Shown here: one piece after another, positions 1 through 64,000 of the stretch
Layout of the letters: every line of letters begins with the position of its first letter
Position numbering within the stretch: the stretch's first letter is position 1
NCBI GenBank assembly: GCA_017592665.1
Contig: JAGFNW010000001.1
Coordinates: 744,001-808,000, forward strand
Source: Streptosporangiaceae bacterium NEAU-GS5
GTDB lineage: Bacteria; Actinomycetota; Actinomycetes; Streptosporangiales; Streptosporangiaceae
Reading direction: 5' to 3'
DNA length: 64,000 nt
Made by a program: the position numbers and the translations under genes
The notes under the pieces: generated by a model
The model's input: the letters and a program-made list of their open reading frames with translations, nothing else
The model's database searches: none
What the model was told of the DNA's origin: nothing

Positions 1-629
1 CGCTGCTACCGCCTCGACGGCGCGGCCAGCCTGCTGCGTTACGCCGACTCGGGCCGCACCATCACCGTGGTCGGGTCCGGCGAGTTCATGACCAACCAGC
101 GGCTGGCCGAGCAGGGCAACGCGGCGCTCGCGCTCAACCTGGCCGGGGTGCGCCCGTCCGTGACCTGGCTCGCGCCCCGCGTGCCGCAGGGGCTCGCGAC
201 CGGTGACACCAGCCTCTTCGACATGATCCCGGCCGGCGTGAAGTGGGCCGCGTTCCAGCTCGGGCTGGTCGTGCTCGTGGTCGCGCTCTGGCGCGGACGG
301 CGCCTCGGCCCTCTCGTGACCGAGCGGCTGCCGGTCGTGGTCCGCGCGTCCGAGACGGCGCAGGGCCGGGGCCGCCTCTACCGCGCCCGGCGCGCGCGTG
401 ACCGGGCGGCGGGCGCGCTCCGCGCGGCCTGGCTCGACCGGGTGGTGCCCCTCCTCGGGCTCACCGGGATATCCACAGGCGAGGAGATCGTGGCCGCGAC
501 GGCCGCGCGGACAGGGCAGGATGCTCTGCAGATCAGGACCACGCTCTACGGCGACGCCCCCGGCGACGACGCCGCCCTCGTGGCCCTGGCCCGAGACCTC
601 GACACCCTCGAAAGGCAGGTCGGAGACAC

Positions 630-633
<4 letters not shown>
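1..633 (+). CDS. DUF4350 domain-containing membrane protein, C-terminal part
   Basis: The frame is open from the first base of the window, so the N-terminus lies upstream. The visible 210 residues contain a GxGEFMTN-like motif near residue 26, a stretch resembling the end of a soluble extracytoplasmic domain, and one hydrophobic segment (around residues 80-97, FQLGLVVLVVALW) followed by an Arg-rich cytoplasmic tail. This matches the C-terminal half of DUF4350 proteins, which in actinobacteria sit directly before MoxR and DUF58 genes. The stop codon overlaps the MoxR start by 4 bp (GTGA), implying translational coupling. The molecular role of DUF4350 is unknown; a membrane partner of the MoxR chaperone is an inference from context. 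Confidence 0.85.
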
Positions 634-1577
<944 letters not shown>

Positions 1578-1590
1578 GGCGTGACGGCAT

Positions 1591-2943
1591 ATGGCTCTGA
1601 CGGGGCGCGCTGGGTTGTTCGCGCTGCTGGGCGCTGTGGTGGTGCTGGTCGCGCCGGCGCCGGGGCAGGCCGTGCTCGGCTGGCTCCTGCTCCTGCTCGC
1701 GCTCGTCGTGATCGACGTGGCGCTCGCCGGGAGCGTCCGCCGCCTGCGCTTCCGGCGTGACGGCGACCAGCTCGTCCGGCTCGGCGACACGGCGTCCATC
1801 ACGCTGCTCGTGGAGAACCCCGGCCGCCGCCGCGTGCGAGGCATGCTGCGGGACGCGTGGCCGCCGAGCGCCCAGGCGCGCCCGGCGCGGCAGCGCGTCG
1901 ACATCCCGGCCGGCGAACGACGGAGACTGACCACCACGCTCACGCCCCTCAGACGCGGCGACAGCGGGGCGGTGACGGTCACCGTGCGATCGCTCGGCCC
2001 GCTCGGGATCGCCGGCCGGCAGGGCTCCCATCGCGTCCCGTGGCAGGTCCGGGTGCTGCCGCCGTTCCTCAGCCGCCGCCATCTGCCCTCCCGCCTGGCC
2101 CGGCTGCGCGAGCTCGAAGGCCTCCACCCGGTTCTCGTGCGCGGGCAGGGCACCGAGTTCGACTCCCTTCGCGAATACGTGGTCGGCGACGACGTGCGGT
2201 CCATCGACTGGCGCGCGACGGCCCGCCGCAACGACGTCGTCGTCCGCACCTGGCGCCCCGAGCGCGACCGCCGCGTGCTGATCGTGCTGGATACCAGCCG
2301 CACCTCCGCGGGCCGCGTCGGCGTCGACCCCCTCGCCACGACCACTGAGGCCGGTGCCACCGGCGAGCGGGGGGCCGGAGGGTGGCCGCGGCTCGACTGG
2401 GAGATGGACGCGGCGCTGCTGCTGGCGGCGCTGGCGGCCCGGGCCGGCGACCGCGTCGACTTCCTCGCGCACGACCGGGTGGTGCGCGCGTGGGTGTCGG
2501 GCGCGAGCCGCACCGAGCTGCTGTCGGTCCTGGTCAACGCCATGGCCCCGCTGGAGGCCGAGCTCGTCGAAGCCGACGCGCGTGCCATGGTGTCGGCCGT
2601 CCTCGCCCGAGCCAAGCACCGCTGCCTGGTGGTGCTGCTCACCGACCTCAACTCGGCCGCGCTCGAGGAGGGCCTGCTGCCGGTGCTGACGCAACTGTCG
2701 TCCCGGCATCTCGTGCTGCTGGCGGCGGTGAGCGACCCGGCGGTCGCGGCGATGGCGGCCGGGCGCGAGTCCGCCGAAGCGGTGTACGATGCGGCCGCGG
2801 CCGAGCACCAGCGCGTCGAGCGAAGGCGGATCACCGCCCGGCTCCGGCGGCATGGCGTTGAGGTCGTCGACGCGCTACCTGAGGATGTCGCCCCCGCACT
2901 CGCCGACGCTTACCTGGCCCTCAAAGCAGCTGGACGCCTGTGA
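1591..2943 (+). CDS. DUF58 domain protein (MoxR partner)
   Basis: 450 residues. Two hydrophobic segments near the N-terminus (about residues 5-25 and 27-45) anchor the protein. A long beta-rich region follows, then the DUF58 signature near residues 188-215 (EFDSLREYVVGDD, then SIDWRATAR) and a VWA-like fold with LDTSRTS in the position of a metal-ion-dependent adhesion site. DUF58 proteins are almost always next to MoxR ATPases and are presumed client or adaptor proteins. The ATG start at 1591 lies 13 bp after moxR. The stop (TGA) shares one base with the ATG of the next gene, so coupling is likely. Confidence 0.92.
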   Translation: MALTGRAGLFALLGAVVVLVAPAPGQAVLGWLLLLLALVVIDVALAGSVRRLRFRRDGDQLVRLGDTASITLLVENPGRRRVRGMLRDAWPPSAQARPARQRVDIPAGERRRLTTTLTPLRRGDSGAVTVTVRSLGPLGIAGRQGSHRVPWQVRVLPPFLSRRHLPSRLARLRELEGLHPVLVRGQGTEFDSLREYVVGDDVRSIDWRATARRNDVVVRTWRPERDRRVLIVLDTSRTSAGRVGVDPLATTTEAGATGERGAGGWPRLDWEMDAALLLAALAARAGDRVDFLAHDRVVRAWVSGASRTELLSVLVNAMAPLEAELVEADARAMVSAVLARAKHRCLVVLLTDLNSAALEEGLLPVLTQLSSRHLVLLAAVSDPAVAAMAAGRESAEAVYDAAAAEHQRVERRRITARLRRHGVEVVDALPEDVAPALADAYLALKAAGRL

Positions 2944-3389
2944 TGCCTTCGCACGTGACCGTAATGACGGTGCCCGAACGGCCCACCGCGGTCCTGACCG
3001 CCACGACGACCTGGGCCGACTATCCCCGGGTTTGGAAACAGCTGCTCGGCGAGGTCCAGGCCGGCGTGGAGTGGCCGGCGGGCGGCCGCCAGGGCCGCAT
3101 CGTGATGCTCTATCTCGACGACTGGCCGAGCGTCGAGGTCGGCGTGGAGCTCGATCGGCCCGCGAAGGTCGGCGAGGGGATCGTCCGCTCGGTCCTGCCG
3201 GCCGGCAGGGTGGCCGTGACCGTGCACCGCGGGCCGTACGAGAAGCTGGGCGAGACCTACGAGATCCTGCTCTGCTGGTGCGCCGAGCAGGGCCTGAAGG
3301 TGACAAGGACGCGCTGGGAGGTCTACGGCCACTGGCACGAAGACCCGGCCCAGCTCGAAACCGAGCTCTACTGGCTCCTCGCCGAATAG
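2943..3389 (+). CDS. GyrI-like small-molecule-binding domain protein
   Basis: 148 residues, the size of a stand-alone GyrI-like (AraC effector-binding, SOUL-fold) domain. The characteristic C-terminal pattern is visible: a V-x-V-H-x-G-P-Y-E segment around residue 95 followed by a W-C-x-E-Q-G helix and the Y-G-H-W element. Such domains bind small amphiphilic ligands, sometimes for transcription control, but no DNA-binding domain is present here. I chose ATG 2943 because it is coupled (TGATG) to the DUF58 stop; GTG 2940 is an equivalent alternative. Its link to the MoxR operon may be only positional. Confidence 0.8.
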   Translation: MPSHVTVMTVPERPTAVLTATTTWADYPRVWKQLLGEVQAGVEWPAGGRQGRIVMLYLDDWPSVEVGVELDRPAKVGEGIVRSVLPAGRVAVTVHRGPYEKLGETYEILLCWCAEQGLKVTRTRWEVYGHWHEDPAQLETELYWLLAE

Positions 3390-3499
3390 CCGCCCGGAGC
3401 CGTCTGGGGCCGCCACGGCCGAGCGGCGGACGCCTGTTCCGCGATCGGCTCCAGGCATCGCGCGGGCGACCCTGCCGGGTTAGGAACGGCTGCCGCGAC

Positions 3500-3589
3500 C
3501 GCGCCCCTCCACGGCTGCTGCTGCCGCCGCCGCGCCCCTTCACGACTGCTGCCGCGGCCGTGCCCCTCCACGACTGCCGCCGCCGCGGC
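3500..3589. repeat. Three imperfect ~30-bp tandem repeats
   Basis: Three consecutive degenerate copies of a GC-rich unit beginning CCGCGCCCCT-CCACGACTGC (3500-3529, 3530-3557, 3559-3589) in the intergenic space between the GyrI-like gene and the leftward SpoIIM-family gene. No coding function is evident. The position between two convergent genes would suit a termination or mRNA-end region, but I see no classical hairpin with a U tract. Confidence 0.6.
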
Positions 3590-3614
3590 CGCGCAGGGGT
3601 GTGAATGCCTCCCC

Positions 3615-4607
3615 CTATGCGCTGGGGGCGTAGTCGGGGGCTTGGGCGATGTCGCCCGTGGCGCCGGATCGGGCGGCACGGCGGCCGAAAACGACGATGT
3701 AGGTGAGGAAGGCCGCCTCCGCGAGCACGCCGATGGCGATGCGCGCCCAGGTGGGCAGCGGCGACGGCGTGACCAGGGCCTCGATGAGGCCGGAGACGAG
3801 CAGGACGACGATCAGGCCGAGGATGACGGTCACGACGGCGCGGCCCTGTTCGGCGACGGCCTGGCCGCGCGGGCGGCCGCCGGGGTCGATGACGGTCCAG
3901 CCGACCTTCATCCCGGCTCCGGCGGCGAGGAAGACGGCCGTCAGCTCCAGCAGGCCGTGCGGGATGATCAGCCCCCAGAAGACGTCGGCCTTCCCCGCGC
4001 TGGTCATGATCCCGCCGAGGACGCCGCCGTTGGCCGCATTCTCGAACAGCAGGTAAGGGATGGGGATGCCGAGCAGGATCGATGAGGCCACGCACTGGGC
4101 GGACACCCAGGCGTTGTTGATCCACACCTCGGTCGCGAAGGATCCGGCCGGGTTCTGGCTGTAGTAGTCGGCGAAGTCGTGCTCGACCAGCTGTTTCAGC
4201 TCCTCGGGCGTGCCGATGGCGGCGCGCACCTCGGGATGCCCGGCCACCCAGGCGCCGATCAGCACGGCGACGACGATGGAGCCGAGGGCCGCGCCCAGCC
4301 ACCAGCGCCCTGCCCGATAGGCGACGACGGGGAACGACTCGGTCCAGAACGCCAGGAATTCCCGCCAGGCGGGCGCGTGGGCGCCCGTCACCGCGGACCG
4401 CGCCTTGGCCACGAGCGACGACAGGCGTCCGACCAGCACCGGGTCGCGCGAGCCCGATCGGACGATGGACAGGTGCGTGGCCACGCGCTGATACAGCTCG
4501 ACCAGCTCGTCGACTTCCGCGCCGCTCAGCGAGCGCCGCTTGCGCACGAGTCGTTCGAGCCGGTCCCAGGTGGGCTGATGTGTGGTGACGAAAGCATCGA
4601 TGTCCAC
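3615..4607 (-). CDS. Stage II sporulation protein M (SpoIIM) family membrane protein
   Basis: 330 residues from GTG 4607. The soluble N-terminal part (about residues 1-95, D-x-D-A-F then T-W-x-R-L-E-R-L) is typical of actinobacterial SpoIIM-family proteins, followed by five or so hydrophobic segments from about residue 105 to 310, with the conserved N-N-A-W and P-H-G-L-L-E-L motifs. An ATG at 4646 would add 13 residues but would run into the divergent RDD gene. Family members occur with RDD, MoxR, DUF58 and DUF4350 genes in many actinobacteria. Despite the name there is no reason to infer endospores here. Function is unknown. Confidence 0.88.
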   Translation of the reverse strand: MDIDAFVTTHQPTWDRLERLVRKRRSLSGAEVDELVELYQRVATHLSIVRSGSRDPVLVGRLSSLVAKARSAVTGAHAPAWREFLAFWTESFPVVAYRAGRWWLGAALGSIVVAVLIGAWVAGHPEVRAAIGTPEELKQLVEHDFADYYSQNPAGSFATEVWINNAWVSAQCVASSILLGIPIPYLLFENAANGGVLGGIMTSAGKADVFWGLIIPHGLLELTAVFLAAGAGMKVGWTVIDPGGRPRGQAVAEQGRAVVTVILGLIVVLLVSGLIEALVTPSPLPTWARIAIGVLAEAAFLTYIVVFGRRAARSGATGDIAQAPDYAPSA

Positions 4608-4614
4608 GACTAGG

Positions 4615-4620
4615 TAGTGT
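4615..4620 (+). promoter_or_regulatory. Candidate -10 element, leaderless RDD transcript
   Basis: TAGTGT fits TAnnnT and ends 7 nt before GTG 4628, the spacing expected for a leaderless actinobacterial mRNA. On the opposite strand CACACT (4616-4621) lies 8 nt before the SpoIIM-family GTG, so the two divergent promoters may overlap. No good -35 box is visible. Confidence 0.35.
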
Positions 4621-4627
4621 GCCACCT

Positions 4628-5701
4628 GTGTCTGATCGGGCTTCACCGACTTCGAATCTCGTCACCGGCGAGGCAGTGGTCCTCGACGTGCAGTTGGCCC
4701 AGCTGCCGATCCGCGCGGTCGCGTTCCTGATCGACTTCGTGGTGCAGGCCGTGCTGTTCATCGGCGCGCTGATCCTCGTGCTCAACACGCTCGAGGTGGC
4801 CGACGGAGCGCTGGTGTCAGCCCTGCTGATCCTCTTCGTGGTCTTGGTGCTGGTCGGATATCCCCTCCTGTTCGAGTCGCTGACCAGGGGAAAGAGCCTC
4901 GGCAAGCTGGCCTTGGGGCTGCGGGTGGTGTCGGACGACGGCGGGCCCGAGCGGTTCAGGCAGGCCGTGTTCCGCGCGCTGGCCGGATTCATCGAGATCT
5001 ACATGTTCAGCGCCGGTCCGGCGGTCATCTCCTCGCTCGCGTCGTCGAAGGGCAAGCGGCTGGGCGACATCTTCGCGGGCACCGTGGTGATCACCGAACG
5101 GGCGCCCAAGTCGTTCGCGCCTCCGCCGCCCATGCCTCCCGGCCTCGGCCCCTGGGCCGCCACCCTGGAGCTTTCCCAGCTGCCCGACGACCTGGTCGCC
5201 ACGGCCCGGCAGTATCTGTCGCGCTGGTATCAGCTGACGCCGGCCACGCAGCACGAGATGGGCATGCGAATCGCCGCCGCGGTGTCGGCCGTGGTCGCGC
5301 CGCCTCCGCCGCCGGGCGTGCCGCCGCACACCTATCTCGCGGCCGTGCTCGCCGAGCGCCGCCGCCGCGAGGAGTTCCGGCTGGCGGCCGCGCAGAGCAG
5401 GCTCGATCCGGGTCAGCACGCCCCAGGCCAGGTCAACCCGAGTCCGTTCGGCCCCGGCCCGGTCAACCCGAGTCCGTTCGGCCCCGGCCCGGTCAGCCCG
5501 AGTCCGTTCGGCCCCGGCCCGGTCAGCCCGAGTCCGTTCGGCCCAGGTCCATTCAGCCCGAGCCCATTCGGCCCCGGACCGGTCAGCCCGAGCCCCGTGA
5601 CTGCGGGCCCGGCGGCGGCTCCCCCTCCCCCCACGCCGTACGTGCCGGCGGAGGAGCCGCCTCCCGCCACCTCCCCAGGCGGTTTCGTGCCACCCAGCTA
5701 G
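4628..5701 (+). CDS. RDD family membrane protein with proline-rich repeat tail
   Basis: 357 residues. The N-terminal 150 residues hold an RDD domain: R-A-V-A-F-L-I-D-F in the first hydrophobic segment (the arginine and aspartates that name the family), then further membrane segments and the G-K-S-L-G-K-L-x-L-G-L-R motif. A cytosolic region (about 180-270) follows, then five copies of a 10-residue Pro/Gly/Phe repeat (PSPFGPGPV plus N/S) and a Pro-rich C-terminus. GTG 4628 was chosen because a TAnnnT box sits 7 nt upstream; GTG 4619 is possible. RDD proteins are small transporters or membrane organisers of unclear substrate. Co-location with the SpoIIM, MoxR and DUF58 genes is a recurrent actinobacterial arrangement. 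Confidence 0.88.
   Translation: MSDRASPTSNLVTGEAVVLDVQLAQLPIRAVAFLIDFVVQAVLFIGALILVLNTLEVADGALVSALLILFVVLVLVGYPLLFESLTRGKSLGKLALGLRVVSDDGGPERFRQAVFRALAGFIEIYMFSAGPAVISSLASSKGKRLGDIFAGTVVITERAPKSFAPPPPMPPGLGPWAATLELSQLPDDLVATARQYLSRWYQLTPATQHEMGMRIAAAVSAVVAPPPPPGVPPHTYLAAVLAERRRREEFRLAAAQSRLDPGQHAPGQVNPSPFGPGPVNPSPFGPGPVSPSPFGPGPVSPSPFGPGPFSPSPFGPGPVSPSPVTAGPAAAPPPPTPYVPAEEPPPATSPGGFVPPS
5432..5600 (+). repeat. 30-bp in-frame tandem repeat in the RDD gene
   Basis: Five full copies (5432, 5462, 5492, 5522 and 5552 onward) and one partial copy of a 30-bp unit encoding VNPSPFGPGP or VSPSPFGPGP. The first four copies are almost identical at DNA level; the later ones have diverged at synonymous and conservative sites. 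Copy number is likely to vary between strains. Confidence 0.93.
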
Positions 5702-5736
5702 ACGGCCCAGCTAGACGCCCGAGTTAGGCGGCCCGG

Positions 5737-6699
5737 CTAGGCGAGCCGCACGCGCGCGTCCAGGAGCCCGTACGCGATGTCGACCGCCAGGTTGGCCACC
5801 ACGACGGCGCCCGACGCGATCAGCACCACGCCCATGATCACCGGCAGGTCTCCGGAGACGAACGCCTGGACCACGGCCTGACCGATCCCGCCCAGTCCGA
5901 ACACCGACTCGGTCACCACGACGCCACCGATCAGCGTGCCGATGTCGACGCCGAGCTGGGTGACCACGGGTGTCAGCGCCGCCCGCAGCCCGTGCCGGTA
6001 GATCACCCGTCGCTCCGGCACTCCTTTGGCCCGGGCCGTACGGACATAGTCGTCGCCGAGCACGTCGAGCATCGAGCCGCGGGTCAGCCGCAGGTAGACG
6101 GCGGCCTGCACGGTCGCCAGCGTGACCCACGGCAGGATCAGGTGCCGCGCCCACTCCCACGGCCCGGCCGTGAGCGGAACGTACGAATCGGGCGGGAAGA
6201 TCGGCCACCCGGCCTTGGTGAGCTGGAAGAACAGCAGATACAGCAGGAGCAGCCCGACGACGAACGTGGGCATGGACACCCCGCCGAGCGCCACCAGCGT
6301 GAGCGTCCGATCCAGCAGCGACCGGGCTCGGGTGGCGCTCAGAACCCCGGCCGACACGCCCACGGCCAGCCACAGCACGGCCCCGCCGAGCACGAGCGAC
6401 GCGGTCGGCGGCAGGTCGCCTGCCAGGAGCGTGCCCACGGATTCGCCGTTGAAGTAGGACTGGCCGAGATCTCCGTGGATCAGCCGATTCATGTAGGACC
6501 CGTATTGGACCAGGATCGGCTGGTCGAGACCGAGGTCGTGCCGGATCAGCGCGACCTGTTCCTCGGTGGCCTGGCGACCGGCGAGCGTACGGGCCGGGTC
6601 TCCGGGCGCGACGAAGAACATGCAGAACGTACCGAGGGTGACCAGCCACAGCACGAGCACGCCGAGCAGCACCCGCCGGACGATGAACCGCCGGAACAT
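5737..6699 (-). CDS. ABC transporter permease, DppB type
   Basis: 320 residues with six predicted membrane segments, the first at about residues 9-30. The family hallmarks are visible: an N-terminal R-R-V-L-x-G-V segment, G-D-L-G-Q-S-Y after the first periplasmic loop, and the EAA-type loop (D-Y-V-R-T-A-R-A-K-G) that docks with the ATPase. It forms the membrane channel with the DppC-type permease. The ATG overlaps the dppC stop (ATGA). It is last in a five-gene operon A-D-F-C-B. The substrate may be a di- or oligopeptide, nickel or a similar ligand; the sequence does not decide. Confidence 0.93.
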   Translation of the reverse strand: MFRRFIVRRVLLGVLVLWLVTLGTFCMFFVAPGDPARTLAGRQATEEQVALIRHDLGLDQPILVQYGSYMNRLIHGDLGQSYFNGESVGTLLAGDLPPTASLVLGGAVLWLAVGVSAGVLSATRARSLLDRTLTLVALGGVSMPTFVVGLLLLYLLFFQLTKAGWPIFPPDSYVPLTAGPWEWARHLILPWVTLATVQAAVYLRLTRGSMLDVLGDDYVRTARAKGVPERRVIYRHGLRAALTPVVTQLGVDIGTLIGGVVVTESVFGLGGIGQAVVQAFVSGDLPVIMGVVLIASGAVVVANLAVDIAYGLLDARVRLA

Positions 6700-7637
6700 C
6701 ACTTCTTCTTTCGTCGACGACTGAATATGCGTTCCGTCCGCGGGTCGATGGCGTCGCGGATGCCGTCGCCGAGCAGGTTGAACGCGAGGGTGGTGAGCAG
6801 CAGGGTGAGCGCGGGCAGCGTCAGATACCACCAGGCCACCCGGTAGAAGCCCTGCGCCTCGCTGAGCAGGTTGCCCCAGCTCGGCGTGGGCGGGGTGATG
6901 CCCAGCCCCAGGTACGACAAGGTGGACTCGAACACGATGGCCGCCGGGATCAACAGCGTGACCAGCACGATCACGGGAGCCAGCAGGTTGGGCAGGATGT
7001 CGATGAACATGATCCGCCCGTCCGAGGCCCCCAGTGATCGGGCCGCCTCGACGTACTCCCGCTCCTTGATCGACAACGTCTGGCCGCGGACGATCCGGGC
7101 GATCGCCGCCCACGAGTAGAAGGCGATCACGAAGACGGTCGCCGCCAGCGACGGCCCCACGATGGACACGGCCGCTATCGCGAAGATCAGATACGGGAAC
7201 GACAGCACCACGTCGATCAACCGGGAGAGGATCACGTCGACGACGCCGCCGTAGAAGCCGGCCAGCAGGCCGATCACGACGCCCACGATCGACGCCATCC
7301 CGGTGGCCACGACCCCGACCAGCAGGGACACCCGGGCCCCGAACAGCACCCGGATGAACAGGTCGCGGCCGAGCCGGTCGGTCCCGAACCAGAATTCGCC
7401 GCCGGGCGGCACCGGCAGGCCCTCGGGCGTGATGCCGGTGTCGCGGAACTGGTCGTCGGGGCCGTGGCCGTTCCAGGCGGCGATCAGCGGCGCGCAGACG
7501 GCCAGCGTCACGAGGACCACGATCACGATGGCCGACGCCAGCGCCACACGGTCGGTGCGCAGCCGGCCCCATGCCAGCTGCCAGGGGCTGCGCCCGGTGA
7601 CCTGCGCGGCTGGTACGCGTAACTCGGTGATCGTCAT
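6699..7637 (-). CDS. ABC transporter permease, DppC type
   Basis: 312 residues. An N-terminal cytosolic stretch and first membrane helix (about 33-55) precede a periplasmic loop with the G-T-D-x-L-G-R-D motif typical of DppC/OppC permeases, then five further helices and the EAA loop [10 protein letters not shown]. The C-terminus carries [12 protein letters not shown], the usual end motif of this subfamily. It starts by overlapping the stop of the upstream ATPase gene (7634-7637) and itself overlaps dppB, so it is translationally coupled on both sides. Confidence 0.93.
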
Positions 7638-8599
7638 AACGATCCTCCCGGGCGTACGGGGAAATGACACGAGAACTGGTGACTGTTGCCCTCGAGCCGG
7701 GGCTCCTGCTGGGCGCAGAGCTCGCGCGCCTTCGGGCAGCGTGGATGGAAGCGGCAGCCGCTCGGCGGCGCGATCGGCGACGGGACATCGCCGCGCAGGA
7801 TGATCCGCCTGCGCCGGGCGTCTGGGTCGGCGACCGCGGTGGCCGACAGCAGCGCGTTGGTGTACGGGTGCAGCGGATGCTCGTAGAGGTCGGGGGCCAG
7901 TTCGGCGATCTTCCCGAGGTACATGACCGCGATCCGGTCGCTGACGTGCCTGACCACCTGCAGGTCGTGCGCGATGAACAGGTACGTGAGCCCGAACTCG
8001 TCCTGCAGGTCCTTCAGCAGGTTGAGGATCTGCGCCTGGATCGACACGTCGAGCGCCGACACTGGCTCGTCGCAGATGATCAGCTTGGGCCGCAGCGCCA
8101 GGGCCCGGGCCACCCCGATCCGCTGCCGCTGCCCGCCCGAGAACTCGGCCGGGAAGCGGTTGTAGTGCTCTGGGTTGAGCCCGACGCGTTCCATCAGGTC
8201 CTGTACGGCTTTCCGGCGGTCGCCGGGAATTTTGTGGATGACCAGCGGGTCGGCGATGATCGATCCGACCCGGCGCCGGGGGTTCAGGGAACCGTACGGA
8301 TCCTGGAAGATCATCTGAACCTCGCGGCGAACGGGGCGCATGGCCTTGCGGGACAGGTTCGTGATGTCCCGGCCCGCGAAAACGATCCGCCCGCTCGTCA
8401 CCGGATGCAGCCCGGCCAGGCAGCGCGCGAGCGTCGACTTGCCGCATCCGGTCTCGCCGACCAGGCCGAGCGTCTCGCCCTGGCGCAGGGTCAGGCTCAC
8501 CCCGTCGACGGCGTGCACCTGGCCGACGGTCCGCTTGAGCAGCGTCCCCTCGTTGACGGGAAAGTGTTTGACTAGGTCGGTCATTTCAACCAGCGGCAC
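7634..8599 (-). CDS. Oligopeptide-type ABC transporter ATPase, DppF/OppF type
   Basis: 321 residues. Walker [10 protein letters not shown] is at 48-56, the signature F-S-G-G-Q-R-Q-R at about 157-164, and the Walker B region [11 protein letters not shown] follows. The C-terminal OppF extension with G-C-x-F-H-P-R-C-P cysteines, associated with an Fe-S or structural metal site in this family, is present. GTG 8599 is supported by a strong AGGAGGGG ribosome-binding site 3-4 nt upstream, and it overlaps the preceding ATPase gene by 14 bp. It hydrolyses ATP to drive import with the partner ATPase and the two permeases. Confidence 0.93.
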
Positions 8600-9662
8600 G
8601 TCCCCTCCTGCTTTCTTGGTCGCTCACCGCGTCGGGTTCTCGCCCGGAAATCTCCAGGCGTATTTCTTCGGCATGCTCGCCGAGCCCGACGGCCTCGTGC
8701 GGCAGCCAGCAGGCCGACGCGTGATCAGGCAGATCGCCCGTCACGTGGGCCAGTGGCGGCTGTTCGGCCGAGCAGACCGGCATGGCGTATCGGCAGCGCG
8801 GGTGGAACGCGCAGCCGGACGGGACGGCGATCAGGCTGGGCGGCTGCCCGGGGATCGGCGTCAGCCGGCCCTTCCGCGCCCCGGTGCTGCCGGGCAGCGA
8901 CTCCAGCAGGCCCTTGGTGTACGGATGATGCGGCCGGTAGTAGATCGTCCGGCGGTCGGCGCGCTCGACGGGCCGGCCGGCGTACATGACGAGGACCTCG
9001 TCGGCCACGTCGGCGACCACGCCGAGATCGTGCGTGATCAGGATCAGCGCGATGTCGAACTCCCGCTGCAGCCGCCCGATCAGATCGAGGATCTGCGCCT
9101 GGACGGTCGCGTCGAGCGCGGTCGTCGGCTCGTCGGCCACGATCAGCTTCGGGTTGAGCGCCAGCGCCATCGCGATCATCGCGCGCTGGCGCATGCCGCC
9201 CGAGAACTGGTGCGGGTAGTCGTCCACGCGCTTGGCCGGATGCGGGATCCCGACCAGCCCGAGCAGCTCGATCGCCCGCTCCCTGGCCTGCTTCTTCGTG
9301 GCGGAGTCGTCATGCACCAAGATGAGCTCGGCGATCTGCCACCCGATCTTGTAGAGCGGGTGCAGGCTGGTCAGCGGATCCTGAAATATCACGCTTATCT
9401 CGGCGCCGCGGAGGCGGCGGAGCTGCTCCTGTGTGAGCTGGAGCAGATCCACCCCCTCGAACAGCGCCCGTCCCGAAATATCGGCATCCGGGGTGAGACC
9501 CAGGATGGCCTGGGTGCTCACGGTCTTCCCGCTGCCGGACTCTCCGACGATCGCCAGCGTGTGGCCGGCGTCGACCGAGAACGACAGCCCCCGGACGGCC
9601 TGGACCAGCCCGTCCGTCGTCGGGAACGACACATGCAGGTCCCTGACGTCGAGAAGGCTCAC
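8586..9662 (-). CDS. Oligopeptide-type ABC transporter ATPase, DppD/OppD type
   Basis: 358 residues from a GTG that overlaps the stop of the binding-protein gene by 4 bp. Walker A GESGSGKT is at 40-47; the signature [10 protein letters not shown] and Walker [13 protein letters not shown] follow, with the H-D-L switch histidine. The C-terminal oligopeptide extension has C-A-F-H-P-R-C. The tail after about residue 315 (acidic, then Arg-rich) is longer than in many homologues. It pairs with the OppF-type ATPase encoded next. Confidence 0.93.
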
Positions 9663-11467
9663 GGCGTCGCCGGGTCCAGCCAGAGGTTGGTCACGTCGAA
9701 CAGCTGGAACGCCGGCAGGTAGATGGCGTTCTTCACCCGCGACGAGTGGTAGATCGGGTAGTTCTGGTTCTGGAACGGCACGATCACCGCGTCGGCCATC
9801 ACCTGCTGGTCCACCTGGTGCCACAGGTCGGCGGCCTTGGTCTGGTCGGGCTCGGCCAGCGCCTGCTTGATCAGCGAGTCGACCTTGGGGCTGCTGTAGC
9901 ACCCGAAGTTGGACGTGCCGGGCGAGCAGTTGGTCTGGAACAGCGGCTGCGCGACCGCGCGACCGTTGTTGCCGTACCAGTCGGGGATCCAGCCGGGGGC
10001 CGAGATGTCCCACTTGGATTCCTTGGCGAGCGACGGCTGCTGCAGGAACGCGCCGTAGTAGTCGCCCTGCCGTACGGGAAGGGCCTTGACCGTGATGCCG
10101 CACTTTTGCAGGTCGGCGGCGTAAGACTGGAAGACGGCGGGGTGGTTGCCGGCGTTGCGGTAGGCGCCGATCAGCGTCAGCCCGTTCGGATATCCGGCCG
10201 CGGCCAGCATCGACTTGCACTTGGCCGGGTCGCCCTCGTCGTTGGGCGTCGGATAGGGGTCGTACGGCTTGTAGCCGATGTTGCCGGGCGGGATCGCGGT
10301 GTTCAGCGGCGTGTTCAGCTCCTTGCCGCCGTAGATCTTGCCGATCGCGACCTTGTTGATCGCGTACTCGATGGCCTGGCGGACCTCGAGCTTGCCCATG
10401 GCTCCGCCGGCGTTCTTGCTCTGCAGGTTGAACACGAGGTAGGGGTTGGTGACGGCGCCGTCGTACACGTGGAAGTTGGGATCGCTCTTCAGCTGCGGCA
10501 GCTGCGCCGTCGGCACCGGCAGGTCCCACGAGAGGTCGGCCGTCCCGGCCTCCATCTGCTGCTGAACCGCGTCCGGCTCGGACACGCCTTCCTTGACCTC
10601 GATCGCCGAGACATATTGGTGCCGGATCGGGTCGGAGTCCTGCTGCCAGGCCGTGTTGCGCTCCAGGCGGATGCTCTTGGTCGCGACATACTGCGTGATC
10701 TTGTACGGACCGTCCGAGATGATGTGCTGCCGGAATTGGGCGCTGTCCGGGACGTACTGGTCGTATTCGACGGGGGCGGCCGAGGCGAAGTTGAGCGAGA
10801 TGATGTTGAGGAAGTCGCTGGCCTGCTGGGTCAGCGTGAACACGATCGTCGAGTCGTCCTTGGCCCGCACGCCCGCGATGTCATGGGAGTTCTGGAAATC
10901 GGCCAGCGCCTTGGCGGTCGGCTCGGCCTTCGCGAACGCCTTGGCGTACGCGTCGCAGTAGTCGCCCATGCCCTTGATCGTGCTGGTGTAGTAGCCGGGC
11001 GCTCCGGCGCCCGCGACGGGGTTGCAGAGGCGTTTGAACCCGCGGACGAAGTCCTGCGCCGTGACGTCGCGCGGCGGCGTGGTGTCCCACCGCACGCCCG
11101 GCCTGATCTTGATGGTGTACGTGAGATGGTCGGCGCTGAGCTGCGGCGGACCGTCGGCGACGTCGGGGACGACGTCGAAGGCCTTGGTCGGGTCCTTCTG
11201 GGCGGCTAACTGGTAGAGCTGCCGGGCGTAGGCCCGCAGGATGCCGCTGGTGGCCGTGTAGTAGGCGGAAGTGGGGTCAAGGTGGTCGATGTCGCCGGAT
11301 CCGACGAGCCGGACCGTGCCGCCGGTGATCGGTTGCCCGGTTTCCGGCGGCGGCGCGCTGGTGTTCGCGGCGCCGCCGCGGTCGGTGGCGCAGCCGGCGA
11401 GCCCGGTGGCGAGCATTGTTGCCGCCGCCGCGACGGCGATGGTGAGATGGCGCGTGTGAGCCATCAT
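9659..11467 (-). CDS. Family 5 extracellular solute-binding lipoprotein
   Basis: 602 residues. The signal peptide has a hydrophobic core at about 9-22 and a lipobox L-A-G-C with the acylated cysteine at 26, so it is a membrane-anchored binding lipoprotein. The mature part shows SBP_bac_5 features: G-T-V-R-L at the start, the D-x-L-T-Y-T-I-K-I-R-P-G-V-R-W-D motif, and the N-A-I-Y-L-P-A-F ending. ATG 11467 (or ATG 11464) follows a GAGGGAGG site. It is the first gene of the importer operon A-D-F-C-B, the reverse of the more usual order with permeases second. Ligand unknown. Confidence 0.93.
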   Translation of the reverse strand: MMAHTRHLTIAVAAAATMLATGLAGCATDRGGAANTSAPPPETGQPITGGTVRLVGSGDIDHLDPTSAYYTATSGILRAYARQLYQLAAQKDPTKAFDVVPDVADGPPQLSADHLTYTIKIRPGVRWDTTPPRDVTAQDFVRGFKRLCNPVAGAGAPGYYTSTIKGMGDYCDAYAKAFAKAEPTAKALADFQNSHDIAGVRAKDDSTIVFTLTQQASDFLNIISLNFASAAPVEYDQYVPDSAQFRQHIISDGPYKITQYVATKSIRLERNTAWQQDSDPIRHQYVSAIEVKEGVSEPDAVQQQMEAGTADLSWDLPVPTAQLPQLKSDPNFHVYDGAVTNPYLVFNLQSKNAGGAMGKLEVRQAIEYAINKVAIGKIYGGKELNTPLNTAIPPGNIGYKPYDPYPTPNDEGDPAKCKSMLAAAGYPNGLTLIGAYRNAGNHPAVFQSYAADLQKCGITVKALPVRQGDYYGAFLQQPSLAKESKWDISAPGWIPDWYGNNGRAVAQPLFQTNCSPGTSNFGCYSSPKVDSLIKQALAEPDQTKAADLWHQVDQQVMADAVIVPFQNQNYPIYHSSRVKNAIYLPAFQLFDVTNLWLDPATP

Positions 11468-11510
11468 CAGCCTCCCTCATGCCGAGAGCGATGTGCCTGG
11501 TGGCTTCACG

Positions 11511-11542
11511 GGAGGGCACGCCGTTGCCGCGGCGTGTCCTCC
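11511..11542. promoter_or_regulatory. 12-bp inverted repeat upstream of the ABC importer operon
   Basis: GGAGGGCACGCC (11511-11522) and GGCGTGTCCTCC (11531-11542) form an inverted repeat with one mismatch and an 8-nt centre, 44 bp upstream of the binding-protein start. It could be an operator or an RNA hairpin in the leader. No U tract follows, so a simple terminator is less likely. Confidence 0.5.
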
Positions 11543-11660
11543 ACTTCTACGTGATTTCTTCCACTTTCCAGGCAAGTCCCGTCACGAGGGCGTTGTCACT
11601 ACCCGGTTACGCAACCGATGGCTGGACGCGACCGCAAGGTGATAGCGGTTTGGCACGGAT

Positions 11661-12884
11661 TCATGACCCGAGCGTCCACGAATGGAGATATTCCACTTGC
11701 TCGTGGGTGAGCGCGTCGATGGCGATGCCCTCGGCGGCCAGCTTGAGCCGGGCGACCTCGGCGTCGATCGCCTCGGGCACGTCGTACACACCCGGCCCGA
11801 GAGACTGCCCGGCGAGCCACGCGACGGACAGGGCCTGCGCGGAGAACGCGATGTCCATGACAGCGGCCGGATGGCCCTCGGCGGCCGTCAGATTGACCAC
11901 CCGGCCCTCGGCGAGCAGCAGCAGCCGTTTGCCGCCGACCACGTATTCGTCGACGTTGCCGCGGATGCCGAAGCTCACCGACTCGGCGAGGCTCTCCAGC
12001 CCGCGCACGTCGATCTCGACGTCGAAATGACCGGCATTGGCGAGGATGGCCCCGTCCTTCATGGCGGCGAAATGCTCGGCGCGGATGACGTCGCGGTTGC
12101 CGGTGACCGTGACAAAGACGTCGCCGCGCTCGGCCGCCTCGGCCATGGGCAGCACGGCATAGCCCTGGAGGGCGGCGTCGAGCGCCTTCACCGGATCGAC
12201 CTCGGTGACCACCACGCGCGCGCCGAGCCCCTTGGCCCGCTCGGCGACGCCGCGCCCGCAGTAGCCGAATCCGGCCACCACGACCGTGCGGCCCGCCAGC
12301 AGGGTGTTGGTGGCCCGCATGATGCCGTCGAGGGTCGACTGGCCGGTGCCGTAGCGGTTGTCGAACATCCGCTTCGTCCGCGTGTCGTTGACGGCGACCA
12401 TGGGAAACCTGAGCGCCCCCTCGGCGGCCATCTGCCGGAGCCGGATGATGCCGGTGGTGGTCTCCTCGCAGCCGCCCTTGACGGCCAGCTCGGCGCGCTC
12501 GGTGTGCAGGATGTTGACCAGGTCGCAGCCGTCGTCGAGGACGATGTCCGGCTCGATGTCGAGCGCGTGATGAATGTGGCGGTAGTAGGTCTCGCGGTCG
12601 ACCCCGGCCCGGGCATGGACCGCCATGTCATAGCCGCGGAGCGCTGCGGCCACGTCATCCTGGGTGGACAGCGGATTCGACGCGGCCAGCGCGATTTGCG
12701 CGCCGCCGGCCCGCAGCGCGCCGAGCAGCACCGCCGTCTCGGCCGTGACATGCAGGCACGCCGCGATCCTCAGCCCGTCGAACGGCCGCTCCGCCGCGAA
12801 CCGCTCTCCGATGGCAGTCAGAACGGGCATCGAGCGGGCGGCCCACCCGATGCGCCGTTCTCCTGCTTCTTTCTCGTACGTCAC
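11661..12884 (-). CDS. Adenosylhomocysteinase-family protein, short (archaeal/thermophile-like) form
   Basis: 407 residues, from GTG 12884, 13 bp after the canonical ahcY. The fold elements are conserved: L-D-D-G at 116-119, E-E-T-T at 140-143, N-D at 166-167, K171 and D175-N176, and the NAD-binding G-F-G-Y-C-G-R-G at 205-212. Compared with its neighbour it lacks about 38 residues between the L-D-D-G and E-E-T-T motifs, has Thr180 where canonical enzymes have Cys, and lacks the C-terminal K-x-D-x-Y-R-Y tail that completes the NAD site across subunits. These are features of the archaeal and Thermotoga type, some of which hydrolyse S-inosylhomocysteine instead. Its substrate here is unproven. 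Confidence 0.88.
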   Translation of the reverse strand: MTYEKEAGERRIGWAARSMPVLTAIGERFAAERPFDGLRIAACLHVTAETAVLLGALRAGGAQIALAASNPLSTQDDVAAALRGYDMAVHARAGVDRETYYRHIHHALDIEPDIVLDDGCDLVNILHTERAELAVKGGCEETTTGIIRLRQMAAEGALRFPMVAVNDTRTKRMFDNRYGTGQSTLDGIMRATNTLLAGRTVVVAGFGYCGRGVAERAKGLGARVVVTEVDPVKALDAALQGYAVLPMAEAAERGDVFVTVTGNRDVIRAEHFAAMKDGAILANAGHFDVEIDVRGLESLAESVSFGIRGNVDEYVVGGKRLLLLAEGRVVNLTAAEGHPAAVMDIAFSAQALSVAWLAGQSLGPGVYDVPEAIDAEVARLKLAAEGIAIDALTHEQVEYLHSWTLGS

Positions 12885-12897
12885 ACCGGTTGCGGTG

Positions 12898-14325
12898 TCA
12901 GTAGCGGTAGTGGTCGGGCTTGTAGGGGCCCTCGACGTGGACGCCGATGTATTCGGCCTGCTTCTTGCTGAGCGTGGTCAGCTTCACGCCGAGCGCGTCG
13001 AGGTGCAGCCGGGCCACCTTCTCGTCGAGGTGCTTGGGCAGCACGTAGACGCCGATCGGATATTCGGAGGTCTTGGTGAACAGCTCGATCTGCGCGATCA
13101 CCTGGTTGGTGAAGGAGTTGGACATGACGAACGACGGGTGGCCGGTGGCGCAGCCGAGGTTCATCAGCCGGCCCTCGGCCAGCACGATGATCTGCTTGCC
13201 GTCAGGGAAGGCCCAGGTGTGGACCTGCGGCTTGACCTCGGTCTTCACGATGCCCGGGACCTTCGCGAGGCCGGCCATGTCGATCTCGTTGTCGAAGTGC
13301 CCGATGTTGGACACGATCGCGTTGTGCTTCATCTGGCTCATGTGATCGGCCGTGATGATGCCGTAGTTGCCGGTCGAGGTGACGAAGATGTCGGCGATCC
13401 CGACGACATCTTCAAGGGTGGTCACCTGGAAGCCGTCCATGGCCGCCTGGAGCGCGCAGATCGGGTCGATCTCGGTCACGATGACCCGGGCGCCCTGGCC
13501 GCGGAGCGCGTCGGCGCAGCCCTTGCCCACGTCGCCGTAGCCGCACACGACCGCCACCTTGCCGCCGATGAGCACGTCGGTGGCCCGGTTGAGGCCGTCG
13601 ATCACGCTGTGCCGGCAGCCGTACTTGTTGTCGAACTTCGACTTGGTGACCGAGTCGTTCACGTTGATGGCCGGGAACAGCAGCTGGCCGTTGCCGAACA
13701 TCTCGTAGAGGCGGTGCACGCCGGTCGTGGTCTCCTCGGTGACGCCCTTGATGGCGTCGGCCGTCTTCGTCCAGCGCCGCTCGTCGGTGACCGTGCGACG
13801 GAGCAGGTCGAGGATGATGCCCCACTCCTCCGGGTCGTCTTCGGTGGCGGTCGGCACGGCGCCCGCCTTCTCGAACTCGGCGCCCTTGTGGACCAGCAGC
13901 GTGGCGTCGCCGCCGTCGTCGAGGATCATGTTGGGGCCGGAGCCGTCCGGCCAGCGCAGCGCCTGGTCGGTGCACCACCAGTACTCCTCGAGGGTCTCGC
14001 CCTTCCAGGCGAAGACCGGCACGCCCTGCGGGTCGTCGGCCGTGCCCTCGGGGCCTACGACGACGGCCGCGGCCGCGTGATCCTGGGTGGAGAAGATGTT
14101 GCAGCTGACCCAGCGCACGTCGGCGCCGAGCGCCACCAGCGTCTCGATGAGGACCGCCGTCTGGATCGTCATGTGCAGCGAGCCCATGATCTTCGCGCCG
14201 CGCAGCGGCTGAGCGGCCGCGTACTCCTTGCGGGTCGCCATCAGGCCCGGCATCTCGTGCTCGGCGAGCTGGATCTCCTTGCGGCCGAACGCCGCAAGCG
14301 ACAGGTCAGCGACCTTGAAGTCCAT
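12898..14325 (-). CDS. ahcY: Adenosylhomocysteinase (S-adenosyl-L-homocysteine hydrolase)
   Basis: 475 residues, canonical length. It reversibly splits S-adenosylhomocysteine into adenosine and homocysteine, relieving product inhibition of methyltransferases. Visible catalytic and binding residues: D136-D137 in L-D-D-G-G-D, E197-E198 in E-E-T-T-T-G, N223-D224, K228, D232-N233, Cys237 in the Y-G-C-R motif, and the NAD-binding G-Y-G-D-V-G-K-G at 262-269. The C-terminal K-P-D-H-Y-R-Y tail (469-475) is complete. A GGAGGG site lies about 12 nt before the ATG. It is cotranscribed with the short paralogue. Confidence 0.97.
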
Positions 14326-14359
14326 GATTTTTCGTTCCCTCCGGTGTCGGTCGCCTGCG

Positions 14360-14365
14360 AGTCTA
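14360..14365 (-). promoter_or_regulatory. Candidate -10 element for ahcY
   Basis: Read on the minus strand this is TAGACT (TAnnnT), 34 nt before the ahcY ATG, which leaves room for the GGAGGG site in the leader. The -35 region is not convincing. I looked for an SAH-riboswitch-like fold in the short leader and could not support one by eye. Confidence 0.3.
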
Positions 14366-14420
14366 GGTGTCCTCTACGGCCCAAGGCACGCGATAGCCGC
14401 CGAATCTGACACAAGAATGT

Positions 14421-14426
14421 TAAGAT
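14421..14426 (+). promoter_or_regulatory. Candidate -10 element for the MerR gene
   Basis: TAAGAT ends 6 nt before the GTG start of the MerR-family gene, as for a leaderless mRNA. It lies in the 107-bp divergent spacer shared with ahcY, so a single regulator could affect both genes. Confidence 0.35.
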
Positions 14427-14432
14427 TGCCGT

Positions 14433-14777
14433 GTGCGGATCACGGAGGCGGCTCGAAAGCTCGGAATGTCGCCGCGCATGCTCCGTTATCGGGAGGCCCT
14501 CGGCCTGCTTCCGCCGGTGCGCGACCACGGCTCGCATCGCCGATTCGGCCCGGGAGAGCTGGCCGCCGTGACCCAGGCCGTCGAGCTGGAGCGCCGCTTC
14601 GACGTCTCCCCCGCCGAGCTCGCCTTCGCCCTGCGTACGCTCACCGACCCCGCCGTGGCCCAGGCCGTAAGGGACCTGGGGGTCACCATCGGCCGCATCC
14701 AGGCCCCGCGCCGCGCCCTCGACTTCGAAAAGGAAAAGGCCCAGCGCCTCCTCAAACTCCAAGCCCCCCGGCCTTAA
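14433..14777 (+). CDS. MerR-family transcriptional regulator
   Basis: 114 residues. The N-terminal winged helix-turn-helix (R-I-T-E-A-A-R-K-L-G-M-S, then L-R-Y-R-E-x-L-G-L-L and the wing G-S-H-R-R-F) occupies residues 1-40. The rest is a short helical dimerisation region with no cysteine cluster or obvious ligand domain. The canonical R-Y-Y/W-E of MerR proteins is R-Y-R-E here. It is transcribed divergently from ahcY, separated by 107 bp, so autoregulation or control of the hydrolase pair is possible but not shown. Confidence 0.85.
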   Translation: MRITEAARKLGMSPRMLRYREALGLLPPVRDHGSHRRFGPGELAAVTQAVELERRFDVSPAELAFALRTLTDPAVAQAVRDLGVTIGRIQAPRRALDFEKEKAQRLLKLQAPRP

Positions 14778-14941
14778 GACTCCGCCCCCAAGGGCTCCAG
14801 TTCCACGACTCCGACCCCAACGCCCCCAACCCAACGCCCCGGCTCCAAGACCCGCCCCCAAGAGCCCGACTCTTAGACCCCGCCCCCAACGACCCCGGCT
14901 CTAAAGCTCAGGCTTTAAAGCTCAGGCTCTAAGGGCTCCGG
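14778..14941. repeat. C-rich, strand-asymmetric low-complexity spacer with 14-bp tandem repeat
   Basis: Between the convergent MerR and VOC genes the plus strand is dominated by C and A with few G, built from variants of CCCCCAA and ACTCCG. It ends in copies of a 14-bp unit, GGCTCTAAAGCTCA (14898) and GGCTTTAAAGCTCA (14912), then a diverged copy at 14926. The unit includes the palindrome GCTTTAAAGC (14912-14921), which overlaps the VOC stop codon. It may serve as a termination region. Confidence 0.6.
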
Positions 14942-15487
14942 CTCCGCGTGCGGCGGCGAGCTCACCCGCAGGACATGCCCGTCGGGATCGAACAGCCGCA
15001 TCTCATACATGCCCCAAGGACGCCGCACGGGCGCCTCGGAGATCCGCACCCCACGCGCCCGCCACTCTTCAAAAAGCCTGTCGACCTGCGACGCCATATG
15101 CACATCGAGGTGTACCCAGTCGCTGTGCGCGCCCGCCTTCTGCGTCAGGAGCAACTGAGCCTTACCACGCCCGACCAGCGCCGTCCCCGGCTCCCCCGGC
15201 TCGCCGTAACCACCGTCAGGCACGAACTCGCTATACCGATCGGACCAGCGCCACCCGATGCGGAACCCCAGGCCCTCGGCATAAAACCGCAAACTGGCCG
15301 ACAGATCGCTCACCAGCAAATTAGGCCGACACCCATCAATAGCCTCCGCCACCCCCGCGACATCCCCCGCCAGACCCCCGGCACCCTGGCCGATGCCACT
15401 CCGCGCATCCCCGGCGACGGCCGCACCATGACCCAGGACGGCCTGCTCCTGGTCCGCCATGGCCTCGACCTGACTCGGCTCGCTCAC
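14915..15487 (-). CDS. VOC-superfamily (glyoxalase/bleomycin-resistance fold) protein
   Basis: 190 residues from GTG 15487, preceded by a GGGAG site 5-6 nt upstream. An N-terminal stretch of about 60 residues without recognisable motif is followed by a single VOC domain: N-L-L-V-S-D-L at its start, F-Y-x-E-G-L-G-F, and M-R-L-F-D-P-D-G-H-V-L-R-V, the metal-site region ending with a Glu/Asp-containing strand. The last 10 residues (P-E-P-L-E-P) are encoded by a low-complexity repeat. Shorter starts are possible, for example ATG 15460. VOC proteins range from dioxygenases to antibiotic-sequestering proteins; no specific activity can be assigned. Confidence 0.75.
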   Translation of the reverse strand: MSEPSQVEAMADQEQAVLGHGAAVAGDARSGIGQGAGGLAGDVAGVAEAIDGCRPNLLVSDLSASLRFYAEGLGFRIGWRWSDRYSEFVPDGGYGEPGEPGTALVGRGKAQLLLTQKAGAHSDWVHLDVHMASQVDRLFEEWRARGVRISEAPVRRPWGMYEMRLFDPDGHVLRVSSPPHAEPEPLEPEL

Positions 15488-15540
15488 GCCGCCTCCCGGG
15501 TTTCCTCGGCTTCTCCTCGGCTCGGGCGGTGCCGACGTTA

Positions 15541-15913
15541 TCAGGCACCGGCGACAAGAAGGAGATCGTTGGCCAGGAGGCTGCCGACGCTCACGCACAG
15601 CTGGTCGCTGACCGCGTCGGGCATCGTGAACGGCACACTCACGGATGGTGGCAGCTTGAGCGCACGGACGAGATTGAGCGCGTAGACGAGATTGAGCGCG
15701 TGGACGAGAACGTCGGGGCGCGTCGGCGGTGAACTTTTGCGGCGGACCGAGGAGCTTGCTGGTCACCTTGGTAGTCAAGATGACCACGTGCCCGACGAGA
15801 GTGGCCCCGAGCAGCACGTTCGCCGGGACATCCGCCAGCGGTGACGCGATCGCGGGCGTGAGCAGGAAGACCATTGAGAAGCGCCGCCAGCGACCCGGCG
15901 CCGGCGCCAGCAT
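15541..15913 (-). pseudogene. Small hypothetical gene interrupted by a +1 frameshift
   Basis: From ATG 15913 the frame reads a hydrophobic, GC3-rich protein (for example V-P-A-N-V-L-L-G, then H-V-V-I-L-T-T-K) for about 65 codons to A-D-A-P. It then becomes Arg/Ser/Gln-rich and uncoding-like. Skipping one base in the C run at 15715-15718 gives a continuation D-V-L-V-H-A-L-N-L-V-Y-A-L-N-L that ends at TGA 15541-15543 with normal codon use. The total span, 373 nt, is 124 codons plus one base, as expected for a single insertion. I do not recognise the family. A sequencing error is an alternative. The gene lies 51 bp downstream of the CDF gene. Confidence 0.6.
15667..15702. repeat. 18-bp tandem duplication inside the frameshifted gene
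   Basis: GACGAGATTGAGCGCGTA and GACGAGATTGAGCGCGTG are adjacent copies (15667-15684, 15685-15702), flanked by partial copies. On the minus strand they encode the 6-residue units V-H-A-L-N-L, V-Y-A-L-N-L and V-R-A-L-K-L. Confidence 0.8.
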
Positions 15914-15964
15914 GGGCGCACCTGCGGGTCAGGCGGTCACGCGTCGGCGGTCACGCGTTGGTAG

Positions 15965-16900
15965 TCATGCTTTGGTCGCGTCGGAGACCGCGTTACGGTC
16001 GAGGTCGGGCTCCAGATAGATCACGCGGGCGATCGGCACGGCGTCTCTGACGCGCTGCTCGGCCTCGTCGATGCCACGCGCCACCTCGGCGGCGGTGTCG
16101 TCGTGCCGGACCGCGATCTTCGCGGCGACCAGCAGCTCTTCGGGACCGAGGTGGAGGGTGCGCATGTGGATGACCCGCTCGACCTCGGGCGCGCCCTCCA
16201 GCGCGGCGCAGATGTCGTCTTCGACTTCCGGCGCCGCGCTTTCGCCGATCAGCAACGACTTGGTCTCGATGGCGAGGATGACCGCGATCACCGCGAGCAG
16301 CGCGCCGATCATCAGCGTGCCGATGCCATCCCACGTGCCGTCACCGCTGACGACGGCCATCGTGACGCCGAACAGCGCGAAAACCAGGCCCAGCAGCGCG
16401 CCGAGGTCCTCAAGCAGGACCACCGGCAGCTCGGGCGCCTTCGCCCGGCGGATGAACGCGACCCACGAGTGCGACCCCTTCAAAGGCCGGGACTCACGAA
16501 TGGCCGTGCGGAACGAGAAGCCCTCGGCGACGATCGCGAAGATCAGCACTCCGAACGCCCACTGCGGCGACTCCACCGCATGCGGGTGCATGACCTTCTC
16601 GACGCCCTCATACAGGGAGAACGCCGCGCCGATCGTGAACAGGACGACCGCCACGACGAACGCGTAGAAGTAGCGCTCACGGCCGTAGCCGAACGGGTGC
16701 TTGCGGTCGCTGCGCTGCGTGGCGCGCCGCCCGCCGAGGATGAGCAACCCCTGATTGCCCGAGTCGGCGACGGAGTGAATCGACTCGGCGAGCATCGACG
16801 ACGAGCCTGTGAACAGGAACGCTATGAACTTCGCCACAGCGATCGCCAGGTTCGCGGCAAGCGCCGCGACGATCGCTCTGGTGCCACCACCGGTGCTCAT
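15965..16900 (-). CDS. Cation diffusion facilitator family transporter (ZnT9-like)
   Basis: 311 residues with about five to six membrane helices between residues 10 and 215 and a cytosolic C-terminal domain. The first metal-site motif H-S-V-A-D is at 42-46. In helix 5 the canonical H/D-x-x-x-D is replaced by L-L-E-D-L-G-A, the pattern of the ZnT9-like branch, so zinc/proton exchange is less certain than in classical CDF proteins. The C-terminal region (about 225-290) matches the dimerising metal-sensing domain. It overlaps the SIS gene by 4 bp, forming a leftward operon with the phosphosugar genes. Confidence 0.88.
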   Translation of the reverse strand: MSTGGGTRAIVAALAANLAIAVAKFIAFLFTGSSSMLAESIHSVADSGNQGLLILGGRRATQRSDRKHPFGYGRERYFYAFVVAVVLFTIGAAFSLYEGVEKVMHPHAVESPQWAFGVLIFAIVAEGFSFRTAIRESRPLKGSHSWVAFIRRAKAPELPVVLLEDLGALLGLVFALFGVTMAVVSGDGTWDGIGTLMIGALLAVIAVILAIETKSLLIGESAAPEVEDDICAALEGAPEVERVIHMRTLHLGPEELLVAAKIAVRHDDTAAEVARGIDEAEQRVRDAVPIARVIYLEPDLDRNAVSDATKA

Positions 16901-17997
16901 GGGGAGATCCTGGCCTTGAGTTCCGCGATTGCCGACATGGGGGTTGGATCGACACCATAGCCGAGGGCCAGATAAACACTCGCATAGTCGGCCATGCAGA
17001 CCAGCGACGCCAGCCGTTCGAGCGGGTGCTCGCCCTCCGCGAGCACCTCCGACACCGGCACGCCACGGTCTTCGGCGAGCCGCACCGACACCTCGCGGCG
17101 GCGCGCCACCTGGGGATGCTCCTCCACGTCGCGGAGCACGAACAGGCGCAGCCGGGTCTGTGCCTCATCGGCGAAGACGTCGCGCTCGGCGAGGGCGCCG
17201 TCGAGCGCCTCGACCTGATTGTGGTTGACCTCGGGGAGCTCACCCCAGATGGCCGGATATTTGCCGTTCTCATTGAGCTGGCAGGCAAGCCGCTGAGCGG
17301 CGACGGCGGCGATCGGCGAGGACCCCCAGACCATCGGCAGGCTCTCGGCGATCTCGGCCGCCAGCGTCTTGCCCGGGTTGATGAACGACTCGCTCGACGG
17401 GCGGCAGCGGTGCGCCACATCCTCCAGCCGCTTGGCGACCGCCTCGAAGACATCCTCACCGGCGTCGGTGACGCCCATGGCGGTCGTCACGACCAGCGGC
17501 GGCACAGCGAGGCTCCACAGCGTCGCGCGCGACTGGCCGGCGGCCGGAGTGACCGCCACATAGGGCGCGCCTCCCTGGACGGCCAGCGACTGCAGCGGCG
17601 AGTCGGGCGCGCCGACGCCGAGGAACGCGCATCCTCGGCGCACACCCTCGGTGGCCACGGCCAGCGTCTCTTCCGTGGCGCCCGACGACGACACGGCGAT
17701 CAGCAGGTCGGCCGCGCCGACCCAGCCGGGCAGCCGATAGCCCCTTACGACGATCACCGGCACCACGCTGCACAGGGCTTCGAGAACGTTTCCGGCGACC
17801 CCGGAGGCGCCCATGCCGACGACGACGATCGCCCGCGGCCTGAACTGCGCGACGGCCCGCGCCGCCCCGGCCTCGACCGCGCTCCGATAGGCCATGCGCA
17901 CCTGAGCCGCAGACGAGGCGACCAAGGGAAGCATGCCGGCGGAGTCACCGGACTGGAGATAGGCCTGGTCGTCGAGCCGGTCGGGCTCCCAGATCAT
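16897..17997 (-). CDS. SIS-domain phosphoglucose/phosphomannose isomerase
   Basis: 366 residues. An N-terminal SIS domain has the sugar-phosphate motif V-V-G-M-G-A-S-G at about 58-65 and S-S-S-G-A-T-E-E-T at about 103-111. The C-terminal domain contains [16 protein letters not shown], the active-site region (Glu, His) of bifunctional PGI/PMI enzymes. It should interconvert fructose-6-phosphate with mannose- or glucose-6-phosphate. Mycobacterial genomes carry a related gene (Rv3256c) between manA and manB, upstream of the same DUF3499-WhiB2-FbiA neighbours, which supports a role in GDP-mannose supply. Confidence 0.87.
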
Positions 17998-18167
17998 GCT
18001 TTGCGCGCCTCGTCGACGAGCAGCACCGGGATGTCGTCGCGCACCGGATAGACCAGGGCGCAGGACTCGTTGGTGCAGGCCAGCTCGTCAGCGCCGGGCG
18101 ACACGCGCAGCGGCGACTTGCACGCCGGGCAGGCCAGGATCTCCAGGAGCCAGTCGTCGATCTTCAC
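17994..18167 (-). CDS. Trm112/UPF0434-family small protein
   Basis: 57 residues from GTG 18167, giving the usual family start [14 protein letters not shown]. Two zinc-binding cysteine pairs are visible (C-P-A-C near 14-17 and C-x5-C near 34-40), and the C-terminus has D-D-I-P-V-L-L. In eukaryotes and archaea Trm112 activates methyltransferases; bacterial members are less studied. It overlaps the SIS gene start by 4 bp. A longer frame to 18227 exists but its extra residues are not family-like. Confidence 0.85.
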
Positions 18168-18230
18168 GGATTCACCAATCTTGCTTCGGCCAGTGGCTTC
18201 GAACGTAACATCTCCCGCGACCCCCACGCG

Positions 18231-19028
18231 TCACGGGACGCGGCCTGTGGATGACCCGAGCCCTGTGGACGACGCGAGCAGCTCCTCCACGAAGGCAGCG
18301 GTCTCCTGCCAGCCCTCGACCGCGACGCACTCGACCCCCATCGCCAGGACCGGGTAGTCGTTGCCGCCCTCGTCGAGGCGGTCGCCGACGAACAGAATGT
18401 CGGTCAGGGTCAGCCCGAGCCGCTCCAGCAGACGGCTGATGCCGTACGCCTTGTCGACGCCCTTGTGCGTGATGTCGACAGACGTGGAGCCACCGCTGCG
18501 GACCTCAAGGTCGGGCAGGCGCTCGGACACGTACGCGCACAACCGGCGCCGTTTCGAGCCGTCGGGATCCCAGGCGTATTTGGCGTCCGGCGGAGCCTGC
18601 TGCCCGAGCGCGGAAAAGGTGATCTGACTGCCGCGGTCCTCGACGATCTCGCCCCACGTCTGGTCGGCCCACAGGCCGAGCTCCTTGGCCCCACGGGTGA
18701 GGATCTCGATGATCTCGGCCTTCTCCGGCTCGCTGAAATCCTCGGCGTACACAAGCTCCCACCCCCCGCCCGCCCACCGGTAGTAGCGGGTGCCACAGGT
18801 CGGCATGAGGTGCAGCCGGGCACGGAGGTCGTCGGTGATCGGCAGATGGCGCAGCACCTGCGCCTCGAACTGGGCGAACTGCCCGCCCGATATCACGCAC
18901 ACCTCGACGCGGCCGAGCAGGCGCGCGAGCAGCTCCGCCATCCGCGGCTCGATCTGGGATTTGGAAACGGCGAGTGTGTCGTCCAGATCGAAGGCGACCA
19001 GGGCAAGCGCCGAGAGATTGTGGTTGAT
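18231..19028 (-). CDS. HAD-superfamily (IIB) phosphomannomutase-like protein, apparent AUC start
   Basis: 265 residues if translation begins at ATC 19028. HAD motif I (F-D-L-D-D-T-L-A) is at about 15-22, motif II I-S-G-G-Q at about 47-51, the motif III lysine in H-K-G-V-D-K-A-Y-G near 185, and motif IV G-D-R-L-D-E-G-G-N-D near 208-217, resembling eukaryotic-type phosphomannomutase. The first ATG in frame (18941) would delete motif I. No ATG, GTG or TTG lies between the upstream TAG stop and motif I, but a perfect AGGAG sits 6 nt before ATC AAC CAC. It probably converts mannose-6-phosphate to mannose-1-phosphate, taking the place held by manB in mycobacteria. Confidence 0.8.
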   Translation of the reverse strand: MNHNLSALALVAFDLDDTLAVSKSQIEPRMAELLARLLGRVEVCVISGGQFAQFEAQVLRHLPITDDLRARLHLMPTCGTRYYRWAGGGWELVYAEDFSEPEKAEIIEILTRGAKELGLWADQTWGEIVEDRGSQITFSALGQQAPPDAKYAWDPDGSKRRRLCAYVSERLPDLEVRSGGSTSVDITHKGVDKAYGISRLLERLGLTLTDILFVGDRLDEGGNDYPVLAMGVECVAVEGWQETAAFVEELLASSTGLGSSTGRVP

Positions 19029-19068
19029 CGAGCACTCCTAGCGGGTTGGGCACGTGCCCCGACTCTAT

Positions 19069-19434
19069 CTAGGCGTTCCGCTCGCCCGGCGCCGATTTCA
19101 GCACGCGCAGATGCCCTCTGCGGCCGACCTCCACCGCCGCGCCCGTCGGCTCGCCGGCCGGGGGTGCCGGCCGCGCGGCTTCACGCACGGCGTTGGCCAG
19201 CGCTTCGAGGTCGTCGCCTGAGGGTGTCACGGCCTCGGATGGAAGCCGGACGACCTCCCAGCCGCGCGGGGCCGTGAGCCGCTCCGCGTGCTCCGCGCAC
19301 AGGTCGTAACAGTGCGGCTCGACGTACGTCGCCAGGGGGCCGAGCACAGCGGTCGAATCGGCGTAGACGTACGTGAGCGTGAAGACGGCAGGCTGCCTGC
19401 AGGCGGTACGGGAACAGCTGCGGACGGGGCTCAC
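19069..19434 (-). CDS. DUF3499 protein (zinc-ribbon-like)
   Basis: 121 residues from GTG 19434. Four cysteines in two pairs (C7 and C12; C42 and C46, the latter followed by A-E-H) suggest a metal-binding fold, with T-Y-V-Y-A-D-S-T-A-V between. This is the conserved core of DUF3499, found across actinobacteria next to the zincin-like gene and WhiB2 (Rv3258c in Mycobacterium). The tail after about residue 70 is variable and charged. Function unknown. It is probably read as the first gene of a leftward series towards the HAD gene 40 bp downstream. Confidence 0.87.
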   Translation of the reverse strand: MSPVRSCSRTACRQPAVFTLTYVYADSTAVLGPLATYVEPHCYDLCAEHAERLTAPRGWEVVRLPSEAVTPSGDDLEALANAVREAARPAPPAGEPTGAAVEVGRRGHLRVLKSAPGERNA

Positions 19435-19440
19435 GGAGGG

Positions 19441-19446
19441 ACCGTA
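19441..19446 (-). promoter_or_regulatory. Candidate -10 element, leaderless DUF3499 transcript
   Basis: Minus-strand TACGGT ends 6 nt before GTG 19434, the spacing of leaderless actinobacterial promoters. This supports the chosen start over longer upstream extensions of the frame. Confidence 0.4.
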
Positions 19447-19603
19447 TCTGGTCCGCGTGCACTGCGCTACCACCGCTCGAGCGTGTCGCCACATTTCGGA
19501 CACCAACGAGCCTCCGGCAGGTGCTCTAAGCTGCAGGGTGAGCGAGCGCGGCGAGCGGCCATCCGGCACAGCGGCTTGCGAACGCCGCCGACGAAGGAGG
19601 CCA

Positions 19604-20056
19604 GTGAGCTCGTCACCCGATCCGCCGCGGCGTGTCAGGCGCCGCGACCGGCACGGTCGCGGCATGCGCGGCCCGCTGGCCCCCGCGCACGTCCCGATCG
19701 CCAAGTCGCGCGGAGAGCGCTTCGACGATCTCGTGCTGGACGCGGTCGACCGGCTCAAGCCGCGCTGGGAACGCCAGCTTTCCCGGGTGGAGTTCGCGGT
19801 GGAGGAGGTGCCTCCCACGGCCGACCTCGGCGACGGGCCGGGGCGGCTGACGTCCGACCCGATCCCCTTCGGCCGGGTGGAGTCGGCGAGCGCCACGTCG
19901 CCCGCCGTGGTCGTGGTCTACCGCAGGCCCCTCGAGGCGAGGTCGCGTGACCGCGAGACGCTGAGCGCGCTGGTCCACGAGGTCGTCGTCGAGCAGGTGG
20001 CCAACCTTCTCGGGCTCACCCCGGAGACCATCGACCCCGGCTACGACCAGAATTAG
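19604..20056 (+). CDS. Zincin-like metallopeptidase family protein (Rv3259 type)
   Basis: 150 residues from GTG 19604, which follows AAGGAGG closely. The N-terminus is Arg-rich (R-R-R-D-R-H-G-R-G-M-R-G-P), as in other actinobacterial members, and the core ends with L-V-H-E-V-V-V-E-Q-V-A-N-L-L-G-L. The expected HExxH zinc motif is therefore altered to HEVVV, so peptidase activity is doubtful. GTG 19538, 5 nt after a TAAGCT box, is an alternative start that would add 22 residues. It is divergent from DUF3499 and convergent with DUF5719. Confidence 0.75.
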   Translation: MSSSPDPPRRVRRRDRHGRGMRGPLAPAHVPIAKSRGERFDDLVLDAVDRLKPRWERQLSRVEFAVEEVPPTADLGDGPGRLTSDPIPFGRVESASATSPAVVVVYRRPLEARSRDRETLSALVHEVVVEQVANLLGLTPETIDPGYDQN

Positions 20057-20061
20057 GCCCC

Positions 20062-21489
20062 TCAGGGAAGCACGACCTCGGGCGACGGCACGACGGGCGG
20101 CACGAGGGCCCAGATCCGGGCCAGCGCCAGCGGCTGCGCCGTGATGAGCAGGCCCTGCTTGGTGCTCTCTTCGAGCGACCGCCCGCCGTAGACGGGCCCG
20201 GAGCCCGGCTCGGGCAGCACGAGCACGCCGAATCCGCCCTTCGGCCCGGTCAGCTTGATCTCCTTGGTGCGTGCCGCGGGCAGATCCACCTCGGTCGGGT
20301 CGGGCAGCGGGGTCCCGTCACGCGGCAGCAGCTGAAGCCGTACCTTCGCCGCCTTGAACGGCGCGGACAGGACGAGCCGCGTGACGTGGTCCTTGTCGGA
20401 GTTGCGGTTGTCGGCGACGACGCTGCCGATGTCGATCGGCGGCGCGCCCGCGGTGAACGCCACGTCGGGCTTGGCCCCCGTGCCGGTGATCTTCAGACCG
20501 GCGACGATCGGCCGGTCGGCCGTCAGCACGAGCGAGGCGGGCTGCCCCGTGAGGCCCGTGGACAGGTCGAACGTGGTGGTCGACCCCGCGGGCACGTCCA
20601 GCGACTCGCGGTTCTTCAGCGCGTAGGACCCGTCCTTGAGCACGGCCTTCACGCTGACGACGGTGTCCTCCTCGCCGGGAACGGCCACGTAGAGCTCGCG
20701 CCGCCCGGCGACGGCCGGGATGCCCGGCACGACCACGGTCTTGGCCGGCTCGGCGGCGAGCGGCAGCCAGTCGACCCCTCCTCCGGTGACCTCCTCCTTG
20801 ATCGCGGCGGTCACGCGGCCGGTCGCGGTGGTGATGGACACCGCCATGACCAGCGGCGACGGAGCCAGCGTCTTAAGGTCGACCTCGCGGTGCTCGCCGG
20901 GTCGCAGCACCATGCCGTTGCCGCGGTCGCTGAGCACGGGGCCCTCCCCCGCGTACAGCATGATCGAGACGTTGGCCGGCGCCTCGTCGATGTTGTCGAG
21001 GTAGAGCGTGGTGTCGGCGGAGGCCGGGCCAGGGCCGACGAACCAGGCGGCGGCGCCCGGCTCGACGCAGCGCGTGCCGGCGAGGCCGCGGCCGGCGCCC
21101 GAAGTGGCGCGGCTGGTCTGGGCCGCCTCCAGCCCGGCGGCCATGTCGCCCGCGGCGTCGATCCGGACCGCCTTGCTCTTGTCGTCCAGCTCCTTCTGCC
21201 AGAGGTCGCCGGGGACGTCGCGCGTGGTCAGCGGCTTATCGGTGCCGATCTCCGTCACCTTGGCCAGCCCGCTCGCGCGCTGGGCGGCCGGCGGCGTGAC
21301 GACGCTGAGCGTGGCACCGCCCGGATCGGGGCAGACGGCCGAGACGGCCTGCACGGTCACGCGCCGCGGATCGGCGATCTTCGCAGGGACCTGCGGCGGG
21401 CGGCTCGCCAGAGCCACGCCGTAGATGGCGACGAGGGCCACCACGACCAGGGCCAGCAGCCCGAACCGGTTCTCGATCAGCTTCCTCAT
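20062..21489 (-). CDS. DUF5719 secreted/membrane-anchored protein
   Basis: 475 residues. One N-terminal hydrophobic segment (about residues 9-28) is followed by a large extracytoplasmic beta-rich region with two conserved cysteines (near 53 and 142) and repeated beta-sandwich-like stretches. This fits DUF5719, an actinobacterial family encoded directly after the large GT2 protein; the ATG overlaps that gene's stop (ATGA). It probably works with the glycosyltransferase at the outer membrane face, but no activity is known. Confidence 0.83.
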   Translation of the reverse strand: MRKLIENRFGLLALVVVALVAIYGVALASRPPQVPAKIADPRRVTVQAVSAVCPDPGGATLSVVTPPAAQRASGLAKVTEIGTDKPLTTRDVPGDLWQKELDDKSKAVRIDAAGDMAAGLEAAQTSRATSGAGRGLAGTRCVEPGAAAWFVGPGPASADTTLYLDNIDEAPANVSIMLYAGEGPVLSDRGNGMVLRPGEHREVDLKTLAPSPLVMAVSITTATGRVTAAIKEEVTGGGVDWLPLAAEPAKTVVVPGIPAVAGRRELYVAVPGEEDTVVSVKAVLKDGSYALKNRESLDVPAGSTTTFDLSTGLTGQPASLVLTADRPIVAGLKITGTGAKPDVAFTAGAPPIDIGSVVADNRNSDKDHVTRLVLSAPFKAAKVRLQLLPRDGTPLPDPTEVDLPAARTKEIKLTGPKGGFGVLVLPEPGSGPVYGGRSLEESTKQGLLITAQPLALARIWALVPPVVPSPEVVLP

Positions 21490-24257
21490 ACCAGGACCCC
21501 CACCGGGACCTCGGCGTACTCCTCTTCGACGACCTCGGTCCTGCGCGCCCCCGGCGCGGCGAAGACCAGCGCGAGCACCACGAAGACGCCCTGGCCCCAC
21601 AGCCACATCCGATGCGTGGAGTCGCCGTCGTCGGCCGCCGACGGGGGCGTCACCGGCGTCGACAGCCGCCACAGGCCGGCGTTGCCCGACAGGCTCACCC
21701 GGATCAGGGCGGGCTCGGAGTCGAGGGCGCGGCGCAGCCGGTCGTCGATGGTCCCCGACACGGCCACGAACTCGATGCCCTCTCCGGCCAGCACCTTGAC
21801 GTCCTGGCCGCCGCGGCCTGAGGCCAGCCCGGCCACGGCCGCGTCCAGACCTGGCGGCTTCTGCGTCTCCGCCTCTCCGATCAGCAGCGTACGGCCGCGC
21901 AGCACGGTGTAGCCGAGACGGCCGCGGTCGGGGCGGATCAGCAGCGTGCCCTCGCCCTCGGACGCGGTCACGGCCGCCATGGGCGGCAGCGGGTCGTGCG
22001 CGGCGTGCGTCAGCGGCCCGTCGACCCCCGTCCTGATCCACAGCGTGGCCGCCGCCACCGGTGTGGCGAACGCCACCGCGGCGATCAGCAGAGCGCCGAT
22101 CCGCTTCGCCCCTCCCGCGCGGCTGAACTCGCCCAGCCGGTGCGCGGTCAGCGCGGACGCCACCAGCAGCCCGGTGGCCGCGAACGCCATCGGCACGCCC
22201 GGCCAGGTCCCGGCGAGCGAGAGCCGGCTCATCACGGTCGCCACGAGCAGGCCGAGGATCATGACGCCCCAGCCGACGGCCACGATCATCTGGTGGCGGC
22301 GCAGCAGCAGCGCACCCAGCGCCACGGCCGCCAATCCTCCGGTGACCCAGAAGGGCGGCGCGCCAGGTCCGCCCGGGTTGAGCATCAGCAGCGACTCCGG
22401 CGACAGCCGCGGGTCGGCGAGCGCCGCCTGGTTGACGCCGACTTCGAGAAGGATGCGCCCCGGATCGCGGACGAGCTGGAGCAGCCACGGCCCGAGCAGC
22501 ACGAGCGGCACGCCGAGGCCGATCGCCAGGGACAGGGACGTGCCACGCCGGAACCCGCCGAATCCGACCAGCGCGAGCACCCCCAGCAGCGCCGCGAACG
22601 GATACACCAGCGGCACGAACGCGGTCCCCACCGTCAGCAGGATCCCGAATCCCCACGCGGCACGCCGGGACCCGGAAACGACCCGTCCGGCCAGCGCCGC
22701 GTACACCGGGAGCAGCACGAGCACCACCGCGGTGCCGAGCCGTCCGCTCGCCACCGCTCCCGTCGCCACGGGCAGCAGCGCGTACGTCGCGGCGAGCCAC
22801 ACGCGGGCCGGGGCGTACGGGATGATCCGGCGCGTCGCCAGGAACGCCGACACGCCGGCCAGTGGCACGCACCCGAGCAGCAGCACGTAGACGGCCAGCC
22901 AGGTCTTGCCGAGCGCCAGCGCCGACATCCCGGCCACGGCGATCACGTACGGCGGCGCCCAACCCGGGCCCGTGTAGAGGTGGTACAGGTCGGACGCCCC
23001 ACCGACGACGGGCACGAGCGCCCCGCCGCCGAGCAGGTCGCCGGCGAGGATCCGCCGTTCGGCGACCAGGGCCACGACGGTGAGCGCGACCGCGAGCAGC
23101 ACGCCGGGCCGGGCGAACGTGCGGCGGATCCATCCCTGGTCGTCGTTGAGCAGTTCGTCGCCGTCGTCCTCGGTGGGCGCGATCGCGTGATGGCGGCCTG
23201 AGGAGTCCATGGGGCCGCGGCCGACGAGGTACCCCTGCACCATGTCGGCAAGGCGGCGGAAGGCCGCGCTCGGCGGCGTCAGGAGCGGGCGCAGGCCCTT
23301 CTGATAGAGCGCGCGGAGCGCTTTCTGGTCGCGCCGCTTGCGGGCGCGGCGCAGCCGCAACGGGTGGAACAGCACGTTGCCGAGCGCGCCGACCTCGTCC
23401 AGCGCAGTGGCCGGCTGCTTGGCCACGAGGAACATCACGGTCTTGACGAGCGAGACGACCGTGTTGCGGATCATCGACCAGACCAGCGCGCGGAACGGCA
23501 GGTTCGACATGATCACGAACAGCGCGTTGCGCCGGTCGACACGGCGCGGGTGGCCCTCGGTGGCGGTGATCCGCCTGCGGCGGCGGGCGGCCGCCTCGGC
23601 GTGCCAGGCGACCGCGTCCGACACGGCGAGCACGCGATGCCCGGCCGCGCGGGCCCGCCAGCACAGGTCGAGGTCGTCGCGGAAGAGCGGCAGCCGCACG
23701 TCGAGCCCGCCGAGCTGCTCCCACACGTCACGCCGGATCAGCATGCCCGCCGTCGACACGTAGAGGACCTCGCGGACGGCGTCGTGCTGGCCCTGGTCGT
23801 ACTCCCTCGGCTCAAGACCCGTGTCGCGCCGCCCCGACCGGTTGACCGTGACGCCGATCTCCAGCAGCACGCGGCGGTCGAGCCAGTCGCGCAGCTTCGG
23901 GCCGAGGATCCCGGCGTTGGGGTTGTGCTCGGCGACGCGCAGGAGGGCCTCCAGCGCGTAGATGTCGGGCGCGCAGTCGTCGTGGAGCAGCCACAGCCAC
24001 TCGGTGGCGTTCTGGACCCTCGGCAGGCGTTCGAGGACCGCGTGGACGGCCTCACCGAAGCCGGTCGACCGTGGCAGGGTCAGCGTGTTTCCCGCGCCGA
24101 AAATCTCGGCCACGAGCTTGGCCCCGCCGTCTCTGCTCCCGTTGTCCACTCCCACCACGCGGTCGAGCGGACGGGACTGGCGGAGCGCGGCGTTCAGCGT
24201 CTCCTTGAGCCAGCGGGCGCCGTCATGGGCGACGACGATCGCGGTGACCGAGTGCAC
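21486..24257 (-). CDS. Large membrane glycosyltransferase, family 2
   Basis: 923 residues from GTG 24257. Residues 1-250 form a GT-A domain: V-T-A-I-V-V-A-H-D-G at the start, D-N-G-S-R-D-G, the metal-binding H-D-D-C, and the late D-D-L-D-L-C-W-R-A acceptor motif. A charged linker and about a dozen membrane helices (roughly 390-760) follow, then a further soluble region and a final helix near the C-terminus. GTG 24296 would add 13 residues, but a TAGGGT box overlaps it, so the later start with AGGA five bases upstream is preferred. Probably transfers a sugar in cell-envelope glycan synthesis; donor and acceptor unknown. Confidence 0.87.
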   Translation of the reverse strand: MHSVTAIVVAHDGARWLKETLNAALRQSRPLDRVVGVDNGSRDGGAKLVAEIFGAGNTLTLPRSTGFGEAVHAVLERLPRVQNATEWLWLLHDDCAPDIYALEALLRVAEHNPNAGILGPKLRDWLDRRVLLEIGVTVNRSGRRDTGLEPREYDQGQHDAVREVLYVSTAGMLIRRDVWEQLGGLDVRLPLFRDDLDLCWRARAAGHRVLAVSDAVAWHAEAAARRRRRITATEGHPRRVDRRNALFVIMSNLPFRALVWSMIRNTVVSLVKTVMFLVAKQPATALDEVGALGNVLFHPLRLRRARKRRDQKALRALYQKGLRPLLTPPSAAFRRLADMVQGYLVGRGPMDSSGRHHAIAPTEDDGDELLNDDQGWIRRTFARPGVLLAVALTVVALVAERRILAGDLLGGGALVPVVGGASDLYHLYTGPGWAPPYVIAVAGMSALALGKTWLAVYVLLLGCVPLAGVSAFLATRRIIPYAPARVWLAATYALLPVATGAVASGRLGTAVVLVLLPVYAALAGRVVSGSRRAAWGFGILLTVGTAFVPLVYPFAALLGVLALVGFGGFRRGTSLSLAIGLGVPLVLLGPWLLQLVRDPGRILLEVGVNQAALADPRLSPESLLMLNPGGPGAPPFWVTGGLAAVALGALLLRRHQMIVAVGWGVMILGLLVATVMSRLSLAGTWPGVPMAFAATGLLVASALTAHRLGEFSRAGGAKRIGALLIAAVAFATPVAAATLWIRTGVDGPLTHAAHDPLPPMAAVTASEGEGTLLIRPDRGRLGYTVLRGRTLLIGEAETQKPPGLDAAVAGLASGRGGQDVKVLAGEGIEFVAVSGTIDDRLRRALDSEPALIRVSLSGNAGLWRLSTPVTPPSAADDGDSTHRMWLWGQGVFVVLALVFAAPGARRTEVVEEEYAEVPVGVLV

Positions 24258-24294
24258 GGGGGTCCTAGGGGGGAGTTTCCGGCTTGCGCCGAAC

Positions 24295-24300
24295 ACCCTA
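24295..24300 (-). promoter_or_regulatory. Candidate -10 element for the large GT2 gene
   Basis: Minus-strand TAGGGT. A transcript starting 6-7 nt downstream would begin inside or after the GTG at 24296 and leave GTG 24257 as the first usable start, with a short leader. Confidence 0.3.
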
Positions 24301-24380
24301 TACGCGAAGCGGGGGCCACCAGGGACCCCCGCGCGATATGCCGCCTAATGCCTCGAATTGACTTGTTAAGGAGTTAAGCC

Positions 24381-24638
24381 CTAAACCGCCTGACGCTTGA
24401 TCCTGCGGCGTTCCCGCTCGGACAGCCCGCCCCAGATGCCGAACCGCTCATCGTGCTCGAGCGCATACTCCAGGCACTCCGCGCGCACTTCGCACGCGCG
24501 GCACACCTTCTTGGCCTCTCGGGTAGAGCCGCCCTTTTCCGGAAAGAACGCCTCTGGGTCGGTTTGAGCGCACAGTGCGCGCTCTTGCCAACCAAGATCT
24601 TCACCGTCGAGCGCCTGTGCCATGACCAGATCGGCCAC
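24381..24638 (-). CDS. whiB: WhiB-family iron-sulfur regulator (WhiB/WhiB2 orthologue)
   Basis: 85 residues from GTG 24638, supported by GGGAGG 6 nt upstream. The four Fe-S cysteines are C23, C46, C49 and C55, followed by the G-I-W-G-G turn (67-71) and the basic tail E-R-E-R-R-R-I-K-R. The sequence L-G-W-Q-E-R-A-L-C-A-Q-T-D-P-E and P-E-K-G-G-S-T-R-E-A-K-K-V-C match Streptomyces WhiB and mycobacterial WhmD/WhiB2 closely. In those hosts it acts with WhiA to control sporulation septation and cell division. Its position next to cofD is conserved with Mycobacterium (whiB2-fbiA). Confidence 0.95.
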   Translation of the reverse strand: MADLVMAQALDGEDLGWQERALCAQTDPEAFFPEKGGSTREAKKVCRACEVRAECLEYALEHDERFGIWGGLSERERRRIKRQAV

Positions 24639-24684
24639 TGCACACCTCCCTGTCGCTCGCCCGCCCACAATGGAGCCCCCCTGG

Positions 24685-24717
24685 ACGTCTTCCACTTACC
24701 CCACCACGGGAAGACGT
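24685..24717. promoter_or_regulatory. 9-bp perfect inverted repeat upstream of whiB
   Basis: ACGTCTTCC (24685-24693) and GGAAGACGT (24709-24717) are perfect inverted arms with a 15-nt centre, 47 bp upstream of the whiB start. It is a candidate operator or leader hairpin. The binding protein is unknown. Confidence 0.5.
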
Positions 24718-24819
24718 AACAACACGACTGTAATTACACGTGTGGGAGACGCGTGGCGTCAAGCGGCATGGCGATAACCGGGGAAAGATCACGCCCACCC
24801 CGGTCAAAGGTTCGATGAT

Positions 24820-26127
24820 TCACCGCTCCAACGGGTCCGCACCGTACCAATGCGCCCCGGAGTCGGCGCCCTGACCCACGTGTTCCTTGCCTGCGCTTTC
24901 CTCCGGGTTGACCCGTGCGGTCCGCTCGGACCGGTCCGGCCGATCGGGCGCGTAAATCGCGGTCGGGTCGATCGGCTGCGGCCCGCTGAACGACTCGCTC
25001 TGATAGGCGGGGCCGGGGCTGGGGTTGGGGGTCTGCGGGTGCCCGAGCGGGCTCGAGCCGTAGACGTCGGTCTGCTGCCGGTAGCTCTGCGCCTGCTGGT
25101 AAGCCTGGGCCAGCTGCTGCTCCCGCGGGTCGGCCTTGTCGTAGGAGCTGTCATAAGAGCTGTTGTCGTACGTGGGAGGCGGATAGTCGTACGCCTCGAG
25201 CGGAGTGTTCGTGTTGAGCGGATCGAGGGCGTCCGCCCGCCGCGCGTACTCCGAGCTGGAGTATCCCGAGAACGGCGACCCGGCATACGGCTCATAAGCC
25301 GGCTGCTCATAAGCGGGCTGCTCATACGGGACAGGCTGCTCATACACGGGCTGCTCATACGCGGGCTGCTCGTACGCGACAGGCTGCTCATAAGAGGGCG
25401 CTTCATAGGCCGGCGGCTCATAAGCCGCAGGAGGCTGCTCATAGCCAGGGATCGGCTGAACCACGCCCGGCTCCGGAGCCACCGCCACAGGCGGAACAGA
25501 AGCCACAGGAGGGGGAGCCGGTTCCACCGGCTGCCGGCCGTACAGGACGGGCTCGAAAGGCGGCTGGTAGGGCGGCGGGACGGGCTCGGACGCCATCGAC
25601 TGCGGCGCGGCCGGCATGGGCTGCTGGAAAGAGGCGTACATCGGTCCCGCGACCTCGGGCGCGACGGCCCCCTTGGCGCGCGGGGCCGGCGAGACGGCAG
25701 GCGTGACGTGCGAGGCGACGTACAGCAGGGCCACGCCCGCGAGCGCGAGCAGCGGGGCGCCAGTGATCAGGAATTCGAACTTGTCGCGGAAGCTCAGCGA
25801 GTCGGCCGCCATCGTCGCCAGCAGGCTGACGACGCCGAAGAGCACCCCCACCGCGAGCGTCCCGCCCGCGGTCAGGATCACCAGTCGGGCCCGCGGGGTG
25901 CCCGGGCCGAAACGGGTGACCAGCACGACCGCCCCCACAGCGAGCGCGCCCATGACCGGCGACACGAAAGTCGTGAACCCCATCGACGCGCGCACCCCGA
26001 ACGTGCCCGTCAATGACGAATCGCTGATCAGCAACCGGGCGATTCCGATCAGAACGCTGGTCGCCCCCACCGCCACCATGGTCCACGCCGCGGGTTCCCG
26101 CAGCCTCCCGGCATCAATTTTGAACAC
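24820..26127 (-). CDS. Membrane protein with Tyr/Pro-rich repeat tail
   Basis: 435 residues from GTG 26127. Four hydrophobic segments occupy about residues 12-150, then a long low-complexity cytosolic or exposed tail rich in Pro, Tyr, Gln and Glu. The middle (about 230-285) consists of repeated Y-E-Q-P-A/V units. No enzymatic motif is visible. Similar proteins with four helices and a Pro/Tyr tail are common in actinomycetes beside cell-division or envelope genes. ATG 26175 would add 16 residues but has no ribosome-binding site. Divergent from cofD with a 141-bp spacer. Confidence 0.7.
   Translation of the reverse strand: MFKIDAGRLREPAAWTMVAVGATSVLIGIARLLISDSSLTGTFGVRASMGFTTFVSPVMGALAVGAVVLVTRFGPGTPRARLVILTAGGTLAVGVLFGVVSLLATMAADSLSFRDKFEFLITGAPLLALAGVALLYVASHVTPAVSPAPRAKGAVAPEVAGPMYASFQQPMPAAPQSMASEPVPPPYQPPFEPVLYGRQPVEPAPPPVASVPPVAVAPEPGVVQPIPGYEQPPAAYEPPAYEAPSYEQPVAYEQPAYEQPVYEQPVPYEQPAYEQPAYEPYAGSPFSGYSSSEYARRADALDPLNTNTPLEAYDYPPPTYDNSSYDSSYDKADPREQQLAQAYQQAQSYRQQTDVYGSSPLGHPQTPNPSPGPAYQSESFSGPQPIDPTAIYAPDRPDRSERTARVNPEESAGKEHVGQGADSGAHWYGADPLER
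25291..25446 (-). repeat. In-frame 15- and 18-bp repeats encoding YEQP units
   Basis: About ten imperfect copies of a unit reading CTCATAAGCGGGCTG on the plus strand encode Y-E-Q-P-A, Y-E-Q-P-V and Y-E-P-P-A variants. Units mix 15-bp and 18-bp periods. Several neighbouring copies are almost identical, suggesting recent slippage. Confidence 0.85.
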
Positions 26128-26268
26128 AGCAAAACCCCCAGTGGTACTTCTGGCGCTTGGGAAAGTTTTGCACATGTGTGACTAACCCGTCGGTAGACCC
26201 TCGACATCACAAAGCAACCCCCACCCCCACATGCGGGAAATCGCTGGGTCTGCGGAAGACTGTGGGAC

Positions 26269-27201
26269 ATGCGCATCGTCTGTCTGGCGGGCGGCATCGG
26301 CGGCGCCCGCTTCCTCCGCGGGCTGAAGGCCGCGGCCCCCGACGCCGACATCACGGTCATCGGCAACACCGGTGACGACATCACGCTTTTCGGTCTGCGG
26401 GTCTGCCCCGATCTCGACACGGTCATGTACACACTGGGCGGCGGGATCAACGAGGACCAAGGCTGGGGGCGCGCCGCCGAGACGTTCACCGTCAAGGAGG
26501 AGCTCGCGGCGTACGGGATGGAGCCTCAGTGGTTCGGCCTCGGCGACCGCGACGTGGCCACGCACATCGTGCGCACCCAGATGCTGTCGGCCGGATACAC
26601 GCTCGCGGAGGTCACCCAGGCGCTGTGCGCGCGGTGGCAGCCGGGCGTGCGGCTCATCCCGATGACCAACGACCGCGCGGAGACGCACGTGGTGGTCGGC
26701 GAGGAGCACGCGCGGCGGGCCATCCACTTCCAGGAGTGGTGGGTGCGGGAGCGGGCCTCGATCCCCGCGCAGGAGTTCGCGGTCATCGGGGCCGACGTGG
26801 CTCAGCCCGCGCCAGGCGTGCTCGAAGCCATCGCCGAGGCCGATCTCGTGATATTTCCGCCCTCCAACCCGGTGGTGAGCATTGGGACGATCCTCCAGGT
26901 CCAGGGCATCCGGGAAGCGTTGAATCCGAAGACCGTGGTCGGCGTGTCACCCATCATCGGCCGCGCCCCGGTCCGCGGCATGGCCGACGCCTGCCTGACC
27001 GCCATCGGCGTCGAGACCACCGCCCAGGCCGTGCTCGAGCTGTACGGCACGCCTCTCATCAACGGCTGGCTCGTCGCCGAGGAGGACAAGGGCGTCGCCC
27101 TCGACGGCGTCACCGTGGAAGCCGTCCCCCTCCTCATGTCCACCCCCGACACCACCCGCGCCCTGGCCGAAGCCACCCTCTCCCTCGCCCTCCGCGCGTG
27201 A
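26269..27201 (+). CDS. cofD: 2-phospho-L-lactate transferase / FbiA (F420 biosynthesis)
   Basis: 310 residues, the usual length. The N-terminal nucleotide-binding [12 protein letters not shown], the G-N-T-G-D-D segment and [10 protein letters not shown] are diagnostic for CofD/FbiA. The enzyme transfers a phospholactyl-type (in actinobacteria phosphoenolpyruvyl) group from the guanylated donor to the deazaflavin Fo, forming (dehydro-)F420-0. It is followed by fbiB, with an 82-bp spacer containing an inverted repeat. The guanylyltransferase partner (CofC/FbiD) is not in this window. Confidence 0.96.
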
Positions 27202-27292
27202 TCATGCACGAATTCCCGCGGCCCTGGTCCCCGCTTTCGCGATCTTGCACCAACACGCTGAGCCGCGCAAAGGGAGAACTTGCATGATCACG
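27197..27292 (+). promoter_or_regulatory. 12-bp perfect inverted repeat spanning the cofD stop and fbiB start
   Basis: CGTGATCATGCA (27197-27208) contains the cofD stop codon; its exact reverse complement TGCATGATCACG (27281-27292) contains the fbiB ATG. In the mRNA the arms could pair across 72 nt and hide the fbiB start. Confidence 0.6.
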
Positions 27293-28549
27293 ATCTGGGG
27301 GGTTGAGGGGATCGGGGAGGTCGGGAGGGGCGATCGGGTTGGGGAATTGGTCCGCCGGGCCGTGGACGATCTTCGGGACGGGGATGTGGTGGTCGTCACG
27401 TCGAAGATCGTGAGTAAGGCAGAGGGGCAGGTCAGGAAGGCCGACGGGCGGGCGGAGGCGATCAGGGACGAGACCGTGCGGGTGGTCGCGCGGCGCGGGG
27501 AGACGGTGATCGCGGAGACGGCGCACGGGTTCGTGATGGCCGCCGCCGGCGTCGACGCGTCCAATACCGAGGCCGGGACGGTCTTGCTGCTCCCCCGCGA
27601 CCCGGACGCGTCGGCGCGCCGGATCCGCGAGGAGCTGCCCGCCAAAGTCGGCGTGATCATCTCGGACACCTTCGGGCGCCCCTGGCGGCACGGCCTCACC
27701 GACCTCGCCATCGGCGCCGCCGGCATCGCCCCCATCGACGACTTCCGCGGCCGGACCGACCCGTATGGCAATCCGCTCCAAGCCACGGTGACCGCGCTCA
27801 TCGACGAGATCGCGTCGGCGGCCGAGCTGGTGAAGGGGAAGCTCGCCGGTGTCCCGGTGGCGGTCGTGAGGGGGCTTGGGCATCTCGTCACCGAGGAGGA
27901 CGGGCCGGGGGTCACGTCGTTGATACGGCCCTCCGACGAGGACATGTTCCGCTACGGCTCGGCTGATGTGGTGTTCGCGCGGCGGACCATCCGGGAGTTC
28001 ACCGATGAGCCGGTCGATCCGGCCGCGGTCGAGCGCGCGGTGGCCGCGGCGATCTCGGCGCCGGCGCCGCATCACACCACGCCATGGCGGTTCGTCCTGC
28101 TCGAAAGCCAGAAATCCCGTACGACGCTGCTCGACGCCATGCGTGACGCCTGGATCGCGGATCTCACCAACGACGGCTTTTCACCAGAGTCGATCGCGAA
28201 ACGGGTAAAGCGTGGCGACGTGCTGAGGAACGCGCCTTATCTCGTGGTTCCCTGTCTCGTCATGGATGGGTCGCACACCTATCCGGACGACCGGCGCAAC
28301 GCCTCCGAGCGGGAGATGTTCGTCGTCGCGACCGGCGCCGGCGTGCAGAACCTCCTGGTCCAGCTGGCCGTCGAAGGGCTGGGCTCGGCCTGGGTGTCGT
28401 CCACGATGTTCTGCCGCGACGTCGTACGCGAGGTGCTCGACCTCCCGCAGACCTGGGATCCGATGGGCGCCGTGGCGATCGGCCACGCCGCGGCCCCGCC
28501 GCGCGACCGCCCGCCACGGGATCCGGCGGACTTCATTGCGCGGCGGTAG
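27284..28549 (+). CDS. fbiB: Coenzyme F420:L-glutamate ligase with nitroreductase-like domain (FbiB)
   Basis: 421 residues from ATG 27284, with GGGAG 9 nt upstream. Residues 1-230 are the CofE ligase domain ([11 protein letters not shown], then S-D-T-F-G-R-P-W-R-x-G); residues about 235-421 are the FMN-binding nitroreductase-fold domain (R-R-T-I-R-E-F-T, then P-x-P-H-H-T-x-P-W-R-F). The fused form is the actinobacterial type, which adds the glutamate tail and reduces dehydro-F420-0. Its 3' end overlaps the convergent VWA gene by 17 bp. Confidence 0.96.
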
Positions 28550-30311
28550 TCCTCGGGCAGGTCGGGTTGCACAGCCGGCGGGCCAGCGCGGCCAGGAACA
28601 CGTCGATGATCTGGCCCGGCTGCTGGGCCACGTACAGCTGCCCGTTGGTCACCGAGGTGATCTCGTCGAGCGCCTTCTCGTCGGCCGCCTTGCCGAACGC
28701 GACCACGATGATCTGCACGGGTTTGTCAGGGTTCCACTCCTGGCGCAGCTTCTCCACGAGCGCCGAGCGTGAGATGCCGCGCCCGTCGTCCTGCCCGGCC
28801 GTGAGCAGCAGCAGCGAGTTGTTCATGAGCGGGTCGAAGTCCTTCGTCACCCGCTCGAAGCCGGTGAGGATGGAGTCGTAGAGGGAGCTGTCCTTGGACG
28901 GGAACGGCCGGATGCTGTCGGTCACGCGGACCAGGGCCGTGCGCCGGATCTCGTCCCCCTGGTCGGGCTTGACGATCGAGCCGAGGCTGACCAGTTCGCG
29001 GTAGTCCTTCCCGGCCGCGATGTCACGGGCGAAGTCCCAGACGCCGATGACGGTCTCGTTGGGGAACAGCTGCAATCCGATCTTGGCCGCCTTGATCGCC
29101 ACGTCCAGGCGGGTCTCCTTGGTGCCGCTGTGGATCGGCTCGGTGGTCTCCTTCGACACGTCCGCGAGGACGAGGATCCGCGACGGCGGGGCCAGCCGCG
29201 ACCACGCCTGCAGCGCCTCGTCGATCACCTCGGGGGTGATGGACGGCCGCGGCCGCGGGGCGATCGTCGGGATGTCGACCCCCGGTGAGAACGGCGGCTC
29301 CTTCCCGTCGGCCGTGCGGAATCCCTCGTGGCGTACCGCCTCCTGGACCGGCGCCGACCGCAGCCACCCGCCGAACAGCCGCGACCCGGCCGCGTGAAGC
29401 GGGTCGGAGGAGGTCACCACGTACGGATAGTCGAGGTTGATGGTGCCTTCCTTCGGCTGCAGCGCCACCAGCGGGCTGGCCAGGGCCGAGCGGTTGTGCT
29501 GCCACACCGACTGCTCGGGCACCACGACCACGGGACGCTTCCAGAACCCGGGCGCCTCGGCCGCGGCCAGCATGGTCCGGTAGTCGGGGGCCGACCCGGC
29601 CTGCGCCATCCGCACGAACGCCGTCAGGGCCTTGGAGTCGGGCCCGGCGATGTCGCGGGCGGCGGCCACCGTGGCGATGCCCGCGCCCGACACCGACGGA
29701 TCGGGGATGCGGACGATGTCCGGCTCCTGCTCGGTCGGCTCGAGCCGGCCGCGCACGGTCGCCGGGAACACCATGTCCCAGCTCATCTCGGTCCGCCCGG
29801 CCGCGAACCGCTGGGCCAGCGCCCGCGACGTCGCGAACACCAGCGGCGAGGTGGCCACCACGGTCTCGTCGGAGGCGATGTCCTGGGCGCCCTGCTTGCG
29901 CGCCAGCCGGATCCAGGCCGAGGAGTCGGCGATCCAGCCGTCGGGACGCTGCGGCAGGATCCCGGCCCGGTCGCCGATCAGCGTGCGGAGCACGGGGGCC
30001 GGCGGCTGCTCGGCCACCTGGACGAACACGCAGCGGCCCTCGACGGGCGTGTGGGTGGCGTTGAAGCCGTCGGCGGCGGCCATCACGGGGGGCGCGATGT
30101 CGACCGCGGCCGCCACGCTCACCAGGATCGGGTCACGCGCCGAGCACGTGCCGCCGGATCTGTTCAGGAACACCGCCACGCTCACGCCCGCCACGAGTAC
30201 GGCCAGCGCGCCTGACACCACGACGCGCTGCCTGGCCCTGCTGCGCCGCCGCTCCACGGTGAGAGAGGCCACGCGGTGACGACCGGACGGCAAGAATCGG
30301 GTTCCTTTCAC
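28533..30311 (-). CDS. Membrane-anchored solute-binding plus VWA domain protein
   Basis: 592 residues. A basic N-terminus and one helix (about 28-50) precede an extracellular region. Residues about 60-330 resemble a periplasmic-binding-protein-like domain (SBP_bac_11 type: [25 protein letters not shown]). Residues about 380-580 form a VWA domain whose metal-site motif is D-V-S-K-E instead of D-x-S-x-S, with L-L-T-A-G-Q-D-D as the later acidic loop. Metal binding may thus be weak. It sits between the F420 genes, but no link to F420 is evident. Confidence 0.83.
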
Positions 30312-30341
30312 GTCCCCCAGATTGTGTTACGCACAAGTAGC

Positions 30342-32900
30342 TTAACTGCGAATATCGACAGTTGTTATAACAACCTGACGTCGGACGCTCCGGCAGACGC
30401 CGTCGCTCCGTTGGGCCGCGGCCGTCCGCTCCTCGTCGGGGATCCCGTACGACGTGGTCCGCTGGCGCAGCGGACGTCCGGTCGGCGCGACCATGGCGGC
30501 GATCTCGCTGATCGTCTTGTACGAGCCGTTCTCGGAGCCGGCCATCCGGCTGATGGTCTCCTCCATGAGCGTGCCGCCCAGGTCGTTGACGCCGCCGGAG
30601 AGCACGGCCCGGCACAGGTCGTCGCGCAGCTTGACCCACGAGCACTGGATGTTGGCGATGGCGCCGTGCAGCATGATCCGGGCGAGCGCGTGGACGGCGC
30701 GGTTCTCGGCCGCGGTCGGCCCCGGCCGGGCCACGCCGGCGAGGTAGATCGGTGCGCTGTGGTGCACGAACGGCAGCAGCACGAACTCGCTGAACCCGCC
30801 CGTCTCCTCCTGGATCCTGCGGATCAGCCGGATGTGCCGCGCCCAGTGCATGTGGGTGTCCACGTGGCCGTACATCATGGTCGACGTCGTCGGAATGCCC
30901 AGCTTGTGCGCGGTCGTGATGACATCGACCCAATCCTTGGCCGGCAGCTTGCCCTTCGTGAGCACCCAGCGGACGTCGTCGTCGAGGATCTCGGCGGCCG
31001 TGCCGGGCAGCGAGTCCACGCCCGCCTCGCGCGCCGCGGTCAGCCAATCCTCAAGCGACAGCCCGGTCCTCGCCACGCCGTTGACGACCTCCATCGGCGA
31101 GAACGCGTGCACGTGGATGTCCGGCGTCCGCTCCTTGATCGCACGAGCCAGGTCGAAGTAGGCAGTGCCGGGCAGGTCGGGATGGATCCCGCCCTGCATG
31201 CACACCTCGGTCGCGCCCGCCTCCCACGCCTCGGCCGCGCGGTCGGCGACCTCGGACAACGACAGCGTGTACGCGTCGGCGTCGGTCCTGCGCTGGGCGA
31301 ACGCGCAGAACCGGCAGCCGGTGTAGCAGACGTTGGTGAAGTTGATGTTCCGGTTGACGACGTAGGTGACCTCGTCTCCCGCCGCCTCGCGGCGCAGCCC
31401 GTCGGCGAGCGTGGCGAGCTCGTCCAGCCCGTCGCCGTCGAGGCCGAGCAGCGCGACGGCCTGATCGTCGGTCAGGCCGCGCGGGTCCCGCTCGGCCTGC
31501 CGCAGCGCCTCACGGACGTCCGCGCCGACGGCCGAGTCGAATGTGGGCAGCCGGTCGCGCAGCGCGTCCCAGTCGCCGTAGACGTCGTCGAAGTCGTCGC
31601 GCCGGTCGCTCGTGCGGCCCTCGGTGTCGACCTTCACGTGCAGGTCGGTCCGCCCTGCCGAGACGAACCCGCCGTCCGGCTCCTGCCAGGGCATCCCGTA
31701 CGGCAGGACGTCGCGGGCGAGCCCCGTGTCCGGGTCGGCGAGCGCGGCGACGTGCGCGCTCACACGCGGATCGAGCCACGGCTCGCCCTTGAGGGCGTAC
31801 TCCGGATAGATCGTGAGCCGTTCCCTCAGCTGGAAGCCGGCGGCCTCGGTGCGGGCGGCCAGGTCGTCGATCTGCGGCCAGGGGCGTTCGGGGTTGACGT
31901 GGTCGGGCGTCAGCGGCGACACCCCGCCCCAGTCGTCGATCCCGGCCCGGATCATCAGCGCGTATTCGTCGCCGATGAGGTTGGGCGGGGCCTGCACACG
32001 CGCCCGGGCTCCGAGGACGAGCCGGGTGACGGCGATGGTCGCGGCCAGTTCATGCAGGTCGGCGTCGGGCATGCCGCGCATGGCCGTGTCCGGCTTGGCG
32101 CGGAAGTTCTGGACGATGACCTCCTGGATCCCGCCGTACTCGCGCGCGACCCGCCGGATCGCGAAGATCGACTCGGCCCTGTCCTCGACGGTCTCGCCGA
32201 TGCCGATGAGGATGCCCGTGGTGAACGGCACGTTCGAGCGCCCGGCGTCCTCCAGGACGCGCAGCCGCACGGCCGGGTCCTTGTCGGGCGAGCCGTAGTG
32301 GGCGCCGCCCTTCTCGGTGAACAGCCGGGTCGACGTGGTCTCCAGCATCATCCCCATCGAGGGCGCGACCGGCTTGAGCCGCTGCAGGTCGCGCCAGGTC
32401 ATCACGCCCGGGTTGAGGTGCGGCAGCAGCCCGGTCTCCTCCAGCACGCGTACGGCCATGGCCCGCACGTAGGACAGCGTGTCGTCGTATCCACGCTCGT
32501 CCAGCCACGCGCGGGCCTGATGCCAGCGCTCCTCGGGCCGGTCGCCGAGCGTGAACAGCGCCTCCTTGCACCCGAGGGCGGCCCCCTGCCGGGCGATCTC
32601 CAGGACCTCGTCGGGGCTCAGGAACGGGCTGTCCAGTTTGTGCGGCGACGTGGCGAACGTGCAGTATCCACACCGATCCCGGCACAGCCGGGTCAGCGGG
32701 ATGAACACCTTGCGGCTGTAGGTCACCACGCCCGGCCGACCGGCCGCCATCAGCCCGGCGTCCCTGACCCGGGAGGCGTGGTCGAGCAGCAGGTCGAGAT
32801 CGTCCCCACGCGCCCCGAGCAGCACGGCCGCCTCGGCGACGTCTAGGGCCTTGCCATCCCGGGCCCGGGCCAACGCCCTGCGCATCGCGTTATCCGACAT
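30342..32900 (-). CDS. fbiC: FO synthase, fused CofG-CofH (FbiC)
   Basis: 852 residues. Two radical-SAM domains are fused: the CofG half has its 4Fe-4S motif C73-x3-C77-x2-C80 (C-R-D-R-C-G-Y-C) and the CofH half has C525-x3-C529-x2-C532 (C-Y-T-G-C-R-F-C). Together they join tyrosine and a diaminouracil to make the deazaflavin Fo, the F420 chromophore. The ATG ([10 protein letters not shown]) gives the normal length; the last 25 or so residues after the R-Q-R-T-T-S-Y-G motif are an atypical extension. Its proximity to cofD-fbiB places three F420 genes within 7 kb. Confidence 0.96.
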
Positions 32901-32920
32901 ACCGGGCACACTACCGAGCG

Positions 32921-33844
32921 TCAAAATGCCCGGTAGTCGCGGGCGGCCATCCGGGGGCCGCGCTTGGGCGGCCGGACGCCGCTCAGCTCGATCAGGCGCA
33001 CCACCCGATGCCGGTGGCCGCGGAACGGCTCCAGCAGCTCGATCATGGCCGCGTCGTCGCCTTTGACCCCGGTCAGGGCGTACGTGACGATGCCCGGCAG
33101 ATGGAAGTCGCCGATGCTCGGCGCGTCGGGCGCGCCGTGCGCCCGCTGCCTGATCTCGGCCGACGTCCAGATCCCGATGCCGGGAAGGGCCCGCAGCAGG
33201 TCGTCGGCATCCTCGGGCGCGGCGGCCTCCAGTTTGGCGGCGTGCAGCGCCGCGTTGAGGATCGTCCTCGCGCGTACGGCCTCGGCCCCGGCCCGATGCC
33301 AGTCCCACGAGGGGACCCGCCGCCAGACCTCGGGCGACGGAATGACCTTCATCCCGAGCGGCGCCGGCCCCGGCGCCACCTCGCCGTAGCGGCGGACGAG
33401 CCAGCTCCAGGCCCGCCACGCCTCCTGGCCGACCACCTTCTGCTCCAGCACGGCTGGAACGAGCGCCTCGAAGACCAGACCCGCGCGGCCGAGCCGCATC
33501 CCCGGCGCGCGCCGCCAGAGCTCGGCCACGTAGTCGCCGGAGTGGGTGCCACGCGTCCGTTCGAGCACGTCCAGGAATCCGGCCACGTCGTCGTCGGCCC
33601 CCATCAGAGCCGGGAGCGTGTCGAGCAGCCACGGCGCGCCGGGCCCCCAGGCCGCGCCACGCACCTCGCCGCCCCGGACCGTGATGCGGAGCGTGCCGGG
33701 CCCCTCAGGCGTACGGCAGGCCCTCCAGACGGCGCCGTCGGGGGCGCGCCGCCACGCCGGGTCATAGCCGCCGTGCCGATGCGGGGAAAGGACGAGACCC
33801 ACATCGAGGGGTCCGTCCGGTCGCCACACCCGCTCGGCGGTCAC
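32921..33844 (-). CDS. DNA-3-methyladenine glycosylase-like (AlkA/HhH-GPD) protein
   Basis: 307 residues from GTG 33844. The helix-hairpin-helix L-P-G-I-G-I-W-T-S and the downstream catalytic aspartate in I-G-D-F-H-L (about residues 245-250) define the HhH-GPD family; the N-terminal beta domain (W-R-P-D-G-P-L-D) is AlkA-like. It should remove alkylated bases in base-excision repair. A GTG at 33880 would add 12 residues but overlap the sugar nucleotidyltransferase gene by 31 bp. I saw no fused methyltransferase or Ada domain. Confidence 0.87.
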
Positions 33845-33849
33845 CGGTC

Positions 33850-34959
33850 TTAAATGTCGCTCGAGAAGCGCACGGAACACTCGGGCAGCGCGACGTCAGG
33901 CCACACGCGCGCGCCGGCGGCCAGCTCGTTGCCCGATCCGACCACGGCCCGGTCGCCGATCACGACGTCCCGCAGCACGGCGCCCGGATCGATCCGCGCC
34001 CCGATGCCGACCACCGAGTCTTCGACGATGGCCCCGGTCGCGACCGCGCAGTCGTCGGCCAGCACGCTGCCCCGCACGAGCGCCCCCGACTCGACCACGG
34101 CGCGCGCCCCGACCACGGTCCCCCCGGACACCTTGGCCTCGGGCGACACCGTGGCCCCGGACAGCAGCAGCGACTCACCCACCGGGCCCGGCAGGGCCGG
34201 GGACTCCAGCCGCCCGAGGACCAGATCGCGCGACCCCTGGACGAAGGCCGCGGGGGTGCCCACATCAAGCCAGTAGGTCGAGTCGGCGTAGCCCAGCACG
34301 GGCGCGCCGGCCTCGATCAGCCCAGGGAACGTCTCACGCTCGACCGAGACGACCTCGCCGTCCGGGATCGAGTCGATCACCGAACGCTGGAACACGTAGC
34401 ACCCGGCGTTGATCCGGTTGGTGACCGGGTTGAGGGTCTTCTCCAGGAAGGCCGTGACCCGGCCCTCCCGGTCGGTCGGCACGCACCCGAACCGCGACGG
34501 GTCGGCGACCTCGGTCAGATGCAGGGTGACGGCGGCGCCGCGCGACCTGTGCAGGGCGACCTGGGCGGCGATGTCGTGCCCTGACAGGATGTCGCCGTTG
34601 AGGACGAGCACCGGCGCGTCGGGCGGCGACTTCAGGGCCTTGGCCGCGTTGCGGATGGCCCCGCCCGTGCCGAGCGGGCTGTCCTCCGTCACGTAAACGA
34701 TCTCGAGCCCGAAGGCGGAGCCGTCGCCGAACGCGTCGGCGAACATCGACGCCCGGTAGGACGTGGCGAAGACGATCCGGCGGACGCCGTAGGCATGCGC
34801 CTTCGCGAGCTGGTGCGCCAGGAACGGCACTCCGGCCGTGGGCAGCAGAGGCTTCGGGGTGAACAGCGTCAGCGGCCGCAGCCGCGTGCCCTGTCCCCCG
34901 ACCAGCAATATGGCCTCAAGCCCTGGTTTCCCAAAACCAAGCAAAGAACCGTCCCTCAC
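33850..34959 (-). CDS. Sugar-1-phosphate nucleotidyltransferase, probably mannose-1-phosphate guanylyltransferase
   Basis: 369 residues. The nucleotidyltransferase domain starts with L-V-G-G-Q-G-T-R-L-R-P-L-T and has the metal-binding L-N-G-D-I-L and F-L-E-K motifs; residues about 255-369 form a left-handed beta-helix of hexapeptide-like repeats (S-G-A-T-V, G-G-T-V-V-G, G-A-I-V-E-D). The same architecture occurs in the mycobacterial gene next to fbiA-fbiB (Rv3264c, GDP-mannose synthesis), so mannose-1-phosphate is the best guess. A TAGCCT box 7 nt before GTG 34959 supports this start. Confidence 0.85.
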   Translation of the reverse strand: MRDGSLLGFGKPGLEAILLVGGQGTRLRPLTLFTPKPLLPTAGVPFLAHQLAKAHAYGVRRIVFATSYRASMFADAFGDGSAFGLEIVYVTEDSPLGTGGAIRNAAKALKSPPDAPVLVLNGDILSGHDIAAQVALHRSRGAAVTLHLTEVADPSRFGCVPTDREGRVTAFLEKTLNPVTNRINAGCYVFQRSVIDSIPDGEVVSVERETFPGLIEAGAPVLGYADSTYWLDVGTPAAFVQGSRDLVLGRLESPALPGPVGESLLLSGATVSPEAKVSGGTVVGARAVVESGALVRGSVLADDCAVATGAIVEDSVVGIGARIDPGAVLRDVVIGDRAVVGSGNELAAGARVWPDVALPECSVRFSSDI

Positions 34960-34966
34960 ATCGGTG

Positions 34967-34972
34967 AGGCTA
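34967..34972 (-). promoter_or_regulatory. Candidate -10 element, leaderless nucleotidyltransferase transcript
   Basis: Minus-strand TAGCCT, 7 nt before GTG 34959, overlapping the end of the upstream glycosyltransferase gene. The same hexamer recurs before genes at 38086 and 40967. Confidence 0.42.
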
Positions 34973-34974
34973 GC

Positions 34975-36102
34975 CTACGGTTCTACTGCCCGGCGGTATG
35001 ACACCATGTGCGCCTCGGCGGAGATATCCCAGGTGAATTCTTTCGCACGGGCGGGACCAGCGATCATGAGGGCCTCCCGGCGGGCCGGTGAGCCGATCAG
35101 TGTGCGCAGCGCCATCGCGATGCTCGCGGTGTCCGGCTCGGTGTAGGCGACCGCGTCGCCGCCCACTTCGGGCAGCGAGGAGCGGTGCGTGGTGAGCACG
35201 GGCGCGCCGCAGGCCATGGCCTCGAGCACCGGCAGGCCGAAGCCCTCGCCGCGCGAGGTCAGCGCCACGACCAGCGCGCCACCGAGGAAGCCGGACAGCT
35301 CAGCGAAGGGCAGATAGCCGGGGCGGACCACCCGGATGTCGGGCGGCAGTCCGGCGACCGCGGCGGCTACCTCGTCGTCCGAGCACGGGCCTCCGGCCAG
35401 CACCAGCACCGGCGGCTCCGGCATGCCGGCGACCGCGCGGGCGAAGCCGCGGACCAGATTCGGAACGTTCTTACGCGGTTCGAGCGCGCCGAGGAACGCG
35501 ATGTAGGGACGGCCGCGCAAATACAGCCGGTCGGCCACCCGGGCCGTCTCACGTGGGGAGGGCCGGTGGAACAGCTCGGGGTCGACGCCGTGATAGGCGA
35601 CGTCGATCATCGTGGGGTCGGCGGACAGGACGCGGACCAGCTCGTCGCGGGTGGCCTTGGACGGCACCACGATCCTGGCGGCATGCCGGACCGAGGTCCG
35701 CGTGGCCGACCGGACGAACGCGGCCTTCTCGTCGGTGTGCTGGTCGGGCTCGGTGAACCAGCTGAGGTCGTGCACCGTGACGACCGTGGGCAGGCCGGAG
35801 CCGAGCGGCATCGAGTAGTGCGGAGCGTGGATGACCTGGGCCCCGACCTGGCGTGCGATGACCGGGATGCCGGTCTGCTCCCACACGAGACGGGCCCCGC
35901 GGTTGGTGATGGCGGGCGGCCCGGGAAGGATCCGCGCCGCCGGAGCGAGCTTGCCGTACCGCTCGGCGTCGGATCGCTGGCAGGCGACGGCGAGGTCGGC
36001 GCCGGCCCGGTCGAGAGCGGCGACGAGTCCGTCGACATACCTGATCAAGGCACCGCGGTCGGCCGAGACCGCCACGGCGTCGACGAGCACTCGAGGTGTC
36101 AA
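34975..36102 (-). CDS. GT4-family glycosyltransferase
   Basis: 375 residues. A GT-B enzyme with D-R-G-A-L-I-R-Y near the N-terminus, T-V-H-D-L-S-W-F at about 112, F-L-G-A-L-E-P-R-K-N at the start of the C-terminal domain, and the nucleotide-sugar motif E-G-F-G-L-P-V-L-E-A-M-A-C-G-A-P-V near 285-300, which includes the conserved glutamate pair. Mannosyl- or related transfer to a cytosolic lipid-linked acceptor is plausible given the GDP-mannose gene next to it. The start is TTG 36102 with AGAGGAG about 11 nt upstream; GTG 36090 is an alternative. Confidence 0.88.
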   Translation of the reverse strand: MTPRVLVDAVAVSADRGALIRYVDGLVAALDRAGADLAVACQRSDAERYGKLAPAARILPGPPAITNRGARLVWEQTGIPVIARQVGAQVIHAPHYSMPLGSGLPTVVTVHDLSWFTEPDQHTDEKAAFVRSATRTSVRHAARIVVPSKATRDELVRVLSADPTMIDVAYHGVDPELFHRPSPRETARVADRLYLRGRPYIAFLGALEPRKNVPNLVRGFARAVAGMPEPPVLVLAGGPCSDDEVAAAVAGLPPDIRVVRPGYLPFAELSGFLGGALVVALTSRGEGFGLPVLEAMACGAPVLTTHRSSLPEVGGDAVAYTEPDTASIAMALRTLIGSPARREALMIAGPARAKEFTWDISAEAHMVSYRRAVEP

Positions 36103-36285
36103 GGAAGATCGCTCTCCTCTCGCGGATCCGTCTGGACGGACCCGTACCGGCGAGGAAGACCCTCCTTACGACGCGCGGGGGGAAGGGCCCCCGGGTCCTC
36201 CTCCACTGTTCACTCTATGGCGACAATCCCCTGAAACGTGAGTAAATTCACATCATTGGAACGAGCTCGGACACGGATTCCGTGG

Positions 36286-37212
36286 CTATTCCACGGTTTC
36301 GGTGACATTGACGCGCTTTTTCGTGACTGCTCCCGCAATGGCGGCGCACACGAAATCGCCCACCGAGACGATCAGCCGCGAGCACAGCGCCGCCGCGATG
36401 GCCGACCCTCGGTCGAGCACCGGCGCGAGCGCCGCGACCATGGCCACCTCTCGCACCCCTGCCCCCGCGGGCGCGATCACAACCAGGAATCCCAGACACC
36501 ACGCGAGCGCGAACGCGCCGCAGCTCAGCAGCGCCGCCTGCCACCCCGAGGCCCCGAGACCGTGGACGATGATCGCGAGGTGTATTCCGTACGCGAGCCA
36601 GCCGGCGAACGCCCATCCGGTCGAGGTCACGATGCCGCGGCGAGTGAGCGGCGTGGGCAGCGGCGGCTTGCGCGCGAGCCGGAGGGCCTTGTTGATCGCC
36701 CAGTTGACCACGCCCGGCTGGAGCCCGGCCACCAGCACCGGGATGAGCAGGAGCAGCCATCCGTATTGGGACACCGAGTCGCCGGCCAGCAAGGGCAGCG
36801 TGGCCAGCGCGACCGTCAGCCCGCTGGCCAGATAAATGGGATATGTCAGAAAGAAGGCGGAGGCGCTCCGCGTACGTGGAATGCCGTGATCGCGGCCCAT
36901 CTCCATCTGGGCGAGCACCGGCCAGAGCGAGCCGGGAATGTACTTGCCGAGCTGGCCCACGAAGAAGATCCGCGCGGCGTCCGGGAAGCGCAGCGGCGAG
37001 CCGAGGTCGGCCAGCAGCGCGCGCCACATGAGCATGCCCGCGATCAGCGCACCCACGACGGCGATCAGCGAAGCGGCCAGCTCGAACCACGACAGCCGGG
37101 CGAAGGCGTCCGTGACCGCCGACCACTGCCCGGCCACCGCCCAGACGCCGAAGCCGATCGCGATCAGCAGGAAGCCGTAGCGGACGACCTTCTTGGCCGG
37201 CGGCCCTTTCAC
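36286..37212 (-). CDS. Flippase-like (LPG synthase TM, UPF0104/AglD type) membrane protein
   Basis: 308 residues from GTG 37212, overlapping the methyltransferase stop (GTGA). Seven to eight hydrophobic helices and the signature F-V-G-Q-L-G-K-Y-I-P-G-S-L-W-P in the second loop identify the lysylphosphatidylglycerol-synthase transmembrane family. It lacks the catalytic aminoacyl-transfer domain, so lysinylation of lipids is not expected; stand-alone members are thought to be glycolipid flippases or polyprenol-sugar helpers. A paralogue lies on the other side of the methyltransferase. Confidence 0.85.
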   Translation of the reverse strand: MKGPPAKKVVRYGFLLIAIGFGVWAVAGQWSAVTDAFARLSWFELAASLIAVVGALIAGMLMWRALLADLGSPLRFPDAARIFFVGQLGKYIPGSLWPVLAQMEMGRDHGIPRTRSASAFFLTYPIYLASGLTVALATLPLLAGDSVSQYGWLLLLIPVLVAGLQPGVVNWAINKALRLARKPPLPTPLTRRGIVTSTGWAFAGWLAYGIHLAIIVHGLGASGWQAALLSCGAFALAWCLGFLVVIAPAGAGVREVAMVAALAPVLDRGSAIAAALCSRLIVSVGDFVCAAIAGAVTKKRVNVTETVE

Positions 37213-38030
37213 TGGACGCGTTCGGGCGGCTGGGGCAGCGCGGGGCCCTGCGGGCGCGTAGGCCGCTTGGTGGCCACCCACAGGTAGGTCGGGACCACCG
37301 GGAGCAGCGCCTTCAGCGCAGCGCGCGGAGCCTGCTCGAGCGCCTGCTTGGCGACCCGGCCGATCGCGCCGGGGAACAGCTCTCCCCCGGCGAACCGGTC
37401 GGGCGCGGCCAGCACGGGGAACGTGTAGTCCCACACGTGGAAGTCGCGCAGCATCCGCCGCAGCCCGGGGCGGGTGCGGAAGCGCTCGTAGTAGCGCTCG
37501 GCGCGGCCCGTGGCGCGCACGTAGCGATCGGCGGCCCCAGCCGGCAGGTAGGACAGGAACGGCAGCTTGTAGTGCGGCTCCATCACGCCGAGCCGATTGC
37601 CCAGCCCGAGGTAGAGCACGCCCTCGTCGGACAGGACCCGGTGCATGTCGGCGACCACGGCGTCGGGGTCGACAACGTGCTCGTAGATGTGGTTGAACAC
37701 CAGGACGTCGACCGACCCGTCGGGGAACGGCAGCCGTGAGCCGTCGCCGCAGACGAACGCGACCCGCTCGCCGAACCGCGCCGCCGCCTTGCGCAGGCCT
37801 GGGACGTCGATGTCGATGCCGAGCGTGTGGCTCGCGCCGGCTCCGGCGAGCTCGTCGGCGATGAACCCGGCCGAGCAGCCCACGTCGGCGACAGTCAACC
37901 CGCTCAGGTCGTCGCGTCCCAGGAAGTGGCGGAGCACCGCGATGATCTTCGCGGCCTTCCTGCGGCGCTTGGCCTCGTCGAGCATGGCCGACTGGAACTC
38001 CGAATACTCCAGCTGCGCCTCGCGACTCAT
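37209..38030 (-). CDS. Class I SAM-dependent methyltransferase
   Basis: 273 residues from ATG 38030. Motif I V-A-D-V-G-C-S-A-G is at about 48-56, the acidic ribose-binding D-I-D at about 72-74, and motif II-III F-N-H-I-Y-E-H-V-V-D-P-D follows. The C-terminal half has conserved aromatic residues (H-V-W-D-Y-T-F-P), as in sugar or lipid-linked-glycan methyltransferases, but the acceptor is not identifiable. It is flanked by two flippase-like genes and glycosyltransferases, suggesting glycan capping. Confidence 0.87.
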   Translation of the reverse strand: MSREAQLEYSEFQSAMLDEAKRRRKAAKIIAVLRHFLGRDDLSGLTVADVGCSAGFIADELAGAGASHTLGIDIDVPGLRKAAARFGERVAFVCGDGSRLPFPDGSVDVLVFNHIYEHVVDPDAVVADMHRVLSDEGVLYLGLGNRLGVMEPHYKLPFLSYLPAGAADRYVRATGRAERYYERFRTRPGLRRMLRDFHVWDYTFPVLAAPDRFAGGELFPGAIGRVAKQALEQAPRAALKALLPVVPTYLWVATKRPTRPQGPALPQPPERVQ

Positions 38031-38038
38031 GACGTTCA

Positions 38039-38044
38039 AGACTA
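38039..38044 (-). promoter_or_regulatory. Candidate -10 element for the methyltransferase
   Basis: Minus-strand TAGTCT, 8 nt upstream of ATG 38030. It forms a divergent pair with the TAGCCT box at 38074. Confidence 0.38.
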
Positions 38045-38073
38045 AAGGCTACCGAGCGGTAGTCTGCGCGGCG

Positions 38074-38079
38074 TAGCCT
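38074..38079 (+). promoter_or_regulatory. Candidate -10 element, leaderless flippase-like transcript
   Basis: TAGCCT ends 6 nt before ATG 38086, ideal leaderless spacing. Only 55 bp separate the two divergent start codons. Confidence 0.42.
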
Positions 38080-38085
38080 TGGCGG

Positions 38086-39015
38086 ATGCTTTCGCGTGTG
38101 CGGTCGAGCCGCCTGCTGCGGGTCGTGCTCGCGCTCGTCGCCCTCGGCTTCCTCACCTACAGCCTGGCACGGAACTGGTCCGACACGCGGGCCATGCTCG
38201 GCCAGCTGTCGTGGTGGGCGCTCGGCGCCTCGCTCACGGCCGTGCTGGTCGGCTACCTGCTGATGCTCACCGCCTGGTGGATCATCCTGAGCGGGCTCGG
38301 ATCGCGGCTGCCCTTCGGAGTGGCCGCGCGTGTCCTCTACGTGGGCCAGCTCGGCAAGTACATCCCCGGCTCGGTGTGGGCGTTCGCCGCCATGATGGAG
38401 CTGGCGCGCGACCACGGAGCCCCGCCCAGGCGGACCTTCAGCGCGACCGCGCTCGGCCTGGTCACCTCGCTCGGCTGCGCGCTCGCCCTGGCCGTCGCCA
38501 CGCTCCCGCAGATCGTCGGCCAGGCCTGGTATCTCGTGGCGCTGATCCCGCTGATCGCCGTCGGTCTGCACCCCCGCGTCATGACCTGGGGCCTCAATCT
38601 CGCGCTCCGGATCGCGCGCAGGGAGCCGCTCGAGCGCGTGCTCAGCGGCGCCGACATGCTGAAGGCCATCGCGACCACGCTCGGCGGCTGGCTCCTCTAC
38701 GGCCTGTCCGCCTGGATCCTCGTCGCCGCGCTCCAGCCGGGCGGGCTCGCCCTCTATGGCGTGGCCGCCGGGTCGTACGCGCTGGCCTGGGCCACCGGAA
38801 TCCTCACCGTGGTGGTGCCGGCCGGGATAGGCGTGCGCGAAGGTGCCATGGTGCTGGCGCTCGCGCCCACGCTCGGCGTTCCCCGCGCGCTGGCCGTGGC
38901 CGTCGTCACGCGGGTCACGTTCACCGTGGCCGACGTGCTGTGGGCCGGTTTCGGCGTCCTGCTGTCCCGTACGGCTCAGCCGGCGACCAGGGTCTCCACG
39001 TACGCGGCCCAATAA
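38086..39015 (+). CDS. Flippase-like membrane protein, second paralogue
   Basis: 309 residues with about eight helices. It shares Y-V-G-Q-L-G-K-Y-I-P-G-S-V-W with the paralogue at 36286-37212 and the later V-P-A-G-I-G-V-R-E-G motif, which is conserved in the family. No catalytic domain. It converges on the GT4 gene, overlapping it by 40 bp at the 3' ends. Presence of two diverged copies around one methyltransferase suggests two lipid-linked substrates or a heteromer, an inference only. Confidence 0.85.
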   Translation: MLSRVRSSRLLRVVLALVALGFLTYSLARNWSDTRAMLGQLSWWALGASLTAVLVGYLLMLTAWWIILSGLGSRLPFGVAARVLYVGQLGKYIPGSVWAFAAMMELARDHGAPPRRTFSATALGLVTSLGCALALAVATLPQIVGQAWYLVALIPLIAVGLHPRVMTWGLNLALRIARREPLERVLSGADMLKAIATTLGGWLLYGLSAWILVAALQPGGLALYGVAAGSYALAWATGILTVVVPAGIGVREGAMVLALAPTLGVPRALAVAVVTRVTFTVADVLWAGFGVLLSRTAQPATRVSTYAAQ

Positions 39016-40049
39016 GGCGCGGGGTCGACGGCCCGGACGCCCTCGCGCAGCTTCCGCGCGACGCCCGGCTCGTAGAACCGGCCGATGGCCTCGGCGAGCG
39101 CCTCGGCCGAGCCGGGCTCCACCAGCAGGCCGTCGACGCCGTCGGCCACGTTGTCCGGCAGCGCGCCCACGCGGGTGGCGATGACGGGCACGCCGTGCTC
39201 GTGGCCGAGCCAGACGTTCTGGGAGGCCGTGGCGCTGCGATACGGCAGCACGAGCGCGTCGGCCGCGTCGAACAGCGCGGGCACGTCCGAGGCGGCGACG
39301 TATCCCGGCCGCAGCTCGACCCGGTCGCCAAGACCGAGCTCGGCGATCAGCGCCGTCGTCTCGTCCAGCCCGCCCCAGAACTCGCCCGCGACCGTCAGCC
39401 CGACCCCCGGCACCATTGCGAGCGCGCGGAGCAGCAGGTCGAGCCCCTTGTACGGCCGGACGATGCCGAAGAACAGAAGCCGGTCGCGCGCCTCGTCCGC
39501 ACGGTCCCGGCCGAGCGGCCTGGCGGGCAGGTGGGGTGCCATGGTGGCGACCGCGACCGGCTTGCCGGTGAGTCCTCTGGCCTTCTCCGCCTGCTCGGGC
39601 GAGTGGGCCAGCACCCGGTCGACCTTGTTCAGCAGGGCCTTCATGAGCGGCTTGTCGTACGGCTTGGCCTCATGGGGCAGCACGTTGTGGCACAGGGCGA
39701 CGGTCGCCGCGCGGCCGCGGATGCCGTAGAGGATGCCGAGATAGGCGGGCACCTGGACCGGGCTGAGGACGGCGAGGACCACGAGGTCGGCCCGCCGCAG
39801 CCGCCTGCCGCAGCGCACCCAGCCGTCCGGCCGCCGCCAGTCGAGCTTCCGCCTGACATGCGGGAACGGCTCGCCCTCCGGGGTGTCGATGGTCTGCTGA
39901 CCTGGATAGAGGAACGACGGATACTGCGCGCGCCACGACTCGATCACGACCTCGTGCCCGGCCTCGGCCAGCCGATGGGCCAGCTCCGTCGTGTGATGCG
40001 CCCCGCCGCCCTTATACGGATAGGCGGGACCCACGATCGCTATGCGCAC
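38976..40049 (-). CDS. GT4-family glycosyltransferase
   Basis: 357 residues. GT-B features: G-P-A-Y-P-Y-K-G-G-G-A-H-H-T-T-E-L-A at the N-terminus, G-I-V-R-P-Y-K-G-L-D-L-L at the start of the C-terminal half, and E-H-G-V-P-V-I-A-T-R-V-G-A-L-P in the donor-binding region. GTG 40049 directly abuts the TAA of the polyprenyl-phosphate glycosyltransferase gene, whose GGAGAG end provides the ribosome-binding site, so the two are coupled. Sugar and acceptor unknown. Confidence 0.88.
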   Translation of the reverse strand: MRIAIVGPAYPYKGGGAHHTTELAHRLAEAGHEVVIESWRAQYPSFLYPGQQTIDTPEGEPFPHVRRKLDWRRPDGWVRCGRRLRRADLVVLAVLSPVQVPAYLGILYGIRGRAATVALCHNVLPHEAKPYDKPLMKALLNKVDRVLAHSPEQAEKARGLTGKPVAVATMAPHLPARPLGRDRADEARDRLLFFGIVRPYKGLDLLLRALAMVPGVGLTVAGEFWGGLDETTALIAELGLGDRVELRPGYVAASDVPALFDAADALVLPYRSATASQNVWLGHEHGVPVIATRVGALPDNVADGVDGLLVEPGSAEALAEAIGRFYEPGVARKLREGVRAVDPAPYWAAYVETLVAG

Positions 40050-40967
40050 TTACTCTCCACGAGAGCGGACGATGAGGTCGGCAAGGAGTGCCACCGACCC
40101 GATCAGCATGCCGGACAGGAAGATCACGATCGTGTTGGACGTCAGGTAGAAGCCATAGTGGACGACGTCCCACACGCCCTTCACCATCCCGATGGCGACC
40201 AGCCACAGGGCCGGCGGCATCAGGACCTTGAGCGGGTTGAAATACATGATCATCCGCAGGACCTGCAGGATATAGCGGTAGGCGTCGGACACGAAACCGA
40301 ACTTCGACTTGCCGGCCCGCTTGGCGTACTCGATCGGCATGTAGTGGACGTCGTGCTGGTTCGACATGAACGCCAGCGTGATCGTGGTGACGCAGGAGAA
40401 CCCGGGCGGCAGCAGCCGCAGATACGGCTTGGCGACATCGCGCCGGAAGGCGCGAAGGCCCGAGTTGAGGTCGGGGATCCGCTGCCCGGCCAGCCGCTCG
40501 GCCACCTTGCGGATGAACCACTTGGCCGGCACGCGCAGGAACTTGTGCGAGCCCTCCTCGGTCGTGCGCGCGCCCACGACCTGGTCGACCGTCGGGTCTT
40601 TCTCCAGGATCTGGACCAGCTCGGGGATCCGCTCGTTGGGGTAGCTCATGTCGGCGTCGGTCCACACGACGATCTCGCCGCGCGCCTCCTGCGAGCCGAT
40701 CCGGCGGACCGTGCCGGAGCCGCCGTTGCGGTGGAACGCCTTGATCCGCATGGCGGGGAACCGGGGCGCGGCCTCGCGCAGCCGCAGCAGCGTCTCGTCG
40801 GTGGAACAGTCGTCGACCGCGAGCAGCTCGTAGCTGAAGCCGCTGTCGTCCATGGCGGTGCAGATGCGCTCGACCTCGTCGATGACATGGTCCTGTTCGT
40901 TGTAACAGGGCAGGACGATCGTCACATAGGGATCCACGGCGGTTCCAGCGGTCTCGGACATGCTCAC
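40050..40967 (-). CDS. Polyprenyl-phosphate glycosyltransferase, GT2 (GtrB/ArnC/Dpm1-like)
   Basis: 305 residues from GTG 40967. The GT-A domain has V-T-I-V-L-P-C-Y-N-E, V-D-D-C-S-T-D-E-T, the metal-binding W-T-D-A-D-M and, later, D-L-N-S-G-L-R-A-F-R-R-D. Two C-terminal helices (about 230-255 and 270-295) give the GtrB topology. Such enzymes charge undecaprenyl or decaprenyl phosphate with one sugar, which GT-C enzymes then use outside. The two GT-C-like genes next door fit this. Confidence 0.88.
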   Translation of the reverse strand: MSMSETAGTAVDPYVTIVLPCYNEQDHVIDEVERICTAMDDSGFSYELLAVDDCSTDETLLRLREAAPRFPAMRIKAFHRNGGSGTVRRIGSQEARGEIVVWTDADMSYPNERIPELVQILEKDPTVDQVVGARTTEEGSHKFLRVPAKWFIRKVAERLAGQRIPDLNSGLRAFRRDVAKPYLRLLPPGFSCVTTITLAFMSNQHDVHYMPIEYAKRAGKSKFGFVSDAYRYILQVLRMIMYFNPLKVLMPPALWLVAIGMVKGVWDVVHYGFYLTSNTIVIFLSGMLIGSVALLADLIVRSRGE

Positions 40968-40975
40968 GTCGGGCA

Positions 40976-40981
40976 AGGCTA
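40976..40981 (-). promoter_or_regulatory. Candidate -10 element for the polyprenyl-phosphate GT2
   Basis: Minus-strand TAGCCT, 8 nt before GTG 40967. It lies in the 73-bp gap after the GT-C gene, so the GT2-GT4 pair may be independently transcribed. Confidence 0.4.
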
Positions 40982-41040
40982 CTCTGCCCAGCCGAGCGGA
41001 GCTTCCACATCGCCGCCTTGCCCGAGTCTGCGACCCGCGC

Positions 41041-43212
41041 TCAAGGGGCGGCGGGCTCGGCCATCCAGACGTCTGTGGACAGGGACCAGGTGCCGTCAGG
41101 AGGGCTCGTGAGGGAGCGCTCGTCCTGGCGGGTGCGCAGGCGCAGCACCTGCGCCGCCGGGCCGTACGGCGCGACCTGGGCGCGCTCGGCGGCCAGCAGG
41201 ATGGGGCGGCGGCCGGTGGCGCGGACCTCGCCGACCATACGGCGGACGTCGGCCTCCCGGGGCACGTCGGCGCCCGCCGGATAGGCGACGCGGGCGGCCG
41301 GCACCCCGCACTGGCCGCGGACGAGCTGGGTGAACCGGTCACCGGTGACGCGTTCGACGATCAGGACGGTCGCGTCGTCCGGAATGGCCGCGCACATCCG
41401 CGCGACCGCGTCGGCCTCACCCCGGTCGACCGGGGTGAAGGCGGTGCCGATGGAGGTGATGGCGACCGGGGCGAGGAGCAGGAGCGCTCCACCGGCCACC
41501 GGGAGGCGGGAGCCGTATCCCGACCGCTGGAGCCGATCGCGCGCCCAGCGCAGCGCCCAGACGGCGAGCAGGATCAGGCCCGGGATGACGACCGGGACCA
41601 GGCGGCGCGAGGCGAACGGCTGATCCGGGGTGATCGCGGGCCGCCAGAGCGTCGTCGCCGTGGTCCAGCCGATGATCGCGAGCGGGAGCAGCCAGCCGAA
41701 GCCGCGCCCCCGGCCGAGCCTCCGCACGATCACCACGGCCGCGAACGTGGCCGCGACCAGGACGGGCAGGCCGACATACCAGATGACCCAGTAGAGGGTG
41801 TCTTCGGCGTAGAGGCGGGCCGGGTCGAACGGCAGTCCGTTGGCGAGCTGCGTCTTTCCGATGAACTCGGCCGTCAGCCGATCCTCAGGGGTGGCCGGCA
41901 TCCGGCGCACGGTCTCCACCCACGGCCGCACGGCGAAGGCGATCACCCCGAGGACCACGAGCGCCGCCACGACGTCGGCCGCCCGCCGCACCCGATCACC
42001 TGACGCCGGCGAAGAGCGAGCGGCGACTACGGCCCCGGCCACCGTCAGCACGAGGACGGCGGCGGCGATGGCGAGCAGCGGCCGCAGAGATCCGCCCAGG
42101 TAGTTGAGATAGGGGCGGGCCAGCAGATAGCAGGCGAGGAAACCGAGCAGGCCGCCGACGGCCAGGCCGCCGATGAGCGGCGGCCCCAGCGCGCCTTCCA
42201 TGGCCAGCCGCGCGGCCCGCGGCCGCGGCCCCGGCGCGGAAGGCGCGCCATGGCGGCGGGCGGCCCGTCGCGCGGCGATCAGGAAGCCCCCGTACGCCAG
42301 GACCGGAAGCACGTCCCGCAAGCCGTCGATCCGCACGAGCAGGGCCATCCCGAAGACGAACCCGGCGAGCGCGGCCGTCAGACGAGCCCTCTCGGACTGC
42401 CCGCCGGAGAGGGCGGGATCGTCGCCGTCGAGGCCGGGCTGGACCGGCGCGGGGACCCGCAGCCGGGCGCGTGCGTCGAGCAGCAGCGACAAGCCGCCGA
42501 AAAGGAGGATCACCGACGGGATCTCGCTGAACGTGGTCCGCGAGGTGTAGAGGATCGGCTGGCAGACGGCGAACAGCAGGGCCGCGAGGGGGGCCCAGCG
42601 GCCCCCCGCGAGCCGGGCCGCCGTCCCCGCCACCACGAGAACGGCCAGCGCGCCGAGAACGGGCGGGGCCAGCAGCAGGCCCGGCACACCGCCGAGCCAG
42701 TGGCCGGCCGCGTGGAGGATGGGCGGACCGGCCATGAACTGGGGCACGACCGCGCCGTGGTAGTCGTAGAAGCCCATGCTGTCGAAGCGCAGGGCGGGAT
42801 CGGCGCCGCCGAAGTCGCCGTAAGGGATCGGAAGACTTCCGTGCTCGGCGATCCAGATGGCGTATTGGGCGTAGGTGGCCGGATCGCGCCGGACGATGAG
42901 CTGCTCGCCGCGGAAGAACCCGTTGAAGACGCCGGACGCGACCGCGATCGCCACGACGGCGGCCGTCTGGGACGCGCCTGCCTCGACCGTCTCGGGGAGC
43001 CGGCCCAGCCCGTAAACGCACAGCAGCGCGATGGCCGCGAGGCCCGTGACGGCCATGGGCAGCGGCCCGAACCAGCCGAGCAGGAGCAGCGGCAGCCCGG
43101 CGAGCAGCCAGCCTGCCACCGCGAGCGCGGGCACGGCCGACACGACGGCGAGGACCCCGCCCGCCGAGGGCCGGCGAGCGCGGTCGAAGTGGCGGCCAAC
43201 CAGGTTCGTCAC
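41041..43212 (-). CDS. GT-C-like multispanning membrane glycosyltransferase
   Basis: 723 residues with roughly 12-13 hydrophobic segments. The first long loop contains R-R-D-P-A-T-Y-A-Q-Y, an acidic D-P motif in the place of the GT-C catalytic aspartate, followed by a small soluble loop and further helices. The C-terminal about 130 residues are soluble and extracellular. This architecture fits polyprenol-phosphate-sugar-dependent transferases (ArnT/GT39/GT83-like). GTG 43212 lies 9 nt after a TACGCT box. Specificity unknown. Confidence 0.78.
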   Translation of the reverse strand: MTNLVGRHFDRARRPSAGGVLAVVSAVPALAVAGWLLAGLPLLLLGWFGPLPMAVTGLAAIALLCVYGLGRLPETVEAGASQTAAVVAIAVASGVFNGFFRGEQLIVRRDPATYAQYAIWIAEHGSLPIPYGDFGGADPALRFDSMGFYDYHGAVVPQFMAGPPILHAAGHWLGGVPGLLLAPPVLGALAVLVVAGTAARLAGGRWAPLAALLFAVCQPILYTSRTTFSEIPSVILLFGGLSLLLDARARLRVPAPVQPGLDGDDPALSGGQSERARLTAALAGFVFGMALLVRIDGLRDVLPVLAYGGFLIAARRAARRHGAPSAPGPRPRAARLAMEGALGPPLIGGLAVGGLLGFLACYLLARPYLNYLGGSLRPLLAIAAAVLVLTVAGAVVAARSSPASGDRVRRAADVVAALVVLGVIAFAVRPWVETVRRMPATPEDRLTAEFIGKTQLANGLPFDPARLYAEDTLYWVIWYVGLPVLVAATFAAVVIVRRLGRGRGFGWLLPLAIIGWTTATTLWRPAITPDQPFASRRLVPVVIPGLILLAVWALRWARDRLQRSGYGSRLPVAGGALLLLAPVAITSIGTAFTPVDRGEADAVARMCAAIPDDATVLIVERVTGDRFTQLVRGQCGVPAARVAYPAGADVPREADVRRMVGEVRATGRRPILLAAERAQVAPYGPAAQVLRLRTRQDERSLTSPPDGTWSLSTDVWMAEPAAP

Positions 43213-43277
43213 GATGTCGGCAGCGTAGCGGCCGCGACTGACGACCGCGCGTCATCGAGACTGTCCTGAGCAGGGGG

Positions 43278-43283
43278 TAGCGT
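43278..43283 (+). promoter_or_regulatory. Candidate -10 element, leaderless membrane-protein transcript
   Basis: TAGCGT ends 6 nt before GTG 43290. The opposite-strand TACGCT at 43222-43227 serves the divergent gene, so the 77-bp spacer holds both promoters. Confidence 0.4.
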
Positions 43284-43289
43284 ACGGCC

Positions 43290-44690
43290 GTGCGCGGGCA
43301 TGGGTGGTTCCTCGGGGTGTTCGGCGCGGGGGTGGTGCTCCGCGTCGTCACGATGCTCGGCTATCGGCCCGCGCTGTGGTTCCCCGACACCTACACCTAC
43401 GTCGTGACGGCCATGCGGCCGCGGCCGGATCTCGTGCGCCCGGCCGGCTATTCGCTCCTGCTGCGGCTGCTCGAGCCGTTCCACAGCTTCGCGCTGGTCA
43501 CGGTCGTGCAGCACGCGATGGGGCTGGCCACGGGGGCGCTGGTCTACCTCGTGGTCCTGCGCCGGGGCGGGCCGCGCTGGGCCGCCGTGCTCGCGTCGGC
43601 CCCGGTGCTGCTCGACGCCTACGAGATCGAGATGGAGCATCTGCTCGCCTCGGACACGCTGTTCACGTTCCTGGTGGTCACGGCGGTCTGCGTGGTGCTG
43701 TGGCGGCGGCCGCTGACATGGCGGCTCGCGCTCGCCGCGGGTCTGCTGCTGTCCATCGCCACGCTCACCCGGTCGGCCGGGCTGCCGCTGGTGGTGGTGT
43801 TCGGATTCTTCCTGTTCCGCTACGGCTATCGCCACGCCAGGGCCGTGCCCCTGGTCTTCCTCGCGGCCACCCTCGTGCCGGTGGCCGCCTACGCGGGCTG
43901 GTTCACGGCGACCTACCACCGGGTCGGCCTCGTGGGGGCCAACGGCGTGTTCCTCTACGCGCGGACCATGTCGTTCGCCGATTGCGCGATCATGCGGCCG
44001 CCCGCCGACCTCGCCGTGCTGTGCGACCCGCGGCCGCCGGATCAGCGCCCGCCCTCCCAATACTTCGTCTGGGACGAGAACGCGCCGCTGGTCAGGCTGC
44101 CGGGCATCACCTTCACCCAGGAGACCGACACGCTGGCCGGGCGGTTCGCGGCGCTCGCCATCCGCAGCCAGCCCGCCGACTACGCGGGCTCGGTGCTGGT
44201 CGAGCTGGCCCGCTCGTTCGCGCCGGGGCGGCCCGTCTACCCGGACGCCGAGACCTACGCCTACTACCAGTTCCCGGAGACGGCCCCGCCGCCGCCCGAT
44301 CGCTTCCCGGCGACCGTGGGCGCCGATTTCGCCCGCCGCTACGAGCAGGGCCCGATCGGCACTCAGGTCGCCGAGCCCTACGCGGGCTGGATGCGCGCCT
44401 ACCAGAGCGTCGTGGCCCTTCCCGAGCCGCTGCTGCTGATGGTCCTGCTCGTCCCTCCGGTCGTCGCCGTGGCCGCCCGGAGGGCGCGGCCGCGGCGCGG
44501 GGCCCTGCTGCCGTGGACGTCGGCCTGGGTCCTGCTGCTGGTTCCGGCCGCCACGGCGGAGTTCGACTACCGCTATGTGCTGCCGGCCGTGCCGCTCGCC
44601 TGCCTGGCGGCCGCACTGTCGGTGCCCGTACGCGCTGCAAGGACCGATCCAGCCCTCGGCGAGGTCGGGGAAACCGTGAAGAACATGTAA
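43290..44690 (+). CDS. GT-C-like membrane protein (ArnT-type fold)
   Basis: 466 residues with about nine to ten helices. After the first helix the loop reads W-F-P-D-T-Y-T-Y, with an acidic residue in the GT-C catalytic position, then R-P-A-G-Y-S-L-L-L-R-L, a motif common in the glycosyltransferase 39/83 group. A soluble loop (about 230-345) carries two cysteines. It is smaller than its divergent neighbour and not clearly its paralogue. A role in adding a sugar from a polyprenyl donor is likely but unproven. Confidence 0.75.
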   Translation: MRGHGWFLGVFGAGVVLRVVTMLGYRPALWFPDTYTYVVTAMRPRPDLVRPAGYSLLLRLLEPFHSFALVTVVQHAMGLATGALVYLVVLRRGGPRWAAVLASAPVLLDAYEIEMEHLLASDTLFTFLVVTAVCVVLWRRPLTWRLALAAGLLLSIATLTRSAGLPLVVVFGFFLFRYGYRHARAVPLVFLAATLVPVAAYAGWFTATYHRVGLVGANGVFLYARTMSFADCAIMRPPADLAVLCDPRPPDQRPPSQYFVWDENAPLVRLPGITFTQETDTLAGRFAALAIRSQPADYAGSVLVELARSFAPGRPVYPDAETYAYYQFPETAPPPPDRFPATVGADFARRYEQGPIGTQVAEPYAGWMRAYQSVVALPEPLLLMVLLVPPVVAVAARRARPRRGALLPWTSAWVLLLVPAATAEFDYRYVLPAVPLACLAAALSVPVRAARTDPALGEVGETVKNM

Positions 44691-44882
44691 AGCTCTTCAC
44701 TGTCTCGTACCGCGATATGTCCCAGTTTGGGTATGCTTTCCCGCTGGATATTCCCGACGAAGCCAAAGATGATCACGGCGGAATTCATTGGATCACGGCG
44801 CCCATGGTCGGCTCCGTGACCTACCCTCTGCGATGAACGCGATCGTCAGGCGAGGAGGACACGTGTGCGGTAGGAGCGCTGT
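44691..44882. other. Intergenic region, lower GC
   Basis: 192 bp between the GT-C-like gene and the LCP gene, noticeably less GC-rich than its surroundings. It holds a TATGCT box at 44732-44737, a possible promoter for the LCP gene, and a 39-codon open frame with weak coding character that I do not call a gene. No terminator hairpin stands out. Confidence 0.4.
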
Positions 44883-46946
44883 ATGAGCGACCGGCGGCAC
44901 CTGTCCACCCTCCCGGGAGACAGCCCCGAGCCTGGCGTCCGGGTGTACCCCCCGGCCGAATACGGCGAGGCGCGGTACGACAACCAGACCGGCCAGCCCC
45001 TGTTCTACGCCGACGAGCCGCGCGGCCGGCGGGCCAAGCCTCCGGTGCCGGGTCAACCGCCCGAGGACCAGGGCGCCTGGAATCCGGTCACGCCGCCCTA
45101 CGGCCGGCCCGAAGCCTACGGCCGGCCCACCCCCCTCCCGCCGTCGGACCCCTACGCGCAGGCCGCCGCCCCGTACGCGCCGCCCGCCGCCCCCTTCGGC
45201 CAGCCCAACCCGTTCCCACCGAGCGACCCCTACGGCCAGCAGGACCAATACCTCTACGGCCGCCCCGACCAGCAGCAACGCCCTCTCCCCGCCGACGCGC
45301 CGCTGCCTCTCGACGACATGCCGCGCGGGCGGCGCGCCCGCGACCTGGTCGAAGAGCCGCCCCAGTACGAAGAGCCGCGCCGCCCGAGCCGCGACGACGA
45401 CGGCCGCGGCGGCCGCGGCGGTCGCGACGGCGGGCACGGCGGCGGCCACGGCAGGGGCGGCGGACGCCGGCTCGGCCCCCTCGGCTGGATCAGCATCATC
45501 CTGACCGCCGTCATGATCATCGGCACGCTCACCGCGTACGCGCTCTACCGCAACCTGCTCGGCAACTTCCGCGGCGGCGAGGACCTCGACGCGGCCCTCG
45601 GCGGCAACCGCCCGGTCAACCAGACGGGCGCGCTCAACATCCTGCTCGTCGGCTCCGACAGCCGCGCCGGCGACAACAAGAAGTACGGCCAGCACATGCT
45701 CAACGACGGTGAGCGCACCGACACGATCATGATGCTGCACGTGTCGCCCGACCGCGACAAGGTGATGCTGGTCAGCTTCCCGCGCGACTCGATGGTCAAC
45801 GTCCCGCAGTGCAAGAACCAGCGGACCGGCGCACTCAGCCCGGCCAGGTTCGACATGATCAACTCCGCGTTCAACCTGAACAACGGCGGGATCGTGTGCA
45901 CCGTCAAGACCGTCGAGACGCTCACCCAGATCCACATCGACCACTACATCAAGGTCGACTTCACCGGCTTCAAGAACATCGTCGACGCGCTCGACGGCAT
46001 CCAGATCTGCCTCCCGCAGGCGGTCAACGACCGTGAGTCGAAGCTCAACCTGCCCGCCGGACGGCAGGTCGTGAAGGGCGAGCAGGCCCTGGCGTATGTG
46101 CGGCTGCGGCACAGCATCGGCGACGGCAGCGACATCGGCCGGATCAAGCGCCAGCAGGTCTTCATGGCCCAGGTGCTGAAGAAGGCGCTCAACACCGGCC
46201 TGCTCAAGGACCCTGGCAAGCTGCTCGGCGTGACCAAGGCGATCGCGCAGTCGGTCGAGATGGACAAGGATCTGGCCTCCAACGTGGAGGCGATCATCCA
46301 GATCGCGCAGAGCGCGGGCAAGCTGACGGCGTCCGGGTTCACCGGCGTCACGGTCCCCTGGCAGACCTACAAGCCCAACCCGGGCCGGGTCATCTGGAAG
46401 CAGCCGGACGCCGACAACTTCTTCACCGGGATCAGGAACGACACCCAGGTGACCGCGACCGCCAGCCCCAGCCCGTCGGTCGCGGCCTCCAGGTCCGCTC
46501 CGACCGTGACCGACCCGGCGCAGGTGAAGGTGCAGGTCCTCAACGGCACCAACACCACGGGCAAGGCCAAGGAGGTGGCTGAGGAACTGGCCGCCCTGGG
46601 CTTCAAGGTGGTCACCATCGGCGACGCCCGCAACGCCGACGGCACCGACCGGCCGAAGACCCTGATCCAGTACAAGGGCGACGGATGGGATCAGTCGAAG
46701 CTGATCGCGGCCAAGCTGCAGGGCACGGTGGCCCCCGGCACGGGCAAGGTGAAGGCGGGATCGGTCACGCCGTTCACGCCCTCCACGCCGGTGCCGAGCC
46801 CGTCGACCGCGGCCGGTCAGGGCGGCCCAGTCGGTCCGACGATCCAGGTGGTCGTCGGCGCCGACTGGCAGGGCGTCAAGACCGTGCTCGCCGCCCCCGA
46901 CACCGCCTCCACCGTCAACGGCTCCGCCGACGCCTGCAAGGCCTAG
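44883..46946 (+). CDS. LytR-CpsA-Psr (LCP) family protein with LytR_C domain
   Basis: 687 residues. A long Pro/Tyr-rich, disordered cytosolic N-terminus (1-195) precedes one helix (about 200-222). The LCP domain follows with L-L-V-G-S-D-S-R-A-G, the E-R-T-D-T-I-M arginine-aspartate motif, S-F-P-R-D-S, and the L-R-H-S-I-G-D-G-S-D region. A LytR_C domain (V-Q-V-L-N-G-T, about 545-630) ends the protein. LCP enzymes transfer lipid-linked glycopolymers to peptidoglycan. ATG 44883 is preceded by TAGGAG with 7-nt spacing. An orthologous LCP gene (Rv3267) lies in the syntenic Mycobacterium region. Confidence 0.93.
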   Translation: MSDRRHLSTLPGDSPEPGVRVYPPAEYGEARYDNQTGQPLFYADEPRGRRAKPPVPGQPPEDQGAWNPVTPPYGRPEAYGRPTPLPPSDPYAQAAAPYAPPAAPFGQPNPFPPSDPYGQQDQYLYGRPDQQQRPLPADAPLPLDDMPRGRRARDLVEEPPQYEEPRRPSRDDDGRGGRGGRDGGHGGGHGRGGGRRLGPLGWISIILTAVMIIGTLTAYALYRNLLGNFRGGEDLDAALGGNRPVNQTGALNILLVGSDSRAGDNKKYGQHMLNDGERTDTIMMLHVSPDRDKVMLVSFPRDSMVNVPQCKNQRTGALSPARFDMINSAFNLNNGGIVCTVKTVETLTQIHIDHYIKVDFTGFKNIVDALDGIQICLPQAVNDRESKLNLPAGRQVVKGEQALAYVRLRHSIGDGSDIGRIKRQQVFMAQVLKKALNTGLLKDPGKLLGVTKAIAQSVEMDKDLASNVEAIIQIAQSAGKLTASGFTGVTVPWQTYKPNPGRVIWKQPDADNFFTGIRNDTQVTATASPSPSVAASRSAPTVTDPAQVKVQVLNGTNTTGKAKEVAEELAALGFKVVTIGDARNADGTDRPKTLIQYKGDGWDQSKLIAAKLQGTVAPGTGKVKAGSVTPFTPSTPVPSPSTAAGQGGPVGPTIQVVVGADWQGVKTVLAAPDTASTVNGSADACKA

Positions 46947-47025
46947 GCCGTATCCGGTGCCGTGACTGCGGAGGATTTCACAGACAGCTCCCAGCAGAGT
47001 GGCGTTAAGGTTGTCTGGTCGCTGG

Positions 47026-47040
47026 ACGTTCCCCGAACGT
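47026..47040. promoter_or_regulatory. 15-bp palindrome upstream of the acyltransferase
   Basis: ACGTTC-CCC-GAACGT (47026-47040) is a perfect 6-bp inverted repeat with a 3-nt centre, 45 bp upstream of GTG 47086. Candidate operator. Confidence 0.45.
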
Positions 47041-47085
47041 TCACGATGGTCCGTCCGTAGCCGACAGATAGCTGAGCGTTCCCCC

Positions 47086-48939
47086 GTGAGTGACACCCGG
47101 CGCCAACCCCCGGTTCCCGGTTCGCGCGCAGGCGTCGCCCCCGACGCCCCACCAGCGGCCGCCGCCATAGACGACGACTTCGACTATTTCGCCAATCGGC
47201 GACCTGGGCCGGAGACGCCGGACGACGAGCTGCCCGAGGACACGGCCGTCCATCCGGCCGTGTCGCTGGGGTCCCATCCGATCCCCAGCGGGCCGCATTC
47301 GGCGGCTGGGGACGACGGGCTGGAATCGCCGACCGACGACGGATTCCCCGAGCCGCACGCTCCCGAGCCGCCGCCCGAGTGGCTGCCCAAGCGCACGCCG
47401 CGGACGACCGGCCAGTGGGCGCAGCAGCCGCCGGGCGACCAGGCGCCGCAGCAGCCCGGCGAGCGGCTGCCGAAGCGCCGGCCGCAGCGCATGTCCGGGC
47501 AGCCCTGGCCCGAGATGCCGGCCGAGCACCCCTCCGGTCCGCTGCCCCAGCCCCACCCGAACCGCTGGCCGGGCGACGCGCATCTTGACCAGATGCCCGA
47601 GGCCCCGCCCGAGTGGAATCCGTGGCGGCGCCAGCCGCTCGACAGCGACCCGGTGACGGCCACCATGAGCCCCATCCCGGGCGTGGGCGCGATCCCCTCG
47701 GCCATCCCGATGATCAGCCCGATGGGTCCCACGATGAGCCCCGCGGCGGCCCATCCGATGAGCCCGCCGCTCCCGGTCAACAACCCGCCGGGCCCGATCC
47801 CCTCCGCACCGCTGCCGGCTTGGGCGCAGGCCCCGCAGCAGCCGGGCTTCGATCTCGATCAGGAGCCGGCGCCGGCCCGCCGCCCGCGCGAGCCGTTCCT
47901 CGACAACGCCAAGTTCCTGCTGATCGCGCTCGTGGTCTCGGGCCACATGCTGCGCGACCAGATCGGCGCCGACGGCGCACACGCCAACCGCGCCGCCTAC
48001 ATCTTCATTTACGCGTTCCACATGCCGCTGTTCGTCGTCATCAGCGGCTACCTGTCCCGCAATTTCTGGAACTCCAACGCGAAGACCAACAAGCTGGTCG
48101 ACACGTTCCTCGTGCCCTACGTGATCGTCGAGACGGGCTACGCGCTGCTGCGCTACGGCCTCGGAGAGAAGTTCAGCCTCACGATCACCGATCCCGCCTG
48201 GCTCAACTGGTATCTGATCGCCCTGCTGTTCTGGCGGCTTTCCACACCCGTGTGGAAACGGATGAAGTTCCCCCTGCTGATCGCGGTCGCCGTGTGCCTG
48301 TTCTCGGGCTTTTCCGAGCTGAGCGGTGACTTCAGCATGGACCGCTTCTTCGGGCTGCTGCCGTTCTTCGTGCTCGGCCTGGTCATCCGGCAGGAGCACT
48401 TCGAGCTGCTCGGCCGCGTGTGGGCGCGCGTCCTCGGCGTGATCGTGCTCGGCGCCTGGGCCGGCATCGCGTACGTGCTGGCTCCGCGCCTGAAGCTGGC
48501 CCCGTTCTACTTCAACGCCAGCTACCACGACCTGCACCAGACGTGGTGGTATGGGCTGGGCTTCCGGATGGTGTTCCTGCTGGGCGCGGCCACCCTGTGC
48601 CTGGCCGTCCTCTCGCTCGTGCCGCGCCGCGACACCTGGTTCTCCGACCTCGGCGTCCGCACCCTGTACTGCTATCTCCTGCACGGCATCCCGGTGCTGA
48701 TCGCCAAGGACATGGGCTGGCTGGAGCTCTCCTGGCTGGACGGCCCGCTCGGCACGATGGCGATCCTCGCGACCGCGCTGGCCGCGGCCATCCTGCTCTG
48801 CCTGCCCATCACCAGGACGCTCTTCAAGTGGGTCCTCGAACCACGGCTGACCTGGCTTTATCGGCGGCCGTCCACGCAGTCGCAGAGCGTACCGCAGCCG
48901 GAAGTTAATACTCAGGTTCCCGCGGATTCACGAGCCTGA
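47086..48939 (+). CDS. Acyltransferase 3 family membrane protein with disordered N-terminus
   Basis: 617 residues. The first about 265 residues are Pro-, Gly- and Gln-rich and probably disordered. An acyltransferase-3 domain follows, starting at F-L-D-N-A-K-F-L-L-I-A-L-V-V-S-G-H, the helix with the catalytic-type histidine, and F-H-M-P-L-F-V-V-I-S-G-Y, then about ten helices. This fold O-acylates sugars; the F-L-D-x-x-K-x form resembles opgC-like and glycan O-acetyltransferases. GTG 47086 was chosen over a non-family-like extension to 46999. It probably modifies the glycan handled by the neighbouring LCP and GT genes. Confidence 0.85.
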   Translation: MSDTRRQPPVPGSRAGVAPDAPPAAAAIDDDFDYFANRRPGPETPDDELPEDTAVHPAVSLGSHPIPSGPHSAAGDDGLESPTDDGFPEPHAPEPPPEWLPKRTPRTTGQWAQQPPGDQAPQQPGERLPKRRPQRMSGQPWPEMPAEHPSGPLPQPHPNRWPGDAHLDQMPEAPPEWNPWRRQPLDSDPVTATMSPIPGVGAIPSAIPMISPMGPTMSPAAAHPMSPPLPVNNPPGPIPSAPLPAWAQAPQQPGFDLDQEPAPARRPREPFLDNAKFLLIALVVSGHMLRDQIGADGAHANRAAYIFIYAFHMPLFVVISGYLSRNFWNSNAKTNKLVDTFLVPYVIVETGYALLRYGLGEKFSLTITDPAWLNWYLIALLFWRLSTPVWKRMKFPLLIAVAVCLFSGFSELSGDFSMDRFFGLLPFFVLGLVIRQEHFELLGRVWARVLGVIVLGAWAGIAYVLAPRLKLAPFYFNASYHDLHQTWWYGLGFRMVFLLGAATLCLAVLSLVPRRDTWFSDLGVRTLYCYLLHGIPVLIAKDMGWLELSWLDGPLGTMAILATALAAAILLCLPITRTLFKWVLEPRLTWLYRRPSTQSQSVPQPEVNTQVPADSRA

Positions 48940-48964
48940 CGGCCTAACAGCGCAGAGTCGGCAC

Positions 48965-50089
48965 ATGAGGGTATGTGTCGCGACGGCCGTGCACCATCCC
49001 GAGGATGCCAGGATCATGCATCGGCAGATCCGCGCGCTTCTCGATGCCGGGCACCAGGTGACGTACATCGCGCCGTTCACCCACTGCAACATCACCCCGG
49101 GTCCGGAGATCCGGGCGATCGACATTCCGCGCGCCGTCGGCCTGCACCGCCGCCGTGCCATGCGGGCCGCCCGCGCGGCCATGCGCCGCGGCGGCAAGGA
49201 CGCCGACCTGCTGCTCATCCACGACATCGAGCTGCTGATGGCGCTCCCCCGGCGCCGCCCACCGACCGTCTGGGACGTCCACGAGGATACGGTCGGCGCG
49301 CTCGAGGCCAAGACCTACCTGCCGAAGCCCGCACGGCTCATGCTGCCCATGCTGATCAGGCGGCTGGAGGCGCGGGCCGAGCGGCGGCACCACCTGATCC
49401 TGGCCGAGGAGGCCTACCAGGACCGCTTCGCCGGCAGCCACCCCGTGGTGCCCAACCACACCTACGTACCGCACAAGCCGCCGCCCCCGTCCGGCGACGG
49501 CCGGATCGTCTACGTGGGGCACATCTCCGCGGCCCGTGGGGCGGCCGAGATGGTCGAGCTGGCGCGGCGGCTCAAGCCGCACGGGATCCGGCTGGACCTG
49601 ATCGGGCCGGCCGACCGCGGGGTGCGGCCCATGCTCCGCGACGCGCAGCGTGAGGGCCTGCTCGACTGGTTCGGCTACGTGCCCAACCAGCACGCGCTGC
49701 GGATGACCGAGGGCGCGCTCGCGGGCCTGTCGTTCCTGTCCGACCTGCCCAACTATCGCGTGTCGATGCCGTCCAAGGTCATGGAGTACATGGCGCGGGG
49801 CGTGCCGGTGATCACCACGCCGCTGCCGAAGGCGCGGACGCTGGTCGAGGAGACCGGAAGCGGCGTCGTCATCCCCTTCGGCGACGTGGACGCGGCCATG
49901 CGGGCCATCCTCGACCTCCGCGACAACCCCATCCGGCGCGCCACGATGGCCCAGCGGGGCCACACGGCCGCCCTGGAGCGCTTCGACTGGCCGGTCGCGG
50001 CCCGGGACTTCGTCGCCCATCTGGAGGAGTGGGCGGCCGTACGCGGGCGCGTCAGCACGGCCGCCGCGCAGCGGGCCGTCCACGTCTGA
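48965..50089 (+). CDS. GT4-like glycosyltransferase
   Basis: 374 residues. N-terminal V-C-V-A-T-A-V-H-H-P-E-D and D-L-L-L-I-H-D-I-E, then G-R-I-V-Y-V-G-H-I-S-A-A-R-G-A at the domain junction and V-M-E-Y-M-A-R-G-V-P-V-I-T-T-P-L in the donor site. GT-B fold, retaining type by similarity. It begins 25 bp after the acyltransferase and ends 58 bp before the acetoacetate-decarboxylase-like gene, so the three may be cotranscribed. Donor and acceptor unknown. Confidence 0.86.
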   Translation: MRVCVATAVHHPEDARIMHRQIRALLDAGHQVTYIAPFTHCNITPGPEIRAIDIPRAVGLHRRRAMRAARAAMRRGGKDADLLLIHDIELLMALPRRRPPTVWDVHEDTVGALEAKTYLPKPARLMLPMLIRRLEARAERRHHLILAEEAYQDRFAGSHPVVPNHTYVPHKPPPPSGDGRIVYVGHISAARGAAEMVELARRLKPHGIRLDLIGPADRGVRPMLRDAQREGLLDWFGYVPNQHALRMTEGALAGLSFLSDLPNYRVSMPSKVMEYMARGVPVITTPLPKARTLVEETGSGVVIPFGDVDAAMRAILDLRDNPIRRATMAQRGHTAALERFDWPVAARDFVAHLEEWAAVRGRVSTAAAQRAVHV

Positions 50090-50147
50090 GGATTCGGAAA
50101 GGCACGGCCAGGTGGCTGTCCAGCCCGGGAATTGGTCTACTGAAGGG

Positions 50148-50876
50148 GTGCCCAGTCATCTCATCCACGGGCGGCGGATCGACATGCCGGTGGCCGTCCG
50201 CGACGCCACCGTCTGCTGTGCCATGTATCTCGTCAGGGCCGACGCGGCCCGGGCGGTCATCGCGTATTCGGGGCTCGACGTGGTCGAGGTGTTCCGCGGC
50301 CGGGCCGTCTGCACGCTGGTGTTCGTCGACTACCGCGACTCCGACCTCGACGCCTACCACGAGTTCGGGATGGCGTTCCTGATCCGGCCGCCGCAGGCCG
50401 GGCCGCCGCCGCACCGCGGGCCGCTGGCGGGCCTTCGCGATCTGCGCAGGTCGGGCATGGGGGCGTTCATTCATTGGCTGCCGGTGGATCAGGAGTTCAC
50501 GCTCGAGGCGGGGCAGCGGATCTGGGGGTTCCCCAAGGAGATGGCCGATCTCGACCTGCGCCTCGGCTCGCCCTACAAGCGCTGCATTCTCCGCAAGGAC
50601 GGGCGGCTCGTGCTCGACCTGCTGCTCCGCCCGGGGCTGCCGCTGCCGTTCGGTGCCGCGGCCCCCATCGACGCGTACGCGCACCGAGACGGGGCGACCC
50701 GGCGGACGCGATGGGGCATGCGGGTCTCGCGCGTGCGGTCACGGCCGGGCGGCGCGCTGATCCGGCTCGGCAACCATCCAGTGGCCAAGGAGCTGAGCGA
50801 ACTCGGCCTGCCCAAACGCGCGCTGTTCACCTCGACGATCACGCGCGCGACGATGACCTTCGCCGATCCCGACTAG
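50148..50876 (+). CDS. Acetoacetate decarboxylase (ADC) fold protein
   Basis: 242 residues from GTG 50148. The fold is suggested by Y-S-G-L-D-V-V-E-V at about 47-55, V-F-V-D-Y-R-D-S-D-L and Y-H-E-F-G-M-A-F-L-I, then G-Q-R-I-W-G-F-P-K-E-M-A, where the lysine in F-P-K corresponds to the Schiff-base region of ADC-superfamily proteins. Many relatives do not decarboxylate acetoacetate and catalyse aldol or dehydration reactions. It stands among glycan genes without an obvious pathway role. GTG 50112 is an alternative start. Confidence 0.78.
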   Translation: MPSHLIHGRRIDMPVAVRDATVCCAMYLVRADAARAVIAYSGLDVVEVFRGRAVCTLVFVDYRDSDLDAYHEFGMAFLIRPPQAGPPPHRGPLAGLRDLRRSGMGAFIHWLPVDQEFTLEAGQRIWGFPKEMADLDLRLGSPYKRCILRKDGRLVLDLLLRPGLPLPFGAAAPIDAYAHRDGATRRTRWGMRVSRVRSRPGGALIRLGNHPVAKELSELGLPKRALFTSTITRATMTFADPD

Positions 50877-51754
50877 ACGATCGGGGGGCGGCCGAGGCGC
50901 AGCATGCGCCAGGCCGTGCGCCAGGCCATGGGGCGGCGTTCCCCGGCCGGCTCGCGCACTCCTTCGGCGAAGCCGTGGAACCACGCCTTCAGCGCCAGGG
51001 TGGAGCGCTCGCGGGCGATCGTCAGCCCGACCCAGTTGAGCAGATAGAGCGCCGCCAGCGGCCACGGCAGGTTGCGGCGGGCCAGCCAGACGCGGTTGCG
51101 GGCGTTCAGCCGGTAGAAGTCGGGGTGGCGGGTGGGGGGGACGAGCGGGTGATACATGACGGTCTCGGCGTCGTATTCGATGCGGTAGCCCTCGCCGAGC
51201 AGCCGCCACGCCAGGTCGGTCTCTTCGTGGGCGTAGAAGAAGCGCTCCGGCAGGCCGCCCACCTGCAGATAGGCCGAACGCCTGATGGCGCAGGCCCCGC
51301 CGAGGAACGTGGTGACCGGCGACGACCGCTCCGGATCTCCGGCGCGCAGCCGGGGGACGTGCCGGCGCTGGACGGATCCTCCCTCGGGATCCATGACGCG
51401 AAACGAGATGACCGCGAGGTCGGGCTCGGCCGCGAACCGCTCACGGACGTGCGCCGCGACCTTCGAACCGGCATACCACCCGTCGTCGTCGAGGAAGAGA
51501 ACGATGTCTCCCGAGCATTCCCGCACGCCTCTGTTGCGTCCTTCTGGGATGCCGACGTTGTGCGGAAGCCGGATGGTGGTGATCGTGGCCGAACTGCCCT
51601 CCATGGGGGTCGCCGTGAGCTCCGGCACGTCCGCGCCGTTGCCCACGATCACCACTTCGACGTCGCCGTCGGTCTGGCCGAGAGCGGACTCGACCGCCCG
51701 GTCCAGCTCGCCGACCCGGTTGCCCATGGTGAGAATGACGCACGAAATCTTCAC
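50873..51754 (-). CDS. GT2-family glycosyltransferase
   Basis: 293 residues. GT-A motifs: I-S-C-V-I-L-T-M-G-N, N-V-G-I-P-E-G-R-N-R-G, the metal-binding L-F-L-D-D-D-G, F-L-G-G-A-C-A-I-R, and F-F-Y-A-H-E-E-T-D-L-A-W-R, the acceptor-side E-D-like motif. A short hydrophobic segment follows (W-P-L-A-A-L-Y-L-L-N-W-V). It converges with the ADC-like gene, overlapping by 4 bp. Together with the leftward CDP-alcohol genes upstream it may belong to the same locus, but a 152-bp gap separates them. Confidence 0.87.
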   Translation of the reverse strand: MKISCVILTMGNRVGELDRAVESALGQTDGDVEVVIVGNGADVPELTATPMEGSSATITTIRLPHNVGIPEGRNRGVRECSGDIVLFLDDDGWYAGSKVAAHVRERFAAEPDLAVISFRVMDPEGGSVQRRHVPRLRAGDPERSSPVTTFLGGACAIRRSAYLQVGGLPERFFYAHEETDLAWRLLGEGYRIEYDAETVMYHPLVPPTRHPDFYRLNARNRVWLARRNLPWPLAALYLLNWVGLTIARERSTLALKAWFHGFAEGVREPAGERRPMAWRTAWRMLRLGRPPIV

Positions 51755-51906
51755 GCGTCATCGCCTCGACGCGCGGGGAGCGAACGATTTCATGATCACC
51801 GAGTCTGTCTTAGAGCACAAGCCGGGCTTTACTGTCGAATAAGGGTATCGGAACCACAGGCGAACCCCCACCAAACACCGAGTGTCCAGCCAATGCGTAA
51901 ATTTCC
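51755..51906. other. Intergenic region, lower GC
   Basis: 152 bp between two leftward genes, AT-richer than neighbours. It may carry a promoter for the GT2 gene, since several AT-rich hexamers are present, but none has convincing spacing. Nothing else is visible. Confidence 0.35.
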
Positions 51907-52665
51907 TCATATGAGCCGCCGTGAGGCCAGGATGCTCACCAGATGCAGGATCGTCTGCACCGCGGCGATGATCGCGCAGGCCACCACAAGGATTCGTGTT
52001 GCCGGAAACCACATGTCCAAAACCGCCGCCACCAGCACGATCAACGAAAGCTCGATGGCCTGGATGACACGGTGGAAGCGGAGCGCGGCCGCGGCGCGGC
52101 GCGCCAGCCGCAACCGCGACGACTGGATCTGCCCGGCCGACTCCTCGCTCGCCGCCGGGAGACCCGACCGGGCGCGGGCGACGTCGACAAGATCCGTCTC
52201 CGATTTGATCAGGATGGCGCCGAGCGCCGCCGCGAAGCCGAGCACCACATACCAGTCGGGGACGATCTCCGCGGCCCGGAAGCCGAGGCCGATCAGCAGC
52301 GCGGCCTCGGCGAAGTAGTGGCCGACCCGGTCGAGGTAGACCCCGGTGATCGACTTTCGGTCGGTCCACCGGGCCAGCTCGCCGTCGGAGCAGTCGAGAA
52401 GCAGATACAGCTGCACCATCAACGCGGCGGCCAGCGCGGCCCAGAACCCGGGGATGGCCAGCACGGCGCCCGCGGCCACGCCGCAGACGATCATCAGCCC
52501 GGTCACCTGATTGGGCGTGATCGAGGTGCGGGCCAGCGCCCACGTGGCGTAGATGGACAGCCGGCGCATGTAGAGCAGCCCGGCCCAGTGCTCCCCGCTG
52601 CGGCGATCCATGGTGGTGTGGGGCTGGGCAACCGCCCGCAGCTCAGCAACCGACGGCGTCGACAT
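51907..52665 (-). CDS. CDP-alcohol phosphatidyltransferase family protein, motif variant
   Basis: 252 residues with about six hydrophobic segments. The CDP-alcohol motif is D91-x2-D94-G95-x2-A98-R99-x8-G108-x3-D112-x3-H116. The fourth aspartate, the proposed general base in structurally studied members, is histidine here. The family moves a phospho-alcohol from CMP to a second alcohol. Its start overlaps the dehydrogenase gene by 23 bp. With the LicC-like and cytidylyltransferase neighbours, a CDP-polyol donor is likely, though the acceptor is unknown. Confidence 0.85.
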   Translation of the reverse strand: MSTPSVAELRAVAQPHTTMDRRSGEHWAGLLYMRRLSIYATWALARTSITPNQVTGLMIVCGVAAGAVLAIPGFWAALAAALMVQLYLLLDCSDGELARWTDRKSITGVYLDRVGHYFAEAALLIGLGFRAAEIVPDWYVVLGFAAALGAILIKSETDLVDVARARSGLPAASEESAGQIQSSRLRLARRAAAALRFHRVIQAIELSLIVLVAAVLDMWFPATRILVVACAIIAAVQTILHLVSILASRRLI

Positions 52666-53701
52666 AATCCTCTACCCTCGTCCGGACCTCGGCCTCCGAC
52701 AGCCGCAGGTGCTCCAGGATCGTGTAACGCCCCGGCCGGGTGGACGGGGCCAGCAGCACGGCCGCGGTGAACTGGTCGTCGGTGAGCCCGAGGTCGCGGT
52801 GACTGACCGGAAGCTCGTGCCCGCGAAGGCACGCGGCCACCTGGCTCAGTCGCGCCTTGTCCTCACGCAGGAAGAAACAGAAGGCCGCGCCGACGCCGGC
52901 CAGCTCGCCATGGTTCGAAGTGCCGGGAAACAGCTGATCCACGGCATGCATGATCTCATGATCGCCGCCACTTGCCGGTCGGCTTGACCCGGCGATGACC
53001 ATCGACATGCCCGAGAGGATCAAAGATTCGGCCAGGACGGTAAGGAAAGCGTCGGACTCGATGGAGTCGCTCCGCCCGATCACCGCCTCGGCCGCGGTCC
53101 GGGCCATCGCCACCGCGAGCCCGTCGATCGGCTCGCCGCGCTCGACGTTGCCCAGCTGCCAGTCGTCGATCGCCGACAGGTTGCTCACCACGTCGCCCAC
53201 GCCGGCGCGCACGAGCGCGGGCGGCGCGCCGTGCACGAAGTCGAGGTCGACCATGATGGCCAGCGGCATGGGCACCCCGAACGAGCCCTTGCCGTGGTCG
53301 TGGACGAGCGAGGCCACCGGGGAGCAGATCCCGTCGTGCGACAGATTCGTGGCCACGGCCACCATCGGGATTCCGGCCAGCGACGCCGCGTACTTGGTGG
53401 CGTCGATCGTCCGGCCTCCGCCGACCCCGACGACCGCCTCGAAGCTGCCCCGGCGCAACTCGGCGCCGAGCGACACGGCCGCGTCGACCGTGCCGTCGGC
53501 GACGCGGAACACCTCGGCCTCGCCCAGCGAGGGCGCGATCACCTCGGCGATCCGGTCGCCCTGGCCCACGCCCACGGCCACCGCGACGCGGCCGGAGGTG
53601 GCCACGCGGCTGTCGGCCAGCAGCGATCCGAGCTGGGCCACCGCTCCTCTGCGCACCTCGATGGTGAGGGGGGCGGGGAGCATCCTTGCCAGAATCGGCA
53701 C
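52643..53701 (-). CDS. sn-glycerol-1-phosphate dehydrogenase-like (EgsA/AraM) protein
   Basis: 352 residues. The Rossmann-like nucleotide motif V-G-V-G-G-G-R-T-I-D-A-T-K is at 91-103; the metal ligands of the family are visible as D170, H248 (S-R-P-A-S-G-G-D-H) and H264 (S-N-H-G-E). S-R-P-A-S-G followed by a histidine is diagnostic for the G1P dehydrogenase branch of iron-containing alcohol dehydrogenases. It would reduce dihydroxyacetone phosphate to glycerol-1-phosphate, the stereoisomer of archaeal lipids. In an actinomycete, with CDP-alcohol genes on both sides, it may instead supply a polymer precursor. Confidence 0.85.
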   Translation of the reverse strand: MPILARMLPAPLTIEVRRGAVAQLGSLLADSRVATSGRVAVAVGVGQGDRIAEVIAPSLGEAEVFRVADGTVDAAVSLGAELRRGSFEAVVGVGGGRTIDATKYAASLAGIPMVAVATNLSHDGICSPVASLVHDHGKGSFGVPMPLAIMVDLDFVHGAPPALVRAGVGDVVSNLSAIDDWQLGNVERGEPIDGLAVAMARTAAEAVIGRSDSIESDAFLTVLAESLILSGMSMVIAGSSRPASGGDHEIMHAVDQLFPGTSNHGELAGVGAAFCFFLREDKARLSQVAACLRGHELPVSHRDLGLTDDQFTAAVLLAPSTRPGRYTILEHLRLSEAEVRTRVEDYVDAVGC

Positions 53702-53709
53702 CTGGCCTC

Positions 53710-54477
53710 CTAGTAGGTGTGCGCGATGGTCCGCGCCTTGGCCAGGTCGTCGTGGTTGTCGACTTCGACCCAGTCGACCTTCCCGATCGAGGCGACCTCG
53801 ATCGTCTCCCCCCGAACCACCATTTCCTGGTAGCCGTCTTCGTAGTAGAGCTGCGGATCGCGCTCGAAGGTGGCGCGGAGCGCGTCGGCCAGCCGGTCGG
53901 CCGCGCCGGGGCGGATCAGCGTGGCGCCGATGTACTCCCCGTAGGCGTCGGCCGGATCCATCAGCTTGGTGATCCGCTTGAGCCTGCCGCCCTCGAGGGT
54001 CACCTTCATCTCCTCGTCGGCCAGCGTCTTGACGTCGTCGACGGCCAGCAGGATGTCGCTGGTCGCCGGGGCGTCGAGCAGCGTGCGCTCCACCTCGACC
54101 GGATGGACCGTGTCACCGTTGACCAGCAGCGCCCCGTGCGCGAAGTGGTCGCGCGCGCACCAGAGCGAGTAGGCGTTGTTCCACTCCTCGGCCTTGTCGT
54201 TGTGGACGAGGTTGAGCGTGACACCGTGCCGGTCTTCCAACGCGGCCTTGCGGTCGTGCACGGCCTGGGCCCGGTAGCCGACGATGACCACGACTTCGCG
54301 GAGGCCGACGGCGGCGAGGTTGCGCAACGCGATGTCGAGGATCGTGGTCTCCCCGTCGACGGGCACGAGCGCCTTGGGCAACGTGTCCGTATAAGGGCGC
54401 AACCGACGTCCGGCCCCGGCGGCCAACACCATTCCCAGCAACGTGGACTCCTGTGGTCGATCGTTCAGTAGTCCCAC
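53710..54477 (-). CDS. Nucleotidyltransferase, LicC / inositol-phosphate cytidylyltransferase-like
   Basis: 255 residues. L-A-A-G-A-G-R-R-L-R-P at 18-28, T-L-P-K-A-L at 32-37 and L-V-N-G-D-T at 118-123 identify a sugar or choline nucleotidyltransferase; the short length and lack of a beta-helix match LicC and the N-domain of inositol-phosphate cytidylyltransferases. It likely makes a CDP-activated alcohol for one of the phosphotransferases beside it. It begins 39 bp after the DUF5941 stop, and the dehydrogenase starts 8 bp further on. Confidence 0.84.
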   Translation of the reverse strand: MGLLNDRPQESTLLGMVLAAGAGRRLRPYTDTLPKALVPVDGETTILDIALRNLAAVGLREVVVIVGYRAQAVHDRKAALEDRHGVTLNLVHNDKAEEWNNAYSLWCARDHFAHGALLVNGDTVHPVEVERTLLDAPATSDILLAVDDVKTLADEEMKVTLEGGRLKRITKLMDPADAYGEYIGATLIRPGAADRLADALRATFERDPQLYYEDGYQEMVVRGETIEVASIGKVDWVEVDNHDDLAKARTIAHTY

Positions 54478-54516
54478 AGGTTAGTTGCCTCGTAGCCGTG
54501 ATCGTGTAACCCGTCG

Positions 54517-55140
54517 TTAGTCGTTCGTACCGTGATCTGTCGCTTCCACTCCGGCGGCGGGAGTGGCCAGCCAGCACGTGAGGCTCTCCCAGCCGAACAG
54601 GCCCCAGAGGTATATGGCGAGCAACGCGTAGACGGGCTCGACCGCGTGGATCAGGCCGCCGAACGCGACGACCAGCATGCGGCCGTCCCAGCCCAGGCCG
54701 GCCCTCGCCAGCCACGGCGGCGGGTAGACCCGCTGCCTGACCCGGTAGACCGTGTCGTAGTGGTGGAAGGCGATCGCCCCGAGCAGCGCGAACAGCACGC
54801 CCACCGACACCCCGTGGGCGAACCCGACGCAGGCCACGAAGCCGTATTCGATGAGCCGCAGGATCGGCGGCACCAGCCAGTCGAGCCGCCCGTCGTGCCG
54901 GTGCGAGCTGCCGGGCCCGGCCAGCAGCAACGTCACCACCGGCGCGAACACGGCCAGCCCGTCGGCCGCGCCGATGCCGACCACGAGCAGCACTCCGGTC
55001 ACGAACGCCCCGGCGATGGCCGGCGGCAGCGGCGGCAGCTGGCCGGCCACCATGGCGCCCATGCCGCGCGACAGCGGCCCGTCATCCCGGTAGGCCACCA
55101 CGGAGCTGCGCGGCACCGGAGTCATGGCGACGGAAATCAT
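54517..55140 (-). CDS. DUF5941 membrane protein
   Basis: 207 residues with about four helices and a conserved soluble end (Y-D-T-V-Y-R-V-R-Q-R, then P-P-P-W-L-A and G-W-D-G-R-M-L). DUF5941 occurs almost only in actinobacteria as a C-terminal extension of a CDP-alcohol phosphatidyltransferase; here it is a separate gene whose ATG overlaps the phosphotransferase stop by 4 bp. A role as a substrate- or membrane-docking module for that enzyme is inferred. Confidence 0.78.
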   Translation of the reverse strand: MISVAMTPVPRSSVVAYRDDGPLSRGMGAMVAGQLPPLPPAIAGAFVTGVLLVVGIGAADGLAVFAPVVTLLLAGPGSSHRHDGRLDWLVPPILRLIEYGFVACVGFAHGVSVGVLFALLGAIAFHHYDTVYRVRQRVYPPPWLARAGLGWDGRMLVVAFGGLIHAVEPVYALLAIYLWGLFGWESLTCWLATPAAGVEATDHGTND

Positions 55141-56564
55141 CCGAGAGACCTCGCGATCCGGCCGGTCAGTGTGTAGAGCGCCGCTACGGCGCCCCAGCCG
55201 AGCAGCGCGAGGAACGTCACCCGCGCGTTGAACACCGCAGCGGTGATGCTGATCAGCGCCATCCGCTCCCCGATCGGCAGCACGATGGCCTTCTTCAGCC
55301 AGCGGGTGACCCCGCCCCGGTCGAGCCGCCGTGACATGCGCACGACCGTCGACCCGCCCGTGCCGGCCGTCGCCCTGCTCGGGTCGTCTTCGGGGATGGA
55401 CAGCTCCGCCGGCTCGCGGACCCAGGCGGCGCCGCTCCTGGCCGCGTCGGCCACCGCTCCCGCGTACGAGAAATCGATCATGTGCCGGAGGCTCTGCAGG
55501 ATCAGCGCGGCGACGGCCAGCGCCCAGATGTCGTCGGGCCCGGTCGGGCCGGTGAGCGAGCCGATCGAGTAGCCGAGGGCCAGCCCGATGTAGACCGCGT
55601 ACTCCTTCGCGCGGTCGAAGATGGCGTCGAGCCAGGCCCCGAGCGGCGAGAACCGCCGCGTGTAACGGGCCAGCTGCCCGTCGACGCAGTCGAGCACGAA
55701 CGACAGGTAGAGCGCCGCGGCCCCGATGATCAGCCCGCCGCGCGTGCCGTCGGCGAACCAGGCGGCCGCGATGACGGCCATCCCCAGCGAGATGCCGGTC
55801 ACGGCGTTGGGCGTCAGGCGCAGCCGCGCGGCCAGCCGTACGAGGAGAGGCGACCACGAGCTGACGAAGAACGTGGCGAAGAAGCCGTCGCCGGTCTTGA
55901 CCGCGGACGCGAGGCGGGCGCGCTTCTCATCGACAGCGGCCAGTCGCTTCAGCGTGGCGTCCGCCGCGAGGGGGCCGCTCACCCGGTCGCAGGTCAGGCG
56001 GCCGACCGCGGCCGCGCGCACGGGAACGCCCGACCGGACAAGACCGGTCAGCAGCAGGTCGGCCACCTCGGTGTCGCCCGCGCGGCCGAGCCGCCGTGTC
56101 TCGGCCAGCTCGGCCAGCTCCTCGGCCACGTCGGCCAGCCCGGCGAGGTGATCCTCGCCGACCTGCAGAACGCCGCAGAACGAGCCGTTGGCCCGCTCGA
56201 CCTGATGGAAGGAGTTGCCGGCGGCCGCCACCTTGCCCTGCTCGACCCGCACGGGCGGGCGCAGCGGGCCCGGATCGGCATCGCCGACCAGCGCGCCGGT
56301 GCTGCGGGATGGATGGTCGAGGAGGATGGCCAGGGCCTCGGTGTGCGCCACGACGTCGCCCGCCACGACCGCCACCGGAGAGGTGGACGCGCGCGCCACC
56401 TTCGCCACCCTGCGCAGATCGTCGGCGAGCCCGCCGCCGTCGGCGCCGTCGCGGGTGACCACCTGGAGGTCGCGCACGGGAAGGGTGCCGAGCTGCTCCG
56501 TCAGCCGCTCGAGCAGGCTGACGTCACTGCAGGCCAGCACTATGGCCACGGTCTCTTCCACCAT
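55137..56564 (-). CDS. CDP-alcohol phosphatidyltransferase with N-terminal nucleotidyltransferase-like domain
   Basis: 475 residues. The C-terminal half carries a complete motif D292-x2-D295-G296-x2-A299-R300-x8-G309-x3-D313-x3-D317 within about six helices. Residues 1-215 resemble a MobA-like nucleotidyltransferase fold (A-I-V-L-A at the start, V-V-A-G-D and a late hydrophobic core) but lack the G-x-G-x-R substrate loop, so that domain is probably inactive or regulatory. Fused nucleotidyltransferase-phosphotransferase proteins are known from di-myo-inositol-phosphate synthesis in thermophiles. ATG 56564 follows GGGGAGG. Confidence 0.85.
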   Translation of the reverse strand: MVEETVAIVLACSDVSLLERLTEQLGTLPVRDLQVVTRDGADGGGLADDLRRVAKVARASTSPVAVVAGDVVAHTEALAILLDHPSRSTGALVGDADPGPLRPPVRVEQGKVAAAGNSFHQVERANGSFCGVLQVGEDHLAGLADVAEELAELAETRRLGRAGDTEVADLLLTGLVRSGVPVRAAAVGRLTCDRVSGPLAADATLKRLAAVDEKRARLASAVKTGDGFFATFFVSSWSPLLVRLAARLRLTPNAVTGISLGMAVIAAAWFADGTRGGLIIGAAALYLSFVLDCVDGQLARYTRRFSPLGAWLDAIFDRAKEYAVYIGLALGYSIGSLTGPTGPDDIWALAVAALILQSLRHMIDFSYAGAVADAARSGAAWVREPAELSIPEDDPSRATAGTGGSTVVRMSRRLDRGGVTRWLKKAIVLPIGERMALISITAAVFNARVTFLALLGWGAVAALYTLTGRIARSLG

Positions 56565-56634
56565 ATCCTCCCCTGTCGCAACGTAACCGAGTGATCACAA
56601 GCTGGCAATCCCATTCGAGTGGCGTCCTCGCAGA

Positions 56635-56640
56635 TAGGGT
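56635..56640 (+). promoter_or_regulatory. Candidate -10 element, leaderless cytidylyltransferase-SDR transcript
   Basis: TAGGGT ends 7 nt before GTG 56648. It lies in the 83-bp divergent spacer, so the two halves of the CDP-alcohol region start from one short intergenic region. Confidence 0.42.
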
Positions 56641-56647
56641 CGGCAAC

Positions 56648-58015
56648 GTGCGGACCGTAGGTGTGGTGCTGGCCGGAGGCGTCGGCCAGCGTGTCGGGCT
56701 CAACACGCCCAAGCAACTGCTCAAGATCGCCGGACGGACGATCCTGGAGCACACGATCGGCCTGTTCGACGCCCACCCGGACGTCGACGAGGTCGTCGTG
56801 CTGATGACGCCCGGGTTCACCGACCACGTCGAGCAGATCGTCGCGCGAAACGGGTTCACCAAGGTCACCAAGATCCTCGAGGGCGGCGCGAGCCGCACCG
56901 AGTCGACCTGGCGTGCCCTGCAGGCCATCGACGGCGAGTGCGACGTGCTCCTCCACGACGCCGTCCGGCCGCTCGTCGAGCCGCGCATCATCGCGGCCTG
57001 CGTGGCCGCGCTGAAGAACTACCAGGCCGTCGATGTGGCCATCCCCTCCTCCGACACGATCGTGGTGGCGGTCCCCGGGCCGGAGGGCGAGATCCTGCGT
57101 GACATCCCCGACCGGTCGCGCCTTCGCCGCGGGCAGACCCCGCAGTGCTTCCGGCTGTCGGTGATCCGCGACGCGTACACCCGGGCCTTCGCCGACCCGG
57201 CCTTCGAAGCGGCCACCGACGACTGCGGGATCATGCTGCGTTACCGCCCCGACGTGCCGATCTACATCGTGCCCGGCAGCGAGCACAACATGAAGGTGAC
57301 GCACCCGGTCGACGTCTATATCGCCGACAAGCTGTTCCAGCTGGCCTCCAACGCCGCGCCCATCCCGCCGAGCTACGACCTGCAGGGCAAGACGATGGTC
57401 GTCTTCGGCGGCTCGTACGGCATCGGCGCCGACATCGTCGAACTCGCCAAGGGATACGGGGCCACGGTCCGCTCCTACTCACGCAGCCAGAACGGCATCC
57501 GCGTGCAGGACTACGACGCGGTCCGCGACGCGCTGGACCAGGCGCGTGCCGAGACGGGCCGGATCGACTACGTGGTCAACACCGCGGCCGTCCTCCACAT
57601 GGGCCTGCTCGGCGAGACGGGGCACGAGACCATCGACGAGACGGTCGCGGTCAACTACCTCGGGCCGGTCAACATCGCGCGCGCCGCGCACCGGCACCTG
57701 GCCCAGACCAGGGGCGCGCTGCTGCTGTACACCTCGTCCTCCTACACCCGCGGCCGCGCCCGCTACAGCCTCTACTCCTCGACCAAGGCGGCCGTGGTCA
57801 ACCTCACCCAGGCCCTGGCCGACGAGTGGGCCGACAGCGGCATCCGGGTCAACTGCGTCAACCCAGAGCGCACGGCCACGCCCATGCGGCTGCGCGCGTT
57901 CGGCGACGAACCGGCCGGCACGCTGCTGTCCTCCGCGGACGTCGCCCGGACCAGCATCGATGTGCTCCTTTCCAACCTCACGGGACAAGTGATCGATGTC
58001 CGCCTAACGGGGTAA
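56648..58015 (+). CDS. Cytidylyltransferase-SDR fusion (Bcs1/TarI-TarJ-like)
   Basis: 455 residues from GTG 56648. Residues 1-230 form an IspD/TarI-type cytidylyltransferase (L-A-G-G-V-G-Q-R at 8-15, H-D-A-V-R-P at 103-108); residues about 240-455 are a short-chain dehydrogenase (G-G-S-Y-G-I-G at 254-260, catalytic Y376 and K380). The order matches the bifunctional ribulose-5-phosphate reductase / CDP-ribitol pyrophosphorylase of Haemophilus. It would reduce a ketose phosphate and activate it as a CDP-polyol. Unfused IspD would not have the second domain, so an isoprenoid role is unlikely. Followed 9 bp later by the polymerase. Confidence 0.87.
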   Translation: MRTVGVVLAGGVGQRVGLNTPKQLLKIAGRTILEHTIGLFDAHPDVDEVVVLMTPGFTDHVEQIVARNGFTKVTKILEGGASRTESTWRALQAIDGECDVLLHDAVRPLVEPRIIAACVAALKNYQAVDVAIPSSDTIVVAVPGPEGEILRDIPDRSRLRRGQTPQCFRLSVIRDAYTRAFADPAFEAATDDCGIMLRYRPDVPIYIVPGSEHNMKVTHPVDVYIADKLFQLASNAAPIPPSYDLQGKTMVVFGGSYGIGADIVELAKGYGATVRSYSRSQNGIRVQDYDAVRDALDQARAETGRIDYVVNTAAVLHMGLLGETGHETIDETVAVNYLGPVNIARAAHRHLAQTRGALLLYTSSSYTRGRARYSLYSSTKAAVVNLTQALADEWADSGIRVNCVNPERTATPMRLRAFGDEPAGTLLSSADVARTSIDVLLSNLTGQVIDVRLTG

Positions 58016-58024
58016 CACACCCCC

Positions 58025-59719
58025 ATGGGGGGACGACTGAGAGTAATCGCACAACTACTGATTTCTTATCCCGCGCTGATCGCCGCGGCGCTGCTGCAGC
58101 GCCCGCTGCTGTTCGCGGTGGCCACGCTCGCCTCGTACGCGGCCGAGCTGGGCGCGTCGCCCCGTGCCAGAGCCATGCTGGCCAAGGTCCACCTGGGCCC
58201 CTCCTTCCGCTTCCTGATGCGGGAGACGGCCGTGATCCTGCTCGTCCAGTCGCGCTGGCTGGCGGCCGGGCTGTTCGCCTTCCACGCGATGCGAGCCCTG
58301 TTGAGCGGCCTCGCCTCCCACCTCGACCGGCTGCACAACCGCATGCCGGTCGAGACCCGCAACCTCGGGCCGGCCACCGAGCCGCCGTCCTGGCTGCTGC
58401 TGGGCTGGCGCGGCGACCGCGTGCTCTATCTCGACGTGCTGCCGGTCGGGCTGGCCATCACGGGCGCGCTGGCCGGCGCGCCCTGGCTCGCCGTGTGCGG
58501 GGTGCTGGCCGCGTTGGCGGTGCAGGCGGGCGCCGGGCTGGTGCTGGCCCTCGACGTACGGCGGTCGGCGCCGCTCACCGACCGGGAACGCCTGGTGGGC
58601 GTGGCCAACGACCAGGTCGTCGCCTACCAGCCCGAGGTGCTGCTGTACTTCTCCGGCCCGGCGAGCGCGGCCTACCAGGTGAACATGTGGCTGCCCGCGC
58701 TCGAACGCGCGCCGCGCCGCGTTCTCGTCGTGCTCCGCGAGCGCGACACGCTTCGCGCGATCGGGCCGACCACGCTCCCGGTCGTCTGCCTGCCGTCCGG
58801 GGTGGACCTGATGAACTTCAGCGGCCTCGCCACGGCCCGGGTCGCCCTGTACGCCTCGAACGTGGGCAACAACATCCACCTGCTGCGCGACCCCCGCTTC
58901 CGCAGCGTGTTCATCGGCCACGGCGACAGCGACAAGGAGGCGTCGTTCAACCCGTTCACGAGGGTGTACGACGAGGTGTGGGTGGCCGGCCCCGCCGGGC
59001 GCGAGCGGTACGCCAAGGCCGGCGTGCGGATCAGTGAGATCGTCGAGGTGGGCCGCCCGCAGCTGGCCGGCATCCGGGCCGAGGGCCCCGGCCTCGAGAC
59101 GCCCAGCGTCCTCTACGCGCCCACCTGGGAGGGCTGGACCGACGACCTGTTCCACACGTCCATCACCACGATGGGCCCGGCGCTGATCGAGGCGCTCACC
59201 CGGCTGCCCGTGCGGATCCTCTACCGCCCGCACCCGCTGACCGGTCATCGCGACCCGCGGGCGCGTGCCGCCCACCGCGCGATCCTCGAGTTGCTGCGCG
59301 AGGGCGACCTCGTCGCCGACGGCCCGATCCATGAGGCGTTCAACGCCTGCGACGCCCTGATCAGCGACGTGTCGAGCGTCGTGGCCGACTTCCTGGCCAG
59401 CGGCAAGCCCTACGTGGTGACCAATGTGGCCGGGCTGCCCGAAGAGCGCTTCCGGGAGCGCTATCCGACCGCCTCGGCCGCGTACCTGATGAGCCCTGGG
59501 CTGGACGAGATGCCCATGCTGCTCGACCTGCTCGCCGACGACCCGCTGGCGGAAAGCCGGCGCGTGCTCGGCGAGCACCTGATCGGCCCCGACCGCTTCG
59601 CCGAGGCCGTCGACCGGGCGTGCCTACTCGGTGAACAGGTCGTGGAGGCTGGCGGTGGCCTCGGCCTCGGTGGGCTTGGTGAGGCGGGGCGGGCTCGTCA
59701 GGAAGCCGGTGCCCCATGA
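58025..59719 (+). CDS. CDP-glycerol:glycerophosphate (TagB/TagF-like) transferase
   Basis: 564 residues. The N-terminal 180 residues contain about four hydrophobic segments, unusual for cytosolic TagF. The C-terminal half has the family motifs G-H-G-D-x-D-K (298-304), A-P-T-W-E-G (365-370), R-P-H-P (401-404) and S-D-V-S-S-V (447-452), which correspond to the donor-phosphate histidines. It should add glycerol- or ribitol-phosphate units to a membrane acceptor. It ends inside the convergent GT2 gene (96-bp overlap), where its last 30 or so residues are Gly/Ala-rich. Confidence 0.88.
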   Translation: MGGRLRVIAQLLISYPALIAAALLQRPLLFAVATLASYAAELGASPRARAMLAKVHLGPSFRFLMRETAVILLVQSRWLAAGLFAFHAMRALLSGLASHLDRLHNRMPVETRNLGPATEPPSWLLLGWRGDRVLYLDVLPVGLAITGALAGAPWLAVCGVLAALAVQAGAGLVLALDVRRSAPLTDRERLVGVANDQVVAYQPEVLLYFSGPASAAYQVNMWLPALERAPRRVLVVLRERDTLRAIGPTTLPVVCLPSGVDLMNFSGLATARVALYASNVGNNIHLLRDPRFRSVFIGHGDSDKEASFNPFTRVYDEVWVAGPAGRERYAKAGVRISEIVEVGRPQLAGIRAEGPGLETPSVLYAPTWEGWTDDLFHTSITTMGPALIEALTRLPVRILYRPHPLTGHRDPRARAAHRAILELLREGDLVADGPIHEAFNACDALISDVSSVVADFLASGKPYVVTNVAGLPEERFRERYPTASAAYLMSPGLDEMPMLLDLLADDPLAESRRVLGEHLIGPDRFAEAVDRACLLGEQVVEAGGGLGLGGLGEAGRARQEAGAP

Positions 59720-60649
59720 GATGTGCATCGTCGCGTACACCAGGGGGAGCCGCGCCAGCGCGGCCGGCGACAGACCGCGGCCGGTCAGCACCGACCCGCC
59801 CAGGATGCCGGCCACATAGGCGGCCGGTATGAGCAGGCCGGGCCAGAAGAACGGCGAGACGACCAGGCCGATCAGCATGGCAAGCACGGCCACGGGCGGG
59901 GCCAGATAGCGCAGGTTGATGGTGCCCTGGTGGGTGCGGGCCACGACGCGCCGCCAGCGGCCGTAGTGGAAATACTGCCGGCCGAGGGAGCGCACGTTGG
60001 GCCGCGGCCGGTAGGACACGCGCATCCTCGGCTGGAACCACACGAGGCCACCGGTCTCCCGGATGCGGTGGTTCATCTCCCAATCCTGCGCGCGCTGGAA
60101 GTGCTCGTCGTAGCCGCCGACCCGCTCCAGCGCCTCGCGGCGGAACACCCCGAGGTAGACCGTGTCGGCCGGGCCGCCCTCGCCGCCCACGTGGAACGCG
60201 GCGTTGCCGACCCCGATCTTGGAGGTCATGGCGCGGGCCACAGCCTGCTCGAACGGCGTCACGCCTTCGGCGGCCATGATGCCGCCCACATTGTCGGCAC
60301 CGGTCTGCTTGAGCGTCGTCACGGCCGTGCTCAGATAGTCGGCCGGCAGCATGGCGTGGCCGTCGACGCGCGCCACTATCTCGCCGCTGGACGCGGCGAT
60401 GGCCGCGTTGAGCGCGTTGGGCGTGCGGCCGGTCGGATTGGCCACCACCGTCACCCGGGGATCCTCGGCCGCGATCGCCTCGGCCACCTCCTCGGTGCGG
60501 TCGTGGGAGGGGCCTACGGCGAGCACGACCTCGATGGGCCCGTCGTAGTGCTGGTCGAGAACTTGGCGCACGGAGTCGCGAAGGTGCCGCTCCTCGTTGA
60601 GGACCGGCATGATCACGGACACTGCTGGCGCGTCGGGCAACGGCTTCAT
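59624..60649 (-). CDS. GT2-family glycosyltransferase (ExoA-like)
   Basis: 341 residues from ATG 60649. GT-A motifs: S-V-I-M-P-V-L-N-E-E-R-H-L, N-A-L-N-A-A-I-A, V-D-G-H-A in the metal-binding place, and Q-D-W-E-M-N-H-R-I-R. C-terminal helices (about 240-300) anchor it. GTG 60661 lies only 3 nt after a TACAGT box, so it is probably not transcribed and ATG 60649 is preferred. The 3' end overlaps the polymerase gene by 96 bp, which is unusually long. Probably works on the same polymer linkage. Confidence 0.86.
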   Translation of the reverse strand: MKPLPDAPAVSVIMPVLNEERHLRDSVRQVLDQHYDGPIEVVLAVGPSHDRTEEVAEAIAAEDPRVTVVANPTGRTPNALNAAIAASSGEIVARVDGHAMLPADYLSTAVTTLKQTGADNVGGIMAAEGVTPFEQAVARAMTSKIGVGNAAFHVGGEGGPADTVYLGVFRREALERVGGYDEHFQRAQDWEMNHRIRETGGLVWFQPRMRVSYRPRPNVRSLGRQYFHYGRWRRVVARTHQGTINLRYLAPPVAVLAMLIGLVVSPFFWPGLLIPAAYVAGILGGSVLTGRGLSPAALARLPLVYATMHISWGTGFLTSPPRLTKPTEAEATASLHDLFTE

Positions 60650-60664
60650 GGCTGCGCTCACGCT

Positions 60665-60670
60665 ACTGTA
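60665..60670 (-). promoter_or_regulatory. Candidate -10 element for the GT2 gene
   Basis: Minus-strand TACAGT. The expected transcription start lies a few bases before or within GTG 60661, favouring the ATG at 60649. Confidence 0.33.
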
Positions 60671-60708
60671 AAACCCGGTGGGAACGGCAACCTCACAAAG
60701 GGGTAGGG

Positions 60709-62163
60709 GTGGACGACTCCGGCGTTCACGTGGGCGGAGACGCCTATGGCGGGGTCCGCCTGGCCGCCCGGCGCGCGCGGCGAGGCCGCACCAGCCGCCG
60801 GTCTCTGATCGTTTCGGGGTCGCTGTCGGCGGTCGTCCTCGCGGGATCCGGGTTCGCCTGGGCCATCCCGACGTATGTCAGCGGCAAGATCGCCTCGGTC
60901 GACGCCGGCACGGTCGGGTCCACCGAGCGCGGCGCCATGAACATCCTCGTCGTCGGCATCGACAAGCGCGACAACCTGACCCGCCGCCAGCAGAACCAGC
61001 TGCACCTCGGCCGCGAGGTCGGCCAGCGCACCGACACGATGATGGTCGTCCACCTCTCCGAGGACCACAAGCAGGTCACCGTGGTCTCACTGCCACGCGA
61101 CACCTGGATCGACATCCCCGGCAAGGGCACCCACAAGATCAACTCCGCATATCAGTTCGGCGGGGCCAAGCTCGCCGTGCGGACCGTGCAGCAGGCGACC
61201 GGACTGCAGATCAACCACTACGTCGAGGTCAACGTCCTCGGATTCATCGGGGTGGTCGACTCGCTCGGCGGGGTCACCGTGTGCACCCCCGTGCCGATCA
61301 ACGACCCCAAGACCAAGCTCGTCATGCAGCCCGGCACGCACGAGCTCAACGGGGTCAACGCGCTCGCCTACTCGCGCACGCGAGCGACCGCCCGGTCCGA
61401 CCTCGACCGCATCGACCGGCAGCAGCAGGTCATCTCGGCCCTGCTGCACCAGGCGCTGAGCGCCGGCACGCTGGCCAACCCGGCCAAGCTCGGCGCCCTG
61501 GTCAACGCCACGCTCGGGTCACTGACCGTCGACGACGACCTGAAGAAGAATCTGCTGGGCCTGGCCACCCAGCTCAAGGACGTGTCGACCGACGACGTCG
61601 CGTTCGCGACCGTGCCGCTCGCCAACGTCAACTACACGACGCCGACCGGTGAGTCCGCGGTGCTGTGGGACAAGGACGCGGCCCGCGACCTGTTCCGCCG
61701 GATCGGCTCCGACCAGCCGCTGACCAAGCCGGTCGTCTCCGCGTCGCCCAAGGCCTCTCCGTCGGCGTCGCCGAAGGCGTCGGCGCTGACCATCGCGCCG
61801 AGCCGGATCGCGGTGAAGGTGACCAACGGCACGGCCGTCGCCGGTCTCGGCGCGCGCACCAGGACGGCGCTGCTCGCGAGCGGCTTCCAGGTGCCGTCCG
61901 CGGCCGGAAACACCGCGACCCATGACACGGCCGACACCATCGTGCGCTATGCCCCGGGCCGCGAAGACTCGGCCCGCACGGTCGCCGCCGCCTTCCCCGG
62001 TGCCGAGGTGCGGGAGGTGGCCGGGGCCGACGGCATCGAGGTCGTGCTCGGCCAGCAGCACCACGACGTCAAGAAGGTGACCGTGACGGTCGCCGCCTCG
62101 CCGAAGCCGTCGCCGGTGGCCTCGCCCGTCGCGCGTACGGCGACGCAGAATATCTGCCGCTGA
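60709..62163 (+). CDS. LytR-CpsA-Psr (LCP) family protein, second copy
   Basis: 484 residues. Short basic N-terminus, one helix (about 32-53), then the LCP domain: I-L-V-V-G-I-D-K-R-D, Q-R-T-D-T-M-M, S-L-P-R-D-T-W and Y-S-R-T-R-A-T-A-R-S-D-L-D-R, which includes the lipid-phosphate arginines. A LytR_C domain (V-K-V-T-N-G-T-A-V, about 365-455) follows, separated by a Pro/Ser/Ala linker. It lacks the long disordered N-terminus of the first LCP protein. Lying divergent to the CDP-polyol genes, it is a candidate ligase of their product to peptidoglycan. Confidence 0.93.
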   Translation: MDDSGVHVGGDAYGGVRLAARRARRGRTSRRSLIVSGSLSAVVLAGSGFAWAIPTYVSGKIASVDAGTVGSTERGAMNILVVGIDKRDNLTRRQQNQLHLGREVGQRTDTMMVVHLSEDHKQVTVVSLPRDTWIDIPGKGTHKINSAYQFGGAKLAVRTVQQATGLQINHYVEVNVLGFIGVVDSLGGVTVCTPVPINDPKTKLVMQPGTHELNGVNALAYSRTRATARSDLDRIDRQQQVISALLHQALSAGTLANPAKLGALVNATLGSLTVDDDLKKNLLGLATQLKDVSTDDVAFATVPLANVNYTTPTGESAVLWDKDAARDLFRRIGSDQPLTKPVVSASPKASPSASPKASALTIAPSRIAVKVTNGTAVAGLGARTRTALLASGFQVPSAAGNTATHDTADTIVRYAPGREDSARTVAAAFPGAEVREVAGADGIEVVLGQQHHDVKKVTVTVAASPKPSPVASPVARTATQNICR

Positions 62164-62187
62164 TTGTCGGGTATGGGTGGGATGGTG

Positions 62188-63255
62188 ATGACCATGGAAA
62201 CCCTCACCACCCGCCGGCTGAACCGCGCGACCCTGGATCGTCAGCTGCTGCTCACGCGCGCCGGCCTCGGTCCGGTCGCCGCGGTCGAGCGGCTCCTGGC
62301 CATGCAGGCCCAGGAGCCGCGGCACCCGTTCACCGGCCTGTGGAGCCGGATCGACGGCTTCCGCCGCGACGACCTGCTTTCGGCTCTGGCCGACGGCACG
62401 ATCGTCCGGGCCACGCTCATGCGGGCGACCCTGCACCTGATGAGCGCGGCCGACTACGCCGCCTTCCGGATGGCGCTCGCGCCCGGGCTCGCGCTGGCCC
62501 TCGGCCGGGCCGAGATGTTCGACGGCATCGACATGGAGCGGCTGCTGCCCGTGGCCACCGCGCTGCTGAAGGATCGCCCGCGGGACTTCAACGAGCTGCG
62601 CGCCCTGCTGGCCGCCGAGTTCCCCGACGCCAACGACCGCGCGCTCGGCTATGCCGTACGCACCCAGTTGCCGCTCGTCATGGTGCCGACCGGCGACCCG
62701 TGGGGCTTCCCGGCGTCGGCCGCCTTCACCCTGCCCGCCGAGCTGTCGGCCGAGCCTCGGCTCGAAGAGCTGCTGCGCCGCTATCTCGCCGCGTACGGCC
62801 CGGCCTCCTACCAGGACGCCCAGGTCTTCCTCGGACTGAAGGGGCTCAAGGCCGTAATGGGGGCGATGGACCTCGCCACATACAAGGACGAGCGCGGGCG
62901 GATCCTGTACGACCTGCCGGAGGCGTCGCTGCCCGAAGAGGACGTGCCCGCGCCGGCGCGGTTCCTGCCCGAGTTCGACAGCCTGGTCCTGGCGCACGAC
63001 GATCGCAGGCGGATCATCGCCGACGCGTTCCGGCCGCAGGTGATCACGAAGAATCTGCGGGTCAAGGCCGTCTTCATGTGGGACGGCTTCGCGCGCGGCC
63101 TGTGGCAGTGGGATCTCAAGCGGGGCACGGCGACCGTGCGGATGACCCCCTTCGAGCCGCTGCCGCCCGCGGCGATCGACGAATTGACGGCGGAAGCCCA
63201 AGACCTGGCGAGGTTCCTCGCGCCGGATGCTTCGTCCTACGATGTGGTGATTTGA
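62188..63255 (+). CDS. Winged-helix DNA-binding domain protein (HTH_42 / AlkX-like)
   Basis: 355 residues. Conserved motifs of this family include L-L-A-M-Q-A-Q-E-P-R near residue 39, T-L-M-R-A-T-L-H-L near 78, and F-L-P-E-F-D-S-L-V-L-A-H-D-D-R near 255. Members include YcaQ-like glycosylases that unhook crosslinked DNA, but whether this branch is catalytic is uncertain. Four in-frame ATGs occur between 62173 and 62196; I chose 62188, preceded by GGGTGG. It begins 24 bp after the LCP stop. Confidence 0.8.
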   Translation: MTMETLTTRRLNRATLDRQLLLTRAGLGPVAAVERLLAMQAQEPRHPFTGLWSRIDGFRRDDLLSALADGTIVRATLMRATLHLMSAADYAAFRMALAPGLALALGRAEMFDGIDMERLLPVATALLKDRPRDFNELRALLAAEFPDANDRALGYAVRTQLPLVMVPTGDPWGFPASAAFTLPAELSAEPRLEELLRRYLAAYGPASYQDAQVFLGLKGLKAVMGAMDLATYKDERGRILYDLPEASLPEEDVPAPARFLPEFDSLVLAHDDRRRIIADAFRPQVITKNLRVKAVFMWDGFARGLWQWDLKRGTATVRMTPFEPLPPAAIDELTAEAQDLARFLAPDASSYDVVI

Positions 63256-63302
63256 TCCGGTGTGGGGGTTCGCTCCCTGGGATCACTACGGGAGGGCCAG
63301 AC

Positions 63303-64000
63303 GTGTCCGAGGTGGAAACGGCGCCTAAAGGAATCGATCCGTCCAAGCCCAGCATCTCCCGTGTTTATGACTACATGCTGGGCGGCAAGGACAACTTCGC
63401 CAGCGACCGCGCGGTCGCCAGGATGGCCCTGGAAGTCGCCCCCGACGCGCCCGAGTCCGCCGCCGCCAACCGCGAGTTCCTGGCCCGCGTGATCCACCAC
63501 CTGGCCGGCGAGTGCGGCGTCCGGCAGTTCATAGACATCGGCTCCGGCCTCCCCACCAGGGGAAACGTGCACGAGATCGCACAGCTGGTCGCACCCGGCG
63601 CGCGCGTGGTCTACGTCGACAACGACCCGATCGTGCTGGTCCACGGCCGCGCCCTGCTGGCCACCGACGACAGCACCCTCGTCATCAACGCCGATCTCCG
63701 CCGGCCCGCCTCCATCGTCGACCACCCCGGGGTGCGGGAGCTCATCGACTTCGATCAGCCCATCGGGCTGCTGATGCTGGCCATCCTTCACCACATAAAG
63801 GACGAGGAAGACCCGGCCGGGCTGACCAAGGCGCTCAAGGACACCCTGCCATCCGGTAGCTACCTCGCCATCTCGCACTTCCACAACCCCGGTGAGGCCC
63901 GGCCTGAGGACTCGGCCCAGGCGCTGGCCGCCGAGAAGCTGTTCAACGAACATCTGGGCACCGGCCGCTGGCGCACCCGCGAGGAGATCCTCGCCTACTT
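63303..64000 (+). CDS. DUF574 SAM-dependent methyltransferase, 5' part
   Basis: Open to the window edge, 232 codons visible from GTG 63303, which follows GGGAGGG with 6-nt spacing. The N-terminal family motif Y-D-Y-M-L-G-G-K-D-N-F-A-S-D and the SAM-binding F-I-D-I-G-S-G-L-P-T, then V-V-Y-V-D-N-D-P, are visible. DUF574 proteins form a large actinomycete paralogous family with unknown acceptors; many genomes carry dozens. The C-terminal part lies outside the window. Confidence 0.9.
   Translation, partial: MSEVETAPKGIDPSKPSISRVYDYMLGGKDNFASDRAVARMALEVAPDAPESAAANREFLARVIHHLAGECGVRQFIDIGSGLPTRGNVHEIAQLVAPGARVVYVDNDPIVLVHGRALLATDDSTLVINADLRRPASIVDHPGVRELIDFDQPIGLLMLAILHHIKDEEDPAGLTKALKDTLPSGSYLAISHFHNPGEARPEDSAQALAAEKLFNEHLGTGRWRTREEILAY

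Follow-up and report, generated by a model that had tools for sequence, protein, structure and literature searches.

The gene for a HAD-type sugar-phosphate mutase in the soil actinobacterium Streptosporangiaceae bacterium NEAU-GS5 very probably begins translation at AUC, and its closest relatives carry the similarly unconventional AUU at the same position. The gene was found on the minus strand of the window, by which we mean the whole stretch of 64,000 nucleotides that was analyzed. Its start region contains the following features.

18231..19028, minus strand: HAD-IIB phosphomannomutase/alpha-phosphoglucomutase-like coding sequence, 265 codons, from ATC at 19028 to TGA at 18231
19026..19028, minus strand: proposed AUC start codon, from comparison with relatives (AUU in six Nonomuraea)
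19035..19039, minus strand: Shine-Dalgarno (SD) sequence AGGAG, 6 nt from the ATC and, in Nonomuraea, 5 nt from the ATT
19038..19040, minus strand: in-frame TAG, read directly, which excludes any start farther upstream
18981..18989, minus strand: HAD motif I (D14-L-D16), absent from the product if the start is ATG 18941
18939..18941, minus strand: first in-frame ATG, codon 30, located 3′ of the catalytic motif

After the TAG, the minus-strand frame reads GAG TGC TCG, then ATC (19028) AAC CAC, AAT CTC TCG GCG CTT GCC, CTG GTC, and GCC TTC GAT CTG GAC GAC, and eventually reaches CCG CGG ATG (18941). Direct reading found no ATG, GTG, or TTG from the TAG (19040-19038) to that ATG, and both motif I aspartates, Asp14 (18989-18987) and Asp16 (18983-18981), were encoded 5′ of it. 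The sequence-only reading had described the same arrangement, with HAD motif I upstream of ATG 18941, the interval from the in-frame TAG to the motif free of ATG, GTG, and TTG, and AGGAG 6 nt 5′ of ATC 19028; all three points were borne out, as DLDDT precedes codon 30 and AGGAG occupies 19039-19035. The frequency of the SD-ATY motif was rejected as sole evidence for a start, because AGGAG-N4-8-ATY had 11 occurrences in the window where 8.5 would be expected, a count not above chance. What exceeds chance is the position of the motif at the 5′ end of the HAD open reading frame and its retention in seven species. Since the motif is common by itself, the case rests on comparison.

To find orthologues, a scan of genome contigs was combined with a family-wide search of 343 genomes, which returned orthologues at approximately 80% identity in six Nonomuraea species: N. 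ceibae (G144, L022), SBT364 (G178, L002), G32 (G182, L003), G183, N. wenchangensis (G189, L004), and G147. An order-level search for more examples found no genomes beyond those of the family. All six orthologues shared the invariant sequence TAGGAG(C/T)TCCGATTAA(C/T)CGC, with ATT at the position of the ATC in the window, and the SD sequence preceded AT(T/C) by a spacer of 5 to 6 nt in all seven species. AUC was seen solely in the window genome, and none of the six Nonomuraea had ATG there. Moreover, the frame in N. ceibae (L022/L027) stayed open for 279 nt upstream, as far as a TGA, and contained no ATG, GTG, or TTG, such that a noncanonical start is required in that genome too. The Nonomuraea ATT is located exactly 9 codons 5′ of the F in FDLDDT, and the same column is occupied by ATG, GTG, or TTG in relatives belonging to Microbacteriaceae, to Micromonospora, and to a further genus of the window organism's own family (L005, L007-L011, L013-L015, L017-L020, L033, and L034); a few relatives (L006, L012, L016, and L021) had an N terminus of another length. 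A three-codon insertion is present in the window protein, whose start is placed by the SD sequence. ATT makes up approximately 3% of the isoleucine codons in neighboring genes, so an invariant ATT would be unexpected for an internal isoleucine. Finally, pN/pS in the window-Nonomuraea comparisons was 0.27 to 0.30 for codons 2 to 29 versus 0.25 to 0.38 for the rest of the gene, and thus coding constraint extends up to the proposed start. We conclude that true AUC initiation at 19028 is the best explanation for the start of the HAD gene, and that the gene resembles infC, pcnB, and sigR in having no usable canonical start, an SD sequence at normal spacing, and a codon that is kept noncanonical.

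The leader upstream of the SD sequence contains two further features that bear on the start.

19062..19067, minus strand: -10-like box TAGAGT, recognized by eye and putative
19051..19053, minus strand: GTG 8 nt 3′ of the -10-like box, a possible leaderless start, out of the HAD frame in the window

One alternative is that the transcript begins at or near GTG 19053 and that this GTG serves as the start codon, which in the window would call for a subsequent frameshift. The spacing from the -10-like box would suit such a start, and leaderless initiation at GTG is frequent in mycobacteria and occurs also in actinobacteria (PMC4633059). By eye, the box is kept as TA(C/G/A)(A/G)GT in the Nonomuraea HAD leaders and resembles the TAGGCT of ManB leaders. 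In L003, L030, and L032, one extra leader base places the GTG in frame with the ATT, 30 nt upstream, and the G182/G183 lineage therefore has a canonical, possibly leaderless, start available, which counts against the AUC reading. In the window, however, the GTG lies 25 nt 5′ of the ATC in a different frame; in L004 and L029 it is 29 nt upstream in a frame that ends at the TAG; and in L002 and L022 the position is CTG. Thus, the leader frame varies among relatives while the SD sequence and AT(T/C) stay conserved, and a leaderless start at the GTG is improbable. A sigma-70 promoter and terminator scan of the leader found neither, nor a -35/-10 pair, Rfam gave no match on the gene strand of the leader, and folding revealed no structure consistent among leaders. 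For some leaders, folding predicted a largely paired SD sequence, which counts against an AUC/AUU start. Separately, a 182-codon open frame (19053-18505, minus strand) overlaps the HAD gene in a different frame and would compete with the AUC start if GTG 19053 were a leaderless start.

Initiation just 5′ of the catalytic strand, at CTG (codon 10) or GTC (codon 11), is very unlikely. Codon 10 is retained as CTG nearly always in the Nonomuraea relatives and GTC is a proven start in Streptomyces sigR (PMC5472188), but neither codon has an SD sequence in front, the AGGAG being at least 33 nt away in the window, and the relatives from other families start at the ATT column, 9 codons before the F. 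Moreover, CTG was not enriched among selected starts in Mycobacterium smegmatis (PMC4633059). The sequence-only reading had offered a single-base change, a sequencing error, and true AUC initiation as readings that would each fit and had proposed checking the codon in close relatives; that check, with ATT behind the same TAGGAG in six Nonomuraea, upheld the last option and not the first two. One G-to-C change would give ATC, yet the finding of ATT, never ATG, in six independent assemblies argues strongly against both a sequencing error and an isolated loss of ATG as the origin of the ATC. The open reading frame is also intact and under purifying selection, and the HAD gene is the sole occupant of the slot otherwise held by ManB, so there is scarcely any chance that the gene is misread or decaying in the window strain. 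A short noncatalytic protein from ATG 18941, the first canonical start and the one listed by a purely mechanical ORF caller, is exceedingly improbable, as it would lack D14 and D16, which were invariant in 20 of 20 aligned homologues, and as codons 2 to 29 are under coding constraint.

The predicted product is a HAD-type phosphomannomutase/alpha-phosphoglucomutase of the eukaryotic-PMM-like kind. Profile searches matched HAD-IIB (TIGR01484, 1.6e-21, residues 10-237) and PMM (PF03332, 3.6e-8), and the HAD catalytic residues D14, D16, S47, K193, G215-D216, and N223-D224 were all present and invariant in the homologues. The closest solved structure, the HAD-type alpha-phosphoglucomutase of Lactococcus lactis (PDB 4bnd; E 4e-51, residues 10-253), matched over the full length and shares the HAD core motifs, and the next structural matches were eukaryotic phosphomannomutases. 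The cap motif differs, being S-V-D in the window protein, T-I-N in 4bnd, and S-F-D in eukaryotic phosphomannomutases; the likeness to the last suggests that the preferred substrate may be mannose. Assignment to the ManB-type alpha-D-phosphohexomutases (PGM_PMM family) was rejected, as the Pfam matches were to HAD/PMM only and the gene shares the locus of ManB, not its family. The earlier description as phosphomannomutase-like was therefore right in kind, with the refinements that the nearest solved relative is an alpha-phosphoglucomutase and that the gene replaces the phosphohexomutase ManB.

Weak starts of the AUC/AUU kind are known mainly from the gene for IF3, and very few bacterial genes besides infC have, to our knowledge, a conserved start other than ATG, GTG, or TTG. 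In the window's genome, infC itself (G000:C117:239446, L064) has an ATC start behind GGAGG (GGAGGATCC), and among the relatives read its start was ATC in nearly all and ATT in one. A pattern search with GGGCTNNNAACCC found one initiator-like anticodon loop in the genome, CAU in the form GGGCTCATAACCC. An alternative initiator tRNA was rejected because the other GGGCTNNNAACCC matches lacked GGGCTCATAACCC and occurred at about the rate of a reversed-pattern control, such that they look like chance. In the favored reading, the HAD-gene mRNA has a short leader in which AGGAG places AUC 19028 into the ribosomal P site; the ordinary CAU initiator fMet-tRNA would then pair at two of three bases, and the protein would begin with fMet. 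In M. smegmatis with an SD sequence, ATT accounted for 9.8%, ATG for 20.5%, and ATC for 0.2% of the selected start codons/reads; ATT initiates well there, and ATC is weak yet above background when an SD sequence is present (PMC4633059). The weakness of AUC relative to AUU in that assay counts against the AUC reading, as does the fact that the genome of the window is the lone one seen with AUC. IF3 represses AUU/AUC starts of the infC type (PMC5472188), and since it disfavors these codons, expression of the HAD gene would be low and inverse to IF3 activity, as for infC. Judged by codon class, IF3 probably limits the gene to low expression.

The start type is already known from infC, pcnB, and sigR, but a member that encodes a metabolic enzyme and occurs naturally in both AUU and AUC versions appears to be undescribed, and a literature search found no description of the HAD gene or its start. 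Like infC (AUU, AUC, or AUA), the gene has an SD-led AUC/AUU start kept among relatives, but infC is autoregulated by IF3, whereas the HAD product is a sugar-phosphate mutase without a known IF3 link. Streptomyces sigR is likewise an actinobacterial gene with a conserved noncanonical start behind an SD sequence and is repressed by IF3 (infC being ATC in Streptomyces), but it has a GTC codon, a stronger SD sequence (AGGAGGTG), a regulatory product, and an experimentally proven start (PMC5472188). In Staphylococcus aureus, cvfC1 (AUU) and ccpN (AUA) have expression-lowering noncanonical starts conserved within a lineage; they differ in phylum and functions, have extended SD sequences, and were mapped by Ribo-Ret, and in poor medium, expression from such conserved AUU/AUA starts was approximately 10% of that from AUG (PMC13009471). 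Escherichia coli pcnB (AUU) shares the expression-lowering noncanonical start but belongs to another phylum and has another function. Reconstructed switches from AUG to AUU are very rare, at 1 of 61,358 ancestral AUG starts (PMC5622118). The HAD gene is thus a metabolic enzyme gene that offers natural AUU and AUC versions for comparison. ORF callers restricted to ATG, GTG, and TTG will misplace the start of infC and, for the HAD gene, would either choose a start beyond the active site or include leader sequence in the coding region.

The HAD gene sits among the following neighbors.

19069..19530, minus strand: DUF3499 gene, upstream neighbor, 5′ boundary provisional
17994..18227, minus strand: Trm112-like protein gene, downstream neighbor
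16897..17997, minus strand: SIS-domain phosphoglucose/phosphomannose isomerase gene, by profile match

All 27 other genomes of the family that carry DUF3499 (25 from Nonomuraea, the remainder from two other genera; L099 included) had ManB in the slot that follows this gene and normally precedes Trm112. In the genome of the window and in the six Nonomuraea with AUU, the slot following DUF3499 was occupied by the HAD gene. A genome-wide search of these seven AUU/AUC genomes found no ManB orthologue, the best matches being approximately 31% identical versus 80 to 100% in three ManB-type controls. Four PGM_PMM proteins were present in the window genome and, named by sequence resemblance, were like GlmM, two phosphoglucomutases, and a nucleotidyltransferase fusion. 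We conclude that the HAD mutase displaced the unrelated phosphohexomutase ManB in place. The locus documents this replacement and backs the function call, as displacement in place beside a phosphoglucose/phosphomannose isomerase gene supports a phosphohexomutase role for the HAD gene. In a small tree of DUF3499 and a neighboring metallopeptidase-like gene, HAD carriers fell in more than one place, with weak support, suggesting that a cassette probably moved or that ManB was probably displaced more than once; gene-by-gene identities were compatible with either. A more tentative idea, which we consider possible but rather doubtful, is that AUU/AUC is a selected dosage control, responsive to IF3, on a central sugar mutase that has its own leader and belongs to a cassette that replaced ManB more than once. 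If so, hexose-phosphate flow would answer to translation-initiation capacity.

Two of the Nonomuraea loci departed from the usual gene order. In G147 (L046, 8900-13600), the usual Trm112-SIS-CDF-AhcY genes were missing 3′ of the HAD gene, and a glutamine-amidotransferase-like ORF and an RHS-repeat-like protein were encoded instead. In G183 (L048, 5750-6750), an inositol-monophosphatase-like fragment was located between the HAD gene and Trm112.
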